A stretch of DNA of 64,000 bases, taken from positions 1-64,000 of the forward strand of contig SHBD01000003.1 in NCBI GenBank assembly GCA_004212735.1, written 5' to 3'. The first letter of the stretch is position 1; each line of letters starts with the position of its first letter. Position numbers and translations under genes: made by a program. The notes under the pieces are model-generated. The model searched no databases, was not told the DNA's origin, and saw only the letters and a program-made list of their open reading frames with translations. The stretch is from SAR116 cluster bacterium. GTDB taxonomy: Bacteria; Pseudomonadota; Alphaproteobacteria; Puniceispirillales; Puniceispirillaceae. Positions 1-64,000 of this stretch are shown here, piece by piece.

Positions 1-16
1 CACTAACTGATGATCC

Positions 17-676
17 CTAATCGCCTGATCCCATGTCACTTGATTCATATCGCATGATCCATGTTGCGGGTAACGCTCTATCGTTAACACGACGGGCATT
101 CACAAGGTCATTTGTCTGCGCCCGCTCCCGTGCTTCTGCTTCGGGCATGCCCTGATCCAGCCAGCGTTTGATCAGGCGTGTCTCCAGGATTTCATGTGGC
201 ACATCCAGCCAGATGGCGGCGTCCCATGTCTCAGCCAGCCCAGCCCAGCCAGGCTCGTCAAACAACAGATAATTGCCCTCAAAAAGAAGGATCGACAGCT
301 CATCAGGCACGGATCCACCCTTTTCAATGACGCTGTCCAGATCCCGGTCGAAGGTGGGAAATTGTGTCGCCCGGCCTGTCTGCAGCGCCTCAATCAAATT
401 TTCAAAACCGGCAAGATCAAATGTCTCGGGTGCGCCCTTGACCGACAGCAGACCCCGCGCAGACAGAGTGGCATTGTCAAGGTGAAAGCCATCCATTGGA
501 ATCAGACAGCAGGAGGGTCCGATGCGGCGCGCCAGATCGGCGGCAAGGGTGGATTTGCCGCTTCCAGGAGGGCCAGCGATGGCTACAGTCACAATTTTTG
601 CAGGCGTCACAAGCGCGGTAATTTCTTCGGCCAATTGGGCAGCATCAGGGATCTGTAATGTTTGGTTGGTTGACAT
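17..676 (-). CDS. P-loop kinase of the uridine kinase/pantothenate kinase-like family
   Basis: A 219-residue cytoplasmic protein with a Walker A motif, GPPGSGKST, at residues 35-43, followed by IPMDGFHLDN, the acceptor-side motif typical of uridine kinase/FrcK-like kinases. The family phosphorylates nucleosides, pantothenate or sugars; the exact substrate cannot be read from the sequence. The gene diverges from the LacI-type regulator gene, and an operator-like site lies between them, so a role in phosphorylating a sugar taken up or formed by the adjacent polyol operon is a reasonable inference. The start ATG is preceded by AGGA, which itself lies in a 12-bp tandem repeat. Family assignment is firm, substrate is not. 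Confidence 0.85.
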   Translation of the reverse strand: MSTNQTLQIPDAAQLAEEITALVTPAKIVTVAIAGPPGSGKSTLAADLARRIGPSCCLIPMDGFHLDNATLSARGLLSVKGAPETFDLAGFENLIEALQTGRATQFPTFDRDLDSVIEKGGSVPDELSILLFEGNYLLFDEPGWAGLAETWDAAIWLDVPHEILETRLIKRWLDQGMPEAEARERAQTNDLVNARRVNDRALPATWIMRYESSDMGSGD

Positions 677-682
677 TGCATA

Positions 683-717
683 GTATCCTGAAGCGTATCC
701 TGAAGCGTATCCTGAAG
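683..717. repeat. 12-bp tandem repeat, three copies, over the kinase gene leader
   Basis: GTATCCTGAAGC is present twice in full and a third time lacking only its last base. Read on the minus strand each copy contains CAGGATAC, and the copy nearest the kinase start supplies the AGGA that serves as its ribosome-binding site about 10 nt before the ATG. Copy-number change would alter the leader and the number of AGGA sites, not the protein. Confidence 0.9.
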
Positions 718-772
718 AAGGTTTCTATTGTGCGTTCTTTGGTTCAGCCTGCAAAGTTGACTTGCGCCTATC

Positions 773-787
773 TTTACACGCGTTAAT
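773..787. promoter_or_regulatory. Operator-like site between kinase and LacI-type genes
   Basis: TTTACACGCGTTAAT matches TTTACGCGCGTTAAA, upstream of the transporter operon, at 13 of 15 positions. CG-centred near-palindromes of this kind are typical LacI-family operators. It lies in the divergent region, so it could control both the kinase and the regulator. Inferred from two copies only. Confidence 0.55.
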
Positions 788-858
788 ATTGGTTGCGACA
801 TGAGCAGCCTGTTTGTCAAGTGGCTCATCCTCTATTTAGTCAAAGGCGGTGTAACGCA

Positions 859-1890
859 ATGAGCCACCAGAAAATTAGAAACATGGAAGAATTTGCCACG
901 CTAAGCGGCATTTCGCGCCCGACTGTTTCTAAATATTTCAACGATCCCGAAAGCGTCAGACCGTCAACGCGTGACAGGATCGAGACCGCGCTAAAGGAAT
1001 TTGACTATCGTCCCAACATTTATGCCATCAACCAGAATCGGCGACTAACGAAAAACATCGGCATTGTTGTGCCATATCTTGCCGACCCGTTTTTTGCGGA
1101 AATTGCACGGGTGCTGGAACGACGCTGCATTGCTGCCGGCTTTACCCCGTCGCTGTTTTCCTCCCATGGTGAGCAGGGGCTGGAAAGTGCCATTCTTGAT
1201 AATTTGCGCTCGCTAAAGCCGGCGGGTGTTTTGCTGGCTCCTCTTGGCCGTGCGTCTGACCGAAAACATATCGAGGATTTCTGCCGCGATGTGCCGACCA
1301 TTCTGTTCGACAGTAATATAGAGGGGGTTGGCGCAGCCTTTGTGGGCTCTGACAATTTCAGCTTCGTCTCCCAAACTGTTGAATATCTTAGCAGGACGGG
1401 AAAGGTTCCCTGTTTTTTTGAAATGAAAGATCCGGCCAATCCGAACGCCAATAAGCGCCGGCATGCCTATCTGGAAATGATGCGGCGGCTTAATCTTGAG
1501 TCACATCTTGTGAAAATTGATGGTGTCGGATGGGGATTTGAGGAAATTGGCCGACAGGGCGCCCTGAAAATCCTGCGCGAGGGATCGCTGCCAACCAATA
1601 CGGTGTTGTGCAGCAATGACCGGCTGGCAATCGGCTTTCTCTCTGCCTGTCATGAGTTGGGAATCAGCGTTGGCCGTGACGAGGAATGTGCCATCCATGT
1701 GGCATCGCATGATGATCATCCCTATTCACGTTTCACCTGCCCCTCCCTTACCACTGCGGCCCATGATTATGAGGCTGTGGCCGATCATGCGGTGGAGACT
1801 TTGTTCCAGCTGATTGAGGCTGGAGGCAAGCTGGAGACGCGCGAGGAAACGCTGTTTGCGGCGCGACTGATCATGCGTGGGTCAGCCTGA
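859..1890 (+). CDS. LacI-family transcriptional regulator
   Basis: A 343-residue regulator. The N-terminal helix-turn-helix covers roughly residues 9-28 (EEFATLSGISRPTVSKYFND), followed by the hinge-like RPNIYAINQNRR stretch and a periplasmic-binding-protein-like sensor domain starting near NIGIVVPYLADPFFAEI. The ATG at 859 is chosen because it gives the usual short lead-in to the helix-turn-helix; the open frame extends upstream to 793 without homology. It is co-directional with the polyol transporter operon about 115 bp downstream and divergent from the kinase gene. It probably represses both through the shared TTTAC(A/G)CGCGTTAA sites, released by a polyol or ketose. The inducer is inference. 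Confidence 0.9.
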   Translation: MSHQKIRNMEEFATLSGISRPTVSKYFNDPESVRPSTRDRIETALKEFDYRPNIYAINQNRRLTKNIGIVVPYLADPFFAEIARVLERRCIAAGFTPSLFSSHGEQGLESAILDNLRSLKPAGVLLAPLGRASDRKHIEDFCRDVPTILFDSNIEGVGAAFVGSDNFSFVSQTVEYLSRTGKVPCFFEMKDPANPNANKRRHAYLEMMRRLNLESHLVKIDGVGWGFEEIGRQGALKILREGSLPTNTVLCSNDRLAIGFLSACHELGISVGRDEECAIHVASHDDHPYSRFTCPSLTTAAHDYEAVADHAVETLFQLIEAGGKLETREETLFAARLIMRGSA

Positions 1891-1926
1891 ACAGCCATTT
1901 GAGCGTTATTTATCGTGATTCATTTA

Positions 1927-1941
1927 TTTACGCGCGTTAAA
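1927..1941. promoter_or_regulatory. Operator-like near-palindrome upstream of the polyol transporter operon
   Basis: TTTACGCGCGTTAAA lies 66 bp upstream of the binding-protein start codon and resembles the site at 773-787. A TTGACG hexamer follows at 1948-1953 and might be a -35 element, though no convincing -10 follows at normal spacing. A LacI-family repressor bound here would block transcription. Confidence 0.55.
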
Positions 1942-2006
1942 TTTATATTGACGCGGGCAAATATTTTGGTGTTCACTTTCTCCGCTTTACATCTAGGAGG
2001 AATACG

Positions 2007-3308
2007 ATGCGAATGAAAAAAATAATCTGTACGGTGGCGGCGACGTTTTTGGCGTCAGGCGTTGCCAATGCGGACACACTCACCATTGCAACAGTAAACA
2101 ATGGCGACATGATCCGTATGCAGGGTCTTACTGATGACTTTACCGCAAAGACGGGCCATTCCGTTGAGTGGGTGACTCTGGAAGAAAACGTGCTCCGTCA
2201 GCGCGTGACAACTGATATCACCACCAAGGGTGGTGCTTTCGACATCATGACCATTGGCATGTATGAAACCCCAATCTGGGGCAAAAATGGCTGGCTGGTG
2301 CCGCTTGACGATCTGAGTGCCGGTTACGATGTCGGTGATATCCTGCCGGCAATGGCTGGTGGCCTGAGCTATGATGGAACGCTCTTCGCGGCTCCATTCT
2401 ATGGCGAGAGCTCAATGATTATGTACCGCACTGACCTGATGGAAAAAGCGGGTATGTCTATGCCTGAAGCGCCGTCATGGTCCTTTATCGCAAAAGCTGC
2501 GCGCGAGATGACCGATCGTGACAATGACATCAACGGCATCTGCCTTCGTGGCAAGGCCGGCTGGGGCGAGGGCGGTGCCTTCATCACGGCTATGTCCAAC
2601 TCGTTCGGTGCCCGGTGGTTCGACGAGAATTGGGATGCCCAGTTTGACACACGTGAGTGGTCTGACACGCTGAACTTCTACGTCAACATGATGAATGATG
2701 CGGGTCCAGCAGGCTATGCCACAAACGGCTTCAACGAAAACCTGTCACTGTTCCAACAGGGCAAGTGTGGCATGTGGATTGACGCCACCGTTGCGGCATC
2801 CTTTGTGACCAACCCAAAGGATTCGACTGTAGCTGACAAGGTCGGTTTTGCGCTGGCGCCGGATAATGGCATGGGCGTTCGTTCGAACTGGCTCTGGGCA
2901 TGGGCGCTTGCCATTCCGGCTGGCACTCAAAAAGAAGACGCTGCCAAGCAGTTCATCGAGTGGGCCACTTCAAACGGCTACATTGAACTGGTTGCCGCGA
3001 AAGAAGGCTGGGCGAATGTGCCTCCGGGTGCGCGTACATCACTGTACGAGAACGCAAACTACAAGGACATTCCGTTTGCCAAGATGACACTGGACTCAAT
3101 TCTGTCGGCCGATCCTAACAACTCGACCGTTGATCCGAGCCCATATGTTGGCATCCAGTTTGCGGCGATCCCTGAGTTCGCTGGAATTGCAACAGAAGTC
3201 AGCCAGGAATTCTCGGCCGCCTATGCTGGTCAGCAATCGGTTGAAGAGGCGTTGGCCAAGGCGCAGGCCCTGACCAATGACGCAATGGAAGCTGCCGGCT
3301 ATCGCTAG
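2007..3308 (+). CDS. smoE: Periplasmic sugar/polyol-binding protein of an ABC transporter
   Basis: A 433-residue extracellular solute-binding protein of family 1. The first 22 residues form a Sec signal peptide (MRMKKI, a hydrophobic stretch, then VANA before D23). The body follows the family pattern, with EENVLRQRVTTDITTKGG, PFYGESSMIMYRTDLMEKAG and a C-terminal QQSVEEALAKAQ segment. It would capture a polyol, sorbitol or mannitol by context, and deliver it to the two permeases downstream. The start is supported by AGGAGG 6 nt upstream. A stable stem-loop follows before the permease genes, as is common where the binding protein must be made in excess. Family firm, ligand inferred from the dehydrogenases in the same operon. 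Confidence 0.9.
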   Translation: MRMKKIICTVAATFLASGVANADTLTIATVNNGDMIRMQGLTDDFTAKTGHSVEWVTLEENVLRQRVTTDITTKGGAFDIMTIGMYETPIWGKNGWLVPLDDLSAGYDVGDILPAMAGGLSYDGTLFAAPFYGESSMIMYRTDLMEKAGMSMPEAPSWSFIAKAAREMTDRDNDINGICLRGKAGWGEGGAFITAMSNSFGARWFDENWDAQFDTREWSDTLNFYVNMMNDAGPAGYATNGFNENLSLFQQGKCGMWIDATVAASFVTNPKDSTVADKVGFALAPDNGMGVRSNWLWAWALAIPAGTQKEDAAKQFIEWATSNGYIELVAAKEGWANVPPGARTSLYENANYKDIPFAKMTLDSILSADPNNSTVDPSPYVGIQFAAIPEFAGIATEVSQEFSAAYAGQQSVEEALAKAQALTNDAMEAAGYR

Positions 3309-3321
3309 GCGTTCCTCCTGT

Positions 3322-3347
3322 CAGGGGGCGGCGTTGGTCGCCCCCTG
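3322..3347 (+). terminator. Stem-loop between binding-protein and permease genes
   Basis: CAGGGGGCG and CGCCCCCTG form a perfect 9-bp stem around an 8-nt loop, 14 nt after the binding-protein stop. No T-tract follows, so it is more likely an mRNA-stabilising or attenuating hairpin inside the operon than a full terminator. Confidence 0.7.
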
Positions 3348-3447
3348 TACATCAATAATCTGCACTCCACTCTGCACCTCATTATGAATTTGGTACTTTT
3401 TTCGCCTCACCCCGGATAATAACCCCATCAAAACAGGAGGCGGGCCC

Positions 3448-4314
3448 ATGGCAACACAGCATTCCCGATCAGCCGCCAGAATGATGATGGCGCCAGCAAC
3501 GATCCTGCTGCTAGGCTGGATGCTTGTTCCGCTGACAATGACGCTTTATTTCTCATTCAAGAAATATCTGCCGTTGCGCGGTGGTGATCTGGGCTGGGTT
3601 GGCTTCGACAATTACGTACGATTTGTCTCTTCGAGTTCGTTCTGGCCTGCCGTGGCAACCACGCTGGTCATTGTTGGCGGCGTTCTGATCATTACCGTCA
3701 TTCTGGGCGTGCTGCTTGCCCTGTTGCTTGATCAGCCGATATGGGGACAGGGGGTTGTCCGAATCCTCGTGATTGCCCCCTTCTTCGTGATGCCAACCGT
3801 TTCCGGCCTTGTCTGGAAAAACATGTTCATGGATCCGGTGAATGGTTTTTTTGCGCATCTCTGGCGCGCTGTTGGGGCCGAGCCGATACAATGGCTGAGC
3901 CAGGCCTCACTGCCATCGCTGATCATGATCATCAGCTGGCAATGGCTACCCTTTGCAACCCTGATCCTATTGACCGCAATTCAATCACTTGATTCCGAGC
4001 AGCGCGAGGCAGCGGAAATGGATGGCGCGGGACCAATTGGCCGGTTCAGCTTTATCATCCTGCCGCATCTGGCGCGCGCAATCACCGTTGTTGTCCTGAT
4101 CCAGACAATTTTCCTGCTGTCCATTTTTGCCGAAATTTTTGTCACCACTGCGGGTGCCTTTGGCACGAAGACACTGACCTATCTGATTTTTCAGCGGGTT
4201 CTGGAAAGCCAGAATGTGGGGCTTGGCTCGGCTGGCGGCGTTTATGCAATTATCCTCGCCAACATCGTCGCCATCTTCCTGATGCGTGTCGTTGGCAAGA
4301 ATCTGGACAGGTGA
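3448..4314 (+). CDS. smoF: ABC transporter permease, polyol type (first)
   Basis: A 288-residue inner-membrane protein with about six hydrophobic helices. The cytoplasmic EAA loop, EAAEMDGAGPIGRFSFIILP, at about residues 187-206 is the contact with the ATPase. AGGAGG before the ATG supports the start. Twelve bases separate it from the second permease gene, so the two are probably translated together. It forms the heterodimeric channel of the polyol importer with the next protein. The family matches SmoF/MalF-like permeases. Confidence 0.9.
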   Translation: MATQHSRSAARMMMAPATILLLGWMLVPLTMTLYFSFKKYLPLRGGDLGWVGFDNYVRFVSSSSFWPAVATTLVIVGGVLIITVILGVLLALLLDQPIWGQGVVRILVIAPFFVMPTVSGLVWKNMFMDPVNGFFAHLWRAVGAEPIQWLSQASLPSLIMIISWQWLPFATLILLTAIQSLDSEQREAAEMDGAGPIGRFSFIILPHLARAITVVVLIQTIFLLSIFAEIFVTTAGAFGTKTLTYLIFQRVLESQNVGLGSAGGVYAIILANIVAIFLMRVVGKNLDR

Positions 4315-4326
4315 GGAGATAGAGAT

Positions 4327-5157
4327 ATGGCCCGCACCGTCAGCACACGCCGCAAGACACTCACCACCATTGCCGCTTGGACGATAGGCATCGTGATTTT
4401 CTTCCCGATTCTCTGGATAATTGTCCTGTCCTTTAAGACCGAGGGGGATGCGATTAAGACGCCGCTTGAGGTGCTGACGTCGCTCTGGACTTTTGAGAGC
4501 TATGCGGTGGTGCAGGAGCGTTCCGACTATTTCAAACATTTCACCAACTCTGTGATTATTGCGCTTGGTTCGACCTTGTTGGGCGTTCTTGTCGCTGTTC
4601 CCGCAGCGTGGTCCATGGCCTTTGTTCCCTCACCGCGAACGCGCGGGATTTTGATGTGGATGCTATCGACAAAAATGCTTCCTGCCGTTGGTGTTCTCTA
4701 TCCCATCTATTTGCTGTTTATCCAGCTTGGCATTCTCGACAGCCGTATTGGCCTTGTTGTTGTTCTGATGCTGATCAATCTGCCGATTATTGTCTGGATG
4801 CTCTACACTTATTTCAGGGAAATTCCCGGCGAGATTCTCGAGGCGGCACGGATGGATGGAGCAACGCTGCGCGCCGAGCTGCTCTATGTGCTCACGCCCA
4901 TGGCCATTCCCGGAATTGCGTCAACGGTGTTGTTGAATGTTATTCTCGCCTGGAATGAGGCGTTCTGGACGCTCAATCTGACTGCCGCCAAGGCAGCCCC
5001 CCTGACGGCCTTCATTGCCAGCTATTCCAGCCCTGAAGGCCTCTTCTATGCCAAGCTCAGCGCGGCCTCTGTCATGGCGATCGCGCCAATCCTGATCATG
5101 GGTTGGTTCAGCCAGAAACAACTTGTTCGCGGCCTGACTTTTGGCGCGGTGAAATAG
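4327..5157 (+). CDS. smoG: ABC transporter permease, polyol type (second)
   Basis: A 276-residue inner-membrane protein of the MalG-like permease family. It has an N-terminal helix after a basic start, further helices, and the EAA motif [20 protein letters not shown] at about residues 172-191. It pairs with the preceding permease. The stop lies 10 nt before the ATPase gene, consistent with one operon. No defects were seen. Confidence 0.9.
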
Positions 5158-5167
5158 GGAAACGGAT

Positions 5168-6172
5168 ATGAAACAGATACAGCTCAAACAGGTTTCAAAA
5201 TGTTTTGGGAATGTCGAGGTCATTCCCCCGTTGGACCTCCAGATCGAGGAAGGCGAGTTTGTCGTGTTTGTCGGGCCATCGGGGTGTGGTAAATCCACCC
5301 TGTTGCGCCTGATCGCCGGACTTGAAGACGTGACCACGGGTCAGGTTCTGATCAATGGTGAGGATGCGACGGCGATACCGCCAGCCAAGCGCGGCCTTGC
5401 CATGGTGTTCCAATCCTATGCGCTCTATCCGCATATGTCGGTTCGTAAGAACATTGCCTTCCCCTTGCGCATGGCGGGGCTGGACAAGGCCGAACAGGCG
5501 CGGAGGGTCGAGGAAGCGGCGTCGGTTTTGAACCTTACCGATTATCTTGACCGGCGCCCCGGACAGCTTTCCGGCGGCCAGCGCCAGCGGGTTGCCATTG
5601 GCCGTGCCATTGTGCGTGAGCCAACGGCATTTCTCTTTGATGAACCGCTATCCAACCTTGATGCCGCGCTTCGGGTCGGAATGCGGCTCGAGATCAGTGA
5701 GCTTCACAAGCGGCTTGCGACGACGATGATCTATGTAACCCATGATCAGGTTGAGGCAATGACCATGGCTGACAAGATTGTGGTTCTGCAGGCCGGGATG
5801 ATTGAGCAGGTGGGAAGTCCCCTGGATCTCTATCACAAGCCCTGCAATACCTTTGTCGCTGGCTTCATCGGTTCGCCAAAAATGAATTTGCTGGCAGGCA
5901 AAGAGGCCGCAAAACATGACGCCCATACCATTGGCATCCGTCCGGAGCATGTGGCGATCTCATCCACTGCGGGCGAATGGGAGGGCGTTGTCGGTGTTTC
6001 TGAACATCTGGGGTCTGACACATTTATCCATGTTACCTGTCCGGTTTTTTCGGAACCGCTGACCGTGCGGGCCAGTGGTGAGTTGGATCTGACCTATGGC
6101 GCGAAGGTTTATCTGACGCCCGATCTTGCGCATTTGCACAAATTTGATGACCTGGGCATCCGGCTAAAATGA
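5168..6172 (+). CDS. smoK: ABC transporter ATP-binding protein, polyol type (MalK/UgpC class)
   Basis: A 334-residue ATPase. Walker A is GPSGCGKST (residues about 36-44), the signature is [14 protein letters not shown] (from about 134), Walker B is FLFDEP (about 155-160), and the switch histidine is in THDQVEAM (about 191). The C-terminal part, from about 235, is the regulatory TOBE/OB region of the MalK class, with GIRPEHV. It drives import by the two permeases. Its TGA overlaps the ATG of the next gene (ATGA), so translation of the broken sorbitol dehydrogenase remnant is probably still coupled to it. Confidence 0.92.
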
Positions 6173-6609
6173 AGCGTCTTGCGGGAAAATCTGCACTGAT
6201 TACGGGCGCGGCGCGCGGCATAGGCCATCATTTTGCCACGGCATATGTGGAGGAGGGCGCGCGTGTTGCCATCGCCGGTATCAATGGTGACCGCGCCCAG
6301 GCTGCGGTGGATGAGCTTGGCGGTCAAGCCATTGCCATTGAAATGGACGTGACAAAGCAGGAAAGCATCGTTGCGATCGCCCCCGGTGTTGTTGATGGCG
6401 AACATTGGGATGGCGTCGACGCCTTTTTCGCAAAATTTGAGAACAAGCAGCCGGGTCAGAAAAAGCGGGAGATCAGAGCCAATGTGCCGTTTGGCAGAAT
6501 GGGTCACCCTGAGGACCTGGCTGGTATGACAATTTTTCTGGCAAGCAAAGAAGCCGATTACATTGTGGTGCAGACCTACAATGTTGGTGGCGGACAATGG
6601 ATGAGTTAA
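6169..6609 (+). pseudogene. smoS: Sorbitol dehydrogenase-like SDR with an in-frame internal deletion
   Basis: The 146-residue product starts as a normal short-chain dehydrogenase, with the Rossmann motif TGAARGIG at residues 14-21, and ends with the usual C-terminal part (IAPGVVDGEHWDGVDA to the last GGGQWMS). Family members of the SmoS type are about 256 residues long. Around codon 66 the sequence jumps from the MDVTKQESI region (end of the third strand) straight to VAIAPG, which normally lies some 110 residues later. The NNAG segment, the catalytic Ser and the YxxxK pair are all absent. The frame is kept, so a protein is still made, but it cannot be an active dehydrogenase. The gene overlaps both neighbours by a few bases. 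A small non-catalytic role cannot be excluded. Confidence 0.85.
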
Positions 6610-8120
6610 TGGATCTGCCTTCCCGAACTTCTCAAAAGACTGGCGCGATCGCCCTGAGCAGCAACACGCTTGAGTCGCTGCCAGCAAAGATTGAGTTGCC
6701 GCGTTATGATCGCAGCCATCTGACACCCGGAATCCTGCATATTGGCGTTGGGAATTTTCACCGCGCACATCTGGCTTGGTATATTCATCGTTTGATGCAG
6801 CGGGGAGCGGCTCTCGATTGGGCCATCATTGGCGCGGGTGTCCGCGAACAGGACAGTCTGATGCGCGAGAAACTATTGGCGCAGGACTGCCTCACCACGC
6901 TGATCGAGCTTGATCCCCTTGGTGCGCAGGAAACCGAGATCACCGGTGTGATGCTGGATTTTCTTCCTGTCGAGGCGGATAACAAATCGCTTATCGAAGC
7001 CATGGCCGATCCACAAATTCGGATTGTGTCAACGACTGTGACGGAGGGTGGCTACTATCTTGATGCCAAGAATAATGGGCTGGATCTGACCCATCCGGAT
7101 ATTCGGTATGATGCCGAAAACCCAGAAAGCCCCCGCACTGCATTTGGGTCCATGGTTGCGGCGCTTCGTCTGCGGCGTGACCGGGGCGCAAGTCCTTTTA
7201 CAGGTCTTTGCTGTGATAATTTGGTCGGCAATGGAGCCATTCTCCGCCAGGCGGTTGTCGGTCTTGCGAGGCTCAGCGATCCTGAACTCGCAGTCTGGAT
7301 TGATGAAAAATGCTCATTTCCGAATTCGATGGTTGATTGCATTGTGCCAGCCACCGGACCGGCCGAGTTACAGTGCGCCAGATCCATGGGTGTGGAAGAT
7401 GCGGCGCCGGTAACCCACGAAAATTTTCGGCAATGGGTCATCGAGGATGATTTCTGTGCCGGTCGCCCGGATTGGGATCTTGTCGGTGCAGAATTTTCTG
7501 TGCATGTGCATCAGCATGAGGCCCGCAAAATCCGTGTGCTGAACGGTGGGCATCAGATTCTGGCAAATGTCGCGGAGATAGTGGGCGTTGAGAGCATCGC
7601 AGAGGCGATGGCAACCCCCCTTATCCATGCGCTGTTCAGGAAGGTGCAGACCGAAGAAATCATCCCCCATGTCAAACCCCTGTCTGGCAGCCCTGTTATC
7701 GATTATCTCGATCTGATCGACCGTCGGTTTTCCAATGATGCGATCATTGACACGGTCCGCCGGGTTGCCTTTGACGGCTCGGCGCGCCATGCAGCCTTCA
7801 TCCTGCCGTCAATCCATGATGGGTTGGCCACCGGGGTGTCAGTTGAGGGTCTCGCCCTTGTCGAGGCTGCCTGGGCTCGGATGTGTGAGGGCACAAGAGA
7901 GGATGGCAGCCATATAGAGGCGAATGATCCTCTTTGGGACATGCTCACAGCGACAGCCTGTGCCGCCCGGCAGACGCCGGCGGTCTGGCTCGACATGACA
8001 CAGATCTATGGCGACCTTGCCAGACATGAGCGCTTTGCGGCAGCGTTTGAGAAATGGCTCGCCAGCATCTACCAAAATGGCATTGAGGCAACCATCCGTC
8101 ACTATATCGACCAAAAGTGA
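6597..8120 (+). CDS. mtlK: Mannitol 2-dehydrogenase family protein (long-chain polyol dehydrogenase)
   Basis: A protein of about 505 residues of the long-chain mannitol dehydrogenase family, which oxidises mannitol (and often arabitol or sorbitol) to the ketose with NAD+. The N-terminal Rossmann region is marked by ILHIGVGNFHRAH. SFPNSMVDCIVP and the conserved KIRVLNGGHQILANV lie in the catalytic domain, with the active-site lysine expected in the HPLSG-like KPLSGSPVIDYLD region. Two starts are possible, ATG 6597 or ATG 6609; the latter overlaps the preceding stop as TAATG. With the short-chain dehydrogenase broken, this is the only intact polyol dehydrogenase of the operon. Confidence 0.9.
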   Translation: MDELMDLPSRTSQKTGAIALSSNTLESLPAKIELPRYDRSHLTPGILHIGVGNFHRAHLAWYIHRLMQRGAALDWAIIGAGVREQDSLMREKLLAQDCLTTLIELDPLGAQETEITGVMLDFLPVEADNKSLIEAMADPQIRIVSTTVTEGGYYLDAKNNGLDLTHPDIRYDAENPESPRTAFGSMVAALRLRRDRGASPFTGLCCDNLVGNGAILRQAVVGLARLSDPELAVWIDEKCSFPNSMVDCIVPATGPAELQCARSMGVEDAAPVTHENFRQWVIEDDFCAGRPDWDLVGAEFSVHVHQHEARKIRVLNGGHQILANVAEIVGVESIAEAMATPLIHALFRKVQTEEIIPHVKPLSGSPVIDYLDLIDRRFSNDAIIDTVRRVAFDGSARHAAFILPSIHDGLATGVSVEGLALVEAAWARMCEGTREDGSHIEANDPLWDMLTATACAARQTPAVWLDMTQIYGDLARHERFAAAFEKWLASIYQNGIEATIRHYIDQK

Positions 8121-8287
8121 GTGACCACGCCAGACAGGCCCTTGACCTCAGGCGCATAAAACTGCGACCCTAAATTAGAATGTTGTTTTATTTGCGTAAC
8201 CTTAACGCGATGTGAAACTCAGCTCACGCCTTATTTGAATGCTCTGACTTCCTGATTTTGTTCCAGATGGCACATAGGATTTGAGTC

Positions 8288-11200
8288 ATGTCTGACGACC
8301 AGATTGACAGAAAGATTGCGGTAATTTTTGCGACGGATGTTGTCGGTTACAGCAAGGCAATGGAGCAGGACGAAGCCCAGACAATCAAGAACCTTCGGGT
8401 CTGCCGCAGGCTTCTGGATAAATCCTTCAAACAATATGATGGCCGTATTTTCAACACTGCCGGTGACTCTGTTCTTGCAGAATTTTCCAGCGCTGTTTTG
8501 GCGGTGGAATGCGCAGCTGATTTCCAGAGGGTTTTAAAGCAGCGAAACCAATCCTCAGACAAAGCTGAAATCATGGAGTTTCGCATCGGCATAAATATGG
8601 GTGACGTCGTCATTGAGGACGACAATCTATATGGAGATGGGGTTAATATTGCCGCAAGGCTCGAGGCTCTGGCGCAGCCAAATGGAATCAGCATTTCCAA
8701 ACCGGTTTATGAATTTGTTCAGGCCAAGACGGATCTGGTCTTCAATGATCTCGGCGTGCAGCAGGTCAAAGAGAACAGATTTCATGTCTATGACGTGGTG
8801 CTGGACCCATCTCAGAAGCGCAGTTTGTCAAAACCGCTTTCCTCCAAATTACCAATGGTTGCTGCGGCGATTGCTGTCATTGCAATAATCGGTGGTGGTC
8901 TGTTCTTCTGGTCCCCGGCTCCATCAAAGCAGGAGCCCGAGCGGCTGTTTTCAGACTCCAGGGCGATCAAGATGATCGTCAATGAGTTCAGATCTCTTGC
9001 TGGCGGTCAGGAGGCACAGGGTTTGTCTGAGGGGCTGACGCGCGCTGTCCAGTTAACGCTGAACAACTATGATGAGGTCAGTCTGCCACCTGCAGAGCTG
9101 CGGGCTGATATTCTGTCAGATGATCGCCCGGATATGGATTTGATGCGCCGGCTGAACATCGCCTATCAGATTTCAGGAACCGTTCAGATTTCGGATCAGT
9201 CTGCCAGAGTCACCGTTAATTTGATCGATAACCTGTCGGAAAAAATCATCTGGTCCCAGAATTTGGATTTTGCCAGGGCAAATGACTTCGAGATTCAGGA
9301 TGAAGTGGCAAATGAAGTTTTGGCCTCGACGATGACCAAGGTAACGATGGGTGAGGATGCGGCGCTTGACCGCGAGCTGTTCTCCAGCGCTGAGAATTTT
9401 CTCACCTTCATGAATTGGCGATCAAATTTCCTCAAGAGGACACAGGAAAGTTTCATCAGGGCTGAAAAACTGGAGCGAGAACTTCTCCAGACCCTGCCCG
9501 ACACCAATGTTTATTATCATCTGGTGCCCGGCTGGATGTCCTTTGCGAAATTGAATAGAAAGCTGAGCACAGACAAGACCGCTGATCGGTCTCGTCTTGA
9601 CGACTCCATGCAAAAGGCGTTGGCGGTGAATTCGGGATATGCACAAAATCTGGTTGGTTTGACGGCGCTGTTTCTTGACCGGGATTGTAAAAAAGCCAGT
9701 CATCACATCAATAAATTTGTCGAGGCTGGTAAGAACGCCAATCGGATGCGTCAGGCCGGGTATGTTTACGTTCAATGTGGCATGGAAACAGAGGCAATCG
9801 ACACCCTGAACGTAGCACTGCGACTGGAACCTAATGCCAAGAATGACGAAATAAAAACCCTGATAATCGCCGCGCATATGCTGTCAGGCGACGTTACGAA
9901 CGCGATCACGGTCGCCGAAAACTTTGTCTCGCAGGGTTTGAGGGACATAACGACACGGCGCCTGATGGCATATTTGTATTTGCTCAATGATGACCTTGAT
10001 GCCGCGAAGAAAATGTCACCTGACCTTGCTGATTTTGACGTTATTTCGCCAGAAACCATAGACATCGCTGCCAGGGCCTGTGGCACTTTCTGTGTGAAAA
10101 AGGACATTGACCAAGCCTCCCAGTCACCAGAAGACAAAGCTGATGATCTTGTGGCAAATCTGCCTGTTGTTCTGGTCAGGCCTCTTAAAAACCTCAACAA
10201 AACCGCCGACAATAATTTGTCGATCAGTGACTCTGTGACCGAGACCCTTCTCATCGGTCTCCAACGCTATGAGGAGATTATCACCCTGTCGAGCAGCACG
10301 AGCTATCATGTCGTTGAGGCAGCTCTCAACAATCAGGACATCAAAGATCTTTATGATGTGGACTATGTTGTGGGCGGGACTGTCCAGCAGTCAGGAAAAG
10401 CAATCAGAGTGACCGCAGAGCTGATTGATCTCGCCACGGAGCGCGTCCGTTGGGCAAAAAAGTTCGATTTCTTGGATGAAAATCTGTTCGAGGCGCAGGA
10501 CCAGATCGGGGACGCCATTCTATCTGCTCTGCAGATAAAAGCCGTGATGGGCGAACAGCCAACGTTCCATAAAGAGAGTGCCACCGCCTATACGATTATC
10601 CTCAACACCAGACGACATCTTCGCACACTAACCAAGGATGGCTGGGCTCGCGCCGACGATCTGCTGAGAGAACTTCTGGCGTCAGACGCCTCGGAGCACG
10701 CAAAACTGGAGATGTCTGTCTGGCATCGTGTCGTGAGATTGTTTGTTGGCTTATCCGAAGACAAGTCACAAGACCTTGCTGATATCATCAGCTTTTCGGA
10801 TCGGTCTCTGGAGATCAATCCAAATGCGGCCTCACATGCCACGAGAGCCTTTGTGGAGGCAAACATTTTCAAAAATTGTGAAAAAGCGCTTTACCATGCG
10901 GAGCAGTTGAAACCGCTTGCACGCTCTGGCTCGGATTATCAGTTTATGGGTCTCGCTTTCACAAATTGCGGCGAGTTGACACCCGGGATAGCGGCTCTGG
11001 ACAAGTCCCTGCAACTGACCCCGAATGATACTGATCTGCGGATCACAAAAAATCTGATGTCTGCCTATTTGCTTGCTGATCGGTTTGATGAGGCAATCGA
11101 ACTCGGCGAGCGCAGCATGCAGCGTCAAAACGCGATGGTCTATACGCTGCTCGCCTACGCCGAAGCGAAAATAGGGGACAGAGAAAAAGCCAGACGATAT

Positions 11201-11338
11201 ATTTACCAGCAGGTTGATTTCGCAAATGCAGTGAATCAAGACAGCTTTTATCAACAAATGGCAGCGATAAACGAAAAAGAATTTTTGGACAGGATGTATG
11301 TTGAGTTGACTGATTTGGGGTTGCCCAAATCAAAGTGA
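8288..11338 (+). CDS. Class III nucleotide cyclase with one membrane helix and two TolB/TPR-like repeats
   Basis: A 1016-residue protein. Residues about 8-170 are a class III adenylate/guanylate cyclase domain: FATDVVGYS gives the first metal-binding Asp, NTAGDSVLAEF the second, and DGVNIAARLEAL the Asn and Arg of the transition state. A single membrane helix follows at about 188-208, so the remaining 800 residues should be periplasmic. That part holds two copies of one module, each a TolB N-domain/FlgO-like segment plus helical TPR-like repeats, starting near residues 226 and 626. The product is most likely cAMP, but ATP or GTP choice cannot be assigned with confidence. A second cyclase gene with a close catalytic domain follows directly. 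The periplasmic half may sense envelope state (inference). Confidence 0.88.
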   Translation: MSDDQIDRKIAVIFATDVVGYSKAMEQDEAQTIKNLRVCRRLLDKSFKQYDGRIFNTAGDSVLAEFSSAVLAVECAADFQRVLKQRNQSSDKAEIMEFRIGINMGDVVIEDDNLYGDGVNIAARLEALAQPNGISISKPVYEFVQAKTDLVFNDLGVQQVKENRFHVYDVVLDPSQKRSLSKPLSSKLPMVAAAIAVIAIIGGGLFFWSPAPSKQEPERLFSDSRAIKMIVNEFRSLAGGQEAQGLSEGLTRAVQLTLNNYDEVSLPPAELRADILSDDRPDMDLMRRLNIAYQISGTVQISDQSARVTVNLIDNLSEKIIWSQNLDFARANDFEIQDEVANEVLASTMTKVTMGEDAALDRELFSSAENFLTFMNWRSNFLKRTQESFIRAEKLERELLQTLPDTNVYYHLVPGWMSFAKLNRKLSTDKTADRSRLDDSMQKALAVNSGYAQNLVGLTALFLDRDCKKASHHINKFVEAGKNANRMRQAGYVYVQCGMETEAIDTLNVALRLEPNAKNDEIKTLIIAAHMLSGDVTNAITVAENFVSQGLRDITTRRLMAYLYLLNDDLDAAKKMSPDLADFDVISPETIDIAARACGTFCVKKDIDQASQSPEDKADDLVANLPVVLVRPLKNLNKTADNNLSISDSVTETLLIGLQRYEEIITLSSSTSYHVVEAALNNQDIKDLYDVDYVVGGTVQQSGKAIRVTAELIDLATERVRWAKKFDFLDENLFEAQDQIGDAILSALQIKAVMGEQPTFHKESATAYTIILNTRRHLRTLTKDGWARADDLLRELLASDASEHAKLEMSVWHRVVRLFVGLSEDKSQDLADIISFSDRSLEINPNAASHATRAFVEANIFKNCEKALYHAEQLKPLARSGSDYQFMGLAFTNCGELTPGIAALDKSLQLTPNDTDLRITKNLMSAYLLADRFDEAIELGERSMQRQNAMVYTLLAYAEAKIGDREKARRYIYQQVDFANAVNQDSFYQQMAAINEKEFLDRMYVELTDLGLPKSK

Positions 11339-11407
11339 GGGGCTCAGACGCAAACAGAAGAAGACAGGGTTTTTGAAATTTTAGAAAAGTGTGAGGTGTT
11401 TGATTCG

Positions 11408-13171
11408 ATGTCAGAGGACAATATAGTTAGAAAAATTGCGGTGATCTTCGTCACAGATGTTGTTGGGTTTAGCAAGCTCATGGAAAAAAATGAGGAGCAA
11501 ACGCTTCGCAGTTTTAGAGCCTGTAAAGAGATTCTTGACAATCTGTTTGCCGAACATGGGGGAAGGATCTTCAACACGGCCGGTGACTCCGTTCTTGCAG
11601 AGTTTCAAAGCGCTGTGTCTGCGGTGATTTGTGCATCGGAATTTCAAAAGCTGATCAAGCAACGGAACGCGTCCCTGGATGACGAGGATGCGCATATGAG
11701 ATTTCGTGTCGGCATCAACATGGGTGATGTGATTGTCGAAGATCAGAATCTCTATGGTGATGGTGTCAATGTTGCCGCCCGCCTGGAGGCGCTGGCGCAA
11801 CCGGATAGCGTGTGCCTGTCAAAGGGCGTTCATGATTTTGTGAGTCAAAAGGTTGAATTGAATTTCACGGATATCGGCGATCAACAGGTCAAGAACACGA
11901 TGGTCAGGGCCTACGACATGATGTTGGACGGCACCAGCGACCGTGCCAGAAATGCGTCTGAAATGAAAACCGATGCAAAAGGCGCATTATCAAAGCCGCC
12001 GACAATCGCTGTGCTGCCGTTTGTGAATCAAAGCAACGACCCTGATCAGGATTATTTTGCGGATGGCATTTCAGAAGATATCATTGCCAACCTCTCAAGC
12101 TGGAAAACCTTCCCCGTCATTGCCCGGAACACCAGCTTCACCTACAAGGATTCCAACCTGAAATCATCAATGATCGCTCAGGAAATGGGTGCCCGCTACC
12201 TGGTGACGGGAAGCATTCGCAAAGGCGGCAACAAGGTCAGGATCACGGCCAATTTGATTGATGCGATTGACGATCAACAAATCTGGTCACAGCGATGGGA
12301 CCGTCCGCTGGATGATATCTTCGAGGTTCAGGATGAGGTGTCCCAATCCGTTGCGGTGCTGATTGTGCCTGCCCTGAAAGGCAAGGAGCAAAGCCGTGGG
12401 TCGTTGTCCAGAAAAACCACTGATCTGTCTGCCTGGGATTTGTATCTACAGGCATTGAGCCTCTTTAACGACTTTGAACCAACATATCCCGAGATTGCGT
12501 CAAAATGTGAGGCCGCAGTTGCACTGGACCCAAATTTTTGTGAAGCCTACACGCTGCAATGCCGCTCATTGACAAACTGGATTTTTGATCAGAGAGAGCC
12601 TGAAAAGCGTAGCGAGCATGAACAGCTTTTTCATCGTCTGTCGCAAAAGGCATATGATTTAAACCCCAACAATCCGGAAGCCGTGATCATGCTGAGCCGC
12701 TCGTTTAATCTGCGCGGTGATTATGAAAAGAGGGTTGAATTTGCCGAGCTGGCTCTTGAATTGAACCCGAGCAATTCTGCGGCCAATCAAGATCTTGCGA
12801 TGGCGATCACCAGTTTTGGCAGGTATGACGAGGCCCTGATTTATCTCCAAAAGGCGATTGATTTGGACCCGTCAGGACGAACCAAATATGAGGGCTATTT
12901 GCCGCTTATCTATCTGGGGATGAAAGACGCTGAAAATGCGAAACGGTGGATAACGCTCTTCCGGGATAAAAATGGCCATAGTCGGTGGGATGGTTGGCTG
13001 GCGGCTGTTGAGGCACACCTTGGTAACATGGAAGAAGCAGAAAAATCCCTTGCCGTGTTTCTCGAAAGGCGACCGGAGATCAAGACCTTGCGCGATTATG
13101 AAAAGGTCGTTCCGACACTCGCCAAAGACTATGTCATGAGCGGGCTTGAAAAAGCTGGAATGCCGACGTGA
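11408..13171 (+). CDS. Class III nucleotide cyclase with TolB-like and TPR regions
   Basis: A 587-residue cytoplasmic protein. The N-terminal cyclase domain is a clear paralogue of the preceding gene's (FVTDVVGFSKLME, FNTAGDSVLAEF, YGDGVNVAARLEALAQP). From about residue 198 comes a TolB-like segment (PTIAVLPFVNQSNDPDQDYF), and from about 350 TPR-type helices. No membrane helix is seen between them, unlike the neighbour. A GTG at 11396 is in frame, but ATG 11408 gives MSEDN, parallel to the MSDDQ start of the paralogue, and has GTGAGGTG at suitable spacing. Tandem duplication followed by divergence of the sensory half is the simplest history. Confidence 0.88.
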   Translation: MSEDNIVRKIAVIFVTDVVGFSKLMEKNEEQTLRSFRACKEILDNLFAEHGGRIFNTAGDSVLAEFQSAVSAVICASEFQKLIKQRNASLDDEDAHMRFRVGINMGDVIVEDQNLYGDGVNVAARLEALAQPDSVCLSKGVHDFVSQKVELNFTDIGDQQVKNTMVRAYDMMLDGTSDRARNASEMKTDAKGALSKPPTIAVLPFVNQSNDPDQDYFADGISEDIIANLSSWKTFPVIARNTSFTYKDSNLKSSMIAQEMGARYLVTGSIRKGGNKVRITANLIDAIDDQQIWSQRWDRPLDDIFEVQDEVSQSVAVLIVPALKGKEQSRGSLSRKTTDLSAWDLYLQALSLFNDFEPTYPEIASKCEAAVALDPNFCEAYTLQCRSLTNWIFDQREPEKRSEHEQLFHRLSQKAYDLNPNNPEAVIMLSRSFNLRGDYEKRVEFAELALELNPSNSAANQDLAMAITSFGRYDEALIYLQKAIDLDPSGRTKYEGYLPLIYLGMKDAENAKRWITLFRDKNGHSRWDGWLAAVEAHLGNMEEAEKSLAVFLERRPEIKTLRDYEKVVPTLAKDYVMSGLEKAGMPT

Positions 13172-13271
13172 GGCGCTCTTCGTAAAAACAGACATCTGGC
13201 TGGAAAGAACAAAACAGGCATCGCCTTCATGCTGTGATTTTGGCCCCAAATGATCAGGGAATGGATTTTTA

Positions 13272-15518
13272 GTGAACCGAGTTTCTTTACGGATGCGAAA
13301 AATTTGCAATTTTTGCAGTTCCAAATATCTGCGGGTTCCGTTGCTGGCGGTCGCGCTCTTACTTGGTTCACTTTCACTTCCCCTCTCACCCTCACTCTCA
13401 CTTATATTGCCACTGTCTGAGGCGCGTGCTGATGAAAATACCATTCATGCTGATGTTTTCGTCATATCAGATGAAGGGCTTGAAACAATCCCAAGCACTC
13501 ATCTGGAGTTCCTTGAGGGTTATGATCATACCGCGTCTCTCCAAAAACTCAGTGCTGCTGACTGGACCAAAACCCTCATCGCGGACCAATCTCTGGTCGA
13601 TGGCTATTGGGTGCGGTTTCGGGTCGAGAACAAAATCTCAACCGATGAAATAGGGATCGAGCATAATTACAACAGCGAAAAGAAACTGATCACGGTTAGC
13701 AGCAATGGTGTCACCGAATATCCCTACTGGAAACAGCGGGAAGGTGATTGGATGGGTGATGGCAGACTCCTTGCGCACCACCGTGTCATCATGCCGGCGG
13801 GTGAGATCACCACAATTTACAATTATTTCCGTAACAAGCCCTTTGACCGGTTTATGAGCAAGGTAAACGGCCTTGATAGGATGACCATCGGCCCGTGGCA
13901 GAACATTCGCTCGCTGCAGCTTCTTGGGCTCGTTGCGAATGTTGCGATCATTGCCATCTCGCTTGCTTTTGGGCTCTATTATCTATTCATGTTTCTGGTG
14001 TCACGAGGCAACTATCTATGGCTCTCTGCAAGCCTTTTTCAGATAGCGTTCGCCTCCTCCACTTCCCTGTCGATTGGCTGGGTGATGAAGCTTCCCGGTT
14101 GGTTGGTGAACAGTGAATTTACCCTTGCTTCCTTGTCATTGATGTTTCTGTTTCTTACCAGATTCTTTCAGAACTCCCTCAATCTGAAACAGGCCTTTCC
14201 AAGAATTCACAAGCTGTTTCAGGCGGCACTTTTCTTTTTTGCCAGCATGGTGGTGCTAAATCTCTATTTGACGCTTGGCTGGCCTAATGATGCAAATCTG
14301 GATCTTGTTGCATACCCGCCAGATCGCTCCGGGCCTGGTATCGTCAAAATTGACAGCATCATGATTCCCTTTGTCCTCCTGCTTCTCTCGTCCGCGATAT
14401 TGTCCTTTGTTCTGTGGCGGCGCGGCAGCACCTATGCAAAATTTCTGCTGGTATCGTTCTCGCTTCCCTTTCTGGCGGTGCCAATATCCGGGTTTGCATA
14501 TCTCGTTTTTGATTTTTCCTGGGTGTTCTGGTTCGTTGTGTCGACGGCGGTGGGGATCCTCTTTCTTGCCATGTTTGTCACTTTTGGGTTTGCCGTTGCG
14601 CAGCAGCTGAATGATATGAAGGCGCTGGCGCTGGCGCAGCAGGTAAGAGTTACCGAGGCCTATCAGCGTTTTGTGCCACCGCAATTGCTCCAGAATCTGG
14701 GCCGGGACAGCATCCTTGATGTGCAGTTGGGTGATCAGGTCGATGTCGAGATGAGTATCGTTTTCTCAGACATAAGATCTTTCACCTCTATCTCCGAAAC
14801 CATGTCTCCCAGCGAAAATTTTGCTTTTGTGAATGCGTATCTCAGTCGCATGGGCCCGATCATCAGGGCGCGCCAGGGCTATATCGACAAATTCATGGGT
14901 GACGGGGTGATGGCGCTGTTTCCCCGATCGGCGAATGATGCTGTTCTTGCTGCAGTCGAAATGCAAAGGGAACTCTATCGCTATAATGAAGAGCAGGATC
15001 GTGCCGGTGCGCCACGGATCAATGTCGGCGTTGGGATCAATACTGGCCGGATGATGCTTGGTACGCTGGGTGAGGCGGATCGGATGGAGGGGTCTGTTAT
15101 CAGTGATGCTGTCAATCTGGCCTCGCGGTTGGAGGGGCTCACAAAACGTTACGCATCCAAGGTCATTATATCTGAACAAACATACAGGCACCTTGATACG
15201 GGCAAATTTGACTGCCGTTTAATCGACAGTGTTGTCGTAAAAGGCAAGGACAGGCCGGTCAGAATTTTTGAGGTGATTGATGGTGAGCCACCCGAGGTTG
15301 CCAGATTGAAACGCAGCAGTCTGGCACAATTCAGCGAGGCCATGTCGCTTTACAAGGGCCAGAAATTTGCCGAGGCCCGCGACCTGTTCAAAGCCATTTT
15401 GTCCGAGAGCGAAAATGATAATGTCGCACGGCTGTATGTGGAACGGTGCGAGAAACTGCTGGAAGATGGCTGGAACCCCGAGACGTGGGACGGGGTTGAG
15501 AGGCTTGAGACGAAGTGA
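13272..15518 (+). CDS. Membrane receptor cyclase: 7TM-DISM-like sensor plus class III cyclase
   Basis: A 748-residue protein. A hydrophobic N-terminus (about 20-44) acts as signal or anchor. An extracellular domain follows to about 210, resembling 7TMR-DISM extracellular domains, then about seven or eight helices between 216 and 455. The cyclase domain spans about 494-660, with FSDIRSFTSISE (metal Asp), YIDKFMGDGVMALF (Lys and second Asp) and SDAVNLASRLEGL (Asn, Arg). A TPR-like tail closes the protein. It is a different cyclase class from the two preceding paralogues. The start is uncertain: GTG 13272 has AGGGA upstream, and ATG 13293 would shorten it by seven residues. It should couple an external ligand to cyclic nucleotide synthesis. 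Confidence 0.88.
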   Translation: MNRVSLRMRKICNFCSSKYLRVPLLAVALLLGSLSLPLSPSLSLILPLSEARADENTIHADVFVISDEGLETIPSTHLEFLEGYDHTASLQKLSAADWTKTLIADQSLVDGYWVRFRVENKISTDEIGIEHNYNSEKKLITVSSNGVTEYPYWKQREGDWMGDGRLLAHHRVIMPAGEITTIYNYFRNKPFDRFMSKVNGLDRMTIGPWQNIRSLQLLGLVANVAIIAISLAFGLYYLFMFLVSRGNYLWLSASLFQIAFASSTSLSIGWVMKLPGWLVNSEFTLASLSLMFLFLTRFFQNSLNLKQAFPRIHKLFQAALFFFASMVVLNLYLTLGWPNDANLDLVAYPPDRSGPGIVKIDSIMIPFVLLLLSSAILSFVLWRRGSTYAKFLLVSFSLPFLAVPISGFAYLVFDFSWVFWFVVSTAVGILFLAMFVTFGFAVAQQLNDMKALALAQQVRVTEAYQRFVPPQLLQNLGRDSILDVQLGDQVDVEMSIVFSDIRSFTSISETMSPSENFAFVNAYLSRMGPIIRARQGYIDKFMGDGVMALFPRSANDAVLAAVEMQRELYRYNEEQDRAGAPRINVGVGINTGRMMLGTLGEADRMEGSVISDAVNLASRLEGLTKRYASKVIISEQTYRHLDTGKFDCRLIDSVVVKGKDRPVRIFEVIDGEPPEVARLKRSSLAQFSEAMSLYKGQKFAEARDLFKAILSESENDNVARLYVERCEKLLEDGWNPETWDGVERLETK

Positions 15519-15554
15519 TTGACGTTTAGTCTGTTTTGGAGCGAGGGTGGAGTT

Positions 15555-16712
15555 ATGGTGAGTCGACGCAGAAAAAAGAAGGCAAAGACGTTGCGCCGCG
15601 CAACCTTTGTGCTGATCGCAGGCTTGTTTGGTGTGTTCTTCCATTTATCTGGATGTGAGCAATTCGGTGCGTTGCCATCCGGCGACAGCTATCTAAAGAT
15701 TCAGAAATCTGACAATTATGATGTGGCTGATGACAAATTTGTCAATCTTCAGCAAAAACCTATCCTTACGGGGCCCGGTTTCTGGGATAATCCGGGGGAG
15801 AACTGGAATAACAATTTCTTCTTCAATAGCAATCAGACCCGGCCTGAAGGCTTGATGCCGGAGAGCAAAATTCCCCTGCCTGATGATTTTCATGACAGCT
15901 CCGACACAATCAAATTTGTCTGGCTGGGCCACTCGACGATCCTTGTGTCCATGGGCGGCAAGGTGATTCTGTTCGATCCGATATTTTCCAATGCGGCGTC
16001 ACCCGTAAGCCTTGTTGTGAAGCGGTTTCAGCCGCCGGTGATCGACCTCGCATCGCTGCCAAAGATTGACATTGTCGTGGTCTCACATGATCATTACGAC
16101 CATCTCGATATGGAAACAATCAAGCAGCTGCGCGATGATGACATCAGCTTTGTCGTGCCGTTGGGATTGGGCGCGCATCTCGAACATTGGGGCGTTTCAG
16201 CGGAAAAAATTACAGAACTTGATTGGTGGGAGGAGACCCAGATTGATGGGTTGACTTTGATCTGCGCCCCCTCGCAGCATTTTTCTGGACGGCGGGGCCC
16301 ATATAGGGAAAAGCGATCATTATGGGCGTCATGGCTGATCAAATCACCCGATCAGTCGGTCTATTTCAGCGGTGACTCCGGCTATGCGGATCATTACCGG
16401 CAGATTGGTGAACGCTACGGCTCTGTCGATCTGGTTTTCATGGATTCAGGTCAGTACAACACGCGCTGGCGGTACGTTCACAATATGCCCGAGGAAGCCG
16501 TACAGGCAGTTTTGGATATCAACGGCCAACTGCTTGTTCCAATCCATTGGGGCATGTTTACATTATCAATGCATGATTGGTTTGAACCACCCGTGCGGGT
16601 GCTCGCTGAGGCGGCAAGACTGGATGTGAAGGTTCTGACGCCTCTCCTCGGCCAGCTCGTTGATATCTCTGAGGTGCCAGAAATTGATCGCTGGTGGGAA
16701 CGTGTCAACTAG
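15555..16712 (+). CDS. Metallo-beta-lactamase-fold lipoprotein, NAPE-PLD/UlaG-like
   Basis: A 385-residue protein. A basic start, a hydrophobic stretch and the lipobox LSGC, with the lipidated Cys at about 34, mark it as a lipoprotein. The metal site SHDHYDHLD (about 177-185) and later LVFMDSGQYN and IPIHWGMFTLSMHDWFEPP fit the family of NAPE-phospholipase D-like/UlaG-like hydrolases, which cleave phosphodiester or lactone substrates. The start ATG is preceded by GAGGGTGGAG, and the open frame upstream to a TTG at 15519 adds nothing family-like. It follows the receptor cyclase by 36 bp, so a role in the same signalling unit or in lipid turnover is possible. Substrate unknown. Confidence 0.85.
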   Translation: MVSRRRKKKAKTLRRATFVLIAGLFGVFFHLSGCEQFGALPSGDSYLKIQKSDNYDVADDKFVNLQQKPILTGPGFWDNPGENWNNNFFFNSNQTRPEGLMPESKIPLPDDFHDSSDTIKFVWLGHSTILVSMGGKVILFDPIFSNAASPVSLVVKRFQPPVIDLASLPKIDIVVVSHDHYDHLDMETIKQLRDDDISFVVPLGLGAHLEHWGVSAEKITELDWWEETQIDGLTLICAPSQHFSGRRGPYREKRSLWASWLIKSPDQSVYFSGDSGYADHYRQIGERYGSVDLVFMDSGQYNTRWRYVHNMPEEAVQAVLDINGQLLVPIHWGMFTLSMHDWFEPPVRVLAEAARLDVKVLTPLLGQLVDISEVPEIDRWWERVN

Positions 16713-16764
16713 CCCGTAACATAAGGCCTGGTTGAGAGGACTCACCCGGGCAGTCTCTGGGCTG

Positions 16765-17106
16765 TTATCGGGATGATTTTTGCATTTTTCGCAAGCGTTC
16801 GGAGAGAATGCCCACCACCCCTCTGACAAAGATGTTTGACTCATCCAGATAGGCATTGAACTCATCTTTGGTTACCGAAATGATATCACACTCTTCCATA
16901 CATCTGGCATCGGCCATGCGCAGCTCATCATCAATAACCCCCATTTCGCCAAAGATTTCATTTGCGCCGATCACGAAATCGGGCGTCTTGGTTTCATTGT
17001 TGGGCAGAAAAATACCCACTGACCCGCGCACAAGGAGAAAGATGTTTCCCGCTGTATCACCAGCTTTGAAAATGGCGCGATGTTGCGAGAGAGTCTCTTT
17101 TTTCAT
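16765..17106 (-). CDS. Small stand-alone cyclic-nucleotide-binding domain protein
   Basis: A 113-residue protein that is almost entirely one cNMP-binding fold: FKAGDTAGNIFLLVRGSVGI forms the first beta strands and GANEIFGEMGVIDDELRMADAR is the phosphate-binding cassette with the expected Gly-Glu and Arg. There is no helix-turn-helix and no kinase or channel domain, so it can only act through a partner. Its ATG lies 4 nt after the stop of the upstream metallo-beta-lactamase-fold gene, pointing to translational coupling and probable joint action. It lies convergent to the cyclase cluster and is the only visible candidate receptor for the nucleotide made there. Confidence 0.88.
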   Translation of the reverse strand: MKKETLSQHRAIFKAGDTAGNIFLLVRGSVGIFLPNNETKTPDFVIGANEIFGEMGVIDDELRMADARCMEECDIISVTKDEFNAYLDESNIFVRGVVGILSERLRKMQKSSR

Positions 17107-17110
17107 GGCT

Positions 17111-17908
17111 CTAACCCCGGGTTAAAATTTCTGTATGGTTTGCTTTGGCGATAAAAGTCGCAGGATCGCCCAGCGTCTTCTGGATCGCATTTAGCTGAGC
17201 ATCCGTTCGGTGCGGCGCATGATGCGCAATGGCAAGGCGTCGGCACTTGGAATTTTCCATAAACGCCACACCCTGCTCCATTGATGAATGCCCCCAACCC
17301 TTGAACTGCGGCAACTCATTCGCCGTGAACATACCGTCCCAGATTGTCAAATCTGCGTCATCGGTGAGCCCACACAGGCTTTCGAGCTGGCTGGCCTCAT
17401 ATTCATTGTCGAGCAGGCAGCAGAGTTTGGCGTTTGTTGTCGCAACGCCATATGCGGCGGAACCGCCCGGATGGTTCAAACCATAAGTCTCAAGCGTCAG
17501 ATCACGGGCAAAAATTGACTGCACTTCGGCAAAGGACACGACTCTCAGTCTGGAAATTTCAGATAGCAGCTCGATCGGGAAATATCTGCCACTATAATAT
17601 CTCTGCAGATGATCATGTGTGGCGTCATGTGAACACAGCGCAGAGCTTATCAAAACGTCAGACGGGCCAGCAAAAAGGCTTGGGTTGAAGCCAAGTCCCT
17701 GAATGTGATCATGATGAAAATGGCTCAGCAGAATGACAACGGGCCGGTCATCGGCTAGCGCAACATTCTGAAATCCGCTTCCTGCATCGATGATAATTTG
17801 GGCGGCATCAGTCATAATCTCAGTGCATATGGTGTGTCCACCATAGTCGGAAAAGTCAGTGCCAGATGCCGAAATGGATCCGCGGACACCATGAAATGTA
17901 ACTCTCAT
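17111..17908 (-). CDS. Metallo-beta-lactamase-fold hydrolase, possible cyclic-nucleotide phosphodiesterase
   Basis: A 265-residue cytoplasmic protein with the start MRVTFHGVRGS, typical of the PF12706-type MBL subgroup (PhnP and phosphodiesterase relatives), the metal motif SHFHHDH (residues 62-68), LNHPGG, LLDNEYEA and the late histidine in IAHHAPHR. Members of the subgroup hydrolyse cyclic nucleotides or other phosphodiesters. The coupled downstream gene encodes a cNMP-binding domain, and three cyclase genes lie next door, so degradation of the same messenger is the leading hypothesis. Substrate not proven. Confidence 0.85.
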   Translation of the reverse strand: MRVTFHGVRGSISASGTDFSDYGGHTICTEIMTDAAQIIIDAGSGFQNVALADDRPVVILLSHFHHDHIQGLGFNPSLFAGPSDVLISSALCSHDATHDHLQRYYSGRYFPIELLSEISRLRVVSFAEVQSIFARDLTLETYGLNHPGGSAAYGVATTNAKLCCLLDNEYEASQLESLCGLTDDADLTIWDGMFTANELPQFKGWGHSSMEQGVAFMENSKCRRLAIAHHAPHRTDAQLNAIQKTLGDPATFIAKANHTEILTRG

Positions 17909-18228
17909 AAAAACCTGCCATACAGAACAGAGATCCCACTATCCGTTAACGTGGTCTCCTGATTATTTGACCGCCACTTATCCACCACTTCAACAAAAAA
18001 ATCATCACCGTATCGCCGCAACTGGGATATTTGAGCTGGCATGCCTACGGGCTTTGGATCAATCCGCAATCGCGTGGATCCTGTCGCACGCTGGCTCCCC
18101 GGCGCAAAGGCGCATCTCTGGCCGGGGTCGTGCCATGGGGGGCTTGCCTTCCCCGGCCCTGATTTGGGTGCAAAAAAGGGGGCGTTTGATCTCGCTTTGT
18201 CAATTATATCCCGATCATGGCCAGCCAC
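17905..18228 (-). CDS. Uncertain small ORF between the FAD-subunit gene and the MBL hydrolase gene
   Basis: A 107-codon frame with no recognised family. In favour: its stop overlaps the ATG of the following hydrolase gene as ATGA, the arrangement of coupled genes, and its second half (RYGDDFFVEVVDKWRSNN) has ordinary protein composition. Against: the first half (rich in Pro, Gly, His) looks non-coding, and it overlaps the end of the FAD-subunit gene by 14 bp. It may be a shortened remnant or a chance frame. Apart from this the 306-bp stretch holds nothing recognisable. Confidence 0.3.
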   Translation of the reverse strand: MAGHDRDIIDKARSNAPFFAPKSGPGKASPPWHDPGQRCAFAPGSQRATGSTRLRIDPKPVGMPAQISQLRRYGDDFFVEVVDKWRSNNQETTLTDSGISVLYGRFL

Positions 18229-19006
18229 ATGCAGCCACAGCCCGCCGTGTCATCTCCTTGACGAGGTGGGCGCGGTAGTCACTTGCCGCGTGCATATCGC
18301 TGATCATCTCTTCGCCGCTCACCGTGACAGGCTCAACAGACTCTGGTGCAAAGGAGCTGGTGAGTGCTGCCTCCAGTCCCGCATGGCGGAAAACACCATC
18401 CTCACCTGCACCGGTAACGGTGACACGAACCGAATCGCCTTTGGCAACAAACACGCCAACCATGGCATAGCGTGACGCCGGGTTGGGAAATTTGGCATAG
18501 GCGGCGGCGGCCGGCTTTGGAAAGCTGATCGCGGTGATGATTTCATCTTCCTCCAGCGCCGTTTCAAACATACCCACAAAGAAATCATCTGCGGCGATGT
18601 CACGGCTGTTGGTGTGGATCGTCGCATCAAGTGCCAAAGCAGCCGAAGGATAGCAGGCCGATGGGTCGTTGTTGGCGATTGATCCGCCGATGGTGCCACG
18701 ATTGCGCACCTGCCGGTCGCCAATTTTTGCTGCAAGCACTGCCAGCGCTGGAATGCTCTTTGCCACAATCTCTGACGTTTCGACATCGACATGACGCGTC
18801 ATCGCCCCAATTTTAAGGGCGTCACCAAGATCCTCAATGCCGGCAAGGCCGCAATCAGCAAGGTCAATCAGCGTTTCCGGGCTGGCAAGACGTTGCTTCA
18901 TCGTTGGAAGCAGGGTCATGCCGCCGGCGAGAAGCTTTGCCTCATCGTCCAGTTTTGCCACGGCATCGTCTGTGCTTGAGGCTCTGACATAGTTTGTCTG
19001 ATACAT
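18215..19006 (-). CDS. coxM: FAD-binding subunit of a CO dehydrogenase/xanthine dehydrogenase family enzyme
   Basis: A 263-residue medium subunit. The FAD motifs LLAGGMTLLPTMKQRL (near residue 26) and GTIGGSIANNDPSACYP (near 105) are those of the CoxM family. It would pass electrons from the 2Fe-2S subunit to FAD and on to quinone. The gene follows the small-subunit gene on the minus strand with AGGAGG before the ATG. The molybdopterin-binding large subunit that should complete the enzyme is reduced to a remnant directly upstream, so this subunit has no catalytic partner in the window. Confidence 0.9.
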   Translation of the reverse strand: MYQTNYVRASSTDDAVAKLDDEAKLLAGGMTLLPTMKQRLASPETLIDLADCGLAGIEDLGDALKIGAMTRHVDVETSEIVAKSIPALAVLAAKIGDRQVRNRGTIGGSIANNDPSACYPSAALALDATIHTNSRDIAADDFFVGMFETALEEDEIITAISFPKPAAAAYAKFPNPASRYAMVGVFVAKGDSVRVTVTGAGEDGVFRHAGLEAALTSSFAPESVEPVTVSGEEMISDMHAASDYRAHLVKEMTRRAVAACGWP

Positions 19007-19015
19007 GATTTCCTC

Positions 19016-19069
19016 CTATTCAGCAGCTTTGGTCAGCGCGTCATTGATGGCCCGCAAGATTCGCTGGCA
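19016..19069 (-). pseudogene. coxL: 3' remnant of a large (molybdopterin) subunit gene
   Basis: Between the small- and medium-subunit genes only about 65 bp remain. Read on the minus strand they contain an open stretch ending RILRAINDALTKAAE and TAG, which looks like the C-terminus of a molybdopterin-binding large subunit. It has no start of its own. The large subunit (about 780 residues in the family) often lies at this position between the other two, so a deletion of roughly 2.3 kb is inferred. The remnant is too short for certainty. Confidence 0.5.
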
Positions 19070-19071
19070 TG

Positions 19072-19542
19072 TCACTTTCCTGCCATGACCTGTGCGGCTG
19101 CCTGTACTGATTTCACAATGTTGTGATACCCGGTACAGCGGCAGATATTGCCCTCCAGACCTTCACGAATTTCCTGCTCACTTGCGGCCGGGTTCCTGGT
19201 CACCAGCTCAATGGCACTCATCACCATGCCCGGGGTGCAAAAACCGCATTGCAGACCGTGATTCTCGTGAAAGGCCTCCTGCATCGGGTGCATTTTGTCG
19301 CCATCGGCAATGCCCTCGATTGTTGTGACGTCCTGGCCATTGGCCATGACCGCCAGCATCGTACAGGATTTTACCGACTCACCATTGATATGGATCACAC
19401 AGGCGCCACATTGGCTGGTATCACACCCGATATGAGTGCCAGTTTTGCCAAGTGTCTCGCGGATGAACTCAACGAGCAAGGTGTTGTCGGGCACCTCCGC
19501 GCCGACAGATTCGCCGTTAAACGTAAAGCTGACATTGGCCAT
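19072..19542 (-). CDS. coxS: 2Fe-2S small subunit of a CO dehydrogenase/xanthine dehydrogenase family enzyme
   Basis: A 156-residue protein with the plant-type cluster ligands [15 protein letters not shown] and the alpha-helical cluster ligands CGFCTPGM and NICRCTG, the complete set for two 2Fe-2S centres. GGGGGA before the ATG supports the start. It diverges from xdhC. The enzyme class oxidises CO or other substrates using Mo; with the large subunit absent the substrate cannot be identified. CO is suggested by the CoxG-type gene nearby. Confidence 0.9.
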
Positions 19543-19811
19543 GTTTCCCCCATTTGCTGCGGTTTTCCCTCTTGGGCATGTTGTGCATCATGCGCTATTT
19601 GAAACCTTTAATCTCGTAGTCAATTCACCTCTGGGAACTTTATTTGTTGCCATTCATGCTGAGATGCAACGAGCGGCCCGTGCAACCAGCGGCCCATATC
19701 TTGACCTACCATATCATGACATGCCGCAGCGGTTAAGACGTCTGCATGAGGCCCAGCATATCACAACCTGTGGCTAGCATAACCCGCCAACGGGTATTAA
19801 GATAAGGCAGG

Positions 19812-20810
19812 ATGGACAGCAGGACCATGTTTGACAGCAATCCGACAAACAGCTCATTGATCGCCGGTGCAGCCGAGTGGCATGCCGCCGGTCATGGTGT
19901 GGCGCTTGCCTTTGTCATTCAGACGTGGGGTTCGTCACCGCGGCCCGTTGGCAGTGTAATGATCATCCGGGACGATATGTTGGTTGAAGGATCGGTATCT
20001 GGCGGCTGTGTTGAGAGCGCCGTGATCGAGGCGGGCAGCGATGCAATCACCACCGGCGGTGGCAAACGTCTGGATTTTGGCGTTGCCGATGAAACGGCGT
20101 GGGAAGTTGGCCTGTCTTGTGGTGGTCGGATTGCTGTTCTGGTATCGCCGGTTGGATCTGGCGGGATCACGCCACAGACTCTGGCCAGCATGGCCTTGGA
20201 CCTGCGGGCCCGGCGTCCGGTCACGCTGTGCTTGAATGCCGCGTCCGGAACGCTTGAGCCACCCTCACCATCTTTGATACCAGATGCCAGCTATCTTGAT
20301 GAGGCGTCCGATCTGTTTTATCTGGTGCAGCCGCCGGCGCGGCGTCTGGTTATCGTTGGCGGTGTCCATATCAGCCAGTTTCTGGCCCCGATGGCAAAAT
20401 TGGCTGGCTATGATGTCACCATCATCGACCCCCGTGCGGTGTTTACGGCGGCTGCGCGGTTCCCCGAGATTGAATGCGTTACCGACTGGCCGGATGAGGT
20501 AATGCGCACCCTTGGGCTGGATGCACGCACAGCAATTGTCACACTGACACATGATCCGAAAATTGACGATCCGGGGCTCCACGCCGCGCTGTCGAGCGAT
20601 GCTTTCTATGTCGCGTGTCTTGGGTCTCGCCGCACCCATGCGGCCAGATGCGCGCGGCTGCAGCAGGCCGGTATCGGCGCGGATGAAGTGAACCGGCTTC
20701 ACGGGCCAGCCGGACTAAATATCGGAGCGCTGACACCGGCCGAGATCGCGGTGTCAATTCTGGCTGAGATGATCGCCGCCGAGCGTATGCCAGGGGAGAT
20801 GTCCGGGTGA
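19812..20810 (+). CDS. xdhC: XdhC-type molybdenum cofactor insertion protein
   Basis: A 332-residue protein of the XdhC/CoxF/CoxI family, which binds Mo cofactor, promotes its sulfuration and inserts it into xanthine-dehydrogenase-type enzymes. Seen: FVIQTWGSSPRPVGSVM, the SGGCVE motif, and a C-terminal Rossmann part with LVIVGGVHISQFLAPMAKLAGYDV. Its last bases overlap the GTG of the following MoeA/MobA fusion. Two starts, ATG 19812 and ATG 19827, are possible and neither has an ideal ribosome-binding site. Its usual client is the missing large subunit. Confidence 0.9.
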   Translation: MDSRTMFDSNPTNSSLIAGAAEWHAAGHGVALAFVIQTWGSSPRPVGSVMIIRDDMLVEGSVSGGCVESAVIEAGSDAITTGGGKRLDFGVADETAWEVGLSCGGRIAVLVSPVGSGGITPQTLASMALDLRARRPVTLCLNAASGTLEPPSPSLIPDASYLDEASDLFYLVQPPARRLVIVGGVHISQFLAPMAKLAGYDVTIIDPRAVFTAAARFPEIECVTDWPDEVMRTLGLDARTAIVTLTHDPKIDDPGLHAALSSDAFYVACLGSRRTHAARCARLQQAGIGADEVNRLHGPAGLNIGALTPAEIAVSILAEMIAAERMPGEMSG

Positions 20811-22450
20811 AATTTGGCCCCTGCGCATTGTCCGATTGTCTAGACGCGATATTGGTTTACGCCGTCGATCTGCCTGATGGGCGGATCGCCAAGGGCACCT
20901 GCCTGACATCGGATCATCTGTCCCGCCTGCGTGCAAATGGGATTGATGACATTATCGTTGCAAGGCTTGAAGATGGTGATCTGGGCGAGGATGCAGCGGC
21001 CGATATGATCGCCAAAGCGATGATGCCTGCCAATGTCAGGCTGTCTGTCGCCGCCACCGGACGCGTCAATATACATGCAACAAAACGTGGCTTGCTGCGC
21101 GTTGACAGGCTGAGGCTGCGTGATATCAACATGGTTGATGAGGGCATCACGCTCTCAACCGTGCAGCATAATCAACTTGTCGAGGCTGGCGATCTGATCG
21201 CCACACTGAAGATCATTCCCTACAGCGTCGCTGAAACGGCCGTTGCCACCGTCATCGGGCTGGGGGCGGGTGAGCCTGTTATCTCATTTCACGCGTTGCG
21301 TCCACGGTCCTTTGGCCTGATCCAGACCCGTATTCCTGGAATGGCTGACAAAATCCTCAAGGCAACTGAACAGACGGCAAAGCAACGTCTGAACCAGCTT
21401 GGATGTACCTTGGTTGACAGCCGCGTTGTGGCGCATGAGGCAGCCGCGATAGACCAAGCCATCACGGCGTCCCGGGCGAATGGCCCTGCTGTCATGCTGA
21501 TTGCTGGTGGTTCGGCAATCGCCGACAGGCGCGATGAGGTGCCGATGGGGGTGATCGCCGCGGGTGGCCGTATCGATCATTTCGGCTTGCCGGTTGATCC
21601 GGGCAACCTTCTGATGCTGTCACATATTGACGAGATGCCGGTGATTGGCATGCCTGGCTGCGCCCGGTCGATCAAGATGAATGGCTTTGACTGGATCCTT
21701 CATCTGTTGCTGGCCGACCTGCGAATAGATGCAGCGGAAATTGCCGATATGGCCGCAGGTGGTTTGCTGATGGAAATTGTCTCGCGGCCCCTGCCACGCA
21801 GGATGGTCGGACGGCGGCAGATATCGAATGCAACCATTGGCGGGGTGATACTGGCGGCCGGACAATCACGGCGCATGGGCGCGCAGAATAAATTGCTGGC
21901 AGAGATTGATGGTGTGCCGATCATTCGGCGAACAGCGCAGGCAATGCTTGATGGCGGGCTGAATGATCTGGTGATTGTCACCGGCCATGAGCATCGCCTT
22001 GTTGCAGCTGCCCTTGATGATTTGCCTGTCACCTGTATTTACAATGATGAATATCAGTCAGGTCAGGCATCCTCGGTGGCCTGCGGGGTGCGTCATCATC
22101 AAAACGGCTCGCATGCGGCGGTGCTGATCGCGCTGGGTGATATGCCGCTGGTAAGGCCGGAGCTGATTGCGGCTCTGCTGCGGGATCATAGCAGCCTGCC
22201 TGATGCAACGGATCGGATCACGCTGCCAGTCTTTGATGGCAGGCGTGGCAATCCGGTGATTTGGGGACGTGGTTTTTTTGATGAACTGGTAGCGCTGACC
22301 GGTGATGCTGGCGGGCGCATTATTTTTGCGGAAAACAAGAATGCGGTAAACAGCCTTGGTTGGCCTGATGACAGCATTCACCTCGATATTGATACACCGG
22401 AGGCTCTGGCTCCCCTAAAAAAGGCGTCCCCAAAGAAGGGCGACAAATGA
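20807..22450 (+). CDS. MoeA-like/MobA-like fusion for molybdenum cofactor maturation
   Basis: A 547-residue two-domain protein. Residues 1 to about 335 resemble a molybdopterin-binding (MoeA/MogA-like) domain, with MLIAGGSAIADRRDEVPMG and a VIGMPGCARS segment. From about 343 a nucleotidyltransferase of the MobA/MocA type begins, with GGVILAAGQSRRMGAQNK (nucleotide-binding loop) and LIALGDMPLVRPELI (metal site). It would add CMP to molybdopterin for CO dehydrogenase-family enzymes. The GTG start overlaps the xdhC stop as GTGA. No damage is visible, in contrast to the loss of the enzyme it would serve. Confidence 0.9.
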   Translation: MKFGPCALSDCLDAILVYAVDLPDGRIAKGTCLTSDHLSRLRANGIDDIIVARLEDGDLGEDAAADMIAKAMMPANVRLSVAATGRVNIHATKRGLLRVDRLRLRDINMVDEGITLSTVQHNQLVEAGDLIATLKIIPYSVAETAVATVIGLGAGEPVISFHALRPRSFGLIQTRIPGMADKILKATEQTAKQRLNQLGCTLVDSRVVAHEAAAIDQAITASRANGPAVMLIAGGSAIADRRDEVPMGVIAAGGRIDHFGLPVDPGNLLMLSHIDEMPVIGMPGCARSIKMNGFDWILHLLLADLRIDAAEIADMAAGGLLMEIVSRPLPRRMVGRRQISNATIGGVILAAGQSRRMGAQNKLLAEIDGVPIIRRTAQAMLDGGLNDLVIVTGHEHRLVAAALDDLPVTCIYNDEYQSGQASSVACGVRHHQNGSHAAVLIALGDMPLVRPELIAALLRDHSSLPDATDRITLPVFDGRRGNPVIWGRGFFDELVALTGDAGGRIIFAENKNAVNSLGWPDDSIHLDIDTPEALAPLKKASPKKGDK

Positions 22451-22497
22451 AAAGTGCCGAAAAGTGAGCTGATGCCGCAGGCCTGCGCGCAAACAGA

Positions 22498-22956
22498 TCA
22501 GTCGCCAGCCTCATCCCCAGTCATTTCGGTCTCAAAATTTCCAAAGAATTGTTTTGACAGCTTCTTGGCGGTGCTGGTGATCAGCCGGTTGCCAAGCTGG
22601 GCAATCTTGCCGCCAGTCTCGGCCTTGGCGGTGTATTTGAGGATTGTGCTGGCACCGTCCGCGACCAATTCGACATCGGCTCCGCCCTTGGCAAAGCCTG
22701 CGACGCCGCCATCACCCTGGCCGCTGAGGCTGAAAAACTGGGGAGCGTGTGTCTGGTCAAGTGTGACCGTGCCGTTGAATTTGGCCTTGATGGGCCCGAT
22801 TTTCAAAACGACAATGGCGGCCATCTCGGTGTCGCTTGTCGCCACAAGCTCCTGACAGCCCGGGATACATTTTTTCAGAATTTCGATATCATTGAGGCTT
22901 TTATAGACCATGTCTCGGGTGGCGGGGATCACTATTTCATCTGCGAGTTCCATCAT
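22498..22956 (-). CDS. coxG: CoxG-type SRPBCC protein (CO dehydrogenase subunit G)
   Basis: A 152-residue protein of the CoxG/SRPBCC fold: PATRDMVYKSLNDIEILKKC and IPGCQELV at the start, then KFNGTVTL and the conserved GQGDGGVAGFAKGGADVEL stretch. In CO oxidisers CoxG is thought to anchor the enzyme to the membrane; this member ends soon after the domain and has no long tail. It lies convergent to the maturation genes. Two adjacent ATG codons, at 22956 and 22953, follow a GGAG. Confidence 0.85.
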   Translation of the reverse strand: MMELADEIVIPATRDMVYKSLNDIEILKKCIPGCQELVATSDTEMAAIVVLKIGPIKAKFNGTVTLDQTHAPQFFSLSGQGDGGVAGFAKGGADVELVADGASTILKYTAKAETGGKIAQLGNRLITSTAKKLSKQFFGNFETEMTGDEAGD

Positions 22957-23349
22957 TTACTCCGAAGCTCTAGGTCTTTTTGTTTTGTGGCATTTTTTCT
23001 GGTTGGTGATTTTTATGGTTGGCGATTCGTGTTGTTGGCAAAGGCGTCCGCATTTTTTCGGGAACAGGGACTATGGCTGCCGATTATCGGGATTACCAAA
23101 TCGCCATCGTCCCACATGCTAGTTTTCCAATATGCTATCGTCCCACATGCAACACAAAATAAAAAGATGGATGATGTTGATAAGGGAAGGCGACATTTTC
23201 TGACCGATTGTACTTTAATTTGACTAAGAGTAAGATTTTGCGATAGGTGAAGATGACGGTTGCGTCCTGTGGGAAGTAATGGTCAGTATTTCCAACGGCG
23301 TCACATACCTTTTCGGGGTAAAACATATAAGATTTTGAGAGACCGAGAC
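22957..23349. other. AT-rich intergenic stretch with a 14-bp direct repeat
   Basis: About 390 bp with no convincing gene. ATCGTCCCACATGC occurs twice, at 23106-23119 and 23137-23150, with similar flanks giving a 31-bp period. The region should hold the divergent promoters for coxG and the CitE-like gene, but no clear promoter hexamers stand out. Confidence 0.5.
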
Positions 23350-24213
23350 ATGAGTTCCACATCCACCAATATTCGTCCCCGCCGCAGTTTCATTTTCACG
23401 CCCGGTCTGCGCCCGGACATGTTCCCAAAGGCGCTGGCCAGCGGTGCCGACATTGTCTGCGTTGAGCTGGAGGATGGCATTGCGCCCAAGGACAAGGCCG
23501 AGGCCCGGGACAAGGCGCTGGCGCTGTTTGCCGAGCCGCAGGCTGATGACGGGGTTGAGCGGATTGTCCGGATCAATTCAATGCGCGAACGTTTTGGCAT
23601 TGAGGATGTGAATGCCATTTTGGCGAGTGATACGCCGCCACCGGCGCTGATGATGCCGAAAGTCCGCACACCGGATGAGGTAATCACACTTGATCAGCTG
23701 CTGTCCGAGGCCGGTCATGATACCCGCCTTCATGTCATCATTGAAACAAATGAGGGGCTTGAAGCCGCCTATGACATCGCCGGGTGCAGCCCCCGCATTG
23801 ATGCGATATTTTTTGGCGGGGTTGATATGGCCGCCGAATTGCGGTGCCAGCTTGCGTGGGAGCCGTTGCTTTATGCGCGGTCTCGTGTGGTGCATGCGGC
23901 GGCGGCGGCCGGTCTTGATGTGATTGATGTGCCCTATCTTGATCTTGAGGATCCGGACGGGATGCGCGTTGCCGCCGAACAGGCGCGCGCGCTCGGCTTT
24001 TCCGGTAAAGGGTCCATTCACCCGAAACAGATCGCCGCACTGAATGAGGTATTCACCCCATCGGCAGACCAGATTGCCCGGGCGCGGCGAATCATCTCGG
24101 AATTTGAGGCTGCGGATACGGGCCTTGTGGTGATTGATGGCAAGCTCATCGAAAAACCTGTTTTGCGTGAAATGTATCGGATCAGGGCGATCGCTGACAG
24201 AATGGGTCTATAG
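23350..24213 (+). CDS. CitE-like HpcH/HpaI-family lyase
   Basis: A 287-residue protein of the CitE/malyl-CoA lyase family. RRSFIFTPGLRPDMFPKAL and DIVCVELEDGIAPKDKAEAR include the conserved Glu-Asp pair, and FSGKGSIHPKQI near the C-terminus is the family hallmark. Such enzymes cleave or form acyl-CoA thioesters of 3-hydroxy acids, or act as thioesterases. The ATG at 23350 matches the family start; the frame runs open upstream to 23260 without homology. The gene leads a plus-strand row with the methanethiol oxidase gene 28 bp downstream. Substrate not assignable. Confidence 0.88.
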   Translation: MSSTSTNIRPRRSFIFTPGLRPDMFPKALASGADIVCVELEDGIAPKDKAEARDKALALFAEPQADDGVERIVRINSMRERFGIEDVNAILASDTPPPALMMPKVRTPDEVITLDQLLSEAGHDTRLHVIIETNEGLEAAYDIAGCSPRIDAIFFGGVDMAAELRCQLAWEPLLYARSRVVHAAAAAGLDVIDVPYLDLEDPDGMRVAAEQARALGFSGKGSIHPKQIAALNEVFTPSADQIARARRIISEFEAADTGLVVIDGKLIEKPVLREMYRIRAIADRMGL

Positions 24214-24241
24214 AAGAATTTTAAAGAGGGAGAATTAGGTG

Positions 24242-25591
24242 ATGGAATGTTGTGGTCCGGGTTACGCAAGTCCCGCAGAAGCGATCAAGGCTCCTTGTGA
24301 GACATTGCTTTACACCATTGCGATCTATACTGGCACCGGCATCCAGAAGCCGGATTATCTGGCGACGGTTGATGTCGACCCGGACAGCCCGACATATTCC
24401 GAGGTCATTCACCGGTTGGATATGCCGGGGATTGGGGATGAACTTCACCATATGGGCTGGAACGCCTGTTCCTCCTGTTTTGATGATGAGAGCATGGCAC
24501 GCCGCTATCTGCTGCTTCCCGGGGTGCGGTCAAACAACATTCATGTTGTTGATACCGCCACCGACCCGCGTGCGCCGCGCCTTCACAAAGTGATTGATGG
24601 TGCTGAGATCAAGGCCAAGGCTGATCTTTCCGGCCCGCATACGGTGCATTGTCTGGGATCAGAGATCATCATTTCATTTTTGGGCAACGCCAAGGGTGAG
24701 GCACCGGGCGGCTATCTGCATCTGAACAAGGATTTTGAGATTGTCGGGCGGTGGGAAAACTCGATGGGCGATATCAAATTCGGTTATGATTTCTGGTATC
24801 AGCCACGCCATAATGTGATGGTTTCATCCGAATGGGCAGCGCCCAACACCTTCATGCCCGGCTTCGATCTGGAGGAGGTAGGCCACCTCAAATACGGACG
24901 CGAGCTGCATTTCTGGGATTTTGAAAAGCGAGAACCTGTCGAGACATTCTATCTCGGTGAAGATGGTCTTGTGCCATTGGAAGTCAAATTCCATCACAAC
25001 CCGGACAGCACGCACGGCTTTTGCGGGGCGGCGCTGAGCTCCAACGTCATTCATTGGTGGAAGAATGATGACGGCAAATGGCAGTGGGAGAAAATCATTG
25101 ATGTCGAGAATGAGCCACATCCCGAATGGCCCATTCCGGTCCCTGGCGTGATGTCAGCCATCCTCGTCTCGATGGATGACAAATATCTCTATCTGAATAA
25201 CTGGCTGCATGGAGATATGCGGCAATATGATATCTCCGACCCGCATAACCCGAAATTGACCGGTCAGGTCTGGATGGGTGGACTGCTGGGCAAGGCACCA
25301 GAGGTCAATGGCGTCAAAATGGCCGGTGGGCCACAGATGTTCCAGCTCAGCCTGGATGGCAAGCGGCTCTATGTGACGACATCGCTATTCAGCACATGGG
25401 ACAATCAGTTCTATCCCGAAATCCGCGAACAGGGCGGGGTTATGGTGATGATTGATTGTGATCCGGTCAATGGTGGCATGGAGATCAACAAGGACTTCAT
25501 TGTTGATTTTGGCAAGGAGCCAAACGGCCCGAGCCGCTGCCATGAAGCACGCTACCCCGGTGGCGACTGCACAAGTGATATCTGGCTATGA
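24242..25591 (+). CDS. mtoX: Selenium-binding protein 56 family methanethiol oxidase
   Basis: A 449-residue protein very like animal SELENBP1 along its whole length: ECCGPGYASPAEAI at the start, DYLATVDVDPDSPTYSEVIH, WNACSSCF with the reactive cysteine, YDFWYQPRHNVM, AGGPQMFQLSLDGKRLYVTT, and the end RYPGGDCTSDIWL. The family oxidises methanethiol to formaldehyde, hydrogen peroxide and sulfide with a metal (copper in characterised cases). There is no signal peptide, so it should be cytoplasmic. ATG 24242 is preferred over GTG 24239. The stop overlaps the ferredoxin start as ATGA. It fits removal of methanethiol formed from DMSP by the DmdA-like enzyme 27 kb away. Confidence 0.92.
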   Translation: MECCGPGYASPAEAIKAPCETLLYTIAIYTGTGIQKPDYLATVDVDPDSPTYSEVIHRLDMPGIGDELHHMGWNACSSCFDDESMARRYLLLPGVRSNNIHVVDTATDPRAPRLHKVIDGAEIKAKADLSGPHTVHCLGSEIIISFLGNAKGEAPGGYLHLNKDFEIVGRWENSMGDIKFGYDFWYQPRHNVMVSSEWAAPNTFMPGFDLEEVGHLKYGRELHFWDFEKREPVETFYLGEDGLVPLEVKFHHNPDSTHGFCGAALSSNVIHWWKNDDGKWQWEKIIDVENEPHPEWPIPVPGVMSAILVSMDDKYLYLNNWLHGDMRQYDISDPHNPKLTGQVWMGGLLGKAPEVNGVKMAGGPQMFQLSLDGKRLYVTTSLFSTWDNQFYPEIREQGGVMVMIDCDPVNGGMEINKDFIVDFGKEPNGPSRCHEARYPGGDCTSDIWL

Positions 25592-25953
25592 TGAAAATCA
25601 CTCTCGCCAATCGCGACAACGCGGAATATGAAGTGACCGGCCGCAAGCCGCTGCTTGATGAGTTGCGGGCGCAGGGCGTTGATCTTCCCTATGGCTGCCA
25701 ATATGGCGGCTGCATCACCTGTGCGGCAAAGCTCATCGACGGCGACATAGACCAGCGGGCGCAGGTCGCTCTCAACAACAGGCAGATCAATGACGGCTAT
25801 GTAATTTTGTGCGTGGCGCGGGCCAAATCAGATTGCACATTGGAGATTGGCGTCGACAGCCATGACAGGCTCTATCGCAATCCGTTCCGTGATCCACTCG
25901 CCCCGCATGAGCTCAAGGCTGATATCGCAACACCATTGGATACTGAAAAATGA
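25588..25953 (+). CDS. 2Fe-2S ferredoxin, coupled to the methanethiol oxidase gene
   Basis: A 121-residue plant-type ferredoxin with cluster ligands C37, C42, C45 and C75 (GCQYGGCITC and ILCVA). It is cytoplasmic and carries single electrons. Its ATG overlaps the stop of the methanethiol oxidase gene and its own stop overlaps the start of the next gene, so all three are probably made together. Characterised methanethiol oxidases use oxygen directly, so the partner of this ferredoxin is unclear. Confidence 0.9.
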   Translation: MMKITLANRDNAEYEVTGRKPLLDELRAQGVDLPYGCQYGGCITCAAKLIDGDIDQRAQVALNNRQINDGYVILCVARAKSDCTLEIGVDSHDRLYRNPFRDPLAPHELKADIATPLDTEK

Positions 25954-26408
25954 CCCACATGAACCATGAAGAGCCCTATAGCAATGAATATCTGCAAGGC
26001 ATTCTGACATCGGTCAAGACGATTGCCATGGTCGGCGCCAGCCCGGACAAGACGAAGTTCAGCTATGGTGTGCTGCGTGTGTTGCATGAAACCGGTTATG
26101 ATATGATTCCGATCAACCCGCGCCCGGGGCTTGAGGAAATCCGTGGTCTCAAGGTCTATCCAAGCCTTGCCGCGATCGACCGTCCGGTTGATATGGTTGA
26201 GGTGTTCAGAAAGCCCGAGGATCTATATGGCATTGCTGAAGAGGCGATCGCCATCGGTGCCAAGGTGCTGTGGGGGCAGATCGGTGTGATCAATCATGAC
26301 GCTGCGCGCCTCGCCGAGGAGGCCGGCCTCAAGGTGGTGATGAACCGCTGCCCGAAGATTGAGCTGTTCCGCCCCTTTTGGAAGCCGAAGCTGCATCTGG
26401 GGATTTGA
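25950..26408 (+). CDS. CoA-binding domain protein (YccU-like)
   Basis: A 152-residue Rossmann-fold protein: TIAMVGASPDKTKFSYGVLR is the nucleotide-binding start, with VDMVEVFRKPEDLYGI, LWGQIGVINHDAA and the conserved MNRCPKIE near the end. Members bind CoA, often through the cysteine in NRCPKIE; their biological role is poorly known. Overlap with the ferredoxin gene makes it the last member of the methanethiol oxidase operon. A link to thiol or CoA handling is inference. Confidence 0.88.
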   Translation: MTHMNHEEPYSNEYLQGILTSVKTIAMVGASPDKTKFSYGVLRVLHETGYDMIPINPRPGLEEIRGLKVYPSLAAIDRPVDMVEVFRKPEDLYGIAEEAIAIGAKVLWGQIGVINHDAARLAEEAGLKVVMNRCPKIELFRPFWKPKLHLGI

Positions 26409-26411
26409 GCG

Positions 26412-26438
26412 CCAGCCCAGCCAGCCCAGCCAGCTTAG
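26412..26438. repeat. 9-bp tandem repeat between convergent genes
   Basis: CCAGCCCAG occurs twice exactly and once as CCAGCTTAG, and further imperfect CCAACC/CAGCCCAACC words continue to about 26462. It starts 4 bp after the CoA-binding protein stop. Confidence 0.75.
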
Positions 26439-26539
26439 TCCAACCAACCCAGCCCAACCAGTTCACTCTAGTCCGATTGGCCGGTCAGGCTCGCCCGGAG
26501 ATGTCGGTCTGCCGTCTGAAAAAATGGCGGCACACGCGT

Positions 26540-27340
26540 TTACTGCTTGCCGGCGATGCTGACATAGCGGTTCTCAAGCAGCGCCTGATGCGCAATCGCC
26601 GCCGGGTCAAGGTCGGATGTGGCCGGCCTGTCATAGTCGAAGTGACGATAATCATCCTGTCCCCTGACCAGCATGGCCGTGTCCAGATCATGTTTTGTCT
26701 GCCGGACATGGGTTGCCAGATATTGCACATTCAGCCCAATCCGCCGGTCATCACTCTGGTTTGCCATTGAGGCGTGCAACGTCCAGCCATGATGAAAGGT
26801 CGCCTCGCCAGGTGCCAGCGGGCAAGCGTGAGCCTCATCTTCGTTGACCCCTGAAACCGTCTGGCCCTGCAACAGGACATTGTTGCTGTCCTCTGTTGCG
26901 GCATGCTCCATTCGCCCCCCCAGATGCGAGCCGGGAATCATCCGCATACAGCCGCTTTCCAGTGTCGCCGGTGACAGCGCCAGCCACATGGATACCTGAT
27001 CATCATGGCTCAGCCCCCAATAGGTCAGATCCTGATGCCAGCTGACATGCGTTTGGGTCTTTGGCTCCTTGATGATGTAGGTGACGTTATAGAGCAGAAT
27101 ATTCGGTCCGATCATCCGCTCAACGATATCCAGCACCGATGGCAGGGTGGCCAGCGTCAATGGTGAGGTGTGAATGGTGTGCATTTTGCTGCGATAATGC
27201 ATGTTGCCGAACGATGTTTCCGCCGCCTCCAACAGACCCCGATGATGCGCCGCATCCGCCTTTGAGAGCAGCCGGACCGGCGAGACATATCCATTCGTCT
27301 CATAGTTTGCTGCGATATTGCCGATGTCCAGATTGCCCAT
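26540..27340 (-). CDS. Phytanoyl-CoA dioxygenase (PhyH) family protein
   Basis: A 266-residue Fe(II)/2-oxoglutarate-dependent oxygenase. The facial triad is visible: SWHQDLTYWG supplies His and Asp and HHGWTLHAS the distal His, with DDRRIGLNVQYLA carrying the Arg that binds 2-oxoglutarate. GGGGGA before the ATG supports the start. The substrate is unknown; marine bacteria use the family for hydroxylating lipids, compatible solutes and natural-product precursors. It converges on the methanethiol oxidase operon, so no operon partner is evident. A second PhyH protein at 47.5 kb is only distantly similar. Confidence 0.9.
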   Translation of the reverse strand: MGNLDIGNIAANYETNGYVSPVRLLSKADAAHHRGLLEAAETSFGNMHYRSKMHTIHTSPLTLATLPSVLDIVERMIGPNILLYNVTYIIKEPKTQTHVSWHQDLTYWGLSHDDQVSMWLALSPATLESGCMRMIPGSHLGGRMEHAATEDSNNVLLQGQTVSGVNEDEAHACPLAPGEATFHHGWTLHASMANQSDDRRIGLNVQYLATHVRQTKHDLDTAMLVRGQDDYRHFDYDRPATSDLDPAAIAHQALLENRYVSIAGKQ

Positions 27341-27421
27341 CTCTTCCCCCTTGTTTTAGTCTGTTTTCTTCGAGCTGGGCTGGGACATAGTCACCAGCTG
27401 GGCCTTTGATAAATCTTGCAG

Positions 27422-27907
27422 TTAGAATTGGTTGGCCTTTAGCCTCTCATCATATCGGTCCTGCAGCGCCTCACGCGTCGTGGCCAATTTCTGTTTGTAT
27501 TGTTTTTTCTCAGGCATGACCTCACAGGCAAATTCCTGTGTGCGTCTGGGGTTTATTCCCTTTGCCACAAGGGTCTTGCGATCAATATTATAGGTTTCCT
27601 CGCGGGTTCCATCTTTTGTATGGGTGGTGGAAATCCACCCAATTTCATCGCTGCTGGTCACATAATTGCTGCCGGTTGGCGATGAGCGGAGGATAATCTC
27701 GTCATTGCGCCGCTGCCATTTTGTTGTCGAGGCACGGCCCTGATCAAACCAGAACGCGATGAATTTGGCGCCAATGACGAGGTCAATGTCAGCCGTTTCA
27801 TCGGCAATCGTCTGATCAGTGCAGAACAGCCCCTTGCCGTCAGGCGCGGCGGCGAAGGCTGGCGTTCCACACCCCAGTATCAGGGCAATCAGAAAAAACT
27901 TACGCAT
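27422..27907 (-). CDS. Secreted protein of unknown function
   Basis: A 161-residue protein with a clear signal peptide (MRKFFLIALILGCGTPAFA). The mature part has two cysteines (LFCTDQTI and EFACEVMP) that could form a disulfide in the periplasm, beta-rich middle segments and a charged helical tail. No family is recognised. It lies 79 bp downstream of the PhyH gene's start region on the same strand, but nothing suggests joint function. Confidence 0.7.
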   Translation of the reverse strand: MRKFFLIALILGCGTPAFAAAPDGKGLFCTDQTIADETADIDLVIGAKFIAFWFDQGRASTTKWQRRNDEIILRSSPTGSNYVTSSDEIGWISTTHTKDGTREETYNIDRKTLVAKGINPRRTQEFACEVMPEKKQYKQKLATTREALQDRYDERLKANQF

Positions 27908-28050
27908 GGATGAACAGTCTCATTTTGCTTTCCCAAACCTTGCCAGAAAATTGGCACTGGTCAAGGGTGTTGGCGACTCTCACCGCTCTCTTGATGCTCT
28001 CTTGGCCCAGTCTTGTCTTGGTCAAGTCTTGGTCATGGCGCGCTCCTGTC

Positions 28051-28094
28051 GTGATCATGAACTGGTCATGGAGTGATCATGAACTGGTCATGGC
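28051..28094. repeat. 22-bp tandem duplication upstream of a small membrane protein gene
   Basis: Two adjacent copies begin GTGATCATGAACTGGTCATG and differ only in their last base. A shorter word, GGTCATGGCGG, recurs at 28086 and 28097 and, as GGTCATGGCG, at 28031. The array fills the divergent region between the secreted protein and the next gene. Confidence 0.85.
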
Positions 28095-28196
28095 GGGGTC
28101 ATGGCGGGGCGGGTTGATCTCACCGTCCCCCTTTTCTCGGCTGGGTGGTCTACCCATATCAGGCTGACGACAGGTTGTTTTTGAGAGGATAGAGTG

Positions 28197-28637
28197 ATGT
28201 TTGTTGCCACGCTGTTGATTCACGCTGCCATGCTGGGCTTCATGGTGTTTTTTGTGGCGGTGATTTCACCCTCTGCGCTCAAAGCACTGGATATGCCGTC
28301 GGCCAGCAAATTTCTGCGTTATGTGTTTCCACGGATTTTTGCCTTTGGCTTTGTTGTCGCGACAGCGGCCACCTTCACCGCATTTCTGGCCCCGCCGAGT
28401 CCAGCCCGTCTCATTTCCCTGACCTCAGCTCTTTTCTTTCTGGTCAATTGGCTGGTCCTGACACCCAAGATCAACACCCAGCGTGATCTGATGCTGGCTG
28501 GTGACGCGGCGGCACCGGCGGCACAAGCGGCAAAATCGCGTTTTGGCCGTCTGCATGGCTTGTCTGTCGGGCTTTATCTGCTCCAGATGGGTGGCTCGGC
28601 AGCGGTGATCCTGCTGCTATATCCAACGCTGGGATAA
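28197..28637 (+). CDS. DUF4149-like integral membrane protein
   Basis: A 146-residue protein with four hydrophobic helices; the conserved features are ISPSALKALD after the first helix, WLVLTPKIN and the FGRLHGLSVGLYLLQM segment, as in DUF4149/TMEM205-like proteins. ATG 28197 with GAGAGGA 7 nt upstream is preferred over the adjacent GTG. Function unknown. It ends 7 bp before the convergent ABC ATPase gene. Confidence 0.8.
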   Translation: MFVATLLIHAAMLGFMVFFVAVISPSALKALDMPSASKFLRYVFPRIFAFGFVVATAATFTAFLAPPSPARLISLTSALFFLVNWLVLTPKINTQRDLMLAGDAAAPAAQAAKSRFGRLHGLSVGLYLLQMGGSAAVILLLYPTLG

Positions 28638-28644
28638 CCCCCGT

Positions 28645-30318
28645 CTAGGGCTGGAATTTCGGCATAGAGTTGAGAAGATGCTGGCTGTAGCTATGCTCTG
28701 GCGATGCGAATAGCTGTTCTGCGGCGGCAATTTCACACACCGCCCCGTCTTTCAGAACGGCGATGCGGTCACACATTTGCCGGACAACCGGCAGGTCATG
28801 GCTGATAAACAATATCGTCAATCCGAGTTTTTCCTGCAGATCCTTCAACAAATTCAGGATCTGTGCCTGAATGCTCACATCGAGCGCCGAAGTTGGTTCA
28901 TCACAGACAAGCAATTTTGGCTGCGTTGCCAAGGCACGGGCAATCGAAATGCGCTGTCGCTGCCCGCCAGAAAATTCATGGGGGTAGCGCTCCTTACTTG
29001 ACGCTGGCAAATCGACCGCGGCAAGCAGATCATCGACATAATGATCGATATCCGCCCGTTCCAGCCGCGCATTGTGATGGAGAATTGGCTCGGCGATGAT
29101 GTTTTTGATTTTCATACGGCCATTCAGTGACGAATAGGGATCCTGAAAAACCATTTGTATCTTGCGGCGAAAGGCGAGCAGGGCCGGCCCGTCAAGCGTT
29201 GTGATATCGTCCTGCTCAAAGAAGATTGCGCCGGACGTGGGTTCAATCAATCTGACGATCATCTTGGCGATGGTCGATTTACCACTGCCACTCTCACCAA
29301 CCAGACCAAAGGATTCACCCTCCCTGATCTCGAACGAGACATTCCTGACCGCATGGACGGGTTCATTTGTGCCAATGCGCATGAAACCCTCACTGGAAAA
29401 ACTCTTGCTGAGAGCCTCGACGCGCACCAGCGAGGCACCGGTGTTTTTCTGCAGCTGCCAGCGGTTGAGAATTTTCAGATTGTGGTCAGCCGCATGGTTC
29501 TGCTCGGCACCCATGATCGGGAAACGGTCAATGCGGCGGTCTGTCGGCGGGACTGAGCTGACAAGACTTTTCGTATAGGTCTGCGAGGGGGTGCCAAGCA
29601 CCGCAGCCGGGGCGCCCATCTCGACAATCCGCCCGTCCTTTAGCACCACAACCCTGTCGGCAACCTCGCTGATCACGGCCATGTCGTGGGTGATAAGGAT
29701 AACAGCAAGATTACGGTCTGCCTTTAGCTTCTGCAGCAATGCCAGAATCTGTGACTGGATGGAGACATCAAGCGCTGTTGTCGGCTCATCTGCGATCAGG
29801 ATATCCGGGTCAGCGCAGAGCGCGAGGGCAATCACGACCCGTTGGCGCATACCCCCTGAAAACTGGTGCGGATAATCGTTAAACCGGGCATCGGCATTGA
29901 TGATGCCGACATCGTCTAACAACGCGACCGCGCGTTTGCGGGCCTCATTGGCGTCCAGCTGCAGATGGGTCTGAATGGTCTCAATCAGCTGCTCGCCAAT
30001 TGTCATCACCGGGTTCAGCGAGGTTTGCGGGTCCTGAAAAATGAGGCCAATGCGCTTGCCGCGAAAGGAGCTGATCTCGGTGGCTGGATCAGCCAGATCA
30101 TGATTTTCCAGCTGGATCGTGCCACCCTCAATCTTTCCCGGCTCATCCAGCAACCCCAGAATTGCCCGGCCAATGGTGCTCTTGCCGGATCCGGACTCGC
30201 CGACAAGGCCCAGAATTTCACCCTTCCTCACGGAAAAGCTGACATCCTGTACAGCAGCCACCAAAAGCCGGCGTGTTGGATAGGAAATATTCAGATTGGT
30301 GATTTCTAGAAAATCCAT
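28645..30318 (-). CDS. Fused dual ATPase of a dipeptide/oligopeptide ABC transporter (DppD-DppF type)
   Basis: A 557-residue protein made of two ABC domains. The first has [23 protein letters not shown] and DEPTTALD; the second, from about residue 300, has [23 protein letters not shown] and DEPTSALD. Both carry the HDxxV-type switch and the C-terminal extension typical of peptide and nickel importers. ATG 30318 is chosen over an upstream TTG. Between its start and the permease stop lie three inserted 22-bp repeat units with five-codon mini-ORFs, an arrangement likely to influence its translation. Confidence 0.92.
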
Positions 30319-30403
30319 CAATTTATCTTCGGGTTGCCATCAATTTATCTTCGGGTTGCCATCAATTTATCTTCGGGTTGCCATCAATTTATCTTCGGAT
30401 TGA
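30316..30403 (-). repeat. 22-bp tandem repeat (four copies) forming a chain of mini-ORFs between transporter genes
   Basis: Four copies; the copy at 30382-30403 includes the last codons and stop of the permease gene and the copy at 30316-30337 includes the start codon of the ATPase gene. Without the three extra copies the genes would overlap as TGATG. Each extra unit reads ATGGCAACCCGAAGATAA on the minus strand, a five-codon mini-ORF with its stop 4 nt before the next ATG: 30367-30384, 30345-30362 and 30323-30340. Confidence 0.92.
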
Positions 30404-31310
30404 GTGTGTCGCGCATCCAGTCACCCAGCAAATTTATGGAAAAAGCGAGGATGACAAGAAAGAATGAGGGGAAAAAGCTGATCCACCATTCACCGGAAAA
30501 CAGGAAATCATTGCCAAGCCTGATCAGCGTGCCAAGCGATGGGGTGGTCGGCGGGACGCCAACGCCAAGAAAGCTGAGCGTCGATTCGGCCAGAATGGCG
30601 AGGGCAAGGCCGATCGTGCCGATCACCAATATCGGCCGCAGAATGTTTGGCAGAATATGTTTGAACATGATCAGCCTGTTCGGAAGGCCGATGATCCGCG
30701 CAGCTGAGATATAATCCTTGTTCTTTTCAACCAGCGTTGCGCCGCGCGCCACCCGGGCAAATTGCGGCCATTCCGAAATGCCAATGGCAAAAATCAGCAC
30801 ATAGATGGCCACCTCATCATGCAGCTCACGCGAGATGATGCCGCGCACAACCCCATCGACCAGCAACGCCATCAGAATGCTTGGAATGGTAAGCTGCACA
30901 TCGGCAAGACGCATTATGACCGTTTCGTAACGCCCGCCGAAATAACCTGCGGTGAGGCCCAGTGAGACGCCAAAAATGACGCTGAACAGGATCGCGGAAA
31001 AGCCAACGATAAGGGATATCCGTGTGCCATAGAGAATGGCAGAGAGAAGATCGCGCCCCTGTCCGTCAGTACCGAACAGGAAAACCATACTACCATCTTC
31101 TGCCCAGAAAGGCGGCGTGAAGGCATCCATCAATGACAGTGACGCCGGCGTGAAGGGATCGTGCGGTGCCACAAACTCACACAGAAATGATGTCAGCAGG
31201 ATCACCACAAGCAGACAGCTTGAGATCAGCGCTGTTGGCGAATGAATGAAGCTGTGAAAAATATCACTGTCCCTGATCCGGTGGATCAGGCCTGCGGAAC
31301 GATCAGCCAT
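30384..31310 (-). CDS. Peptide ABC transporter permease (DppC type)
   Basis: A 308-residue inner-membrane protein with a DppC-like N-terminal helix (LISSCLLVVILLTSFLCEFV), a FGTDGQGRDLLSAILYGTR motif and the ATPase-contact loop YISAARIIGLPNRLIMFKHI. ATG 31310 or GTG 31322 may be the start; both overlap the end of the DppB-type gene, so coupling is expected. Its 3' end is the seed of the 22-bp repeat array that separates it from the ATPase gene. Confidence 0.9.
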   Translation of the reverse strand: MADRSAGLIHRIRDSDIFHSFIHSPTALISSCLLVVILLTSFLCEFVAPHDPFTPASLSLMDAFTPPFWAEDGSMVFLFGTDGQGRDLLSAILYGTRISLIVGFSAILFSVIFGVSLGLTAGYFGGRYETVIMRLADVQLTIPSILMALLVDGVVRGIISRELHDEVAIYVLIFAIGISEWPQFARVARGATLVEKNKDYISAARIIGLPNRLIMFKHILPNILRPILVIGTIGLALAILAESTLSFLGVGVPPTTPSLGTLIRLGNDFLFSGEWWISFFPSFFLVILAFSINLLGDWMRDTLNPKIN

Positions 31311-32286
31311 CTCGGTTCTCACTCTTTGTTCGCAGACGCGGATCGATCAGGAAATACAGAATGTCGACAATGAAATTGATCGCCACAAACACAAGCGCGA
31401 TGAAAACCAGATAGGCCGACATGATCGGAATATCGACAAATTTGACCGCCTGAATGAAGAGAAAACCCATCCCCGGCCATTGGAAAACAGTCTCGGTGAT
31501 GATCGAAAACGCAACCAGAGTACCAATATTAATCCCGGCGATCGTGACCACCGGGATCAGGCTGTTGCGCAAGGCATGACCGAAATAGATGCTGCGATTG
31601 CTGATGCCGCGTGCGCGCGCAAATTTGATATAGTCCGTTTGCAGGATTTCCATGATTTCGGCCCGCACAAGACGAATGATATAGGTCATCTGGAACAGGC
31701 TGAGGGTCAGTGATGGCAGGATCAGTGCTTTGAGCCCAGATGCCGTCAAAAGCCCCGTGCTCCAAAACCCGATTTGCACAACCTCGCCGCGTCCAAAGGA
31801 GGGCAGAACGCCCAATATCACCGCAAAGATATAGATAAACAGAATGCCGATGACGAATGTCGGCAACGACACACCGGCCAGCGAGACAAACAGGATGATG
31901 TTGCTCAGGACGCCTGTCCGGTTAATCCCGGTATAGACGCCGAGAAACACTCCAAAACCGAGCGCCAGAATACTGGAAGCGATCACCAGCTCCAGCGTTG
32001 CCGGCATCCGCTCGGCGATCAATTCCGAAACCGGGCGCCGCAATTGATAGGATTTTCCAAAATTGAACTGCGCGGCATTCACCACGAACCGTCCAAACTG
32101 GATATGGATGGGGTCGTTCAGCCCCAGTGTCTCGCGCAGCTCCGCCCGTTCCTCGGTGGAGGTTTCCTCGCCGACCATATTGTTGATCGGATCGCCGACA
32201 AAATTGAACAGCGAAAAGGACAGCAGCGCGACACACAGCATCACACCGACGGACTGCATAATTCGTTTGAGAAAATAGTTTAACAA
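31303..32286 (-). CDS. Peptide ABC transporter permease (DppB type)
   Basis: A 327-residue inner-membrane protein. The N-terminal helix follows LKRIMQSVGV, LNDPIHIQFGRF is the family's external loop, and YIKFARARGISNRSIYFGHA is the cytoplasmic loop contacting the ATPase. It forms the channel with the DppC-type protein. It is preceded by a strong stem-loop that separates it from the binding-protein gene. Confidence 0.9.
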   Translation of the reverse strand: MLNYFLKRIMQSVGVMLCVALLSFSLFNFVGDPINNMVGEETSTEERAELRETLGLNDPIHIQFGRFVVNAAQFNFGKSYQLRRPVSELIAERMPATLELVIASSILALGFGVFLGVYTGINRTGVLSNIILFVSLAGVSLPTFVIGILFIYIFAVILGVLPSFGRGEVVQIGFWSTGLLTASGLKALILPSLTLSLFQMTYIIRLVRAEIMEILQTDYIKFARARGISNRSIYFGHALRNSLIPVVTIAGINIGTLVAFSIITETVFQWPGMGFLFIQAVKFVDIPIMSAYLVFIALVFVAINFIVDILYFLIDPRLRTKSENRDG

Positions 32287-32303
32287 AATCGAACCTTGGA
32301 GGC

Positions 32304-32338
32304 ACAGCCCCCCATCGCTCAGGGCAATGGGGGGCTGT
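32304..32338 (-). terminator. Strong stem-loop between binding-protein and permease genes
   Basis: ACAGCCCCCCAT and ATGGGGGGCTGT form a perfect 12-bp stem with an 11-nt loop, just after the binding-protein stop. As in the polyol operon, it probably protects the upstream message or reduces read-through, keeping the binding protein in excess. No T-run follows on the minus strand. Confidence 0.75.
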
Positions 32339-32344
32339 TACAAT

Positions 32345-33907
32345 TCAGTTCACGGTCGCGAAGCGGAACAGAGGTTCGTTATTCGGACGGATTGGCACAT
32401 CCACATTGGACTTCGACGCCCATGAGATGACCTGATGGTGCAGCGGCAGATAGGAGATATCGTCGCTGACGATCGCCCATGCCTCGGCAATGGCGGCATT
32501 ACGTTTTGCCGGGTCAACCTCGACAACCATTGTCTGGATCAACTCATCAACGCGGGCATTGTCGAAACCGACCTTGTTCCAGCTACCCTTCGAATCATAC
32601 AGGAAGCTGAAGACATAGTGGCTGTCCAATGTCGGCACGCCCCAGCCCAGCATGTAGAAATCGCTGAGACCGTTTTTCAGATCCTGAAAATGTGTGCTCT
32701 TTGTCTGGGCGAACAGATTGACGTTGATGCCGACCTTGCCAAGCATGCCGACAACAGCCGTGCAGATCGCCTCGTCATTGACATAGCGGTCATTCGGGCA
32801 GTTCAGGGTGATGTCAAAACCATCGCCATAACCGGCATCGGCCAGCAGCTTCTTTGAGGCATCAGGGTCATAGGCAAGACGCGCATCAAGGTCCTTGGTA
32901 TAGCCGGTGACACCCGGGAAGGTGATGATGCCGGCAGGTGAACTCAGACCCCGCATGACCTTTTTCTTGATCGCTTCAATATCGATCGCCTGATAGAACG
33001 CCTGACGGACGCGCTTGTCAGCCAGCGGGTTCTTGCCCTTGATGTTTGATGAACGCAGCTCAGCACTGCCCTGATCCATGCCAAGGAAAATCGTCCGCAT
33101 CTGCTCAACGCTGTTCACGGTGTGACCAGCAGAACTGTCGATACGCTTGAGATCCTGCACCGGCGCATCTGTCACGATGTCAATCTCACCGGACAGCAGC
33201 GATGCCACGCGGGTGGCAGAATTGGCAATCGGATACAGCTCAATGCGGTCAAGATTATGCGCGACTGTACCCCACCAGCCGTCATTCTTTTCGAAAACGG
33301 TCTTGGTATCCTGTTCGCGCAGGGTGATCTTGAACGGGCCGGTGCCGTTTGCATTGCTCGAGGCAAAGGTTTTCTCATCAGCATTGAAATCGCCTGGAAG
33401 CGCCGAGTCGTTTGCCTTTGACCAGGCTTCAGACATCACAAAGATATTTGAGATCTGGTTCAGCAGAATGGGATTTGGTCCTTCGGTGACCAGCTTCACC
33501 TTGTCCGCGCCAACGGCCTCAACCGAGGTAACGCTGTCGATATATTCCTTGAAGTCAGAGGTCTTTGATTTCGCCCTGTTGAAGCTGAAAACAACATCTG
33601 ATGCTGTCAGCGGCGAGCCATCATGGAAGGTGACACCCTTGCGCAGCGTGAAGACCCATGTTGTCGGGTTCTCAATTGTCCACTCTGTTGCCAGCTGGGG
33701 CTCGATTGACATATCCAGCCCACGGCTCACCAACGCCTCATAAATCTGGCGCGAAACCATGGTTGTCGGACCTTCGTTCTGCTCATGCGGATCAAGCGTC
33801 AACGAATCACCCTTCATTGACCATTTTACCGTGTTTGCCTGTGCCGTTGATGCAACCGTCGCCAGCAACGCGACAGCCACAAATGACGTTATTTTTTTGA
33901 GATTCAT
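32345..33907 (-). CDS. Periplasmic peptide-binding protein (SBP_bac_5 family)
   Basis: A 520-residue secreted protein; the signal peptide ends at STAQA near residue 24. KGDSLTLDPHEQNEGPTTMV, GVTFHDGSPLTASDVVFSFN and ALVSRGLDMSIEPQLATEW are hallmarks of family 5 binding proteins, which bind peptides, nickel or sugars. With the DppB, DppC and fused DppD-F proteins it makes a complete importer. The ligand cannot be predicted. It is the first gene of the operon. Confidence 0.92.
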   Translation of the reverse strand: MNLKKITSFVAVALLATVASTAQANTVKWSMKGDSLTLDPHEQNEGPTTMVSRQIYEALVSRGLDMSIEPQLATEWTIENPTTWVFTLRKGVTFHDGSPLTASDVVFSFNRAKSKTSDFKEYIDSVTSVEAVGADKVKLVTEGPNPILLNQISNIFVMSEAWSKANDSALPGDFNADEKTFASSNANGTGPFKITLREQDTKTVFEKNDGWWGTVAHNLDRIELYPIANSATRVASLLSGEIDIVTDAPVQDLKRIDSSAGHTVNSVEQMRTIFLGMDQGSAELRSSNIKGKNPLADKRVRQAFYQAIDIEAIKKKVMRGLSSPAGIITFPGVTGYTKDLDARLAYDPDASKKLLADAGYGDGFDITLNCPNDRYVNDEAICTAVVGMLGKVGINVNLFAQTKSTHFQDLKNGLSDFYMLGWGVPTLDSHYVFSFLYDSKGSWNKVGFDNARVDELIQTMVVEVDPAKRNAAIAEAWAIVSDDISYLPLHHQVISWASKSNVDVPIRPNNEPLFRFATVN

Positions 33908-34064
33908 TGCACTCTCCCTAATTATATTTCTAATTTGGCAAACCGTATCACAAAATTGTGAGAACGGGGCATTTGAATCATGAAATTATGGGGTTGCTGG
34001 AGAGGTTCCTAAAAAGACTGACATTTTGGTCGTAACCGTTGGTGAGTAAAAAAGCGGTAATTAC

Positions 34065-34271
34065 ATGAATATCGTCAATTACATCCGGTTCGGGCAGGAC
34101 CCGCGCAATGGCGCGCAGCAACAGCCCCATTCGCCAAAAGATGGTTTTTCATCTGAGGAGAGTGAGGAGGCGGGCGAACTGGCCCAGGCACCGGTGGAGG
34201 TCAAGCCGATTCCAATCCCGGACTACACAACCCGGGATTGGCTGGCGCGGTTTGCAAGGCTTCAGGATTGA
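34065..34271 (+). CDS. Small hypothetical protein
   Basis: A 68-residue frame, MNIVNYIRFGQDP at the start, an acidic Ser/Glu-rich centre (SSEESEEAGEL), then a short PIPIPDYTTRDWLARFARLQD tail that could be an amphipathic helix. No family recognised and no strong ribosome-binding site. It stands alone between the peptide operon and gap. It is supported mainly by its protein-like ending. Confidence 0.45.
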   Translation: MNIVNYIRFGQDPRNGAQQQPHSPKDGFSSEESEEAGELAQAPVEVKPIPIPDYTTRDWLARFARLQD

Positions 34272-34659
34272 GCGCTGCTGGCTGTTGCGCCGGGCACTCT
34301 CTGTCATGAATCGATGGCGGATCACCGGCCCACACAGGTACACAGGTCCTCACAGGCCCGCCCATACCCTCATCTTCCTTGGTTGATGAAATTCACCAAA
34401 AGTCTGTAAAATCTGTCATATTTTGACGCAGGTACAGTTCATCGGCTAACTTAGGTCACGCATTTGTTGATGGGTTTTGCGCAAGAGAAGATACATTCAA
34501 GAAAAGATATGTGCGACAGAAGACATGTCTGACAGAAGACATCTCGGACAGAAGATTAGGTGCGAGAGAAAACAGTGCTTGTCAGTTTACAAACTGATGA
34601 GGTGATGATTTGGGTTTGAGTCTGCGACAATTTACAGTCGCCGACGGGGAGAATTTATT
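34272..34659. other. Leader region of gap with a 16-bp tandem repeat
   Basis: No gene is visible. At 34515-34562 the word GACAGAAGA heads three adjacent 16-bp units (GACAGAAGACATGTCT, then one with three changes near the end, then a more diverged copy). Loose CACAGG repeats also occur near 34332-34362. The region should contain the gap promoter, but no clear hexamers stand out. The GTG of gap follows GGGGAG at 8 nt. Confidence 0.6.
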
Positions 34660-35661
34660 GTGACTTTGAGAGTTGGTATCAATGGATTTGGCCGCATTGG
34701 CCGCAATGTGCTGCGCGCCTTTGAGGAATCTCCCAGGTCCGATATTGAAATCGTTGCCGTGAATGATCTTGCCGATATCCAGACAGCTGCCTTTCTGCTG
34801 GAATATGATTCTGTCCATGGTCGTCTGAAATCACCGGTCACTGTGGATGGTGATGTGATCAGGACCAATAATTGCGAGGTCGGCTATTCCAGCGAGCGCG
34901 ATCCATCCGCGCTGCCATGGGCCAAACTGGGCGTTGATGTTGTTTTTGAATGTACGGGTATATTCACCGCAGCAGACAAAGCAGCCATGCACATCGAGGC
35001 CGGGGCAAAGAAGGTGCTGGTCTCTGCCCCCTCGAATGGCGCTGACATCACCATTGTCTACGGGGTTAATCACACGGCGCTTCGCCCGGAACACCGGATC
35101 ATCTCCAACGCTTCATGCACCACCAATTGTCTGGCACCGATTGCCCATGTGCTGCATCAGACCTGCGGGATCAGGCAGGGCTTCATGACAACCATCCACA
35201 GCTATACCGGGGATCAGCTTCTGCTTGATGGTGAGCATAAGGACCGTTACCGGGCGCGCGCCGCTGCTTTGAGCATGATCCCCACAACAACCGGCGCGGC
35301 AAAGGCAGTCGGTCTTGTCCTCCCCGAGCTTTCGGGGAAACTGGATGGTGTTGCGATCAGGGTGCCAACTCCCAATGTCTCGGCTGTTGATCTGGTGTTT
35401 GAGCCGGCCACAGCCATATCTGCTGAGGCGATCAATCAGGCGTTGCGCGATGCTGCCGATGGGCCGCTTGCCGGTGTTCTTGATGTGACCGACAAGGAGC
35501 TTGTGTCGATTGACATGAATGGCTGCCCAGCCTCCTCGGTGGCGCATCTCGATCAGACGCGCGTGATGCCGGACGGCATGGCGCGGGTGTTCAGCTGGTA
35601 TGACAATGAATGGGGCTTTTCAAAGCGCATGCTTGATACGGCCTCGCTGCTGTCTGTCTAG
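34660..35661 (+). CDS. gap: Glyceraldehyde-3-phosphate dehydrogenase
   Basis: A 333-residue enzyme for the glycolytic oxidation of glyceraldehyde 3-phosphate. VGINGFGRIGRNVLRA is the NAD-binding start, ISNASCTTNCLAP holds the catalytic Cys, and the later His lies in the TTIHSYTGDQ segment. GTG start with GGGGAG upstream. It is followed by glk and faces the Entner-Doudoroff genes, which deliver its substrate. Complete and ordinary. Confidence 0.95.
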   Translation: MTLRVGINGFGRIGRNVLRAFEESPRSDIEIVAVNDLADIQTAAFLLEYDSVHGRLKSPVTVDGDVIRTNNCEVGYSSERDPSALPWAKLGVDVVFECTGIFTAADKAAMHIEAGAKKVLVSAPSNGADITIVYGVNHTALRPEHRIISNASCTTNCLAPIAHVLHQTCGIRQGFMTTIHSYTGDQLLLDGEHKDRYRARAAALSMIPTTTGAAKAVGLVLPELSGKLDGVAIRVPTPNVSAVDLVFEPATAISAEAINQALRDAADGPLAGVLDVTDKELVSIDMNGCPASSVAHLDQTRVMPDGMARVFSWYDNEWGFSKRMLDTASLLSV

Positions 35662-35761
35662 CGCCGCTCTCCGCCTTTCTTTTTCGCCTCGTAGTGGGCG
35701 TTGCCGCTAACAGCTTTTGCCTTTAGGCTCTGGCCTTGCAGGAAAGCAGGGGATTTGTCAG

Positions 35762-36739
35762 ATGAGTTCTATTGTCTCAGATGTTGGTGGCACCAATGCG
35801 CGATTCGCCTTCGCCGAGACAAAGGGTGCCAGCCTGACTGACATCTGGACGGCACAATGCGCGGATTTTCCGACCATTGATGCGGCGGTTGAGGCTTACC
35901 GGCAAATTGTGGGCGCTGAAAAAAGTGCGCATGTTGACGCCATGGCGATTGCCGTTGCCGCGCCGGTCAAGGCCGCAATAGTCAATGTGACCAACAATCA
36001 CTGGCGGTTTGCCAAACGTGATCTTCTCACCCGCCTGTCCCTGCGGCGGCTTCTGGTGATCAATGATTTCACCGCTCAGGCGCTGGCCCAGACAAACCCG
36101 CGTGACAATGGCAATGTCGAAATTCTATCGGGTGAGGGCGATGAAAACGCGCCCTTGCTGGTTATTGGTCCGGGAACCGGACTGGGTGTGTCGGCGCTGA
36201 TCCCCTCGGCAAACGGTCCCATCCCGATTGAGGGAGAGGGTGGCCATGTCAGCTTTTCACCGCGCAGTGATGATGAGCGTGAGCTGGATGCCTTCACGCG
36301 TCGTTGCCGCCCGCATGTCACCGCTGAACATTTCGTCAGTGGCGGCGGTTTGGAGACTATCTACCGCTTTCTGGCTGCCCGCGAGGATGAACCGACAGTC
36401 ATGACAGCCCCCGAGATTGGCGAGAGGGCCGTGGCCGAGAAGGGTCTATGCCGTGATGCTGCGATGATGTTGCTTGGTATTCTTGGCACCGTGATCGCCG
36501 ACAATGTGTTGACCCTTGGCTGTTGGCGGGGTGTCGTCATCAGCGGTGGAATCGTGCCAAAACTTGCGCCCCTGATCGCGCACAGCCCCTTTGCCGACAG
36601 GGTGCGGAAAACAGGGGTGACCGAGCCTCTCATGAAGATGATCCCGATCTGGCTGTCAGTTGATCCTCATGCGGGACTTCGCGGTGCACAGGTGGCTTTG
36701 GGCAATGCCCATCTGGCACCGCGCATTGTTGACGCCTAG
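35762..36739 (+). CDS. glk: Glucokinase
   Basis: A 325-residue enzyme phosphorylating glucose with ATP. SDVGGTNARFAFAE is the phosphate-binding start, VINDFTAQALAQ holds the catalytic Asp, and VIGPGTGLGVSALIP and IEGEGGHVSFSP are family motifs. ATG 35762 is the family start; the frame upstream to 35717 lacks homology. It feeds glucose 6-phosphate to the zwf/pgl/edd/eda route encoded on the opposite strand. Confidence 0.93.
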   Translation: MSSIVSDVGGTNARFAFAETKGASLTDIWTAQCADFPTIDAAVEAYRQIVGAEKSAHVDAMAIAVAAPVKAAIVNVTNNHWRFAKRDLLTRLSLRRLLVINDFTAQALAQTNPRDNGNVEILSGEGDENAPLLVIGPGTGLGVSALIPSANGPIPIEGEGGHVSFSPRSDDERELDAFTRRCRPHVTAEHFVSGGGLETIYRFLAAREDEPTVMTAPEIGERAVAEKGLCRDAAMMLLGILGTVIADNVLTLGCWRGVVISGGIVPKLAPLIAHSPFADRVRKTGVTEPLMKMIPIWLSVDPHAGLRGAQVALGNAHLAPRIVDA

Positions 36740-36750
36740 CTGTTCACCTG

Positions 36751-36820
36751 CCAGCCATCCAAGAATCAGCCATCCAAGAACCAGCCATCCAAAAACCAGC
36801 TATCTTAAGAACCAGCCATC
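36751..36820. repeat. 15-16 bp tandem repeat at the end of the epimerase gene, about five copies
   Basis: CCAGCCATCCAAGAA and close variants follow each other at 36751, 36766, 36781, 36796 (16 bp) and 36812. The last copy is coding, encoding the terminal AMAGS of the epimerase on the minus strand; the others lie beyond its stop. The array fills the space between the convergent glk and epimerase genes. Confidence 0.9.
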
Positions 36821-38028
36821 GCATCCAGAATGTCGTAACAGGCACCAAGCGTGTGATAGTCAACCTTGCCAGCAGGCGATTTATACGGCTCCATCCACTG
36901 CCCATCGCGGGTGAGGATGCGGAACCAGGCACCATGGCGGTGATCGACAAGATGATCCCAGGACCATTGCCATAGTCGCTGATAATGCTGCCGGTAGGAC
37001 TCGCTCCCGGTGACAGAAAACAGCCGCCAGGCCGCGGCTATGGCCTCTGCCTGCACCCAGAAATATTTATTGGCATCGCAGAAATCACCGTTCGGTGCGT
37101 AGCCATAGACCAGCCCACCATGGACCTCATCCCAGCCCTTTTCCATCGCCCCATCGAACAGCCCGCAGGCGCGTTCAATATGCCAGCCCTCCGGTCTGTG
37201 TCGATGCAGCTGCAGGATCAATTTTGCCCATTCAACCTGATGCCCGGGTTGATAGCCCCAAGGCTTGAACAGATCATCCGGCTTGTCGATGTTGTAGTCC
37301 CAATCATGCTGCCAGTCATTTGTGTAATGTTCCCAGATCTGGCCGTCGGTCGAGGCTGTCATTGTGACGGTAAATTTACCGGCAATTATGGCCGCGCGAT
37401 CAAGATAACGTGCCTCCCTCGTGCTTTCATAGGCGGCAAGCAATGCCTCAACCGCATGCATGTTGGCGTTCTGCCCCCGGTAGGGTAACAGGATGTCGAG
37501 GCTCTGGTCCCGTTCATCGGCATAGGCACCATGTTCCCCATCCCAGAACAATGCCTCCATCAACTGCCAGCTGTCGTCCAGCAATTCTGCCGCACCGTCA
37601 ATTTCGGCGCGCACCCCATAGGCCGCTGCCAACATGACAAAGGCGTGGCCATAGGCCATTGCCCGCGCATCTTCGATGTCTTTGCCATGTCGTTGCCAGC
37701 AGAAATGGCCGGGCAGATTTTGCCGGAGCGGGGGCATCTGGTGATGACTGCGCAGATAGGCAAGCCCATGTGCCGCCCAATCCCGATGCTGCTCATTGCC
37801 GCCATGCAGAAAGGCGCTGGCATAGTTGAAAACAAAGCGTGTGCTGCTGACCAGATGCCGTGTGCTGGCATCATAGACCGTGCCATCATCAAGAAAATGG
37901 TGGAAAAATCCCCCTTCGTGATCGCGGGCGTGCGGCGCATAGAAATTCAGAATGCTGGCAATGTGATCCCGCAGAAATGCCGGGCTCGTGAAGTCAGGAT
38001 AACTCGTGCAGTCAGGATAGGAGGTCAC
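36805..38028 (-). CDS. N-acylglucosamine 2-epimerase (AGE) family sugar isomerase
   Basis: A 407-residue alpha/alpha-barrel protein: LVSSTRFVFNYASAFLHGG, HFCWQRHGKDIEDARAMAYG, GQNANMHAVEALLAAYE and GYQPGHQVEWAKLIL hold the conserved Arg, His and Glu residues of the active site. Members isomerise mannose/fructose, sulfoquinovose/sulfofructose or N-acylglucosamine. The length and the GHQVEWAKLIL motif fit mannose isomerase-type members. The start is GTG, and the N-terminus contains a duplicated TSYPD unit encoded by an 18-bp direct repeat. It follows the Gfo/Idh/MocA gene by 14 bp. Confidence 0.9.
   Translation of the reverse strand: MTSYPDCTSYPDFTSPAFLRDHIASILNFYAPHARDHEGGFFHHFLDDGTVYDASTRHLVSSTRFVFNYASAFLHGGNEQHRDWAAHGLAYLRSHHQMPPLRQNLPGHFCWQRHGKDIEDARAMAYGHAFVMLAAAYGVRAEIDGAAELLDDSWQLMEALFWDGEHGAYADERDQSLDILLPYRGQNANMHAVEALLAAYESTREARYLDRAAIIAGKFTVTMTASTDGQIWEHYTNDWQHDWDYNIDKPDDLFKPWGYQPGHQVEWAKLILQLHRHRPEGWHIERACGLFDGAMEKGWDEVHGGLVYGYAPNGDFCDANKYFWVQAEAIAAAWRLFSVTGSESYRQHYQRLWQWSWDHLVDHRHGAWFRILTRDGQWMEPYKSPAGKVDYHTLGACYDILDAMAGS
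37985..38020 (-). repeat. 18-bp in-frame duplication at the N-terminus of the epimerase
   Basis: CTCGTGAAGTCAGGATAA and CTCGTGCAGTCAGGATAG are adjacent and differ at two bases. On the coding strand they give TSYPDC and TSYPDF-type units right after the GTG start, so the duplication lengthens the protein by six residues without shifting the frame. Confidence 0.85.
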
Positions 38029-38042
38029 AGCATGATGCCCAG

Positions 38043-38978
38043 TCAGCGGGGACGATGCGCAAGCATGGTCTCAAGGCATGATGTCACGATCTGGCTATGC
38101 GCGAAATCCGGCCGCTCACCAGCGGCAATTGAGGCAATGACATCCTCAACCATCACCGCATATTGATCGCAGTCAGGAAATGTGATGGCGTCACCCGGGC
38201 CAAGGCCATTCCGCATCAGATAACCCGTTGTCGGGCCAACCGGATTGAAGGGCACTTCCAGTCGTGCGGCGCCCTCTGTGCCGATCACATGCACCGCTTG
38301 GGTCAGGGCGGATGAGCTGGAGACGGTGAAAGTCAGATGCCGGTTGCCCGGCCACACAAGCAGCCCGGAGGCAAAATTCTCGACACCATGCGCCTCATCC
38401 ATCACCATCTGAACGGTGATGCTCTCAGGCCCGCCCCCGAAGATGAGAATGCCAGCCATGATCGCATAACACCCGATATCATAAAGCGGGCCACCCCCAT
38501 ATTCGGGTACATTGCGGATGTTGTCGGCGTTCAGGGTCGGATAGGCAAAGACAATCTGTACACCCTGCGCCCGGCCGATTGGTGCCTCAGGCACCCATTT
38601 CCATTGCGGATGATGGCGGATCATAAAGCCCTCATAGACATATTGTCCTGTCGTCTGGGCGGCATCCTCAAGCTGCTGCAATTCCGCACCATTGAGCGCA
38701 ATCGGTTTTTCGCAAATCACATGCTTACCAGCCTGCATGGCCTTGATCGACCAGGGAACATGCAGGTGATTTGGCAGGGGGTTGTAGATGATCTCGACAT
38801 CTGGATTTGCCAGCACGCCCTCATAATCGGTCTGCGTAACGCCCGCATAAATCGGATCATCCGCCCTTGCATCGGGCGCACGTCGGCCAAGTGCAATGAC
38901 CTCATGACCTGCTGCGTGGATGGCCGGAATAACCTTTTCGCGGGCTATTTTCGCATCACCAAGAATGCCGAATTTCAT
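38043..38978 (-). CDS. Gfo/Idh/MocA family oxidoreductase
   Basis: A 311-residue NAD(P)-dependent sugar or polyol dehydrogenase. FGILGDAKIAREKVIPAI is the Rossmann start, NPLPNHLHVPWSIKAMQAGK and HVICEKPIAL hold the catalytic Glu-Lys-Pro, and GGGPLYDIGCYAI contains the conserved GG..D.G.Y/H pattern. Family members act on glucose, xylose, inositol or their derivatives. It is located between eda and the AGE-family gene on the same strand, so it may bring a side sugar into the pathway. Substrate unknown. Confidence 0.9.
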   Translation of the reverse strand: MKFGILGDAKIAREKVIPAIHAAGHEVIALGRRAPDARADDPIYAGVTQTDYEGVLANPDVEIIYNPLPNHLHVPWSIKAMQAGKHVICEKPIALNGAELQQLEDAAQTTGQYVYEGFMIRHHPQWKWVPEAPIGRAQGVQIVFAYPTLNADNIRNVPEYGGGPLYDIGCYAIMAGILIFGGGPESITVQMVMDEAHGVENFASGLLVWPGNRHLTFTVSSSSALTQAVHVIGTEGAARLEVPFNPVGPTTGYLMRNGLGPGDAITFPDCDQYAVMVEDVIASIAAGERPDFAHSQIVTSCLETMLAHRPR

Positions 38979-39011
38979 CTTTTATTTCCCCTTATATCTG
39001 CTGGACAAAGC

Positions 39012-39647
39012 CTAGAGTGCCGCCGCCTCTCTGGCCAGCGTTTCAATGGTTGCGAATTGCTGGCCAGCGATGAGTTTCTGCGGCGCGACCCATGAGCCAC
39101 CAAGACATCTTACATTTGGCAGGGCGAGCCACTCAGCTGCTGTCTCGGTGCTGATCCCGCCTGTTGGGCAGATGGTGATCTGCGGCAGCGGGCTGGCAAG
39201 TGACTTCACGAACGCGGTGCCACCTGCCGCGCTGGCTGGAAAAAACTTCATCGCGGTGAGGCCGGCCTCATGCAGTGTCATGATCTCCGAAACAGTCGAT
39301 GCCCCCGGCAATAGCGGCAGTCCGGCGGCGGCGCATCCCGCCACAACAGCTGGCGTGGTGCCCGGCGATACCGCAAAACTGGCACCCGCCTTGCGCGCCG
39401 CTTCCGCCAAACTGGCTGAAACCACAGTGCCGGCTCCGACACAGATTTCGGGACGGTGGCTGGCGATGGCCTCGATGGCAGCGAGGGCTGCCGGGGTGCG
39501 CAGAGTGATCTCAATCGTCTTTAACCCGCCAGCCAGAAGCGCGTCAGCAAGCGGCAACGCATCCTTGGCATCATCAATAACGATGACCGGCATGACCGGA
39601 CTCAGATCCAGAATCCCCTCAATGATTTGATGTGGGTTGTCGCTCAT
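39012..39647 (-). CDS. eda: KDPG/KHG aldolase
   Basis: A 211-residue class I aldolase that splits 2-keto-3-deoxy-6-phosphogluconate to pyruvate and glyceraldehyde 3-phosphate. MPVIVIDDAKDALPLADAL opens the barrel; EITLRTPAAL, VGAGTV and MKFFPASAAGG carry the Glu and the Schiff-base Lys. ATGA overlap with edd upstream. Complete. Confidence 0.94.
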   Translation of the reverse strand: MSDNPHQIIEGILDLSPVMPVIVIDDAKDALPLADALLAGGLKTIEITLRTPAALAAIEAIASHRPEICVGAGTVVSASLAEAARKAGASFAVSPGTTPAVVAGCAAAGLPLLPGASTVSEIMTLHEAGLTAMKFFPASAAGGTAFVKSLASPLPQITICPTGGISTETAAEWLALPNVRCLGGSWVAPQKLIAGQQFATIETLAREAAAL

Positions 39648-41476
39648 TGTGATCGCTCCAGTAAATTTAGCCCGGCTCCGTGTTCCGCGCCTGTTGCCTG
39701 TTGCCGCAGACCAGCAAACAGGGATCTTGCAAAACCGCGCTGGGCTGGCAGGTTTGAAATGCCAAGGGCGGTGCGTGTCTCAAGATCAGCATCGGCAACA
39801 AGCGTTCCCTGCTTTGCGTCCAGCGTGATGAGATCACCATTCTCGATCTTGCCGATAGGCCCGCCATCAACCGCCTCCGGGCACAGATGAATGGCGGCAG
39901 GCACAGACCCGGAGGCACCGGACATGCGCCCGTCCGTGACCAATGCCACCTTATATCCCTCATCCTGCAGATTACCGAGCAGCGGTGTCAGGCTGTGCAA
40001 TTCCGGCATGCCTGTCGCCATCGGACCCTGACACCTGAGAACCACCACAACATCCCTGTTCAGATCACCCGCCTGATAGGCCGCCTTGACCTCGGCCTCG
40101 GTGGTGAATATCGCTGCCGGTGCGCTGATCACATGGCGTGTATCGTCAACGGCGGATATCTTGATCACCGCCTTGCCAAGATTGCCATCCAGCATTTTCA
40201 ATCCACCAGTGGCGCTGTGCGGGTCACTTGCCGGGCGCAGAATGTCACCATCGCCCGAAACTCTTGGGGCATCGCGCCAGACGAGATTGCCACCATCGAG
40301 GAATGGTTCGCTCGCGTAATCATTCAGATCTGCACCGCCCACCGTTTTCGCACTCCCATCAAGAAGCCCGCTCTCCAGCAGTTCGGCAATCACAAATCCC
40401 ATGCCACCTGCGGCATGGAAATGGTTTACATCGGCGCTGCCATTTGGATAAACTCTGGCCAACAGCGGTGTCATCTCTGAAAGATCGGCAAAATCCTGCC
40501 AGGTGAGAGTGATCCCGGCTGCCGCTGCCATCGCTGGCAAATGCAGGGTGTGATTTGTCGAACCGCCAGTTGCATGCAATCCAACAATGGCATTCACAAA
40601 GCTGCGTTCATCCAGCATTTCGCCAATCGGCTGCGCGGCGCCCTTTTGCCGGGACAGCTCGATGACGCGCTGGGTTGCAGCAATTGTGAGCGCGTGCCGC
40701 AAATCATCATGCGGATGGACAAAGGCGGCACCGGGAAGATGCAGCCCCATCACCTCCATCAACATCTGGTTTGAATTTGCTGTGCCATAAAAGGTACAGG
40801 TACCGGGGCCATGATACGCCGCCACCTCTGATTTCAGCAATTCTTCCCGGCTTGCCTTACCTCTGGCAAATGCCTTGCGCACCGCCGCTTTTTCCGCATT
40901 TGGGATGCCTGTAGACATCGGCCCGGCCGGGGCGAAAACAACTGGCATATGGCCAAAGGACAGGGCACCAATGACCAGCCCGGGAACAATCTTGTCACAG
41001 ACGCCAAGACAGATTGCAGCGTCATACACACCATGCGACAGGCCGACAGCGGTCGCCATCGCGATCACATCCCGGCTCATCAACGACAATTCCATCCCCG
41101 GCCTCCCCTGCGTGACACCGTCACACATTGCCGGCACACCGCCGGCGACCTGCGCCGTTGCGCCCACTTCACGCGCTGCCGCCTTGATGATCTGTGGATA
41201 GGTCTCGAATGGTTGATGCGCCGACAGCATGTCATTATAGGCGGTAATGATGCCGACATTGGGTTTCAACTCGGCTCCGGCACCCAGAACATCAGCCTGA
41301 TCCGCGCCAGCGCCGGCTGCGGCGTGCGCCATGTTGGAACAGGACACCTGACGCCGGTCGGAATCAGGCGAGCTGGTCATCGCCGCGATATCTTCAAGAT
41401 AGCGGCGTCGGCTGTCCTGACTTCGCGCGCGGATCCGGTCTTGGATCTCCAGAATACGGTCATTTGGCGTGGCCAT
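39644..41476 (-). CDS. edd: Phosphogluconate dehydratase
   Basis: A 610-residue Fe-S dehydratase of the IlvD/Edd family, converting 6-phosphogluconate to KDPG. Seen: [42 protein letters not shown] with a cluster Cys, [17 protein letters not shown] with a second, and [38 protein letters not shown] lies near the C-terminus. AGGA precedes the ATG. It is between pgl and eda in one operon. Confidence 0.95.
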
Positions 41477-41530
41477 GTCTTTTCGTCCTTCTCGGGCTTT
41501 ACTGGTCCTGATTTATATTCCTGGTTTGCG

Positions 41531-42145
41531 TCAATCCGCGACAATTTCCAGCCGTGTAACATCCTGTTTCAACAGTGCATGAACCGGAAGCCTCGTGTCG
41601 GTTTGCGCTGCCTGAAGAACCGCCTGTTTCTCAGCTCCATTCACCAACAGGATCAACAGCCTTGATTGCAGGATCATGGCAAGATTCATCGTCACACGCG
41701 GCAATGTGGGAGATCCCTTTGGTCCAGTTTCCAAAATCATCGGTGGTGTGTCGATTTTCAAGGAAGCCTCATCCACCATATCGGGAAACAGCGAGGCAAA
41801 ATGCCCATCAACACCCATGCCAAGCAGCATCACGTCAAAAGGCCGCCTGATATCCATGGCCGCATTATTGGTCTCTAGGGGAACGAAATTTGCCGCCGCC
41901 ACGGGTCCCCGCAACAGGTGATCATGCAGCAATTTCTGATTGCTGTGTTCATGATCGGCCGGCACCAGCCTGTCATCGACAAGGGTGATTGTCACTTTTG
42001 ACCAATCCACCTCATCTTCATGCTCACCTGCTGCCAGCGCATCAAAAATGCCAAGCGGGCTGGAGCCACCACAGACAACAAGGCTTGCCTGTCCGTTTGT
42101 GGCTAGTGACTGCGCCAGCTGGCGGACGATTAGATCAGTGACCAT
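41531..42145 (-). CDS. pgl: 6-phosphogluconolactonase
   Basis: A 204-residue DevB-type lactonase, short for the family, which is mostly 225-250. VVCGGSSPLGIFDAL, VTITLVDDRLVP, HSNQKLLHDHLL and MGVDGHFASLFPD are the expected motifs, so the catalytic part is complete and only N-terminal residues are reduced. ATG 42145 lies just after the zwf stop; a TTG at 42154 overlapping it would add three residues. It hydrolyses the lactone made by Zwf. Confidence 0.9.
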   Translation of the reverse strand: MVTDLIVRQLAQSLATNGQASLVVCGGSSPLGIFDALAAGEHEDEVDWSKVTITLVDDRLVPADHEHSNQKLLHDHLLRGPVAAANFVPLETNNAAMDIRRPFDVMLLGMGVDGHFASLFPDMVDEASLKIDTPPMILETGPKGSPTLPRVTMNLAMILQSRLLILLVNGAEKQAVLQAAQTDTRLPVHALLKQDVTRLEIVAD

Positions 42146-42147
42146 CT

Positions 42148-43605
42148 CTACCAATCCTCATGCGGGTCGATCCATGACCGACCATCCGCCTCAAGCAAAT
42201 CATCCTTCGGCCCCATTGAACCGGCCCTGTATGACAGCGGTGTCCGGGTTTCCGCCAGCGCCAGAACCGGATCAATGAACGCCCAGGCGGCAAGCACCTC
42301 ATCGACCCGCATGAACAGGGTCTGGTTGCCACGTGCAGTATCCATCAACAGCCGCTCATAGGCGTCGGGCAGACGTTCCTCAAAGGTTTCGTCAAAGCTC
42401 AGATTGAGGTCCGAGGGGAACAGCCGCATGCCACCAGGCCCGGGTTGCTTGGATGTCATTTGCAGACGCAATCCCTCACTTGGTTGCAACCTGATGATCA
42501 GACGGTTCGGCTGTCCCAGAATTTTGCGATCCCCGGAACTGGAAAAAATATCATGCGGCCGGTCTTTGAAGGTGATGATGATTTCAGAGGCGCGCTGCTG
42601 CAATTTCTTGCCTGTCCTGATATAGAATGGCACGCCCGCCCACCGCCAGTTATCAACCGCCAGCTTCATTGCGACATAGGTTTCGGTGTTTGATGAGGTG
42701 CCCAGCTCTTCTGTATAATCCTCATATTGTCCAAGCACCAGCGCATCCGCCTCAAGCGGGCGCAGGGCACGCAGAACACGCAGCTTCTCATCGCGCACCT
42801 GATTGGCATTGAACTTGGCTGGTGGCTCCATCGCGACAAGACAGACCAGCTGCAACAGGTGGTTCTGCACCATGTCGCGGATCGCTCCATATTGATCGTA
42901 ATAGGATGCGCGTCCACCAACGCCAACGGTCTCCGATACGGTAATCTGCACATGATCGACATGGCTGTTATCCCAGAGCGATTCAAAAATCACATTGGCA
43001 AAACGCAGCGCCATCAAATTCTGCACGGTCTCCTTGCCGAGATAATGATCTATCCGGTAAATTTGATGTTCGGCAAAGACCGTGGCCAGCTCATCATTGA
43101 TTTTCTGGGATGAGTCGCCGCTGTTGCCAAGCGGCTTTTCCACGACAAGCCGCGCCTGTTCGCTTGCCAGCCCGGCAGTCTTCAACATCTTGACGGCCGC
43201 GCCAAACAGGCTTGGTGCGATCGCCAGATAGTAGATTGCGGGCCGGTCGACAGAGTGCTTTTTGGCGATCTGGTCTGCCAGTAACGCAGCGCCCTCTCCA
43301 TTCACGAGATCCAGATTTACAATTTGGATGATCTTCAGGAACGACTCCCATTTTTCGGTTGTCGCATGTCCATCGACAAAGGCGCTCTCGCAAAATGGCC
43401 GCAATTTTGCGGCAAACTCCGCGACACTCAGGGCGGCGCGCGATGTTGCAAACAGCCGATATTCATCGGTAAGCTGGCCATCAAGATAGCGCCAGAAAAA
43501 GGCGGGAAAAATTTTTCGGAGCGACAGATCGCCCGTTCCACCAATAATGACATAGTCACTGGGGGGCAGCGATGCTGTTGGGGGGAGAGACGCCGGCATT
43601 GTCAT
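42148..43605 (-). CDS. zwf: Glucose-6-phosphate 1-dehydrogenase
   Basis: A 485-residue enzyme. VIIGGTGDLSLRKIFPA is the NADP-binding motif, RIDHYLGKETVQN the active-site segment with the catalytic His and substrate-binding Lys, and NWRWAGVPFYIRTGKKL a further family motif. AGGACAG precedes the ATG. First gene of the zwf-pgl-edd-eda operon, the Entner-Doudoroff route for glucose 6-phosphate. Confidence 0.95.
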   Translation of the reverse strand: MTMPASLPPTASLPPSDYVIIGGTGDLSLRKIFPAFFWRYLDGQLTDEYRLFATSRAALSVAEFAAKLRPFCESAFVDGHATTEKWESFLKIIQIVNLDLVNGEGAALLADQIAKKHSVDRPAIYYLAIAPSLFGAAVKMLKTAGLASEQARLVVEKPLGNSGDSSQKINDELATVFAEHQIYRIDHYLGKETVQNLMALRFANVIFESLWDNSHVDHVQITVSETVGVGGRASYYDQYGAIRDMVQNHLLQLVCLVAMEPPAKFNANQVRDEKLRVLRALRPLEADALVLGQYEDYTEELGTSSNTETYVAMKLAVDNWRWAGVPFYIRTGKKLQQRASEIIITFKDRPHDIFSSSGDRKILGQPNRLIIRLQPSEGLRLQMTSKQPGPGGMRLFPSDLNLSFDETFEERLPDAYERLLMDTARGNQTLFMRVDEVLAAWAFIDPVLALAETRTPLSYRAGSMGPKDDLLEADGRSWIDPHEDW

Positions 43606-44056
43606 TCTGTCCTGTTACTTTTGTTGGCGGTCATTCAAACAAATCTATTGTCGTCAGGACCAAGAGGCACCAATGGTTGCTATCGTGGATGCAACGAGGC
43701 CGCGCCAATCGCGCCACCACATACGAACCAACGACCAGCCGCTGAAAAGCACCACGAACAAGTATTGGCGTTTGCTTTCGATCCGGGGTGGCACCCTCTT
43801 AACCATTGGGGGCGTTATAGTACATCCGCAGATTTTCGGCTAGTGCAACTGCGCCGAAAACAACCCAGCTCCGCCCGTATTGATCTGTTTTCACGTCAAT
43901 TCATCACCCGATGATACAATTTCAGGCCAATAACCCAGGCCAATAACCCAGGCCAATAACCCAGGCCAATAACTCAGGCCAATAACTCAGGCCAATAACC
44001 CAGGCCAATAACTCAGGCCAATAATCATCATCTGGTGATAGAGCCAAAACCAAAGC
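43606..44056. other. Intergenic region with the 13-bp array upstream of zwf
   Basis: About 450 bp between the DUF3604 gene stop and the zwf start, with no convincing gene. The half next to zwf should contain its promoter. The other half is occupied by the 13-bp tandem array at 43922-44025. Confidence 0.6.
43922..44025. repeat. 13-bp tandem array, eight copies
   Basis: Eight uninterrupted units of (C/T)CAGGCCAATAA(C/T); only the first and last bases vary. The unit has no inner palindrome, no spacers are present and no cas genes are near, so this is a minisatellite and not CRISPR. It ends 31 bp before the stop of the DUF3604 gene. It is the longest array in the window. Confidence 0.95.
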
Positions 44057-46405
44057 CTAGCGATAGAAATAGATCGGGCTGGTCCAGCACAAGGTTCCAT
44101 CCTCCTGTGTCAGACGAATGAAGATTGGACTGTCGCCATCCGGCTTCACGGAGATCTGCCGGGTGAATGAAAGCGCCTTGTGCGGGTTTATATCGGGCAG
44201 CCGAAACAGCTTAAGATAGCGGGGCAGAACGCCACTATTGTCAAAAATCTCATCCTCATAGCCGATCTCCTCAAGTGGGATGCCAGCCTTGATCAAAGGT
44301 GTTTCAATGTTCAGGGTGCCGCTATAAGGGTCGGCAAGCGTCATCTCGATGCCGCCAATATTGCCGGTGGTCAATGCCCGCCAGTTCAACGCGGTTGCGC
44401 TGGGCTGGTTCAGGGTCTTGTCCTTGTTGAAAAAATTGATTGCTGTGGCCGACACCACCTCATTGTCTGACAGAAAGGCCGACCCGTCCCAGATCACCTG
44501 ACGGAAGCGGCCCCGATATTCGGCCCCTTCCCAGATCACGCGGATACGGTTGCCAAGCTCCTCTTTCTCAAACGGGCGGATTGTCTCGACATGATCAAGC
44601 CCGTTGAAGATATCAATCCTTTCGATGGGCGTGCTGGCCCGGACATCGACCTCAAGCTGGGCATCGCCGTCTGCCAGATGCACGATATCCCCCATCTGGG
44701 CTGAATGCGCCTCATATCCCGTGTCACGGCCATGGCGTGGGTCATCATGATACAGCGTTCCCCCTTGCGGGAACTGCGCGGTAACCGTGATCAGCGGTCG
44801 CCCATGCGCGCCGCCGGTTGTTGCGTAATGATGGCGCTTGCGAATGCAATCCAGAATGCTCTCACGGCTGAGCCTGTCAGTCAGAAAACAGGTAAGCCCG
44901 CCCACGGCCCCAAACAGCGCTGCACCGGGGTAGCTGGCACCGGGCCGGCCTTTATGGCCATCGGAATTGGCAACAATCCCCACACGATAGCCAAGCCGGA
45001 ACGCATCATGGACAAGCCACTCAAAGGTGCCCCAGCTTGAATGGATTTCCATGGATTTCTCGAAACGGCCATCATGGGCAAGCTCGATATCGGCGTATCT
45101 GCCGCCACAATGGGCGTATATAACGACATCCTCCTCATCATTTTCGGCGAAGGCGGCAAATAATTCTGTGGCAGAGTTGCAGTCAGTCCCGATATCTGAA
45201 TGATCACTGACAAGCGCATGCGATGACCGGCGAATGGTGCGGCCCTCCGCGGCAAAATAGACGTTCCGGTCGCCACCAAGGCCGGTATTGCCCGACCATT
45301 CATAGCCCGGGATGGTAACAAACGCGCCGTCCTGATTGTATCTGGCGCATAATTCATCCAGATGCCGCCAAAATTCATTGGTGATCTGGAAATCATTTCC
45401 CTGATGCCCGGTCACATCGACAAAGGCGCGATCGCGGGCAAATTTGAAATAATCCTCGGCTGAACCGGTGCCGATTGTCTCCTCTGATTGTCCGTGGATG
45501 TCACCCCAGAAATGCCGCGATGCCGGATTTTCCTCAATCCGGATTGGGTTGGTGGAGGCAATTACGCCGCCGCTGTCATCGTGAAAATCGATCGCCAGAT
45601 CGCCTGCTTCCTGCGCCACCAGATTGTCTATACTGCCGGCAAATTCTCCCCTCTTCAGGCTGATAACCTCTGGCAATCCGGCGAGTGGCAGAGTGGCCTT
45701 TGGGTAAAATGTCATATCGCATTGATCGGACGGGTTGCCCCATTTGTCCTCACCCTTGAATTTGACCGAGAACTGCTCGCCAACGGCGCGGATTGTCGGG
45801 CCGATTGCCAGATATCTCTCTGGCGCGCCGGGCACAATTCTGATCGTTGGCTGGTGCGGGACGGGTTGATAGCAATAGGTTGCGATCGGATCGATCAATG
45901 TATGAAATTCATAGCTGTCCTCACAAAATGTCTGAAGCCGCATCCCCGGTGATCCGCCTGACCGGTCGCCAAAAGTGATGGTGATCTGGTCGCCCTCTCT
46001 AAGGAAACCGCGCACCACCTTCACATACAATGTTCTGTCCCACGGGCGTACATTGCCCTTCGGGTCGTAATGATGGGTCAACACGGCATTGTTTGAGGCG
46101 GTGATGGTTGTGTAATTCGGCCCCTTTGGGTCTTCGAATTGTGGCCGCGTCTGATCGCTGGCAAACCGGAAACAGACGCGCAGCGACCCGGAATCGTCAA
46201 TGCCGAATTTGCCGGCGGTGTAGGTCAGGGTGAATGTCTGATAGCTGCCAGCTTCGAACGCGCCGGAGGGTGAAATCGTCACTTCGCCCAGCTCATCGGC
46301 GGGGACAGGAAAGCTGTTGGGAGAGCTTGTCGTGCCGCCAGTGCCGCCTGCGGCGTGGCCGGCTGTATGAATATCATCCCGGCTTCCAAGTGGTGTCTCG
46401 CTCAT
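44057..46405 (-). CDS. DUF3604-domain protein, PHP-like metal-dependent hydrolase candidate
   Basis: A 782-residue protein without signal peptide. The N-terminal 300 residues are beta-rich and unfamiliar. From about 305, HFWGDIHGQSEETIGTGS begins the DUF3604 region, which resembles PHP-type phosphoesterases; histidines and acids in DIHGQ, DVTGHQGNDF, IYAHCGGRY and VANSDGHKGRPG could form a metal site. The family's activity is not established to my knowledge. It is alone on the minus strand, with the TauE/SafE gene about 100 bp upstream. Confidence 0.85.
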   Translation of the reverse strand: MSETPLGSRDDIHTAGHAAGGTGGTTSSPNSFPVPADELGEVTISPSGAFEAGSYQTFTLTYTAGKFGIDDSGSLRVCFRFASDQTRPQFEDPKGPNYTTITASNNAVLTHHYDPKGNVRPWDRTLYVKVVRGFLREGDQITITFGDRSGGSPGMRLQTFCEDSYEFHTLIDPIATYCYQPVPHQPTIRIVPGAPERYLAIGPTIRAVGEQFSVKFKGEDKWGNPSDQCDMTFYPKATLPLAGLPEVISLKRGEFAGSIDNLVAQEAGDLAIDFHDDSGGVIASTNPIRIEENPASRHFWGDIHGQSEETIGTGSAEDYFKFARDRAFVDVTGHQGNDFQITNEFWRHLDELCARYNQDGAFVTIPGYEWSGNTGLGGDRNVYFAAEGRTIRRSSHALVSDHSDIGTDCNSATELFAAFAENDEEDVVIYAHCGGRYADIELAHDGRFEKSMEIHSSWGTFEWLVHDAFRLGYRVGIVANSDGHKGRPGASYPGAALFGAVGGLTCFLTDRLSRESILDCIRKRHHYATTGGAHGRPLITVTAQFPQGGTLYHDDPRHGRDTGYEAHSAQMGDIVHLADGDAQLEVDVRASTPIERIDIFNGLDHVETIRPFEKEELGNRIRVIWEGAEYRGRFRQVIWDGSAFLSDNEVVSATAINFFNKDKTLNQPSATALNWRALTTGNIGGIEMTLADPYSGTLNIETPLIKAGIPLEEIGYEDEIFDNSGVLPRYLKLFRLPDINPHKALSFTRQISVKPDGDSPIFIRLTQEDGTLCWTSPIYFYR

Positions 46406-46501
46406 ATCAACGCTCTATCCCTTTATCGTCACAAATCAGCTAATCCCCAGCTAATTCCCGGTTAATCATATGTCCCCATATCCCACATCCGGGGGTGCCA
46501 A

Positions 46502-47257
46502 TCATCCCCAAAAAATGATAGCAGTGATCTCGCGAAGGACAAGGGCGGTGCCCGACAAAAGAATGAGCCAGATCAGCGTTCGGTGAAACATCGATTCAGG
46601 CAATTTGCGAAAGGTCAGGAGCCCCACCTGCGTTCCGATCAGCGAGGTGGGAATCGCCAACAGCGCAAGCCAGATAATATCGGCCGTCATCCGGCCCTGC
46701 CAAATCATCACGGTCGCCACAATAATCTGGATCAACAGATTGAAGGGCTGAATGATGGCGCGCTGTCTGGTTTTTGGCCAGTCATGCAGGGCGCACCACA
46801 TCGTTGGCAGGGCGCCCGAAAGCCCGGCGATTGCCCCCAGCGCGCCCCCGGCAAAACCGGTTGAGATATCGCCCAGAAAATAGCGCTGGCGAAATTTTGG
46901 AATGTGTCTCCAGATGGTGAAATACAGTCCAAACAGGACCAGAAGCCCGGCGACAATGATCTTGACAAGAGACACATTCACCCCGTCAAGCAGCGCAAAT
47001 CCGACGCCAATGCCAAGTAATGCTGGCACGAGAAACCGACCGAAATCCGCTGCGTTCAGTGAAAGCCGAACGATGAACAAGCCCTGAACGCCGCTGAAAA
47101 TCGACATGATGACCACCAGCGAGACAGCATCATTCATCGGCATTACCGCAAGCCACCAGCCAAGCGCAAAAAGGCCGGTGCCGAATCCGGCCAGACCATT
47201 CACCAGGCCGCCGGCGAACGCGCCAATGGATACCATCATTACGACAGATAAACTCAT
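46502..47257 (-). CDS. TauE/SafE family sulfite/anion exporter
   Basis: A 251-residue inner-membrane protein with about eight helices in two halves. GAFAGGLVNGLAGFGTGLF at the start and GGALGAIAGLSGALPTMW in the middle are the two repeated family motifs. Members export sulfite, sulfoacetate or other organosulfur anions. In a genome that oxidises methanethiol and carries an Xsc-like gene, export of sulfite is a sensible guess, but the direct neighbours do not prove it. Confidence 0.88.
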   Translation of the reverse strand: MSLSVVMMVSIGAFAGGLVNGLAGFGTGLFALGWWLAVMPMNDAVSLVVIMSIFSGVQGLFIVRLSLNAADFGRFLVPALLGIGVGFALLDGVNVSLVKIIVAGLLVLFGLYFTIWRHIPKFRQRYFLGDISTGFAGGALGAIAGLSGALPTMWCALHDWPKTRQRAIIQPFNLLIQIIVATVMIWQGRMTADIIWLALLAIPTSLIGTQVGLLTFRKLPESMFHRTLIWLILLSGTALVLREITAIIFWG

Positions 47258-47550
47258 CAGCGAAATAAACTCATTTTCCAGACAAATTCACTCATATTGC
47301 CTCCGGGGATTGGTTGCCGTGCCAAAAATCTAGGCACCAATTCTGATTTGGACAATCTATCTTTCTTGGGATGCTGGCCCCGGATGCTGGCTGCGCGGGG
47401 GGACGGCCTGTTCGCGCTGGTGCCTGCTTTTTCTTGATGTTTGCCCCTATCTTGGACAAGGTTAATCTAAGTCACGATCGGATTTGTTCAGGAGACTGGA
47501 CCTGCGCCTATCATTATCATCACCCTTGCAGACGCCGAGGTGCCAAAACC

Positions 47551-48345
47551 ATGCACTCACTCATTAAAGCCAGCCATATTGAGGATTACCAGCGCGATGG
47601 CGCGGTTCTGATCAAAGGTCTTTTTGCCGATTATGTCGATCTCATCCGTGATGGCATCGAGGCGAATATGCGCTCCCCCGGCCCCTATGCAGCGGAAAAT
47701 CTACAGCCCGGTGAGGCGGGGCGGTTCTTTGATGATTACTGCAATTGGCAACGTATCGACCAATTTCGAAATGTGATTCACCAATCGCCAGCGGCGGAAG
47801 TTGCAGCAGATCTGATGGGCTCGCAGACGGTGCAGATTTTCCACGATCATGTGCTGGTCAAGGAACCGGGAACATCAAAGCCAACCCCGTGGCATCAGGA
47901 CAGTCCCTATTATTTTGTCGAGGGCCAGCAAACGGTCAGTTTCTGGTCACCCGTGGACCCTGTCAGTGATGCCTCGCTGCGCTGTGTCGCCGGCTCGCAT
48001 CTTTGGGAGCGCCCGGTGCTGCCGGTGCGCTGGCTTGCCGAGGACCAGTTCTATCCGGATGAGGACAGCTATATGCCGGTTCCAGACCCGGATGCAGAGG
48101 CGATGGACATACGCGAATGGGCAATGCAGCCGGGTGATGCGGTGGCCTTTGATTTCCGTGTTCTGCATGGCGCCCGTGGCAATGACAGTGCATCGCGCCG
48201 CCGCGCCTTTTCGGTGCGCTTTGTTGGCGATGATGCCCGCTATGTTGAACGGCCGGGCCGCACCTCACCTCCATTTCCGGGGCATGGGATGGTGCCCGGG
48301 CAAAGGCTGCGTGATGATTGGTTTCCACTTGTCTTTCGCCGGTAA
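47551..48345 (+). CDS. Phytanoyl-CoA dioxygenase (PhyH) family protein
   Basis: A 264-residue Fe(II)/2-oxoglutarate oxygenase. TPWHQDSPYYFVEGQQ gives the His-x-Asp, VLHGARGNDSASRRRAFSVRF the second His and the 2-oxoglutarate Arg. ATG 47551 is chosen because homology begins there and GAGG lies about 10 nt upstream; the frame extends up to 47371 without sense. It is not a recent copy of the PhyH protein at 26.5 kb. Substrate unknown. Confidence 0.88.
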   Translation: MHSLIKASHIEDYQRDGAVLIKGLFADYVDLIRDGIEANMRSPGPYAAENLQPGEAGRFFDDYCNWQRIDQFRNVIHQSPAAEVAADLMGSQTVQIFHDHVLVKEPGTSKPTPWHQDSPYYFVEGQQTVSFWSPVDPVSDASLRCVAGSHLWERPVLPVRWLAEDQFYPDEDSYMPVPDPDAEAMDIREWAMQPGDAVAFDFRVLHGARGNDSASRRRAFSVRFVGDDARYVERPGRTSPPFPGHGMVPGQRLRDDWFPLVFRR

Positions 48346-48420
48346 TCTGGGGTGATGGAATGTCATCTGGCAACGCATCTGAAAAGCAGGTGCGATCCTG
48401 TTTTTTTTGCAGAATCCCAT

Positions 48421-48450
48421 TTGACTTCGCGGCATTTTTCACCACATTAT
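48421..48450 (+). promoter_or_regulatory. Promoter-like hexamers upstream of the GAF gene
   Basis: TTGACT (48421-48426) and CATTAT (48445-48450) are separated by 18 bp. Transcription from here would begin near 48457 and run about 50 nt into the terminator-like hairpin that precedes the GAF gene. Confidence 0.5.
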
Positions 48451-48506
48451 AAATGAGCTGCGCTCGCCTGGGGCTGGCGCTGCTGTGACCACCTCGCTTT
48501 TTGGTT

Positions 48507-48530
48507 CGCCCTGCACTGGGCGGTTTTTTT
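48507..48530 (+). terminator. Terminator-like hairpin just ahead of the GAF gene
   Basis: CGCCC and GGGCG form a 5-bp stem with a 6-nt loop, followed by GTTTTTTT. It lies between a promoter-like site and the ribosome-binding site TAGGAGGT of the GAF gene, so it would act either as an attenuator or as the end of a short RNA of about 70 nt. Confidence 0.65.
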
Positions 48531-48548
48531 ATTGTAGGAGGTATGACG

Positions 48549-49376
48549 ATGAATATGGGACTTGCCCCGCGCCCCGCGAATGAAGATTTGAGAGCGCAGA
48601 CGGTTGTCAAAACCGGACTGGTTGATGCGCCAAACCCCGATCTATTCCAAATCTACTGTGATCTGGCCAAAGATATCACCGGATTTGAAACCGCCAGTTT
48701 CAGCCTCTATGACGGTGAGATGAAATGTTCCATTGCCGAAGCGGGCAGTGATGATTTCGTTCCCGGCACCAAATCGGAGCGTTCGGAATGGAATGTGTGC
48801 TCTTATGTGTTGCTTGACACGGAGCCATTGATCATGCCCGACATGTGTCAGGATTCTGTATGGAAAGTGCATCCCAATCTTGCTGGTCTTGAGGTTGGCC
48901 CGGCCTATGCTGGCTTTCCCGTGATCAACGGCGAGAATTTCGCGCTTGGCACACTGTGTATGCTCAACCCGTCGGGTCCAATGGCGCTGAGTGACGAGCA
49001 GGTTATGCAGGTGAAGAAAATCACCCGCAGCATTGCCCATATGCTTGATCTGCAGATTCAGCAAAAGGAGCTGACCTCGCAACGGATGCTTGAGGCGTGT
49101 TCGCATTTCCAGAAAGCCGATCCTCGCCTTGGGCTTGGCGATTTCAAAATGTATGTCTCGCTGTGTTCTGAAATGCGCATTCCCGAGGAAAGCGCTGCTG
49201 GTCTGATCAATGTCGGCCTTGCCGAGACCGATGAGTCCGGTGAGGTGGTGATGAGCGAGGCTGGCCGTAAATTGCAGTTCGATATGAATTTGCAGCAAAA
49301 GGCGGTCAAGCGGATCAAGATGGATGGTGGTGAGGCTGAGTCCTTGCTCGACGAAATGTTTGCGGAGATTGAATAG
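48549..49376 (+). CDS. GAF-domain sensor protein
   Basis: A 275-residue cytoplasmic protein. Residues about 25-165 form a GAF domain (LFQIYCDLAKDITGFETASFSL, ICSYV-like NVCSYVLLDTEPLIMPDM, AGFPVINGENFALGTLCML). The rest is helical (residues 170-275) with no kinase, cyclase or DNA-binding motif, so output must be through a partner, possibly the 106-residue protein encoded 2 bp downstream. ATG 48549 has an optimal AGGAGG; ATG 48543 is also in frame. Expression may be controlled by the terminator-like hairpin ahead of it. Ligand unknown. Confidence 0.85.
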   Translation: MNMGLAPRPANEDLRAQTVVKTGLVDAPNPDLFQIYCDLAKDITGFETASFSLYDGEMKCSIAEAGSDDFVPGTKSERSEWNVCSYVLLDTEPLIMPDMCQDSVWKVHPNLAGLEVGPAYAGFPVINGENFALGTLCMLNPSGPMALSDEQVMQVKKITRSIAHMLDLQIQQKELTSQRMLEACSHFQKADPRLGLGDFKMYVSLCSEMRIPEESAAGLINVGLAETDESGEVVMSEAGRKLQFDMNLQQKAVKRIKMDGGEAESLLDEMFAEIE

Positions 49377-49378
49377 CC

Positions 49379-49699
49379 ATGTATGCGAAAATCTTTAACT
49401 TCAAATTCAATGGTGTTGCCGAGGCCAAAGTGGCCGCCTCTTTCATTTCCGATGCTTTTGGAAAATTGATCGTTGCCAATAATATGCGCTCGCTGAACAT
49501 CTCGATCGGCAAATGCGGCAGCCTGTCAATTCAGACAAAATTTGAAACAGGCGATGACCTCAAACTTTTTGAGATCAAGGCGAATGAGGTGTTTCAGGAC
49601 CTCAAACAAACCTTTGTCTATAAAGAGGACACCTATGCCGGGGTGTATATCTTCAATTATGAGGCAGAGGCAATCAAATCAGAGGTGATGGCTGGATAG
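49379..49699 (+). CDS. Small protein of unknown function paired with the GAF protein
   Basis: A 106-residue protein beginning 2 bp after the GAF gene stop. It reads as alternating strands and one helix (KIFNFKFNGVAEAKVAASFI, LNISIGKCGSLSIQTKFETG, DLKLFEIKANEVFQDLKQTF). No family recognised. Tight spacing suggests that it works with the GAF protein. Confidence 0.75.
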   Translation: MYAKIFNFKFNGVAEAKVAASFISDAFGKLIVANNMRSLNISIGKCGSLSIQTKFETGDDLKLFEIKANEVFQDLKQTFVYKEDTYAGVYIFNYEAEAIKSEVMAG

Positions 49700-49730
49700 C
49701 ATCCCGCGCGGTGCCTTGCCCACCAAGGTG

Positions 49731-49760
49731 GCCCAATATCAGCTGGCCCAATATCAGCTG
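49731..49760. repeat. 15-bp tandem duplication between convergent genes
   Basis: GCCCAATATCAGCTG occurs twice in a row, 31 bp after the stop of the small protein gene and 18 bp before the end of dinB. Confidence 0.85.
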
Positions 49761-49777
49761 GGCCAGCATGCGGTTGC

Positions 49778-51103
49778 TCACTTGTCCTTCGGTGATGTGC
49801 CGCGCCGCAATTTTTGGTGCCGCTGAAACATGCGGCCTGTTTGCAGGGCATTTTCACCCAGCTTCTGTTGCACCTGATCCATCACCGCTTCGAGCCTGTT
49901 CTGCTTGTCGCTGAACCCGCCTTCAATATCCAGAAGCGATGGTTCCTCCGGCGCGCCCAGCTGGTCCACACCAAAACCGATCAGCCGGAATGACCGGCGT
50001 GGCCTGACCTCGGCGAACAGCAATTTGCGCGCGGCGGAAAACAGCAGATGCGCCTTGTCGGTTCGGCTCTGCAGGGTCTGGCTGCGCGTCAGGATCTGGT
50101 GATCTGGGCGTTTCAGCTTGAGCGTGATCCGTCCCCCCGCAATGCCCGCTGTTTTCAGCCGCGTCGACACCTTCAGGCACAGCACCTCAAGCTCCGCCTC
50201 AAGATCGGCAAAGGTGCCAAGATCTTGGTGAAAGGTGGTTTCGCTGGAAATGCTTTTCGCGACTCTTTCTGTTGTCACGGGGCGGGTGTCGATCCCGGCG
50301 GCCAGCTTTTGAATCTGCTTGGCCTGCTTGCCAAGAATGGCTGTGAGCTGTCTGATGTCGGCCCCGACAAGATCACCGCAGCTATTGATCCCACCTGCAT
50401 TCAGCCGGCCCACCGCTGCTTTGCCAAGACCGAACAGCACGGACACAGGCTGCGGCGCGAGCCAGCCTTTGGCCTCGGCTTGGCCAACGGCAAAAAACCC
50501 GTCCGGTTTGTCCCTGTCTGACGCCATCTTCGCCAGCGATTTGGTTGCCGCAAGTCCGATGGAAACGGTAATGCCTATTTCGGCGCGGATTTGTGACTGC
50601 ATGCGAACAAGGGCCACCGCCGGGCTGCATCCGTGCAGCGCCTCGGTCCCGGACAAGTCGAGGAAGGCCTCATCAATCGAGATTGGCTGGACGAGTGGTG
50701 TCAGCTCCATCATTTTTTGCCGGATCCGGCGGCTGATTTTCACATAATGCGCCATCCGTGGTCTGATAATGACGGCGTCGGGGCACCGTTTCAGCGCGGT
50801 CCATGTCGGCATGGCTGAGCGCACACCATATTGGCGCGCAATATAACAGGCAGCGGCGACAACTCCGCGTTCCCGTCCGCCAACAATCACCGGCCTGTCG
50901 GCCAGCTCCGGATTGTCGCGTTTCTCGACTGAGGCATAAAAGGCATCACAATCGACATGGGCGATGCACAGCCCAAACAGCTCCGCATGCCAGCGGACAT
51001 CCTCACCATTGCATTGCGGGCATGATGCGGGTGGGCTGTCGCCGCCAACAAAGCCGCTGCTGCCACAGCCTCTACACAGCATTGGATAGGATGAGACCGG
51101 CAT
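49778..51103 (-). CDS. dinB: DNA polymerase IV with an N-terminal zinc ribbon
   Basis: A 441-residue Y-family polymerase for translesion synthesis. The N-terminus has a zinc-ribbon-like LCRGCGSSG and CPQCNGED, an extension frequent in alphaproteobacterial DinB. IAHVDCDAFYASVEKR and ISIDEAFLDLSG carry the catalytic acids, and LGKAAVGRLNAGGI is the helix-hairpin-helix. ATG 51103 is chosen because AGGAGG lies 9 nt upstream; the frame continues to 51196 without homology. The C-terminal end is basic and may bind DNA. Confidence 0.92.
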   Translation of the reverse strand: MPVSSYPMLCRGCGSSGFVGGDSPPASCPQCNGEDVRWHAELFGLCIAHVDCDAFYASVEKRDNPELADRPVIVGGRERGVVAAACYIARQYGVRSAMPTWTALKRCPDAVIIRPRMAHYVKISRRIRQKMMELTPLVQPISIDEAFLDLSGTEALHGCSPAVALVRMQSQIRAEIGITVSIGLAATKSLAKMASDRDKPDGFFAVGQAEAKGWLAPQPVSVLFGLGKAAVGRLNAGGINSCGDLVGADIRQLTAILGKQAKQIQKLAAGIDTRPVTTERVAKSISSETTFHQDLGTFADLEAELEVLCLKVSTRLKTAGIAGGRITLKLKRPDHQILTRSQTLQSRTDKAHLLFSAARKLLFAEVRPRRSFRLIGFGVDQLGAPEEPSLLDIEGGFSDKQNRLEAVMDQVQQKLGENALQTGRMFQRHQKLRRGTSPKDK

Positions 51104-51244
51104 GCCATGCGCCTCCTCGCATGTCTCAAATTCTAGGGTGCCACCGGCCAACAGACAAGCCGCAACCAGATCATAGGCAAAAACATAACATCCCATTTGG
51201 GCGGGCCGATAGATAAGACCAATCGGGTTATCGGCGGTGCCTCG

Positions 51245-52015
51245 TCAGGCGTCTGCCATGAAGCTGGCCGCCTCACGCACGCGCGCCGCATTGTCGCTGG
51301 CGATGCTGCCATCTGCCATATAGACCGAATTTTCAAAGCCGACCCGCACCTTGCCACCGGCGGCAATCGCCGCCTTCAGACAGGCAGCCTCTTCGGTTGC
51401 AAAGGCGCAAATGGCCCAGTCGCTGTCGATGCCGGCCTGTTTCATTTCGGCCAGAAACGACGGCAGCAATTCAGGATAGCTGATCCGCCCAGTGTAATGA
51501 CCGATGACAAACAGACACCAGATGCCCTGTCTCTCGAGTTCCGTCACAGCCAGCAGCTTTGCCAGCAACGCCACATCCTCAGGGCCGTAACATATATGTT
51601 GGATGCGGATGCCGGCTTCCTGCGACCAGTTGTAGAACGCCACATCCTCCGGTTTTGGCACGCCATCCGGGATCATTTCGCGAACCCCGACAGATGCCCC
51701 CTGCGGGACGACCGCGCGGACAATGTCGCGCATGTCATTTGGGTGATATCTGCCAACGGTTTCGGTGGTGATCTGCAGATGCATGTCCGGGACGACGCGT
51801 TGCAGTTCGGCAGTCGCCTCATGATACAGCCCCGCATCAAGAATGTGACCACCCTCCGCGTCACGCACATGATAATGGATGGCGCCAGCCCCGGCGTCGG
51901 CGCAGTCACGCGCGACAGCGGCGATCTCACCCGCATCAAGCGGCACCTGGGGGTGATCGGCCTTCACCTTGCGCGCGCCGTTCGGCGCAACCATGATTGG
52001 TGCCAGAGGAATCAC
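51245..52015 (-). CDS. BKACE-family beta-keto acid cleavage enzyme (DUF849)
   Basis: A 256-residue Zn-dependent enzyme of the 3-keto-5-aminohexanoate cleavage family. IMVAPNGARKVKADHPQVPL, AGAGAIHYHVRDAEGG (with two metal-binding His) and KVRVGFENSVYMADG are hallmarks. Members condense a beta-keto acid with acetyl-CoA, giving acetoacetate and a CoA thioester. The start is GTG, without a Shine-Dalgarno word; directly upstream lies a 15-bp repeat array that separates it from the DmdA-like gene. Sharing a strand with that gene suggests a linked pathway, but the keto acid is not known. Confidence 0.9.
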   Translation of the reverse strand: MIPLAPIMVAPNGARKVKADHPQVPLDAGEIAAVARDCADAGAGAIHYHVRDAEGGHILDAGLYHEATAELQRVVPDMHLQITTETVGRYHPNDMRDIVRAVVPQGASVGVREMIPDGVPKPEDVAFYNWSQEAGIRIQHICYGPEDVALLAKLLAVTELERQGIWCLFVIGHYTGRISYPELLPSFLAEMKQAGIDSDWAICAFATEEAACLKAAIAAGGKVRVGFENSVYMADGSIASDNAARVREAASFMADA

Positions 52016-52023
52016 AACAGCGG

Positions 52024-52067
52024 AGTTGACGACTGGGGAGTTGACGACTGGGGAGTTGACGACTGGG
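52024..52067. repeat. 15-bp tandem repeat, three copies, between the DmdA-like and BKACE genes
   Basis: AGTTGACGACTGGGG is repeated at 52024 and 52039, and a third copy at 52054 lacks the last G. The array begins 9 bp upstream of the GTG of the BKACE gene and occupies most of the gap to the preceding stop, displacing any ordinary ribosome-binding site. Confidence 0.9.
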
Positions 52068-52098
52068 ATGATGATGCGGTGCCAGACATAATCCTGAT

Positions 52099-53304
52099 CT
52101 ATCCTGCCGCGATGGCTTTCTTGGGATCATGAAACGGGATCGGAACAATGCGCGCCTGGCGCGTCTCGTTCATTTCCGTCATGGTGACCTCAACCTGTCC
52201 GCCAATATCACTCACCCCCGTCTCGATCATGCACAGCGCAATATTCTTCTCCAGCCGGGGTGAATGGATTGCCGATGTGACCTTGCCGACCTGCCGTCCA
52301 CCGACAGACAGCGGCCAGAATTCATTGTTTGGCGCTGCCAGCGGATCACCCTCGATCACGATGCCGATCTGGAGCCGGCTGACCCCTTCGGCATTGATCC
52401 GGCGCAACGCGTCCTTGCTGACGAAATCGGCGTCCATCTCCAGATCAACCAGCCGGTCAAGACGCAGCTCGAAAGGGTTTGTCTCAATGTCCATATCGGC
52501 GTGATAGGACTGCATGCCCCCCTCGATTCTGCGGATCGATGATGTATGACCCGGGCGCAGATCATGGTCAGCACCAGCATCCATCAACAGCTCCCAGAGT
52601 TCGGTGCCGCGTGATCCATCACGCAGGAAAATCTCATAGCCAAGTTCGCTGGACCAACCGGTGCGGGACACCACAACGGGAATGCCGTTCACCTCTGTCT
52701 CGGCAAACCAGTAATATTTCAAATCCGCGATGGCATCACCGAACACTTTGCGGATGATATCGCGTGAATTTGGTCCCTGGAGCTGCAGTGGTGAGACATC
52801 GGGCTCACGGATCGTCACATCCATTCCGGCATTGGCGGCGAGCCCCTTGGCCCAGAGCAGAACATCGCTGTCGCCGATGGAAATCCAGAAATGATTTTCG
52901 GCCAATCTCAGCAAAACCGGGTCGTTGATGATGCCGCCATGCTGATCGGTGATCAGAATATATTTGGCCTGACCAACGGCCATTTTCGACAAATTGCGCG
53001 GCGTCATATATTGCACAAAACGCGCGGCATCGGGGCCGGTAACCTCAACCTGCCGCTCAACCGCAACATCACACAGGATGGCGGTTCTTGTCAGGTTCCA
53101 GAAATTTTCAACAGGGTCGCCAAAATCACGTGGGATATACATATGGTTATAGACGGAATAGCCGGTTGCGCCCCATTTCTCGGTTGCTGCAAAGAAGGGT
53201 GACCTGCGGATCTGGGTACCGAATCCTGCGGATGCGACCTTGGCGGTCTGTGGTGGTGAGGCTGGTGCTGAATTCATCCGATTTAACTTTCGCTGTCTTG
53301 ACAT
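52099..53304 (-). CDS. dmdA: DMSP demethylase or DmdA-like aminomethyltransferase
   Basis: A protein of about 400 residues of the glycine-cleavage T-protein family. Its pattern follows characterised DmdA and not GcvT: GYSVYNHMYIPRDFG, ERQVEVTGPDAARFVQYMTP, FWISIGDSDVLLWAKGLA, EPDVSPLQLQGP, SYHADMDIETNPFE and GKVTSAIHSPRLEKNI. DmdA moves a methyl group from dimethylsulfoniopropionate to tetrahydrofolate. ATG 53304 has AGGA just upstream, and ATG 53277 is an alternative. A close paralogue with another methyl donor is possible. It lies upstream of the BKACE gene on the same strand. Confidence 0.8.
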   Translation of the reverse strand: MSRQRKLNRMNSAPASPPQTAKVASAGFGTQIRRSPFFAATEKWGATGYSVYNHMYIPRDFGDPVENFWNLTRTAILCDVAVERQVEVTGPDAARFVQYMTPRNLSKMAVGQAKYILITDQHGGIINDPVLLRLAENHFWISIGDSDVLLWAKGLAANAGMDVTIREPDVSPLQLQGPNSRDIIRKVFGDAIADLKYYWFAETEVNGIPVVVSRTGWSSELGYEIFLRDGSRGTELWELLMDAGADHDLRPGHTSSIRRIEGGMQSYHADMDIETNPFELRLDRLVDLEMDADFVSKDALRRINAEGVSRLQIGIVIEGDPLAAPNNEFWPLSVGGRQVGKVTSAIHSPRLEKNIALCMIETGVSDIGGQVEVTMTEMNETRQARIVPIPFHDPKKAIAAG

Positions 53305-53564
53305 GCTGTCCTGCGCCCATGCCGGGCATAATACGCGCCGAACAGGATCCAGATACTCTCTAGCCCTAAAATAGTAATGGCGCATCATTCTTTCACGATT
53401 CGGGAGAGAAAATATTTCAAAAAGCTGCCACAACCTGCCACAGCCTGCCAAATTTGGCCGGTCCTATTCCCATCAGGCGCGGTGTCATCACCCCATTTCC
53501 AGCAGGCGAGGCTGGGGTTTTCCACGGCAAAACCAAAAAAAGTGCATTTGTTCACTTTTTGTTC

Positions 53565-53592
53565 TTGACTTTTTCGGGGGATTGGTTTTAAT
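53565..53592 (+). promoter_or_regulatory. Promoter for the tail-fibre-like gene
   Basis: TTGACT (53565-53570), 16 bp, then TTTAAT (53587-53592), 36 bp before the start codon. It is the clearest sigma-70-type promoter in the window. The remaining part of the 320-bp gap to the DmdA-like gene shows only T- and A-rich sequence. Confidence 0.65.
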
Positions 53593-53627
53593 GTCCCGGT
53601 CCTTTCAAAACTCACAAAGGACATTTT

Positions 53628-54899
53628 ATGACTTCCTCTTTCCCTCAAACTCTGGCTGATCTGGATCAAGCCGCGTCCGGAACGGCGCTGTTTGATGCCG
53701 ACACGGCCAACAAACCTGATGGCGTGACGGGCCCGGGCACCGTCACCACCATTTACCGTGATGACATCGGCTGGCAGATGCTGATCGTCAATGACGCCCC
53801 TCGTGAATTCTGGCAACGCACGCGCAAACCGGCTGCACCGCATTGGCGCAACTGGCGCAGATTTGTTGATTTCCGCACCGTCAATGATGCGATTGATGCG
53901 GCTGTATCGACGGCGGATCATGTTGATGCCGCTACGGTCAGGCGCCTGATCACCGAACAGGGAACATCCGAGGCCGGCGCGCGTGATGCGGCCATCGCCA
54001 CCGCGGTGTCAACCGCCATCAGCAACATCCCGCAGGGTCTTGATCGCATGGCGGTGGAAACCATTGTCGATAGCAGGCTGGATAATCAACTTGATGATGA
54101 ACGCGCGGCGCGTAATGACGCCATCACCACGGCGGTCAATACGTCAACAACGGCGATCATTGCTGGTCGCAAGGGCGCGATTGATGCGGCGATTATCACC
54201 GAACGGGCGGCGATTGACCGGTCAGTCAACAGCAAGACAGCCATTATTGACGCCAGGGTCACGACATCTGATGCTAATCTCGCAACTGAACGCAGCGAGC
54301 GCATGGCAGCAGATACGGCTGAGGCGGCGGCACGCGAACATGCTGTCCGTGCGCTGGATACAAAGGTGAAGGGTGACATCGCCGCTGCTGAACGGCGGTC
54401 GGACACCAAGCTGGAAACCGCTATCACGGCCGAGGCGGCACAACGCAGCACCGAGATTCAGACGAAGATCGGCGAGGCCACAGCAAGGGAGTTAGCGGGA
54501 TTACAAAGCTGGGTGCCGGTGATGCGCGTGGTCATCCGGGGAGCCAAAAAAATCCTTCATGTTCCCGACTGGTCCGGTGGTACTGGACGAAAACCGGGAA
54601 CAGGATATATTGGCCAAAATGGAATCGTCACAAGCGCCGCGCAGGCAGCCGACATTCTCGCGCTAGGCGGCAAAGAGAACGGACGCAGCAGTGGTGGAAC
54701 CCTACTGCGCAATCAGGGCGCAGACGGGGGATATGGTATCGCTGCACCAACCGGGGAAAACGGTGACTTGGTGGTCTCCTTCAGAACGGGCGACTTCAGC
54801 AATCAAACTCATACAATCAGGCCAGGCTCTGGCGGGCGTGGGGGGAATGATGCCAGAAGCGGCGCAGGCGGATATGTTGAAGTTTGGGCATGGGTTTAG
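53628..54899 (+). CDS. Orphan phage tail-fibre-like protein
   Basis: A 423-residue protein without signal peptide. Residues 1-85 form a small head with aromatic residues (IYRDDIGWQMLIVNDA, PHWRNWRRFVDF). Residues about 90-290 are a long Ala/Thr/Asp/Glu-rich stretch likely to form a trimeric coiled coil. From about 310 it is Gly-rich (WSGGTGRKPGTGYIGQNG, PGSGGRGGNDARSGAGGYVE), as in tips of phage tail fibres. No other phage gene is near. It has its own promoter and AAGGAC ribosome-binding site. It could be a prophage remnant, part of a contractile particle encoded elsewhere, or a cell-surface adhesin. Confidence 0.7.
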   Translation: MTSSFPQTLADLDQAASGTALFDADTANKPDGVTGPGTVTTIYRDDIGWQMLIVNDAPREFWQRTRKPAAPHWRNWRRFVDFRTVNDAIDAAVSTADHVDAATVRRLITEQGTSEAGARDAAIATAVSTAISNIPQGLDRMAVETIVDSRLDNQLDDERAARNDAITTAVNTSTTAIIAGRKGAIDAAIITERAAIDRSVNSKTAIIDARVTTSDANLATERSERMAADTAEAAAREHAVRALDTKVKGDIAAAERRSDTKLETAITAEAAQRSTEIQTKIGEATARELAGLQSWVPVMRVVIRGAKKILHVPDWSGGTGRKPGTGYIGQNGIVTSAAQAADILALGGKENGRSSGGTLLRNQGADGGYGIAAPTGENGDLVVSFRTGDFSNQTHTIRPGSGGRGGNDARSGAGGYVEVWAWV

Positions 54900-55126
54900 G
54901 CGTCGCTACCGGTGATTGCGGAATTTGCAATGATAATTACACGCTTTTAACTGTTGTTTACCGCATGTCTTTCGTCCAAACCGTGTCTTTGCTTTTTCTC
55001 AACTATTCTGTCAAAAATTTTCATCTGTTTCACCGCACCACAAATAATCATATGTGGTGATTACATAACCGGGTTTGTCCATGGCTTTGCCGCCATGGGC
55101 AGCCAATCCAGAGTAAATAATACCGA

Positions 55127-55235
55127 TCTGAAAACCACCAGATGAAAACTATCTGATGAAAACCACCAGATGAAAACCACCAGATGAAAACTATCTGATG
55201 AACACCACCAGATGAAAACTATCTGATGAAAACCA
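55127..55235. repeat. 14-bp tandem array, about eight copies, in the leader of the enoyl-CoA hydratase gene
   Basis: Units alternate between GATGAAAACTATCT and GATGAAAACCACCA from 55141 on, with a first diverged copy at 55127 and a partial last one. The array ends right before the ribosome-binding site AAAGGAG at 55236. The preceding part of the 348-bp gap (54900-55126) is AT-rich, without a gene, and contains a weak hairpin, CACCACA/TGTGGTG, at 55036-55059. Confidence 0.92.
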
Positions 55236-55247
55236 AAGGAGTGCCCG

Positions 55248-56078
55248 ATGGCCCATGGTGATATGCAGCAGCAGTCCCACTTGATTGAAGAGGTTTGTGA
55301 CAGCGATGGTGTCCTGCGTCTGACGCTGAATGATCCGGCAACGCGCAATTCCCTGTCTGAGGCGATGCTGGCTGCCCTGTCCGACAGATTGGCGGCGGCA
55401 CGCGACAACCCGCAGGCACGGGTGATCGTTCTGGCCGCCAATGGCCCGGTGTTCTGTGCCGGCCACAACCTCAAGGAGATGACCGCCGCGCGCGCAGATC
55501 CTACCAATGCGGCTGACAGGGGGCGGGCCTATTTCAGCCGGGTGCTGAAAAGCTGTTCCGCTGTCATGCAGTCGATCCCCGCGCATCCAAAGCCGGTGAT
55601 TGCCGAGGTTGCGGGAACAGCGACCGCCGCCGGCTGTCAATTGGTGGCCAGCTGCGATCTTGCGATTGCCGCGGACACTGCACAATTTGCCACGCCGGGT
55701 GTCAATATCGGTCTGTTCTGTTCAACGCCGATGGTGGCGCTATCGCGGAATGTTGCCGCCAAACATGCGATGGAGATGCTGTTGACCGGCGACATGTGTC
55801 CGGCCCCCAAAGCGGTCGAGATCGGGTTGCTCAACCGCTGTGTTGCGCCCACCGCCCTCACTGATGAGGTGATGTCACTTGCCCGCAAGATTGCCGGCAA
55901 ATCGAGCGCAACTGTCGCATTTGGCAAGCCGACCTTTTACCGTCAGGCGGAGATGACTCTGCCTGAGGCATATGATTTCGCGGCTGAGATCATGGTTGAT
56001 AATATGCTGGCCAATGATGCCGAGGAAGGCATCAACGCCTTCATCGAGAAACGTCCGGCCCAATGGAAGGATAAATAG
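55248..56078 (+). CDS. Enoyl-CoA hydratase/isomerase family protein
   Basis: A 276-residue crotonase. FCAGHNLKEM and GTATAAGCQLVASCDLAIA form the oxyanion hole, and FATPGVNIGLFCSTPMVALSRN resembles the ECHDC3-like subgroup. It acts on a CoA thioester in the cytoplasm. A link to DMSP-derived thioesters (the DmdD step) is possible given the DmdA-like gene 2 kb away, but no residue seen here decides it. AAAGGAG precedes the ATG directly after the repeat array. It converges with the LysR gene. Confidence 0.88.
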   Translation: MAHGDMQQQSHLIEEVCDSDGVLRLTLNDPATRNSLSEAMLAALSDRLAAARDNPQARVIVLAANGPVFCAGHNLKEMTAARADPTNAADRGRAYFSRVLKSCSAVMQSIPAHPKPVIAEVAGTATAAGCQLVASCDLAIAADTAQFATPGVNIGLFCSTPMVALSRNVAAKHAMEMLLTGDMCPAPKAVEIGLLNRCVAPTALTDEVMSLARKIAGKSSATVAFGKPTFYRQAEMTLPEAYDFAAEIMVDNMLANDAEEGINAFIEKRPAQWKDK

Positions 56079-56087
56079 AGGGGCCTG

Positions 56088-56921
56088 TTAAAGCCTGTCC
56101 AGAAACGCGGTGATGTCACCCGCATAGGCATTTGTGCTGTCGCGCACGACCATGAAGCAGGTCCGCTGGAACTCTGGTGCGCCGTCGAGGGCAAACAGCT
56201 CTCCCTCGTCAATCGCTTTGGCCACCAGGCGGTGTGGCAGATAGGCCGATCCACCATGCTGGCGCAGATGCGCAACTGCCCAGCCTGCATTGTTGAAGCT
56301 GAGCTTGGCGGTGTCGGCATCCGCATAGGCGGCGGTATGTTCGCGTTCAAAATCCGGGCCGGCCTCGACATAGATGTAACCGGGGTCATGGCGGATCGGG
56401 CGGTCCGCTTCGGTGCCGACAAGGATCAACCGGTCCGCGTGAAGGCTATGCAGCGTCTGCCCAGCCTGTCCGGGCGGCGGGGCAAAGCTGAAGGCAACAT
56501 CAACCAGCCCGTTTGCCAGCCATTGGGTGATGCGGCTGTCATCGCCCTGCCAGACGGACAGGGCAATCGAGGGGCGGGTCCTGCGGAGTGTGTCAAAGAA
56601 CAAGGTTCCATATCCCGCCCATAAATCGGCATGCACGCCAATATTGCAGATGGCGTCAACGCCTGGGGGCAGCGAGGTTTCCTGTTTTGCCTGAAGCCAG
56701 AGCTGGGTCATCGCCTCGGCATAACGCCGGAGCTTGATCCCGGCGGCGGTGAGGGTCGCCCCATTTTTTTGCCGCAGGACGAGTGTTTGGCCAAGTTCGG
56801 CCTCGAGGGTTTGCAGGCGTGATGTCACGGTTGACTGGGTCACATTCATCGCGGCAGACGCCCGCACAAGTGACCCGGTTCTGACAATTGCAAGAAAGGT
56901 TTGCAGGGCAACCAGATTCAT
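56088..56921 (-). CDS. LysR-family transcriptional regulator
   Basis: A 277-residue regulator. LQTFLAIVRTGSLVRASAAM and NVTQSTVTSRLQTLEAELGQ form the winged helix-turn-helix; the rest is a ligand-binding domain. It diverges from the aldehyde dehydrogenase gene across a 117-bp AT-rich region, so it probably controls the aldehyde dehydrogenase-to-ThDP enzyme operon. Inducer unknown. Confidence 0.9.
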   Translation of the reverse strand: MNLVALQTFLAIVRTGSLVRASAAMNVTQSTVTSRLQTLEAELGQTLVLRQKNGATLTAAGIKLRRYAEAMTQLWLQAKQETSLPPGVDAICNIGVHADLWAGYGTLFFDTLRRTRPSIALSVWQGDDSRITQWLANGLVDVAFSFAPPPGQAGQTLHSLHADRLILVGTEADRPIRHDPGYIYVEAGPDFEREHTAAYADADTAKLSFNNAGWAVAHLRQHGGSAYLPHRLVAKAIDEGELFALDGAPEFQRTCFMVVRDSTNAYAGDITAFLDRL

Positions 56922-57038
56922 CCAGGGCCTCGTAACTTCGTTTTAAATTCGAATTTCTTGAATATTATATGAATAAAATTTTGATTTTCAAATATGAAAT
57001 CTACTGTAATCTCAAACCAATCGTCTGGGGGGACACTT

Positions 57039-58559
57039 ATGACAGACAGTAATGCGACAGGCATTTCAACGCTTGATGCCGCCGGTATCAAAACATATTC
57101 AATGCTGATCAATGGCCACTGGTCACAGGCGGCAGATGCAAAATTATTCGACAGCGTCAATCCGGCCACGGGCAAATTGTGGTCGCGGGTTCCAGAAGCG
57201 ACAGCAGAGGATGTTGATCGTGCGGTAAGGGCGGCTCATGCCGCGCTTTATGACGGACCATGGGGCAGGATGACCGCCACTGAGCGTGGCCATTGCCTGC
57301 GCAGATTGGGAGATTTGCTTGCCGCGCACTCAGAAGAACTCGGCGCGGTGGAAACCACCGACACCGGCAAGATGCTGAAGGAAACGCGGTGGCAGGCAAA
57401 ATATATTGCCGAATATCTGCATTTCTATGCGGGGGCTGCCGACAAGGTGTCGGGTGAAACACTGCCAATCGACAAGCCGGATATGTTTGTCTTTACCGAC
57501 CGGGAGCCACTGGGCGTGATTGCGGCGGTTGTGCCGTGGAATTCGCAGCTGTTCTTGAGCGCGGTCAAGATCGGGCCGGCACTGGCCGCTGGCAACACGA
57601 TTGTTCTGAAAGCCTCGGAACATGCCTCGGCGGCGATGCTTGAATTTGGCGCCTTGATTGCCGAGGCCGGCATTCCCGATGGTGTGGTCAATATTGTCAC
57701 CGGCCATGGTGATCCCTGCGGCAAGGTGTTGACCTCACACCCTCTTGTCGCCCGTATCTCTTTTACCGGTGGCCCCATATCCGCACAGCATGTGATCCAG
57801 AATTCGGCGCAGAACTTTGCCGAAGTGTCGCTTGAACTGGGTGGAAAATCACCGTTCATTGTGTTTGAGGATGCGGATATCGAGAGTGCGGTCAATGGGT
57901 CTGTCGGCGGTATCTTCGCGGCGTCCGGGCAAAGCTGCGTTGCTGGGTCGAGGGTCTATCTGCATGAGGATATTGCTGATGAATTCCTGCAGCGGATGAC
58001 GGATATTGCCACTGGGATCCAGATTGGTGACCCCCTCGCCGAGGAGACTGAGATGGGCCCGCTCTGTACGCCGGCCCAGCTTGCCACGGTTGAACGCGAG
58101 GTTACCCACGCGCTGAGCGAGGGCGGCAGGCTGTTATGCGGCGGCAAGCGTGTTGCCGGTCTGGATGGCTTTTTCTACCAGCCAACCATCATCGAATGTC
58201 CAAGCCAGTCTCTGCGAATTGTCGATATGGAGCTGTTTGGCCCGGTGCTGTCGGTGATCAGGTTCAAGACCGAGGATGAGGTAATCGCGCTGGCAAATGA
58301 AACCAGACATGGTTTGGCAGCAGGTATTTTCACCCGCGACTCCGCCCGTTCCCTTCGCGTGGCCAAGGCGGTGCGGGCGGGAATCATCTGGGTGAATACC
58401 TACCGTGCAATCTCTCCGATAGCGGAATTTGGCGGCACCAAGACATCCGGCTATGGGCGCGAAAGCGGCTTTCAGGCGATCTATGACTACACGCGGCCAA
58501 AGACGGTATGGATGAATACATCCAGCACACCTCTGGCAAGCCAGTTCGCACCGCGCTGA
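57039..58559 (+). CDS. Aldehyde dehydrogenase, betaine-aldehyde dehydrogenase-like
   Basis: A 506-residue NAD(P)-dependent enzyme. SLELGGKSPFIVFEDAD holds the general-base Glu (about 267), ASGQSCVAGSRVYL the catalytic Cys (about 299), and VPWNSQLFLSAVKIGPALAAGN the cofactor site. GGGGGA before ATG 57039 supports that start over 56994. It opens a four-gene operon with a luciferase-like monooxygenase, a hydrolase and an Xsc-like enzyme. Substrate unknown. Confidence 0.92.
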   Translation: MTDSNATGISTLDAAGIKTYSMLINGHWSQAADAKLFDSVNPATGKLWSRVPEATAEDVDRAVRAAHAALYDGPWGRMTATERGHCLRRLGDLLAAHSEELGAVETTDTGKMLKETRWQAKYIAEYLHFYAGAADKVSGETLPIDKPDMFVFTDREPLGVIAAVVPWNSQLFLSAVKIGPALAAGNTIVLKASEHASAAMLEFGALIAEAGIPDGVVNIVTGHGDPCGKVLTSHPLVARISFTGGPISAQHVIQNSAQNFAEVSLELGGKSPFIVFEDADIESAVNGSVGGIFAASGQSCVAGSRVYLHEDIADEFLQRMTDIATGIQIGDPLAEETEMGPLCTPAQLATVEREVTHALSEGGRLLCGGKRVAGLDGFFYQPTIIECPSQSLRIVDMELFGPVLSVIRFKTEDEVIALANETRHGLAAGIFTRDSARSLRVAKAVRAGIIWVNTYRAISPIAEFGGTKTSGYGRESGFQAIYDYTRPKTVWMNTSSTPLASQFAPR

Positions 58560-58578
58560 CAGCAAAGGGGGACAGATC

Positions 58579-59613
58579 ATGAAATTCCATCTCGCGGTCA
58601 ATCTGGAGCGGATGAATGATGCCACCGACATGATGGCGGTGCGAAAGCACACGCTGGAAATGGTGCAGATGGCTGATCGCGCGGGCTTTGAAATCGCCTG
58701 GGCGGCTGAACATCATGCCTTGGAAATGACGATTGCACCAAATCCGTTTCAACTGCTCACCTGGTGGGCTGACCACACCGAGACCATCCGTCTTGGCTCC
58801 GGTGTCGCCAATGCTGCCTACTGGCATCCGATCAACATCGCTGGTGAGGCGGCGATGGTCGATCTGATTTCTGGTGGACGTCTGGAATTTGGTCTTGGCT
58901 CGGGTGCCTATCAGCGCGAATTTGACCGAATGCAGCCTGGCCTCGATCAAAAGGACAGCTATCGCTACATGCAGGAAATGCTGCCGCTTGTGCGCCAGCT
59001 CTGGCAGGGTGACGTGGCGCATGAGGGCGAGTTCTGGCAGTTTCCAACGGCAACATCCTGTCCAAAACCGGTGCAAAATGAGGTGCCGTTCTGGGTTGCG
59101 GCACGCTCGCCCATTACATTTGATTATGCCGTCGCCAATGATTGCAACATCATGAGCTGGCCATTGACCCTGCCGATGTCCGAGGCCGAGAAATACCGCC
59201 AACATCTTGATGGGGCCATCGACAGGGCGGATAACGGGTGGGCAGGAAGTTTTGCCATGATGCGTCACACGGCTGTCTATGCAGACGCTGCCGACCGCAG
59301 TGCTGCGATTGCTGCCATCCGCAACGTGCTGGCGCAATTTGGCAATCTGATGATGAAGCGTGGCACGGTTGAAAACGGGTTTCCGGAGCCGGTCCCATTT
59401 TCTGAGCTGGAGGGTAATGTCCGGGTTGATCCTGATATGCTGGAGGAAAATCTGATGTTTGGCACGCCCGATCAGGTGATTGCCAAATTGCAGGATTATC
59501 AAAAGCTGGGGGTCGATGCTTTCATCTATTATGCGTCGATGGGTCTTGGTATGGATGGACAGAAACGCTCGATGGAGCTGTTCTGTAAGGAAGTCATGCC
59601 TGCCTTTCAGTAA
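58579..59613 (+). CDS. Luciferase-like (LLM) flavin-dependent monooxygenase
   Basis: A 344-residue TIM-barrel oxidoreductase using FMNH2 or F420-type flavin. AAEHHALEMTIAPNPFQLL, IRLGSGVANAAYWHPINIAGE and SGGRLEFGLGSGAYQREFDR are typical, as is GTPDQVIAKLQDYQKLGVD near the end. Members attack sulfonates, sulfides, long-chain alkanes or amines. Nineteen bp after the aldehyde dehydrogenase stop. Its stop codon lies in the first unit of a 15-bp repeat array. Confidence 0.9.
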   Translation: MKFHLAVNLERMNDATDMMAVRKHTLEMVQMADRAGFEIAWAAEHHALEMTIAPNPFQLLTWWADHTETIRLGSGVANAAYWHPINIAGEAAMVDLISGGRLEFGLGSGAYQREFDRMQPGLDQKDSYRYMQEMLPLVRQLWQGDVAHEGEFWQFPTATSCPKPVQNEVPFWVAARSPITFDYAVANDCNIMSWPLTLPMSEAEKYRQHLDGAIDRADNGWAGSFAMMRHTAVYADAADRSAAIAAIRNVLAQFGNLMMKRGTVENGFPEPVPFSELEGNVRVDPDMLEENLMFGTPDQVIAKLQDYQKLGVDAFIYYASMGLGMDGQKRSMELFCKEVMPAFQ

Positions 59614-59652
59614 CAGGCTTGGCAGTAACAGGCTCGGCAGTAAGAAGATTGG
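59608..59652. repeat. 15-bp tandem repeat seeded at the monooxygenase stop codon
   Basis: CAGTAACAGGCTTGG, CAGTAACAGGCTCGG and CAGTAAGAAGATTGG follow each other. The CAGTAA of the first unit is the last codon and stop of the monooxygenase gene, so the two further units repeat the gene's end. Confidence 0.88.
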
Positions 59653-59674
59653 AATTTGAGAGGATGTGCGCTGC

Positions 59675-59848
59675 ATGGACGTGGCTGCGATGACAGGACA
59701 AAGCAATGGCAACTGTGGGGGCACAGCCTATTCGTGGCATCCCGCCGATGATCGCAAAAGTGATGCCCGCGTGCCCAATACAGGGGTGCCCAATACAGGG
59801 TGCCCAATACAGGGGTGCCCAATGCCGGGGTGCCCAATGCCGGGGTAA
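59675..59848 (+). pseudogene. N-terminal fragment of the alpha/beta hydrolase, cut off by a frameshift in a repeat
   Basis: A frame starting at ATG 59675 (GAGAGGA 10 nt upstream, the best ribosome-binding site here) encodes MDVAAMTG and then GTAYSWHPADDRKSDA, which is the kind of segment that precedes the first core strand in alpha/beta hydrolases. It runs into the repeat as VPNTG VPNTG and leaves frame at 59798 because the second repeat unit has three G instead of four. With one more G it would join the hydrolase frame to give a protein of about 313 residues. Confidence 0.65.
59771..59844. repeat. 15-bp in-gene tandem repeat, five copies, one of them 14 bp
   Basis: Units GTGCCCAATACAGGG at 59771, the same lacking one G at 59786 (14 bp), full length again at 59800, then GTGCCCAATGCCGGG at 59815 and 59830. 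Read in frame they encode VPNTG or VPNAG. The G-tract at each junction (three or four G) is a typical slippage site. Confidence 0.93.
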
Positions 59849-60615
59849 TTGTCCTGATCCATGGGCTTGGCCTGACACGGGGCACTTGGGATGGGCATCT
59901 GTCGGCGTTGCGCCAGCGTCATGATGTTCTCACCTATGACCTTGCCGGGCATGGTGAGTCTGATATGCCGCTGGGCACACCGGATTTGACGCTATTCGCC
60001 ACCCAGTTATGTCACCTTCTTGACCGGCTGGAAATTGAGACGTGCCATCTGGTCGGCTTTTCACTTGGCGGCATGATCAACCGCCGGTTTGCCATGGATC
60101 ACCCCGACAGGGTTTGCTCGCTGGTGATTCTGAATTCACCCCATGAGCGATCGCAAGATGCGCAGGCGCTTGTTGAAAAACGTGCCGCCGACACCCGAGG
60201 CGGTGGCCCTGGCGCCAACATTGATGAGACATTGGCACGCTGGTTCACGCCAGATTTCATCAGTGAAAAACCGGATATCGTTGCCGATGTCCGCGCTTGG
60301 GTTCTGGCAAATGACTCGCAAAGCTATGCCGCCTGTCGTGCTGTTCTGGCGCATGGCGTGCGTGAATTGATCAGACCGGAGCCAGCGATCGGGCATCCGA
60401 CACTGGTTGTCACCTGCGAGAATGACAGCGGCAGCACGCCGGCAATGTCGCATGCCATTGCCACTGAAATCTCCGGCGCGCAGGTGGAGGTCATTCCCCG
60501 GCTGCAGCATCTTGGCCTCATCGAGGCCCCGGGCCTCTTCACAACACCAATTCTGCGGTTTATTGAGGGGCTCTCCTCTGACTGCCAACCCAGCCACTCC
60601 CCGGCCAATGTCTAG
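59800..60615 (+). CDS. Alpha/beta hydrolase
   Basis: The longest uninterrupted frame gives 271 residues starting at a GTG inside the repeat. VIVLIHGLGLTRGTWDGHL is the first strand and oxyanion loop, HLVGFSLGGMINRRFA holds the nucleophile Ser (about 88), and VTCENDSGSTPAMSH and RLQHLGLIEAPG carry the acid and His. Similar to lactonase- and esterase-type family members. Whether it starts at the GTG, or is normally made as part of a longer protein after frame restoration from ATG 59675, is open. It lies 13 bp before the ThDP enzyme gene. Substrate unknown. Confidence 0.85.
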   Translation: MPNTGVPNAGVPNAGVIVLIHGLGLTRGTWDGHLSALRQRHDVLTYDLAGHGESDMPLGTPDLTLFATQLCHLLDRLEIETCHLVGFSLGGMINRRFAMDHPDRVCSLVILNSPHERSQDAQALVEKRAADTRGGGPGANIDETLARWFTPDFISEKPDIVADVRAWVLANDSQSYAACRAVLAHGVRELIRPEPAIGHPTLVVTCENDSGSTPAMSHAIATEISGAQVEVIPRLQHLGLIEAPGLFTTPILRFIEGLSSDCQPSHSPANV

Positions 60616-60628
60616 AAGGAAAGATCTC

Positions 60629-62332
60629 ATGGGCAAGATTGTTAACAAGATGATGTCAGGTGGCCAGGCGGCGGTAAGGGCACTGCAGGTTGAAAAAACC
60701 GAATATGTGTTTGGCTTGATTGGATCTGCCACAATGGAAATGTTTGATGCGCTGTATGATGCTGATGACATCAATTTCATCGGCATCCATGATGAACGCA
60801 CCGGAACACACATGGCCGATGGATATGCGCGCGCGTCAGGGCGTGCTGGCGTTGTTCTCGCTGGCCAGAATGGCCCGGGGGCGACCAATCTTGTCACCGG
60901 CCTTGCCCAGGCGAAGGCGGCGTTCTCGCCGGTGGTCTCGATTGCCGGGGCGCTGTCGAGCGAGCATCAATATCGTGACGCCTTTCAGGAAGTAGACCAA
61001 CAGGCGTTGTTCACACCCGTCACTAAGAAAACCTGGACTGCGCCACGTGCAGACCGCGTCCCCGAACTTTTCCGTGAGGCCTTCCGGCTTGCGTTGACGC
61101 CGCGCATGGGCCCGGTACAGCTGAATTTGCCGCGCGACGTGTTGGCGGCGCAAATCGATTCTCCGGAGTTTCAGGAACCACATCAATACCGAATGGCATC
61201 ACGGCCTGCGGGTGCCACCTCGGAGATTGCCGCTGCGGCAGCATTGCTGGGCGGGGCGGCTCGACCGGTGATTGTTGTTGGCGGTGGCATAAAAAATACA
61301 GGTGGAGAGGATGCTGCGCTGGGGCTTGCCACGGCGATCAATGCACCACTTGTTGCGGCCCCCGGTCATGGTGATGCGATTTCTTTTGGTCACCCCCTGA
61401 ATGCGGGTCAGATGGGCCCGAGAGGCAATGCAGTGGCGTCACGACTGGTCCGCGAGGCCGATGTCATTCTGGCCTTGGGAACGCGGCTTGGTTTCAACTC
61501 CACCTTCTATTCCTATGACAACATCAATCGTGATGCCAAAATCATCCAGATAGAGTTGGAGCCAACTGCCATTGGTCGCTATTTCCCGATTGAAATTGGG
61601 ATTTGGGCAGACGCCCCTACGGCGGCCCTGCAACTGGCCGATGCCATTTCCGTTCAGCAGGCGCGTTCTGCCGTCGACGCCTGGACCGCACAGTTTCAGG
61701 ATGACCGCGCCGCCTATCGTGCCCAGTGTGACGCCGATGCGGTGCTTGATACAGCGCTGATTCAACCCTCCGGCCTTTTCAAGACGTTGCGTGATGTATT
61801 GCCTGCCGAGGCAGCTTTTACCATGGATGCGGGGACATTATGTCTACAGGCGACCGACGCAATGAATTACTGGCATCCAAAATCTCTGTTCACGCCTCTG
61901 GATTTCGGTCTTGTCGGTTTTTCTTTCTCGTGTGGCCTCGGTGTGAAACTGGCAAATCCTGAACGGCCAGTTATCTCGATGATGGGTGATGGTGGTTTCG
62001 GCATGACCATTTCTGAACTCAGTACAGCGGTGGATTATGGCATCAACACCGTGACCATCGTGATGAACAATCAATGTTGGGGGGCGGAGAAAGCCTATCA
62101 GAGAGATTTTTTCAATGGGCGCTATATCGGGGCGGATGTCTCAAGCCCGTCCTTTGACAAGGCGGCCGAGCTTTATGGTGCGGCAGGTTTCAAGGTTGAC
62201 CATCTTGACCAGATTGGTGACGCTGTCGGCGCGGCTCTCGCTGCCAACAGGCCAGCGGTCATCGACGTATCTGTTGATCCTGCCGCTCTCTACAGTTTCC
62301 GCCGGGATAGTTTCAAACACCGGGGAGGGTAA
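60629..62332 (+). CDS. ThDP-dependent enzyme, sulfoacetaldehyde acetyltransferase (Xsc)-like
   Basis: A 567-residue enzyme of the acetolactate synthase superfamily. GLIGSATMEMFDAL, LAGQNGPGATNLVTGL, DAFQEVDQQALF and NNQCWGAEKAYQRDFFNGRY match the Xsc pattern, as does the end SFRRDSFKHRGG; GDGGFGMTISELSTAVDYG is the ThDP motif. Xsc splits sulfoacetaldehyde to sulfite and acetyl phosphate; the divergence at the active site leaves room for another 2-oxo or aldehyde substrate. GAAGGAAAG precedes ATG 60629. The TauE/SafE exporter at 46.5 kb would suit sulfite release. Confidence 0.85.
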   Translation: MGKIVNKMMSGGQAAVRALQVEKTEYVFGLIGSATMEMFDALYDADDINFIGIHDERTGTHMADGYARASGRAGVVLAGQNGPGATNLVTGLAQAKAAFSPVVSIAGALSSEHQYRDAFQEVDQQALFTPVTKKTWTAPRADRVPELFREAFRLALTPRMGPVQLNLPRDVLAAQIDSPEFQEPHQYRMASRPAGATSEIAAAAALLGGAARPVIVVGGGIKNTGGEDAALGLATAINAPLVAAPGHGDAISFGHPLNAGQMGPRGNAVASRLVREADVILALGTRLGFNSTFYSYDNINRDAKIIQIELEPTAIGRYFPIEIGIWADAPTAALQLADAISVQQARSAVDAWTAQFQDDRAAYRAQCDADAVLDTALIQPSGLFKTLRDVLPAEAAFTMDAGTLCLQATDAMNYWHPKSLFTPLDFGLVGFSFSCGLGVKLANPERPVISMMGDGGFGMTISELSTAVDYGINTVTIVMNNQCWGAEKAYQRDFFNGRYIGADVSSPSFDKAAELYGAAGFKVDHLDQIGDAVGAALAANRPAVIDVSVDPAALYSFRRDSFKHRGG

Positions 62333-62334
62333 GG

Positions 62335-63624
62335 TTACAATGATTTCATCAGTGCCTTTACGCCAGACGAGAGTGGCACTGCCTTGGTCTTGTTGAATTC
62401 CTCGTGGTTTTTTTCCACCACATCCAGATCATAAAGGTAGTTCACCATTAACCCGCCTGCCTGTGCCACCGCTTTTGGTGACCGGTCGCCGCCATAATTC
62501 AACTGTTCCAGAAAGGCACCATTGCCAAGATGGAATCGGGCCACGGGATCGTTTGGTAAGCCGTCAGGCCGGCCGGACACTGTCAGATATTCAAGCGCGG
62601 CGCGGGTGAAATCTGCCTGCAACCTCTCAGCATTCTCAGACCAGAAACTGTCATCCACGCCGCTAAATTCAGTGGCCAGATCAGGGTGGGCCGCGCTCAT
62701 CCATTTCATCAGGCCCGGCACCGGCGACAAGGTGACAAAGCGCGACAGGTTCGGCAATTCCTGACGCAAGTGACCGGCAACGCGCTTGATCAGAAAATTG
62801 CCGAAGGAAATGCCTGCCAAACCGCTTTGACAATTCGAAATGGAATAGAAGACTGCAGTCGTTGCCGCACTGGCGGCGTCTGCATCACGGTTCAGCGCCA
62901 GAACATTGTCGATCCGCTGGGGAATCTCAGTCGTCAGCGCCACTTCCACAAAAATCAGAGGCTCATTGGGCATGGCTGGATGAAAAAAAGCGAAACAGCG
63001 ACGGTCCTCAGGCGCGAGACGCGCTCGCAAATTCTCCCATGAGGTGATTTCATGAACTGCCTCATAGGCGATGATTTTTTCGAGGATGTTTGCCGAGGTC
63101 GACCAGTCGATTGGCTCTAGGACAAGAAAACCGGGGTTGAACCAGTTGCGTAGAAGCCGGACAAGGCCCGAGTCAATGCGTTGGAAATCAGGGTGATTGC
63201 GCATCAGGTCACGCAAGCGTTCTCGAAAATGGACCAGACGGACGGTTCCGTTGGTGGTCGCATTCAGCCGCCGGAAAAGTTCCATCCATCCGGGCTCGGC
63301 GGCATTTGCGATGATCTCAAGGCCGCCATGCGTGGGGGCAGTGGCGTAGGTTTTTGCTGCTTTGGCCAGAGCCTGCGCATTGATGTCATGGGTGTCGAGA
63401 AGATGTGTAAGCACCGCCGCCAGCTGCTCATCATCCAGCGCTTCAATAACATTCAGCAGGTTTTCAGCATAAACAAGCGAGGATACCTCACCGGTGGCAG
63501 ACAACACGGCTTTGACGGCCTGTTGTGGCTCTGAGCTTAGATCGGAAACATGCTTGCGGCCAAAGGCAGATAAGCCCATTGTGCCGCGCATGAGATTGGA
63601 CAACATATCCTGTAAAAGCCGCAT
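62335..63624 (-). CDS. Malonyl-CoA decarboxylase
   Basis: A 429-residue enzyme forming acetyl-CoA from malonyl-CoA. The helical N-terminal part is followed by FLVLEPIDWSTSANILEKIIAYEAVHEI, CFAFFHPAMPNEPLIFVEVAL (with the catalytic His) and SNCQSGLAGISFGNFLIKRV, all typical. ATG 63624 with GGGGGA upstream is preferred; TTG and GTG starts slightly upstream are open. It ends 2 bp from the convergent Xsc-like gene. Confidence 0.93.
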   Translation of the reverse strand: MRLLQDMLSNLMRGTMGLSAFGRKHVSDLSSEPQQAVKAVLSATGEVSSLVYAENLLNVIEALDDEQLAAVLTHLLDTHDINAQALAKAAKTYATAPTHGGLEIIANAAEPGWMELFRRLNATTNGTVRLVHFRERLRDLMRNHPDFQRIDSGLVRLLRNWFNPGFLVLEPIDWSTSANILEKIIAYEAVHEITSWENLRARLAPEDRRCFAFFHPAMPNEPLIFVEVALTTEIPQRIDNVLALNRDADAASAATTAVFYSISNCQSGLAGISFGNFLIKRVAGHLRQELPNLSRFVTLSPVPGLMKWMSAAHPDLATEFSGVDDSFWSENAERLQADFTRAALEYLTVSGRPDGLPNDPVARFHLGNGAFLEQLNYGGDRSPKAVAQAGGLMVNYLYDLDVVEKNHEEFNKTKAVPLSSGVKALMKSL

Positions 63625-63911
63625 ATTCTGATCCCCCACCAAAATAAGTCACATGTCTTACATCCAAATATTGTGCATTTGAACGGGCTTTTCCATGCCT
63701 GGCTGATTATTTTTACACGGCGAATGTTCACGTTTTTATTGATTTGTTACATCCGCTACACATTTCCGTATTATTGTGATTATGCAACAGAAGGGTGCGG
63801 CGGCGTAACAGCAAGTTAGATATCCATGAATGTTGAATTTTTTGTCACTTGCATGAATGCCTTATGGGTGAGGACAGAGTTACGCGCCAGTGGCGTTGGG
63901 GATTGAGATCT

Positions 63912-64000
63912 ATGGCAAATGATATGATGTTTTCAGGACTGACCGAGTCCATTCTGCCACCGGCGAACAGTGACAATCGCTATTTCAATCGGGAATTAAG
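63912..64000 (+). CDS. ppk: Polyphosphate kinase, N-terminal fragment cut by the window end
   Basis: The first 29 codons are present. After MANDMMFSGLTE the sequence reads RYFNREL, which matches the start of the RYxNRELSWLxFNxRVL segment near the N-terminus of polyphosphate kinase 1. The gene continues beyond the window. Upstream (63625-63911) no gene is seen; the region should hold the promoters of this gene and the decarboxylase. Confidence 0.7.
   Translation, partial: MANDMMFSGLTESILPPANSDNRYFNREL

Follow-up and report, generated by a model that had tools for sequence, protein, structure and literature searches.

Repeat-dependent reading frames in bacteria are described for the poly-G/C contingency loci of Neisseria and Campylobacter. 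These loci rely either on homopolymers of at least about 7-8 or on units whose length is not a multiple of 3; their switching is reversible and rapid (PMC5084427, PMC4965091). Switching depends on length: tracts of 8 or more are predominantly variable (PMC5084427), and variable loci have tracts of 7 or more in PMC4965091. A second described class is formed by bacterial coding VNTRs, which are reported mostly in surface proteins (PMC3899988). Here we analyse a hydrolase gene of a SAR116 (Puniceispirillales) bacterium, whose draft genome comprises 66 contigs and 2.49 Mb; the gene lies in a contiguous stretch of 64,000 nucleotides (hereafter the window). As in the contingency loci described in PMC5084427 and PMC4965091, the joining of the start to the core hangs on a repeat-borne indel; unlike in those loci, the G3/G4 runs sit inside 15-bp units. 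With coding VNTRs (PMC3899988) the gene shares intragenic tandem units of more than 10 bp, length change by slippage or recombination and coding units biased against frameshifts; it differs in that the protein is a soluble catabolic enzyme and in that one unit is a base short. The closest solved relative of the enzyme is PcaD (2xua), yet identity is only about 30% and, unlike PcaD, the window hydrolase is encoded in an operon with an aldehyde dehydrogenase (ALDH), a luciferase-like flavin monooxygenase (LLM) and a thiamine-pyrophosphate (TPP) enzyme, with no pca cluster.

A short repeat unit separates the hydrolase start from its core

The array lies on the forward strand at 59771-59844 (TRF score 117; period 15 bp x 5.1) and consists of five copies of GTGCCCAAT(ACA/GCC)GGG starting at 59771, 59786, 59800, 59815 and 59830, with lengths of 15, 14, 15, 15 and 15 bp. 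Unit 1 (59771-59785) encodes VPNTG. Unit 2 (59786-59799) is one G short and is the frameshift site: it alone has GGG before the next GTG, whereas the other units run into GGGG. Units 3-5 (59800-59844) are in the core frame and supply GTG codons at 59800, 59815 and 59830. These coordinates bear out the sequence-only reading, which had described five VPNTG/VPNAG units, the second of 14 bp with GGG in place of GGGG. Relative to the same-genus genome G004, the site has gained a net 74 bp (5x15-1).

The true 5' end of the gene (59675-59770, forward strand) begins at ATG 59675 and encodes MDVAAMTGQSNGNCGGTAYSWHPADDRKSDAR. The frame from this ATG enters the array in register and, because unit 2 lacks one G, leaves it one base out, reading MDVAAMTGQSNGNCGGTAYSWHPADDRKSDAR-VPNTG-VPNTG and then CPIQG-CPMPG-CPMPG up to a TAA at 59846-59848. 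It is the missing G that keeps this frame out of register with the alpha/beta hydrolase core (PcaD/RutD-like, Pfam PF00561/PF12697), an ORF at 59800-60615 on the same strand. The hydrolase frame contains no ATG, GTG or TTG upstream of GTG 59800, and GTG 59800 has no well-spaced Shine-Dalgarno sequence. Further copies of the unit elsewhere in the genome were limited to one site with one mismatch, and viral contigs gave no match to variants of the array or of the leader.

The flanking genes, all on the forward strand, encode the ALDH (56994-58559, PF00171; near homologous hydrolases in 34 loci), the LLM (58579-59613, PF00296; 54 loci) and the TPP enzyme (60629-62332, PF02775/02776/00205; 49 loci). 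Many loci of alpha- and gammaproteobacteria show the same operon around a homologous hydrolase. It is a conserved catabolic unit of a class for which phase variation is not usual, as the first reading also remarked. The ALDH gene is largely missing in G004 (contig C9, locus L010), where the alignment is limited to about 80 residues at the C-terminal end; around this gap the region is otherwise collinear with G004.

The gene is intact in same-genus relatives and its core is conserved

Orthologues are carried by two genomes of the same genus, G001 (L009) and G004 (L010), with core identities to the window hydrolase of 81% and 80%, respectively; each species was represented by one genome. Both genes are intact and open with an in-frame ATG and a peptide homologous to those at 59675. 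The array site holds five unit-equivalents in the window, two in L009 (GADAG-VPDAG) and one in L010 (GADAG). A coding minisatellite (VNTR) is defined by intragenic tandem units of more than 10 bp whose copy number varies between relatives; the array, placed between the conserved start and the core of one gene, has both features. Across 21 relatives, a G-T-A-Y strand (59720-59743 in the window, forward strand) is found just upstream of the array point and V-x-V-L-I-H-G-L-G just downstream. The two same-genus genomes settle the ancestral state: the gene was intact and began at the ATG that corresponds to ATG 59675. The same comparison supports the view that the upstream frame and the hydrolase core are one gene, one base apart. 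That one added G joins the two had been proposed before any relatives were consulted; it agrees with the intact gene and homologous start in L009 and L010, and the wider family lends further support, as it too has an N-terminal strand encoded upstream of the array. A start at GTG 59800 with the same array length, if shared by relatives, would have told a different story; instead, the start of both relatives corresponds to ATG 59675, and they have fewer units. We therefore rejected a native start at GTG 59800, where no relative begins and which lies downstream of the conserved GTAY strand. Also rejected was an apparent split N-terminus at 32345-33907: the additional N-terminal residues of G004 seem to come from an over-extended ORF, and both genomes keep the likely start and signal peptide (MNLKKITSF / MYLKKITSF) in frame.

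The hydrolase reaches the gathering score of PF00561/PF12697 and has the catalytic Ser, Asp and His of the alpha/beta hydrolase fold. The presumed triad comprises the serine of Gly-x-Ser-x-Gly, an Asp and a His, and the S, D and H columns are invariant in the 21 relatives. In NCBIfam the best relatives are PcaD-type enol-lactonases, all below cut-off, the PcaD (3-oxoadipate enol-lactonase) equivalog scoring 160 bits against the 255.85 required. The match to enol-lactonase 2xua has E = 5e-41 by sequence profile and E = 1e-25 by fold. In the AlphaFold2 model of the L009 protein (mean pLDDT 90.1), the sequence upstream of the array accounts for two edge strands (residues 10-14 and 17-22), and the array itself maps to loop 23-37, where confidence is lowered, ahead of the strand VIVLIHG (38-42). 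The initial description of the array as preceding the first core strand is therefore at odds with the model. The model suggests instead that the array occupies a tolerant loop and that the frameshift would cut the first two strands from the remainder.

The core dN/dS is 0.20-0.22 when the window is compared with its relatives and 0.21 when the two intact genes are compared with each other, and there are no stops in 255 codons. These values show purifying selection on the core. With dN/dS at about 0.2 and no stops, an old pseudogene is ruled out; the break therefore happened recently, or is no real break, or leaves the gene partly active. A paralogue with 45% identity is present at G000:C56:19644-20411 (L002), in a 499-codon open frame, and also occurs in G003; this paralogue might in part substitute for the split gene.

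A second uncoupled gene and an array-rich genome

The window holds a second gene in which start and core are uncoupled at an array. It encodes a BKACE protein (PF05853) on the reverse strand at 51245-52089, with the core running from 51994 to 51245 and the conserved start at ATG 52089, assigned by profile match and homologues. In 23 out of 23 BKACE homologues examined, the internal Met of the core is preceded by an in-frame ATG at a distance of 5-17 codons. In the window, the core is not in frame with ATG 52089, which lies 95 nt from the internal ATG (36 in G004); between start and core stands a perfect array of three 15-bp units (15 bp x 3.1) at 52022-52067. The stop of the upstream frame, TGA, overlaps the core-frame GTG 52015 (GTGA), a geometry by which coupled termination-reinitiation at this GTG is possible.

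Arrays are abundant in this genome. There are 17 in the window and only 1 in the largely collinear 64-kb G004 contig, at about 80% nucleotide identity. When the window was simulated 50 times with an order-2 Markov model, 64 kb contained 0.22 arrays on average and the best array scored 59; the array at 59771-59844 is far beyond chance. The window exceeds G004 by whole units at 30315 (+66 bp, 3 x 22), and array gains are likewise seen at 37985 (+18) and 59608 (+30). The latter corresponds to two units of a second minisatellite near the hydrolase gene (59608-59643, forward strand, 15 bp x 2.4), which covers the 3' end of the upstream gene and sequence just past it and is absent from both relatives. 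The array at 30315-30402 (22 bp x 4) falls at a gene junction where G004 has exactly one unit; judging from translated ends, the flanking genes apparently encode an ABC transporter permease and ATPase.

To put these counts on a genome scale, 837 kb was sampled in stretches (G000 L117-L136, L184-L203 and L212-L215). Inside ORFs, 30 of 36 arrays have a period divisible by 3; outside them the figure is 26 of 68 (p = 1e-5, Fisher test). Most coding arrays are translated in frame. The lineage-specific periods range over about 9-42 bp. The burst is genome-wide and uneven: arrays cluster over 20-kb pieces (dispersion index 4.8, p about 1e-20), most pieces holding 0-3 and 8 of 38 holding 5-11. Array-rich pieces (e.g. 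L126, L131, L132, L134, L191 and L201) tend to have higher GC and GC3; array-free ones include L117, L119, L120, L122, L123 and L127. The array in the hydrolase gene is in keeping with this background: a young coding minisatellite, in frame but for one aberrant unit.

Discussion

We lean, by a little, toward a real and recent loss of 1 bp, not programmed, from a young coding minisatellite that is otherwise in frame. A 15-bp minisatellite would have expanded in this lineage in the loop between strands 2 and 3 of a PcaD-like hydrolase, a loop that presumably tolerates five-residue insertions. Unit 2 would then have lost one G, either during the slippage that made it or later, with nothing programmed about the loss. 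Translation from the native ATG 59675 would end at TAA 59846, leaving the core without its native start, and any core product would have to come from a poor GTG within the array, without the two edge strands of the N-terminus. We infer a loss of function: the gene is most likely off or strongly reduced in the sequenced genome. Against this reading stands the similar uncoupling of the BKACE gene at an array, which one chance mutation leaves unexplained.

The main rival is an artefact of sequencing, amplification or assembly, the true genome having five 15-bp units and an intact gene. This is possible, if less probable. Errors classically occur at sites such as this, a G run within a tandem repeat that differs by a single base; the source is a draft in 66 contigs, and the selection on the core is intact. 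However, the G3/G4 run is short, a 74-bp array would presumably fit one ordinary short read, and about 45 orthologues compared with G004 revealed no other clear frameshift. The BKACE case also weighs somewhat against a lone homopolymer error, since its array is perfect, with no aberrant unit, and the gene is nonetheless out of frame. The deletion is somewhat more probably a real event than a sequencing error. Of the alternatives originally listed, error and simple mutation survive as the leading explanations, whereas old decay does not, given the dN/dS and the stop-free core.

Other readings are minor. Functional restart from an array GTG (59800, 59815 or 59830), perhaps coupled to the upstream frame and yielding a shortened working enzyme, seems unlikely. 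Every core-frame unit does offer an in-frame GTG, and the BKACE overlap has a coupling geometry. In the hydrolase, however, the nearest GTG is 16 nt upstream of the TAA with no overlap, the Shine-Dalgarno is not well placed, no relative starts at an array GTG, and the product would be missing the conserved GTAY hairpin.

Reversible phase variation, in which the G tract or the 14-bp unit would toggle the gene between on and off states across a population, is distinctly improbable. A frame-breaking unit near the N-terminal side of the gene is suggestive, and by arithmetic the frame would be restored if slippage deleted 14 or 29 bp and the 14-bp unit with them. Yet that loss would be one-way and irreversible, four of the five units are 15 bp and their gain or loss leaves the frame unchanged, and runs of G3 versus G4 are far below the switching lengths reported (PMC5084427). 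G/C runs of at least 8 are nearly absent from the genome sample, with 3 in all across 837 kb, and the target is a soluble catabolic enzyme. The architecture that the sequence-only reading took for phase-variable is on these grounds unlikely to be a reversible switch.

Programmed -1 frameshifting at CAG-GGG or CCG-GGG is hardly credible: the shifted-frame glycine codons do sit on GGGG, the last directly before the TAA, so that a P-site slip would reach the core frame, but the canonical X-XXY-YYZ heptamer is absent, RNA structure is not stronger than in shuffles (z = -0.20), and the relatives have no need of recoding.

Beyond the preferred deletion, one may speculate, with little confidence, that minisatellite bursts in chromosomal islands of this SAR116 lineage repeatedly split conserved starts from enzyme cores, as in the hydrolase and BKACE genes of one window; through the turnover of arrays, catabolic genes would then vary diffusely in their on/off state or start site. 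A single split hydrolase in a draft genome is in itself a minor matter. Its value is as a worked example, with a minisatellite seen at 1, 2 and 5 units in the same loop and a frame-breaking unit in the sequenced genome. The uncoupling of start and core in the BKACE gene is the most interesting by-product and the part most worth following. The more general point concerns the lineage itself, which carries a genome-wide load of minisatellites with a strong in-frame bias within genes.
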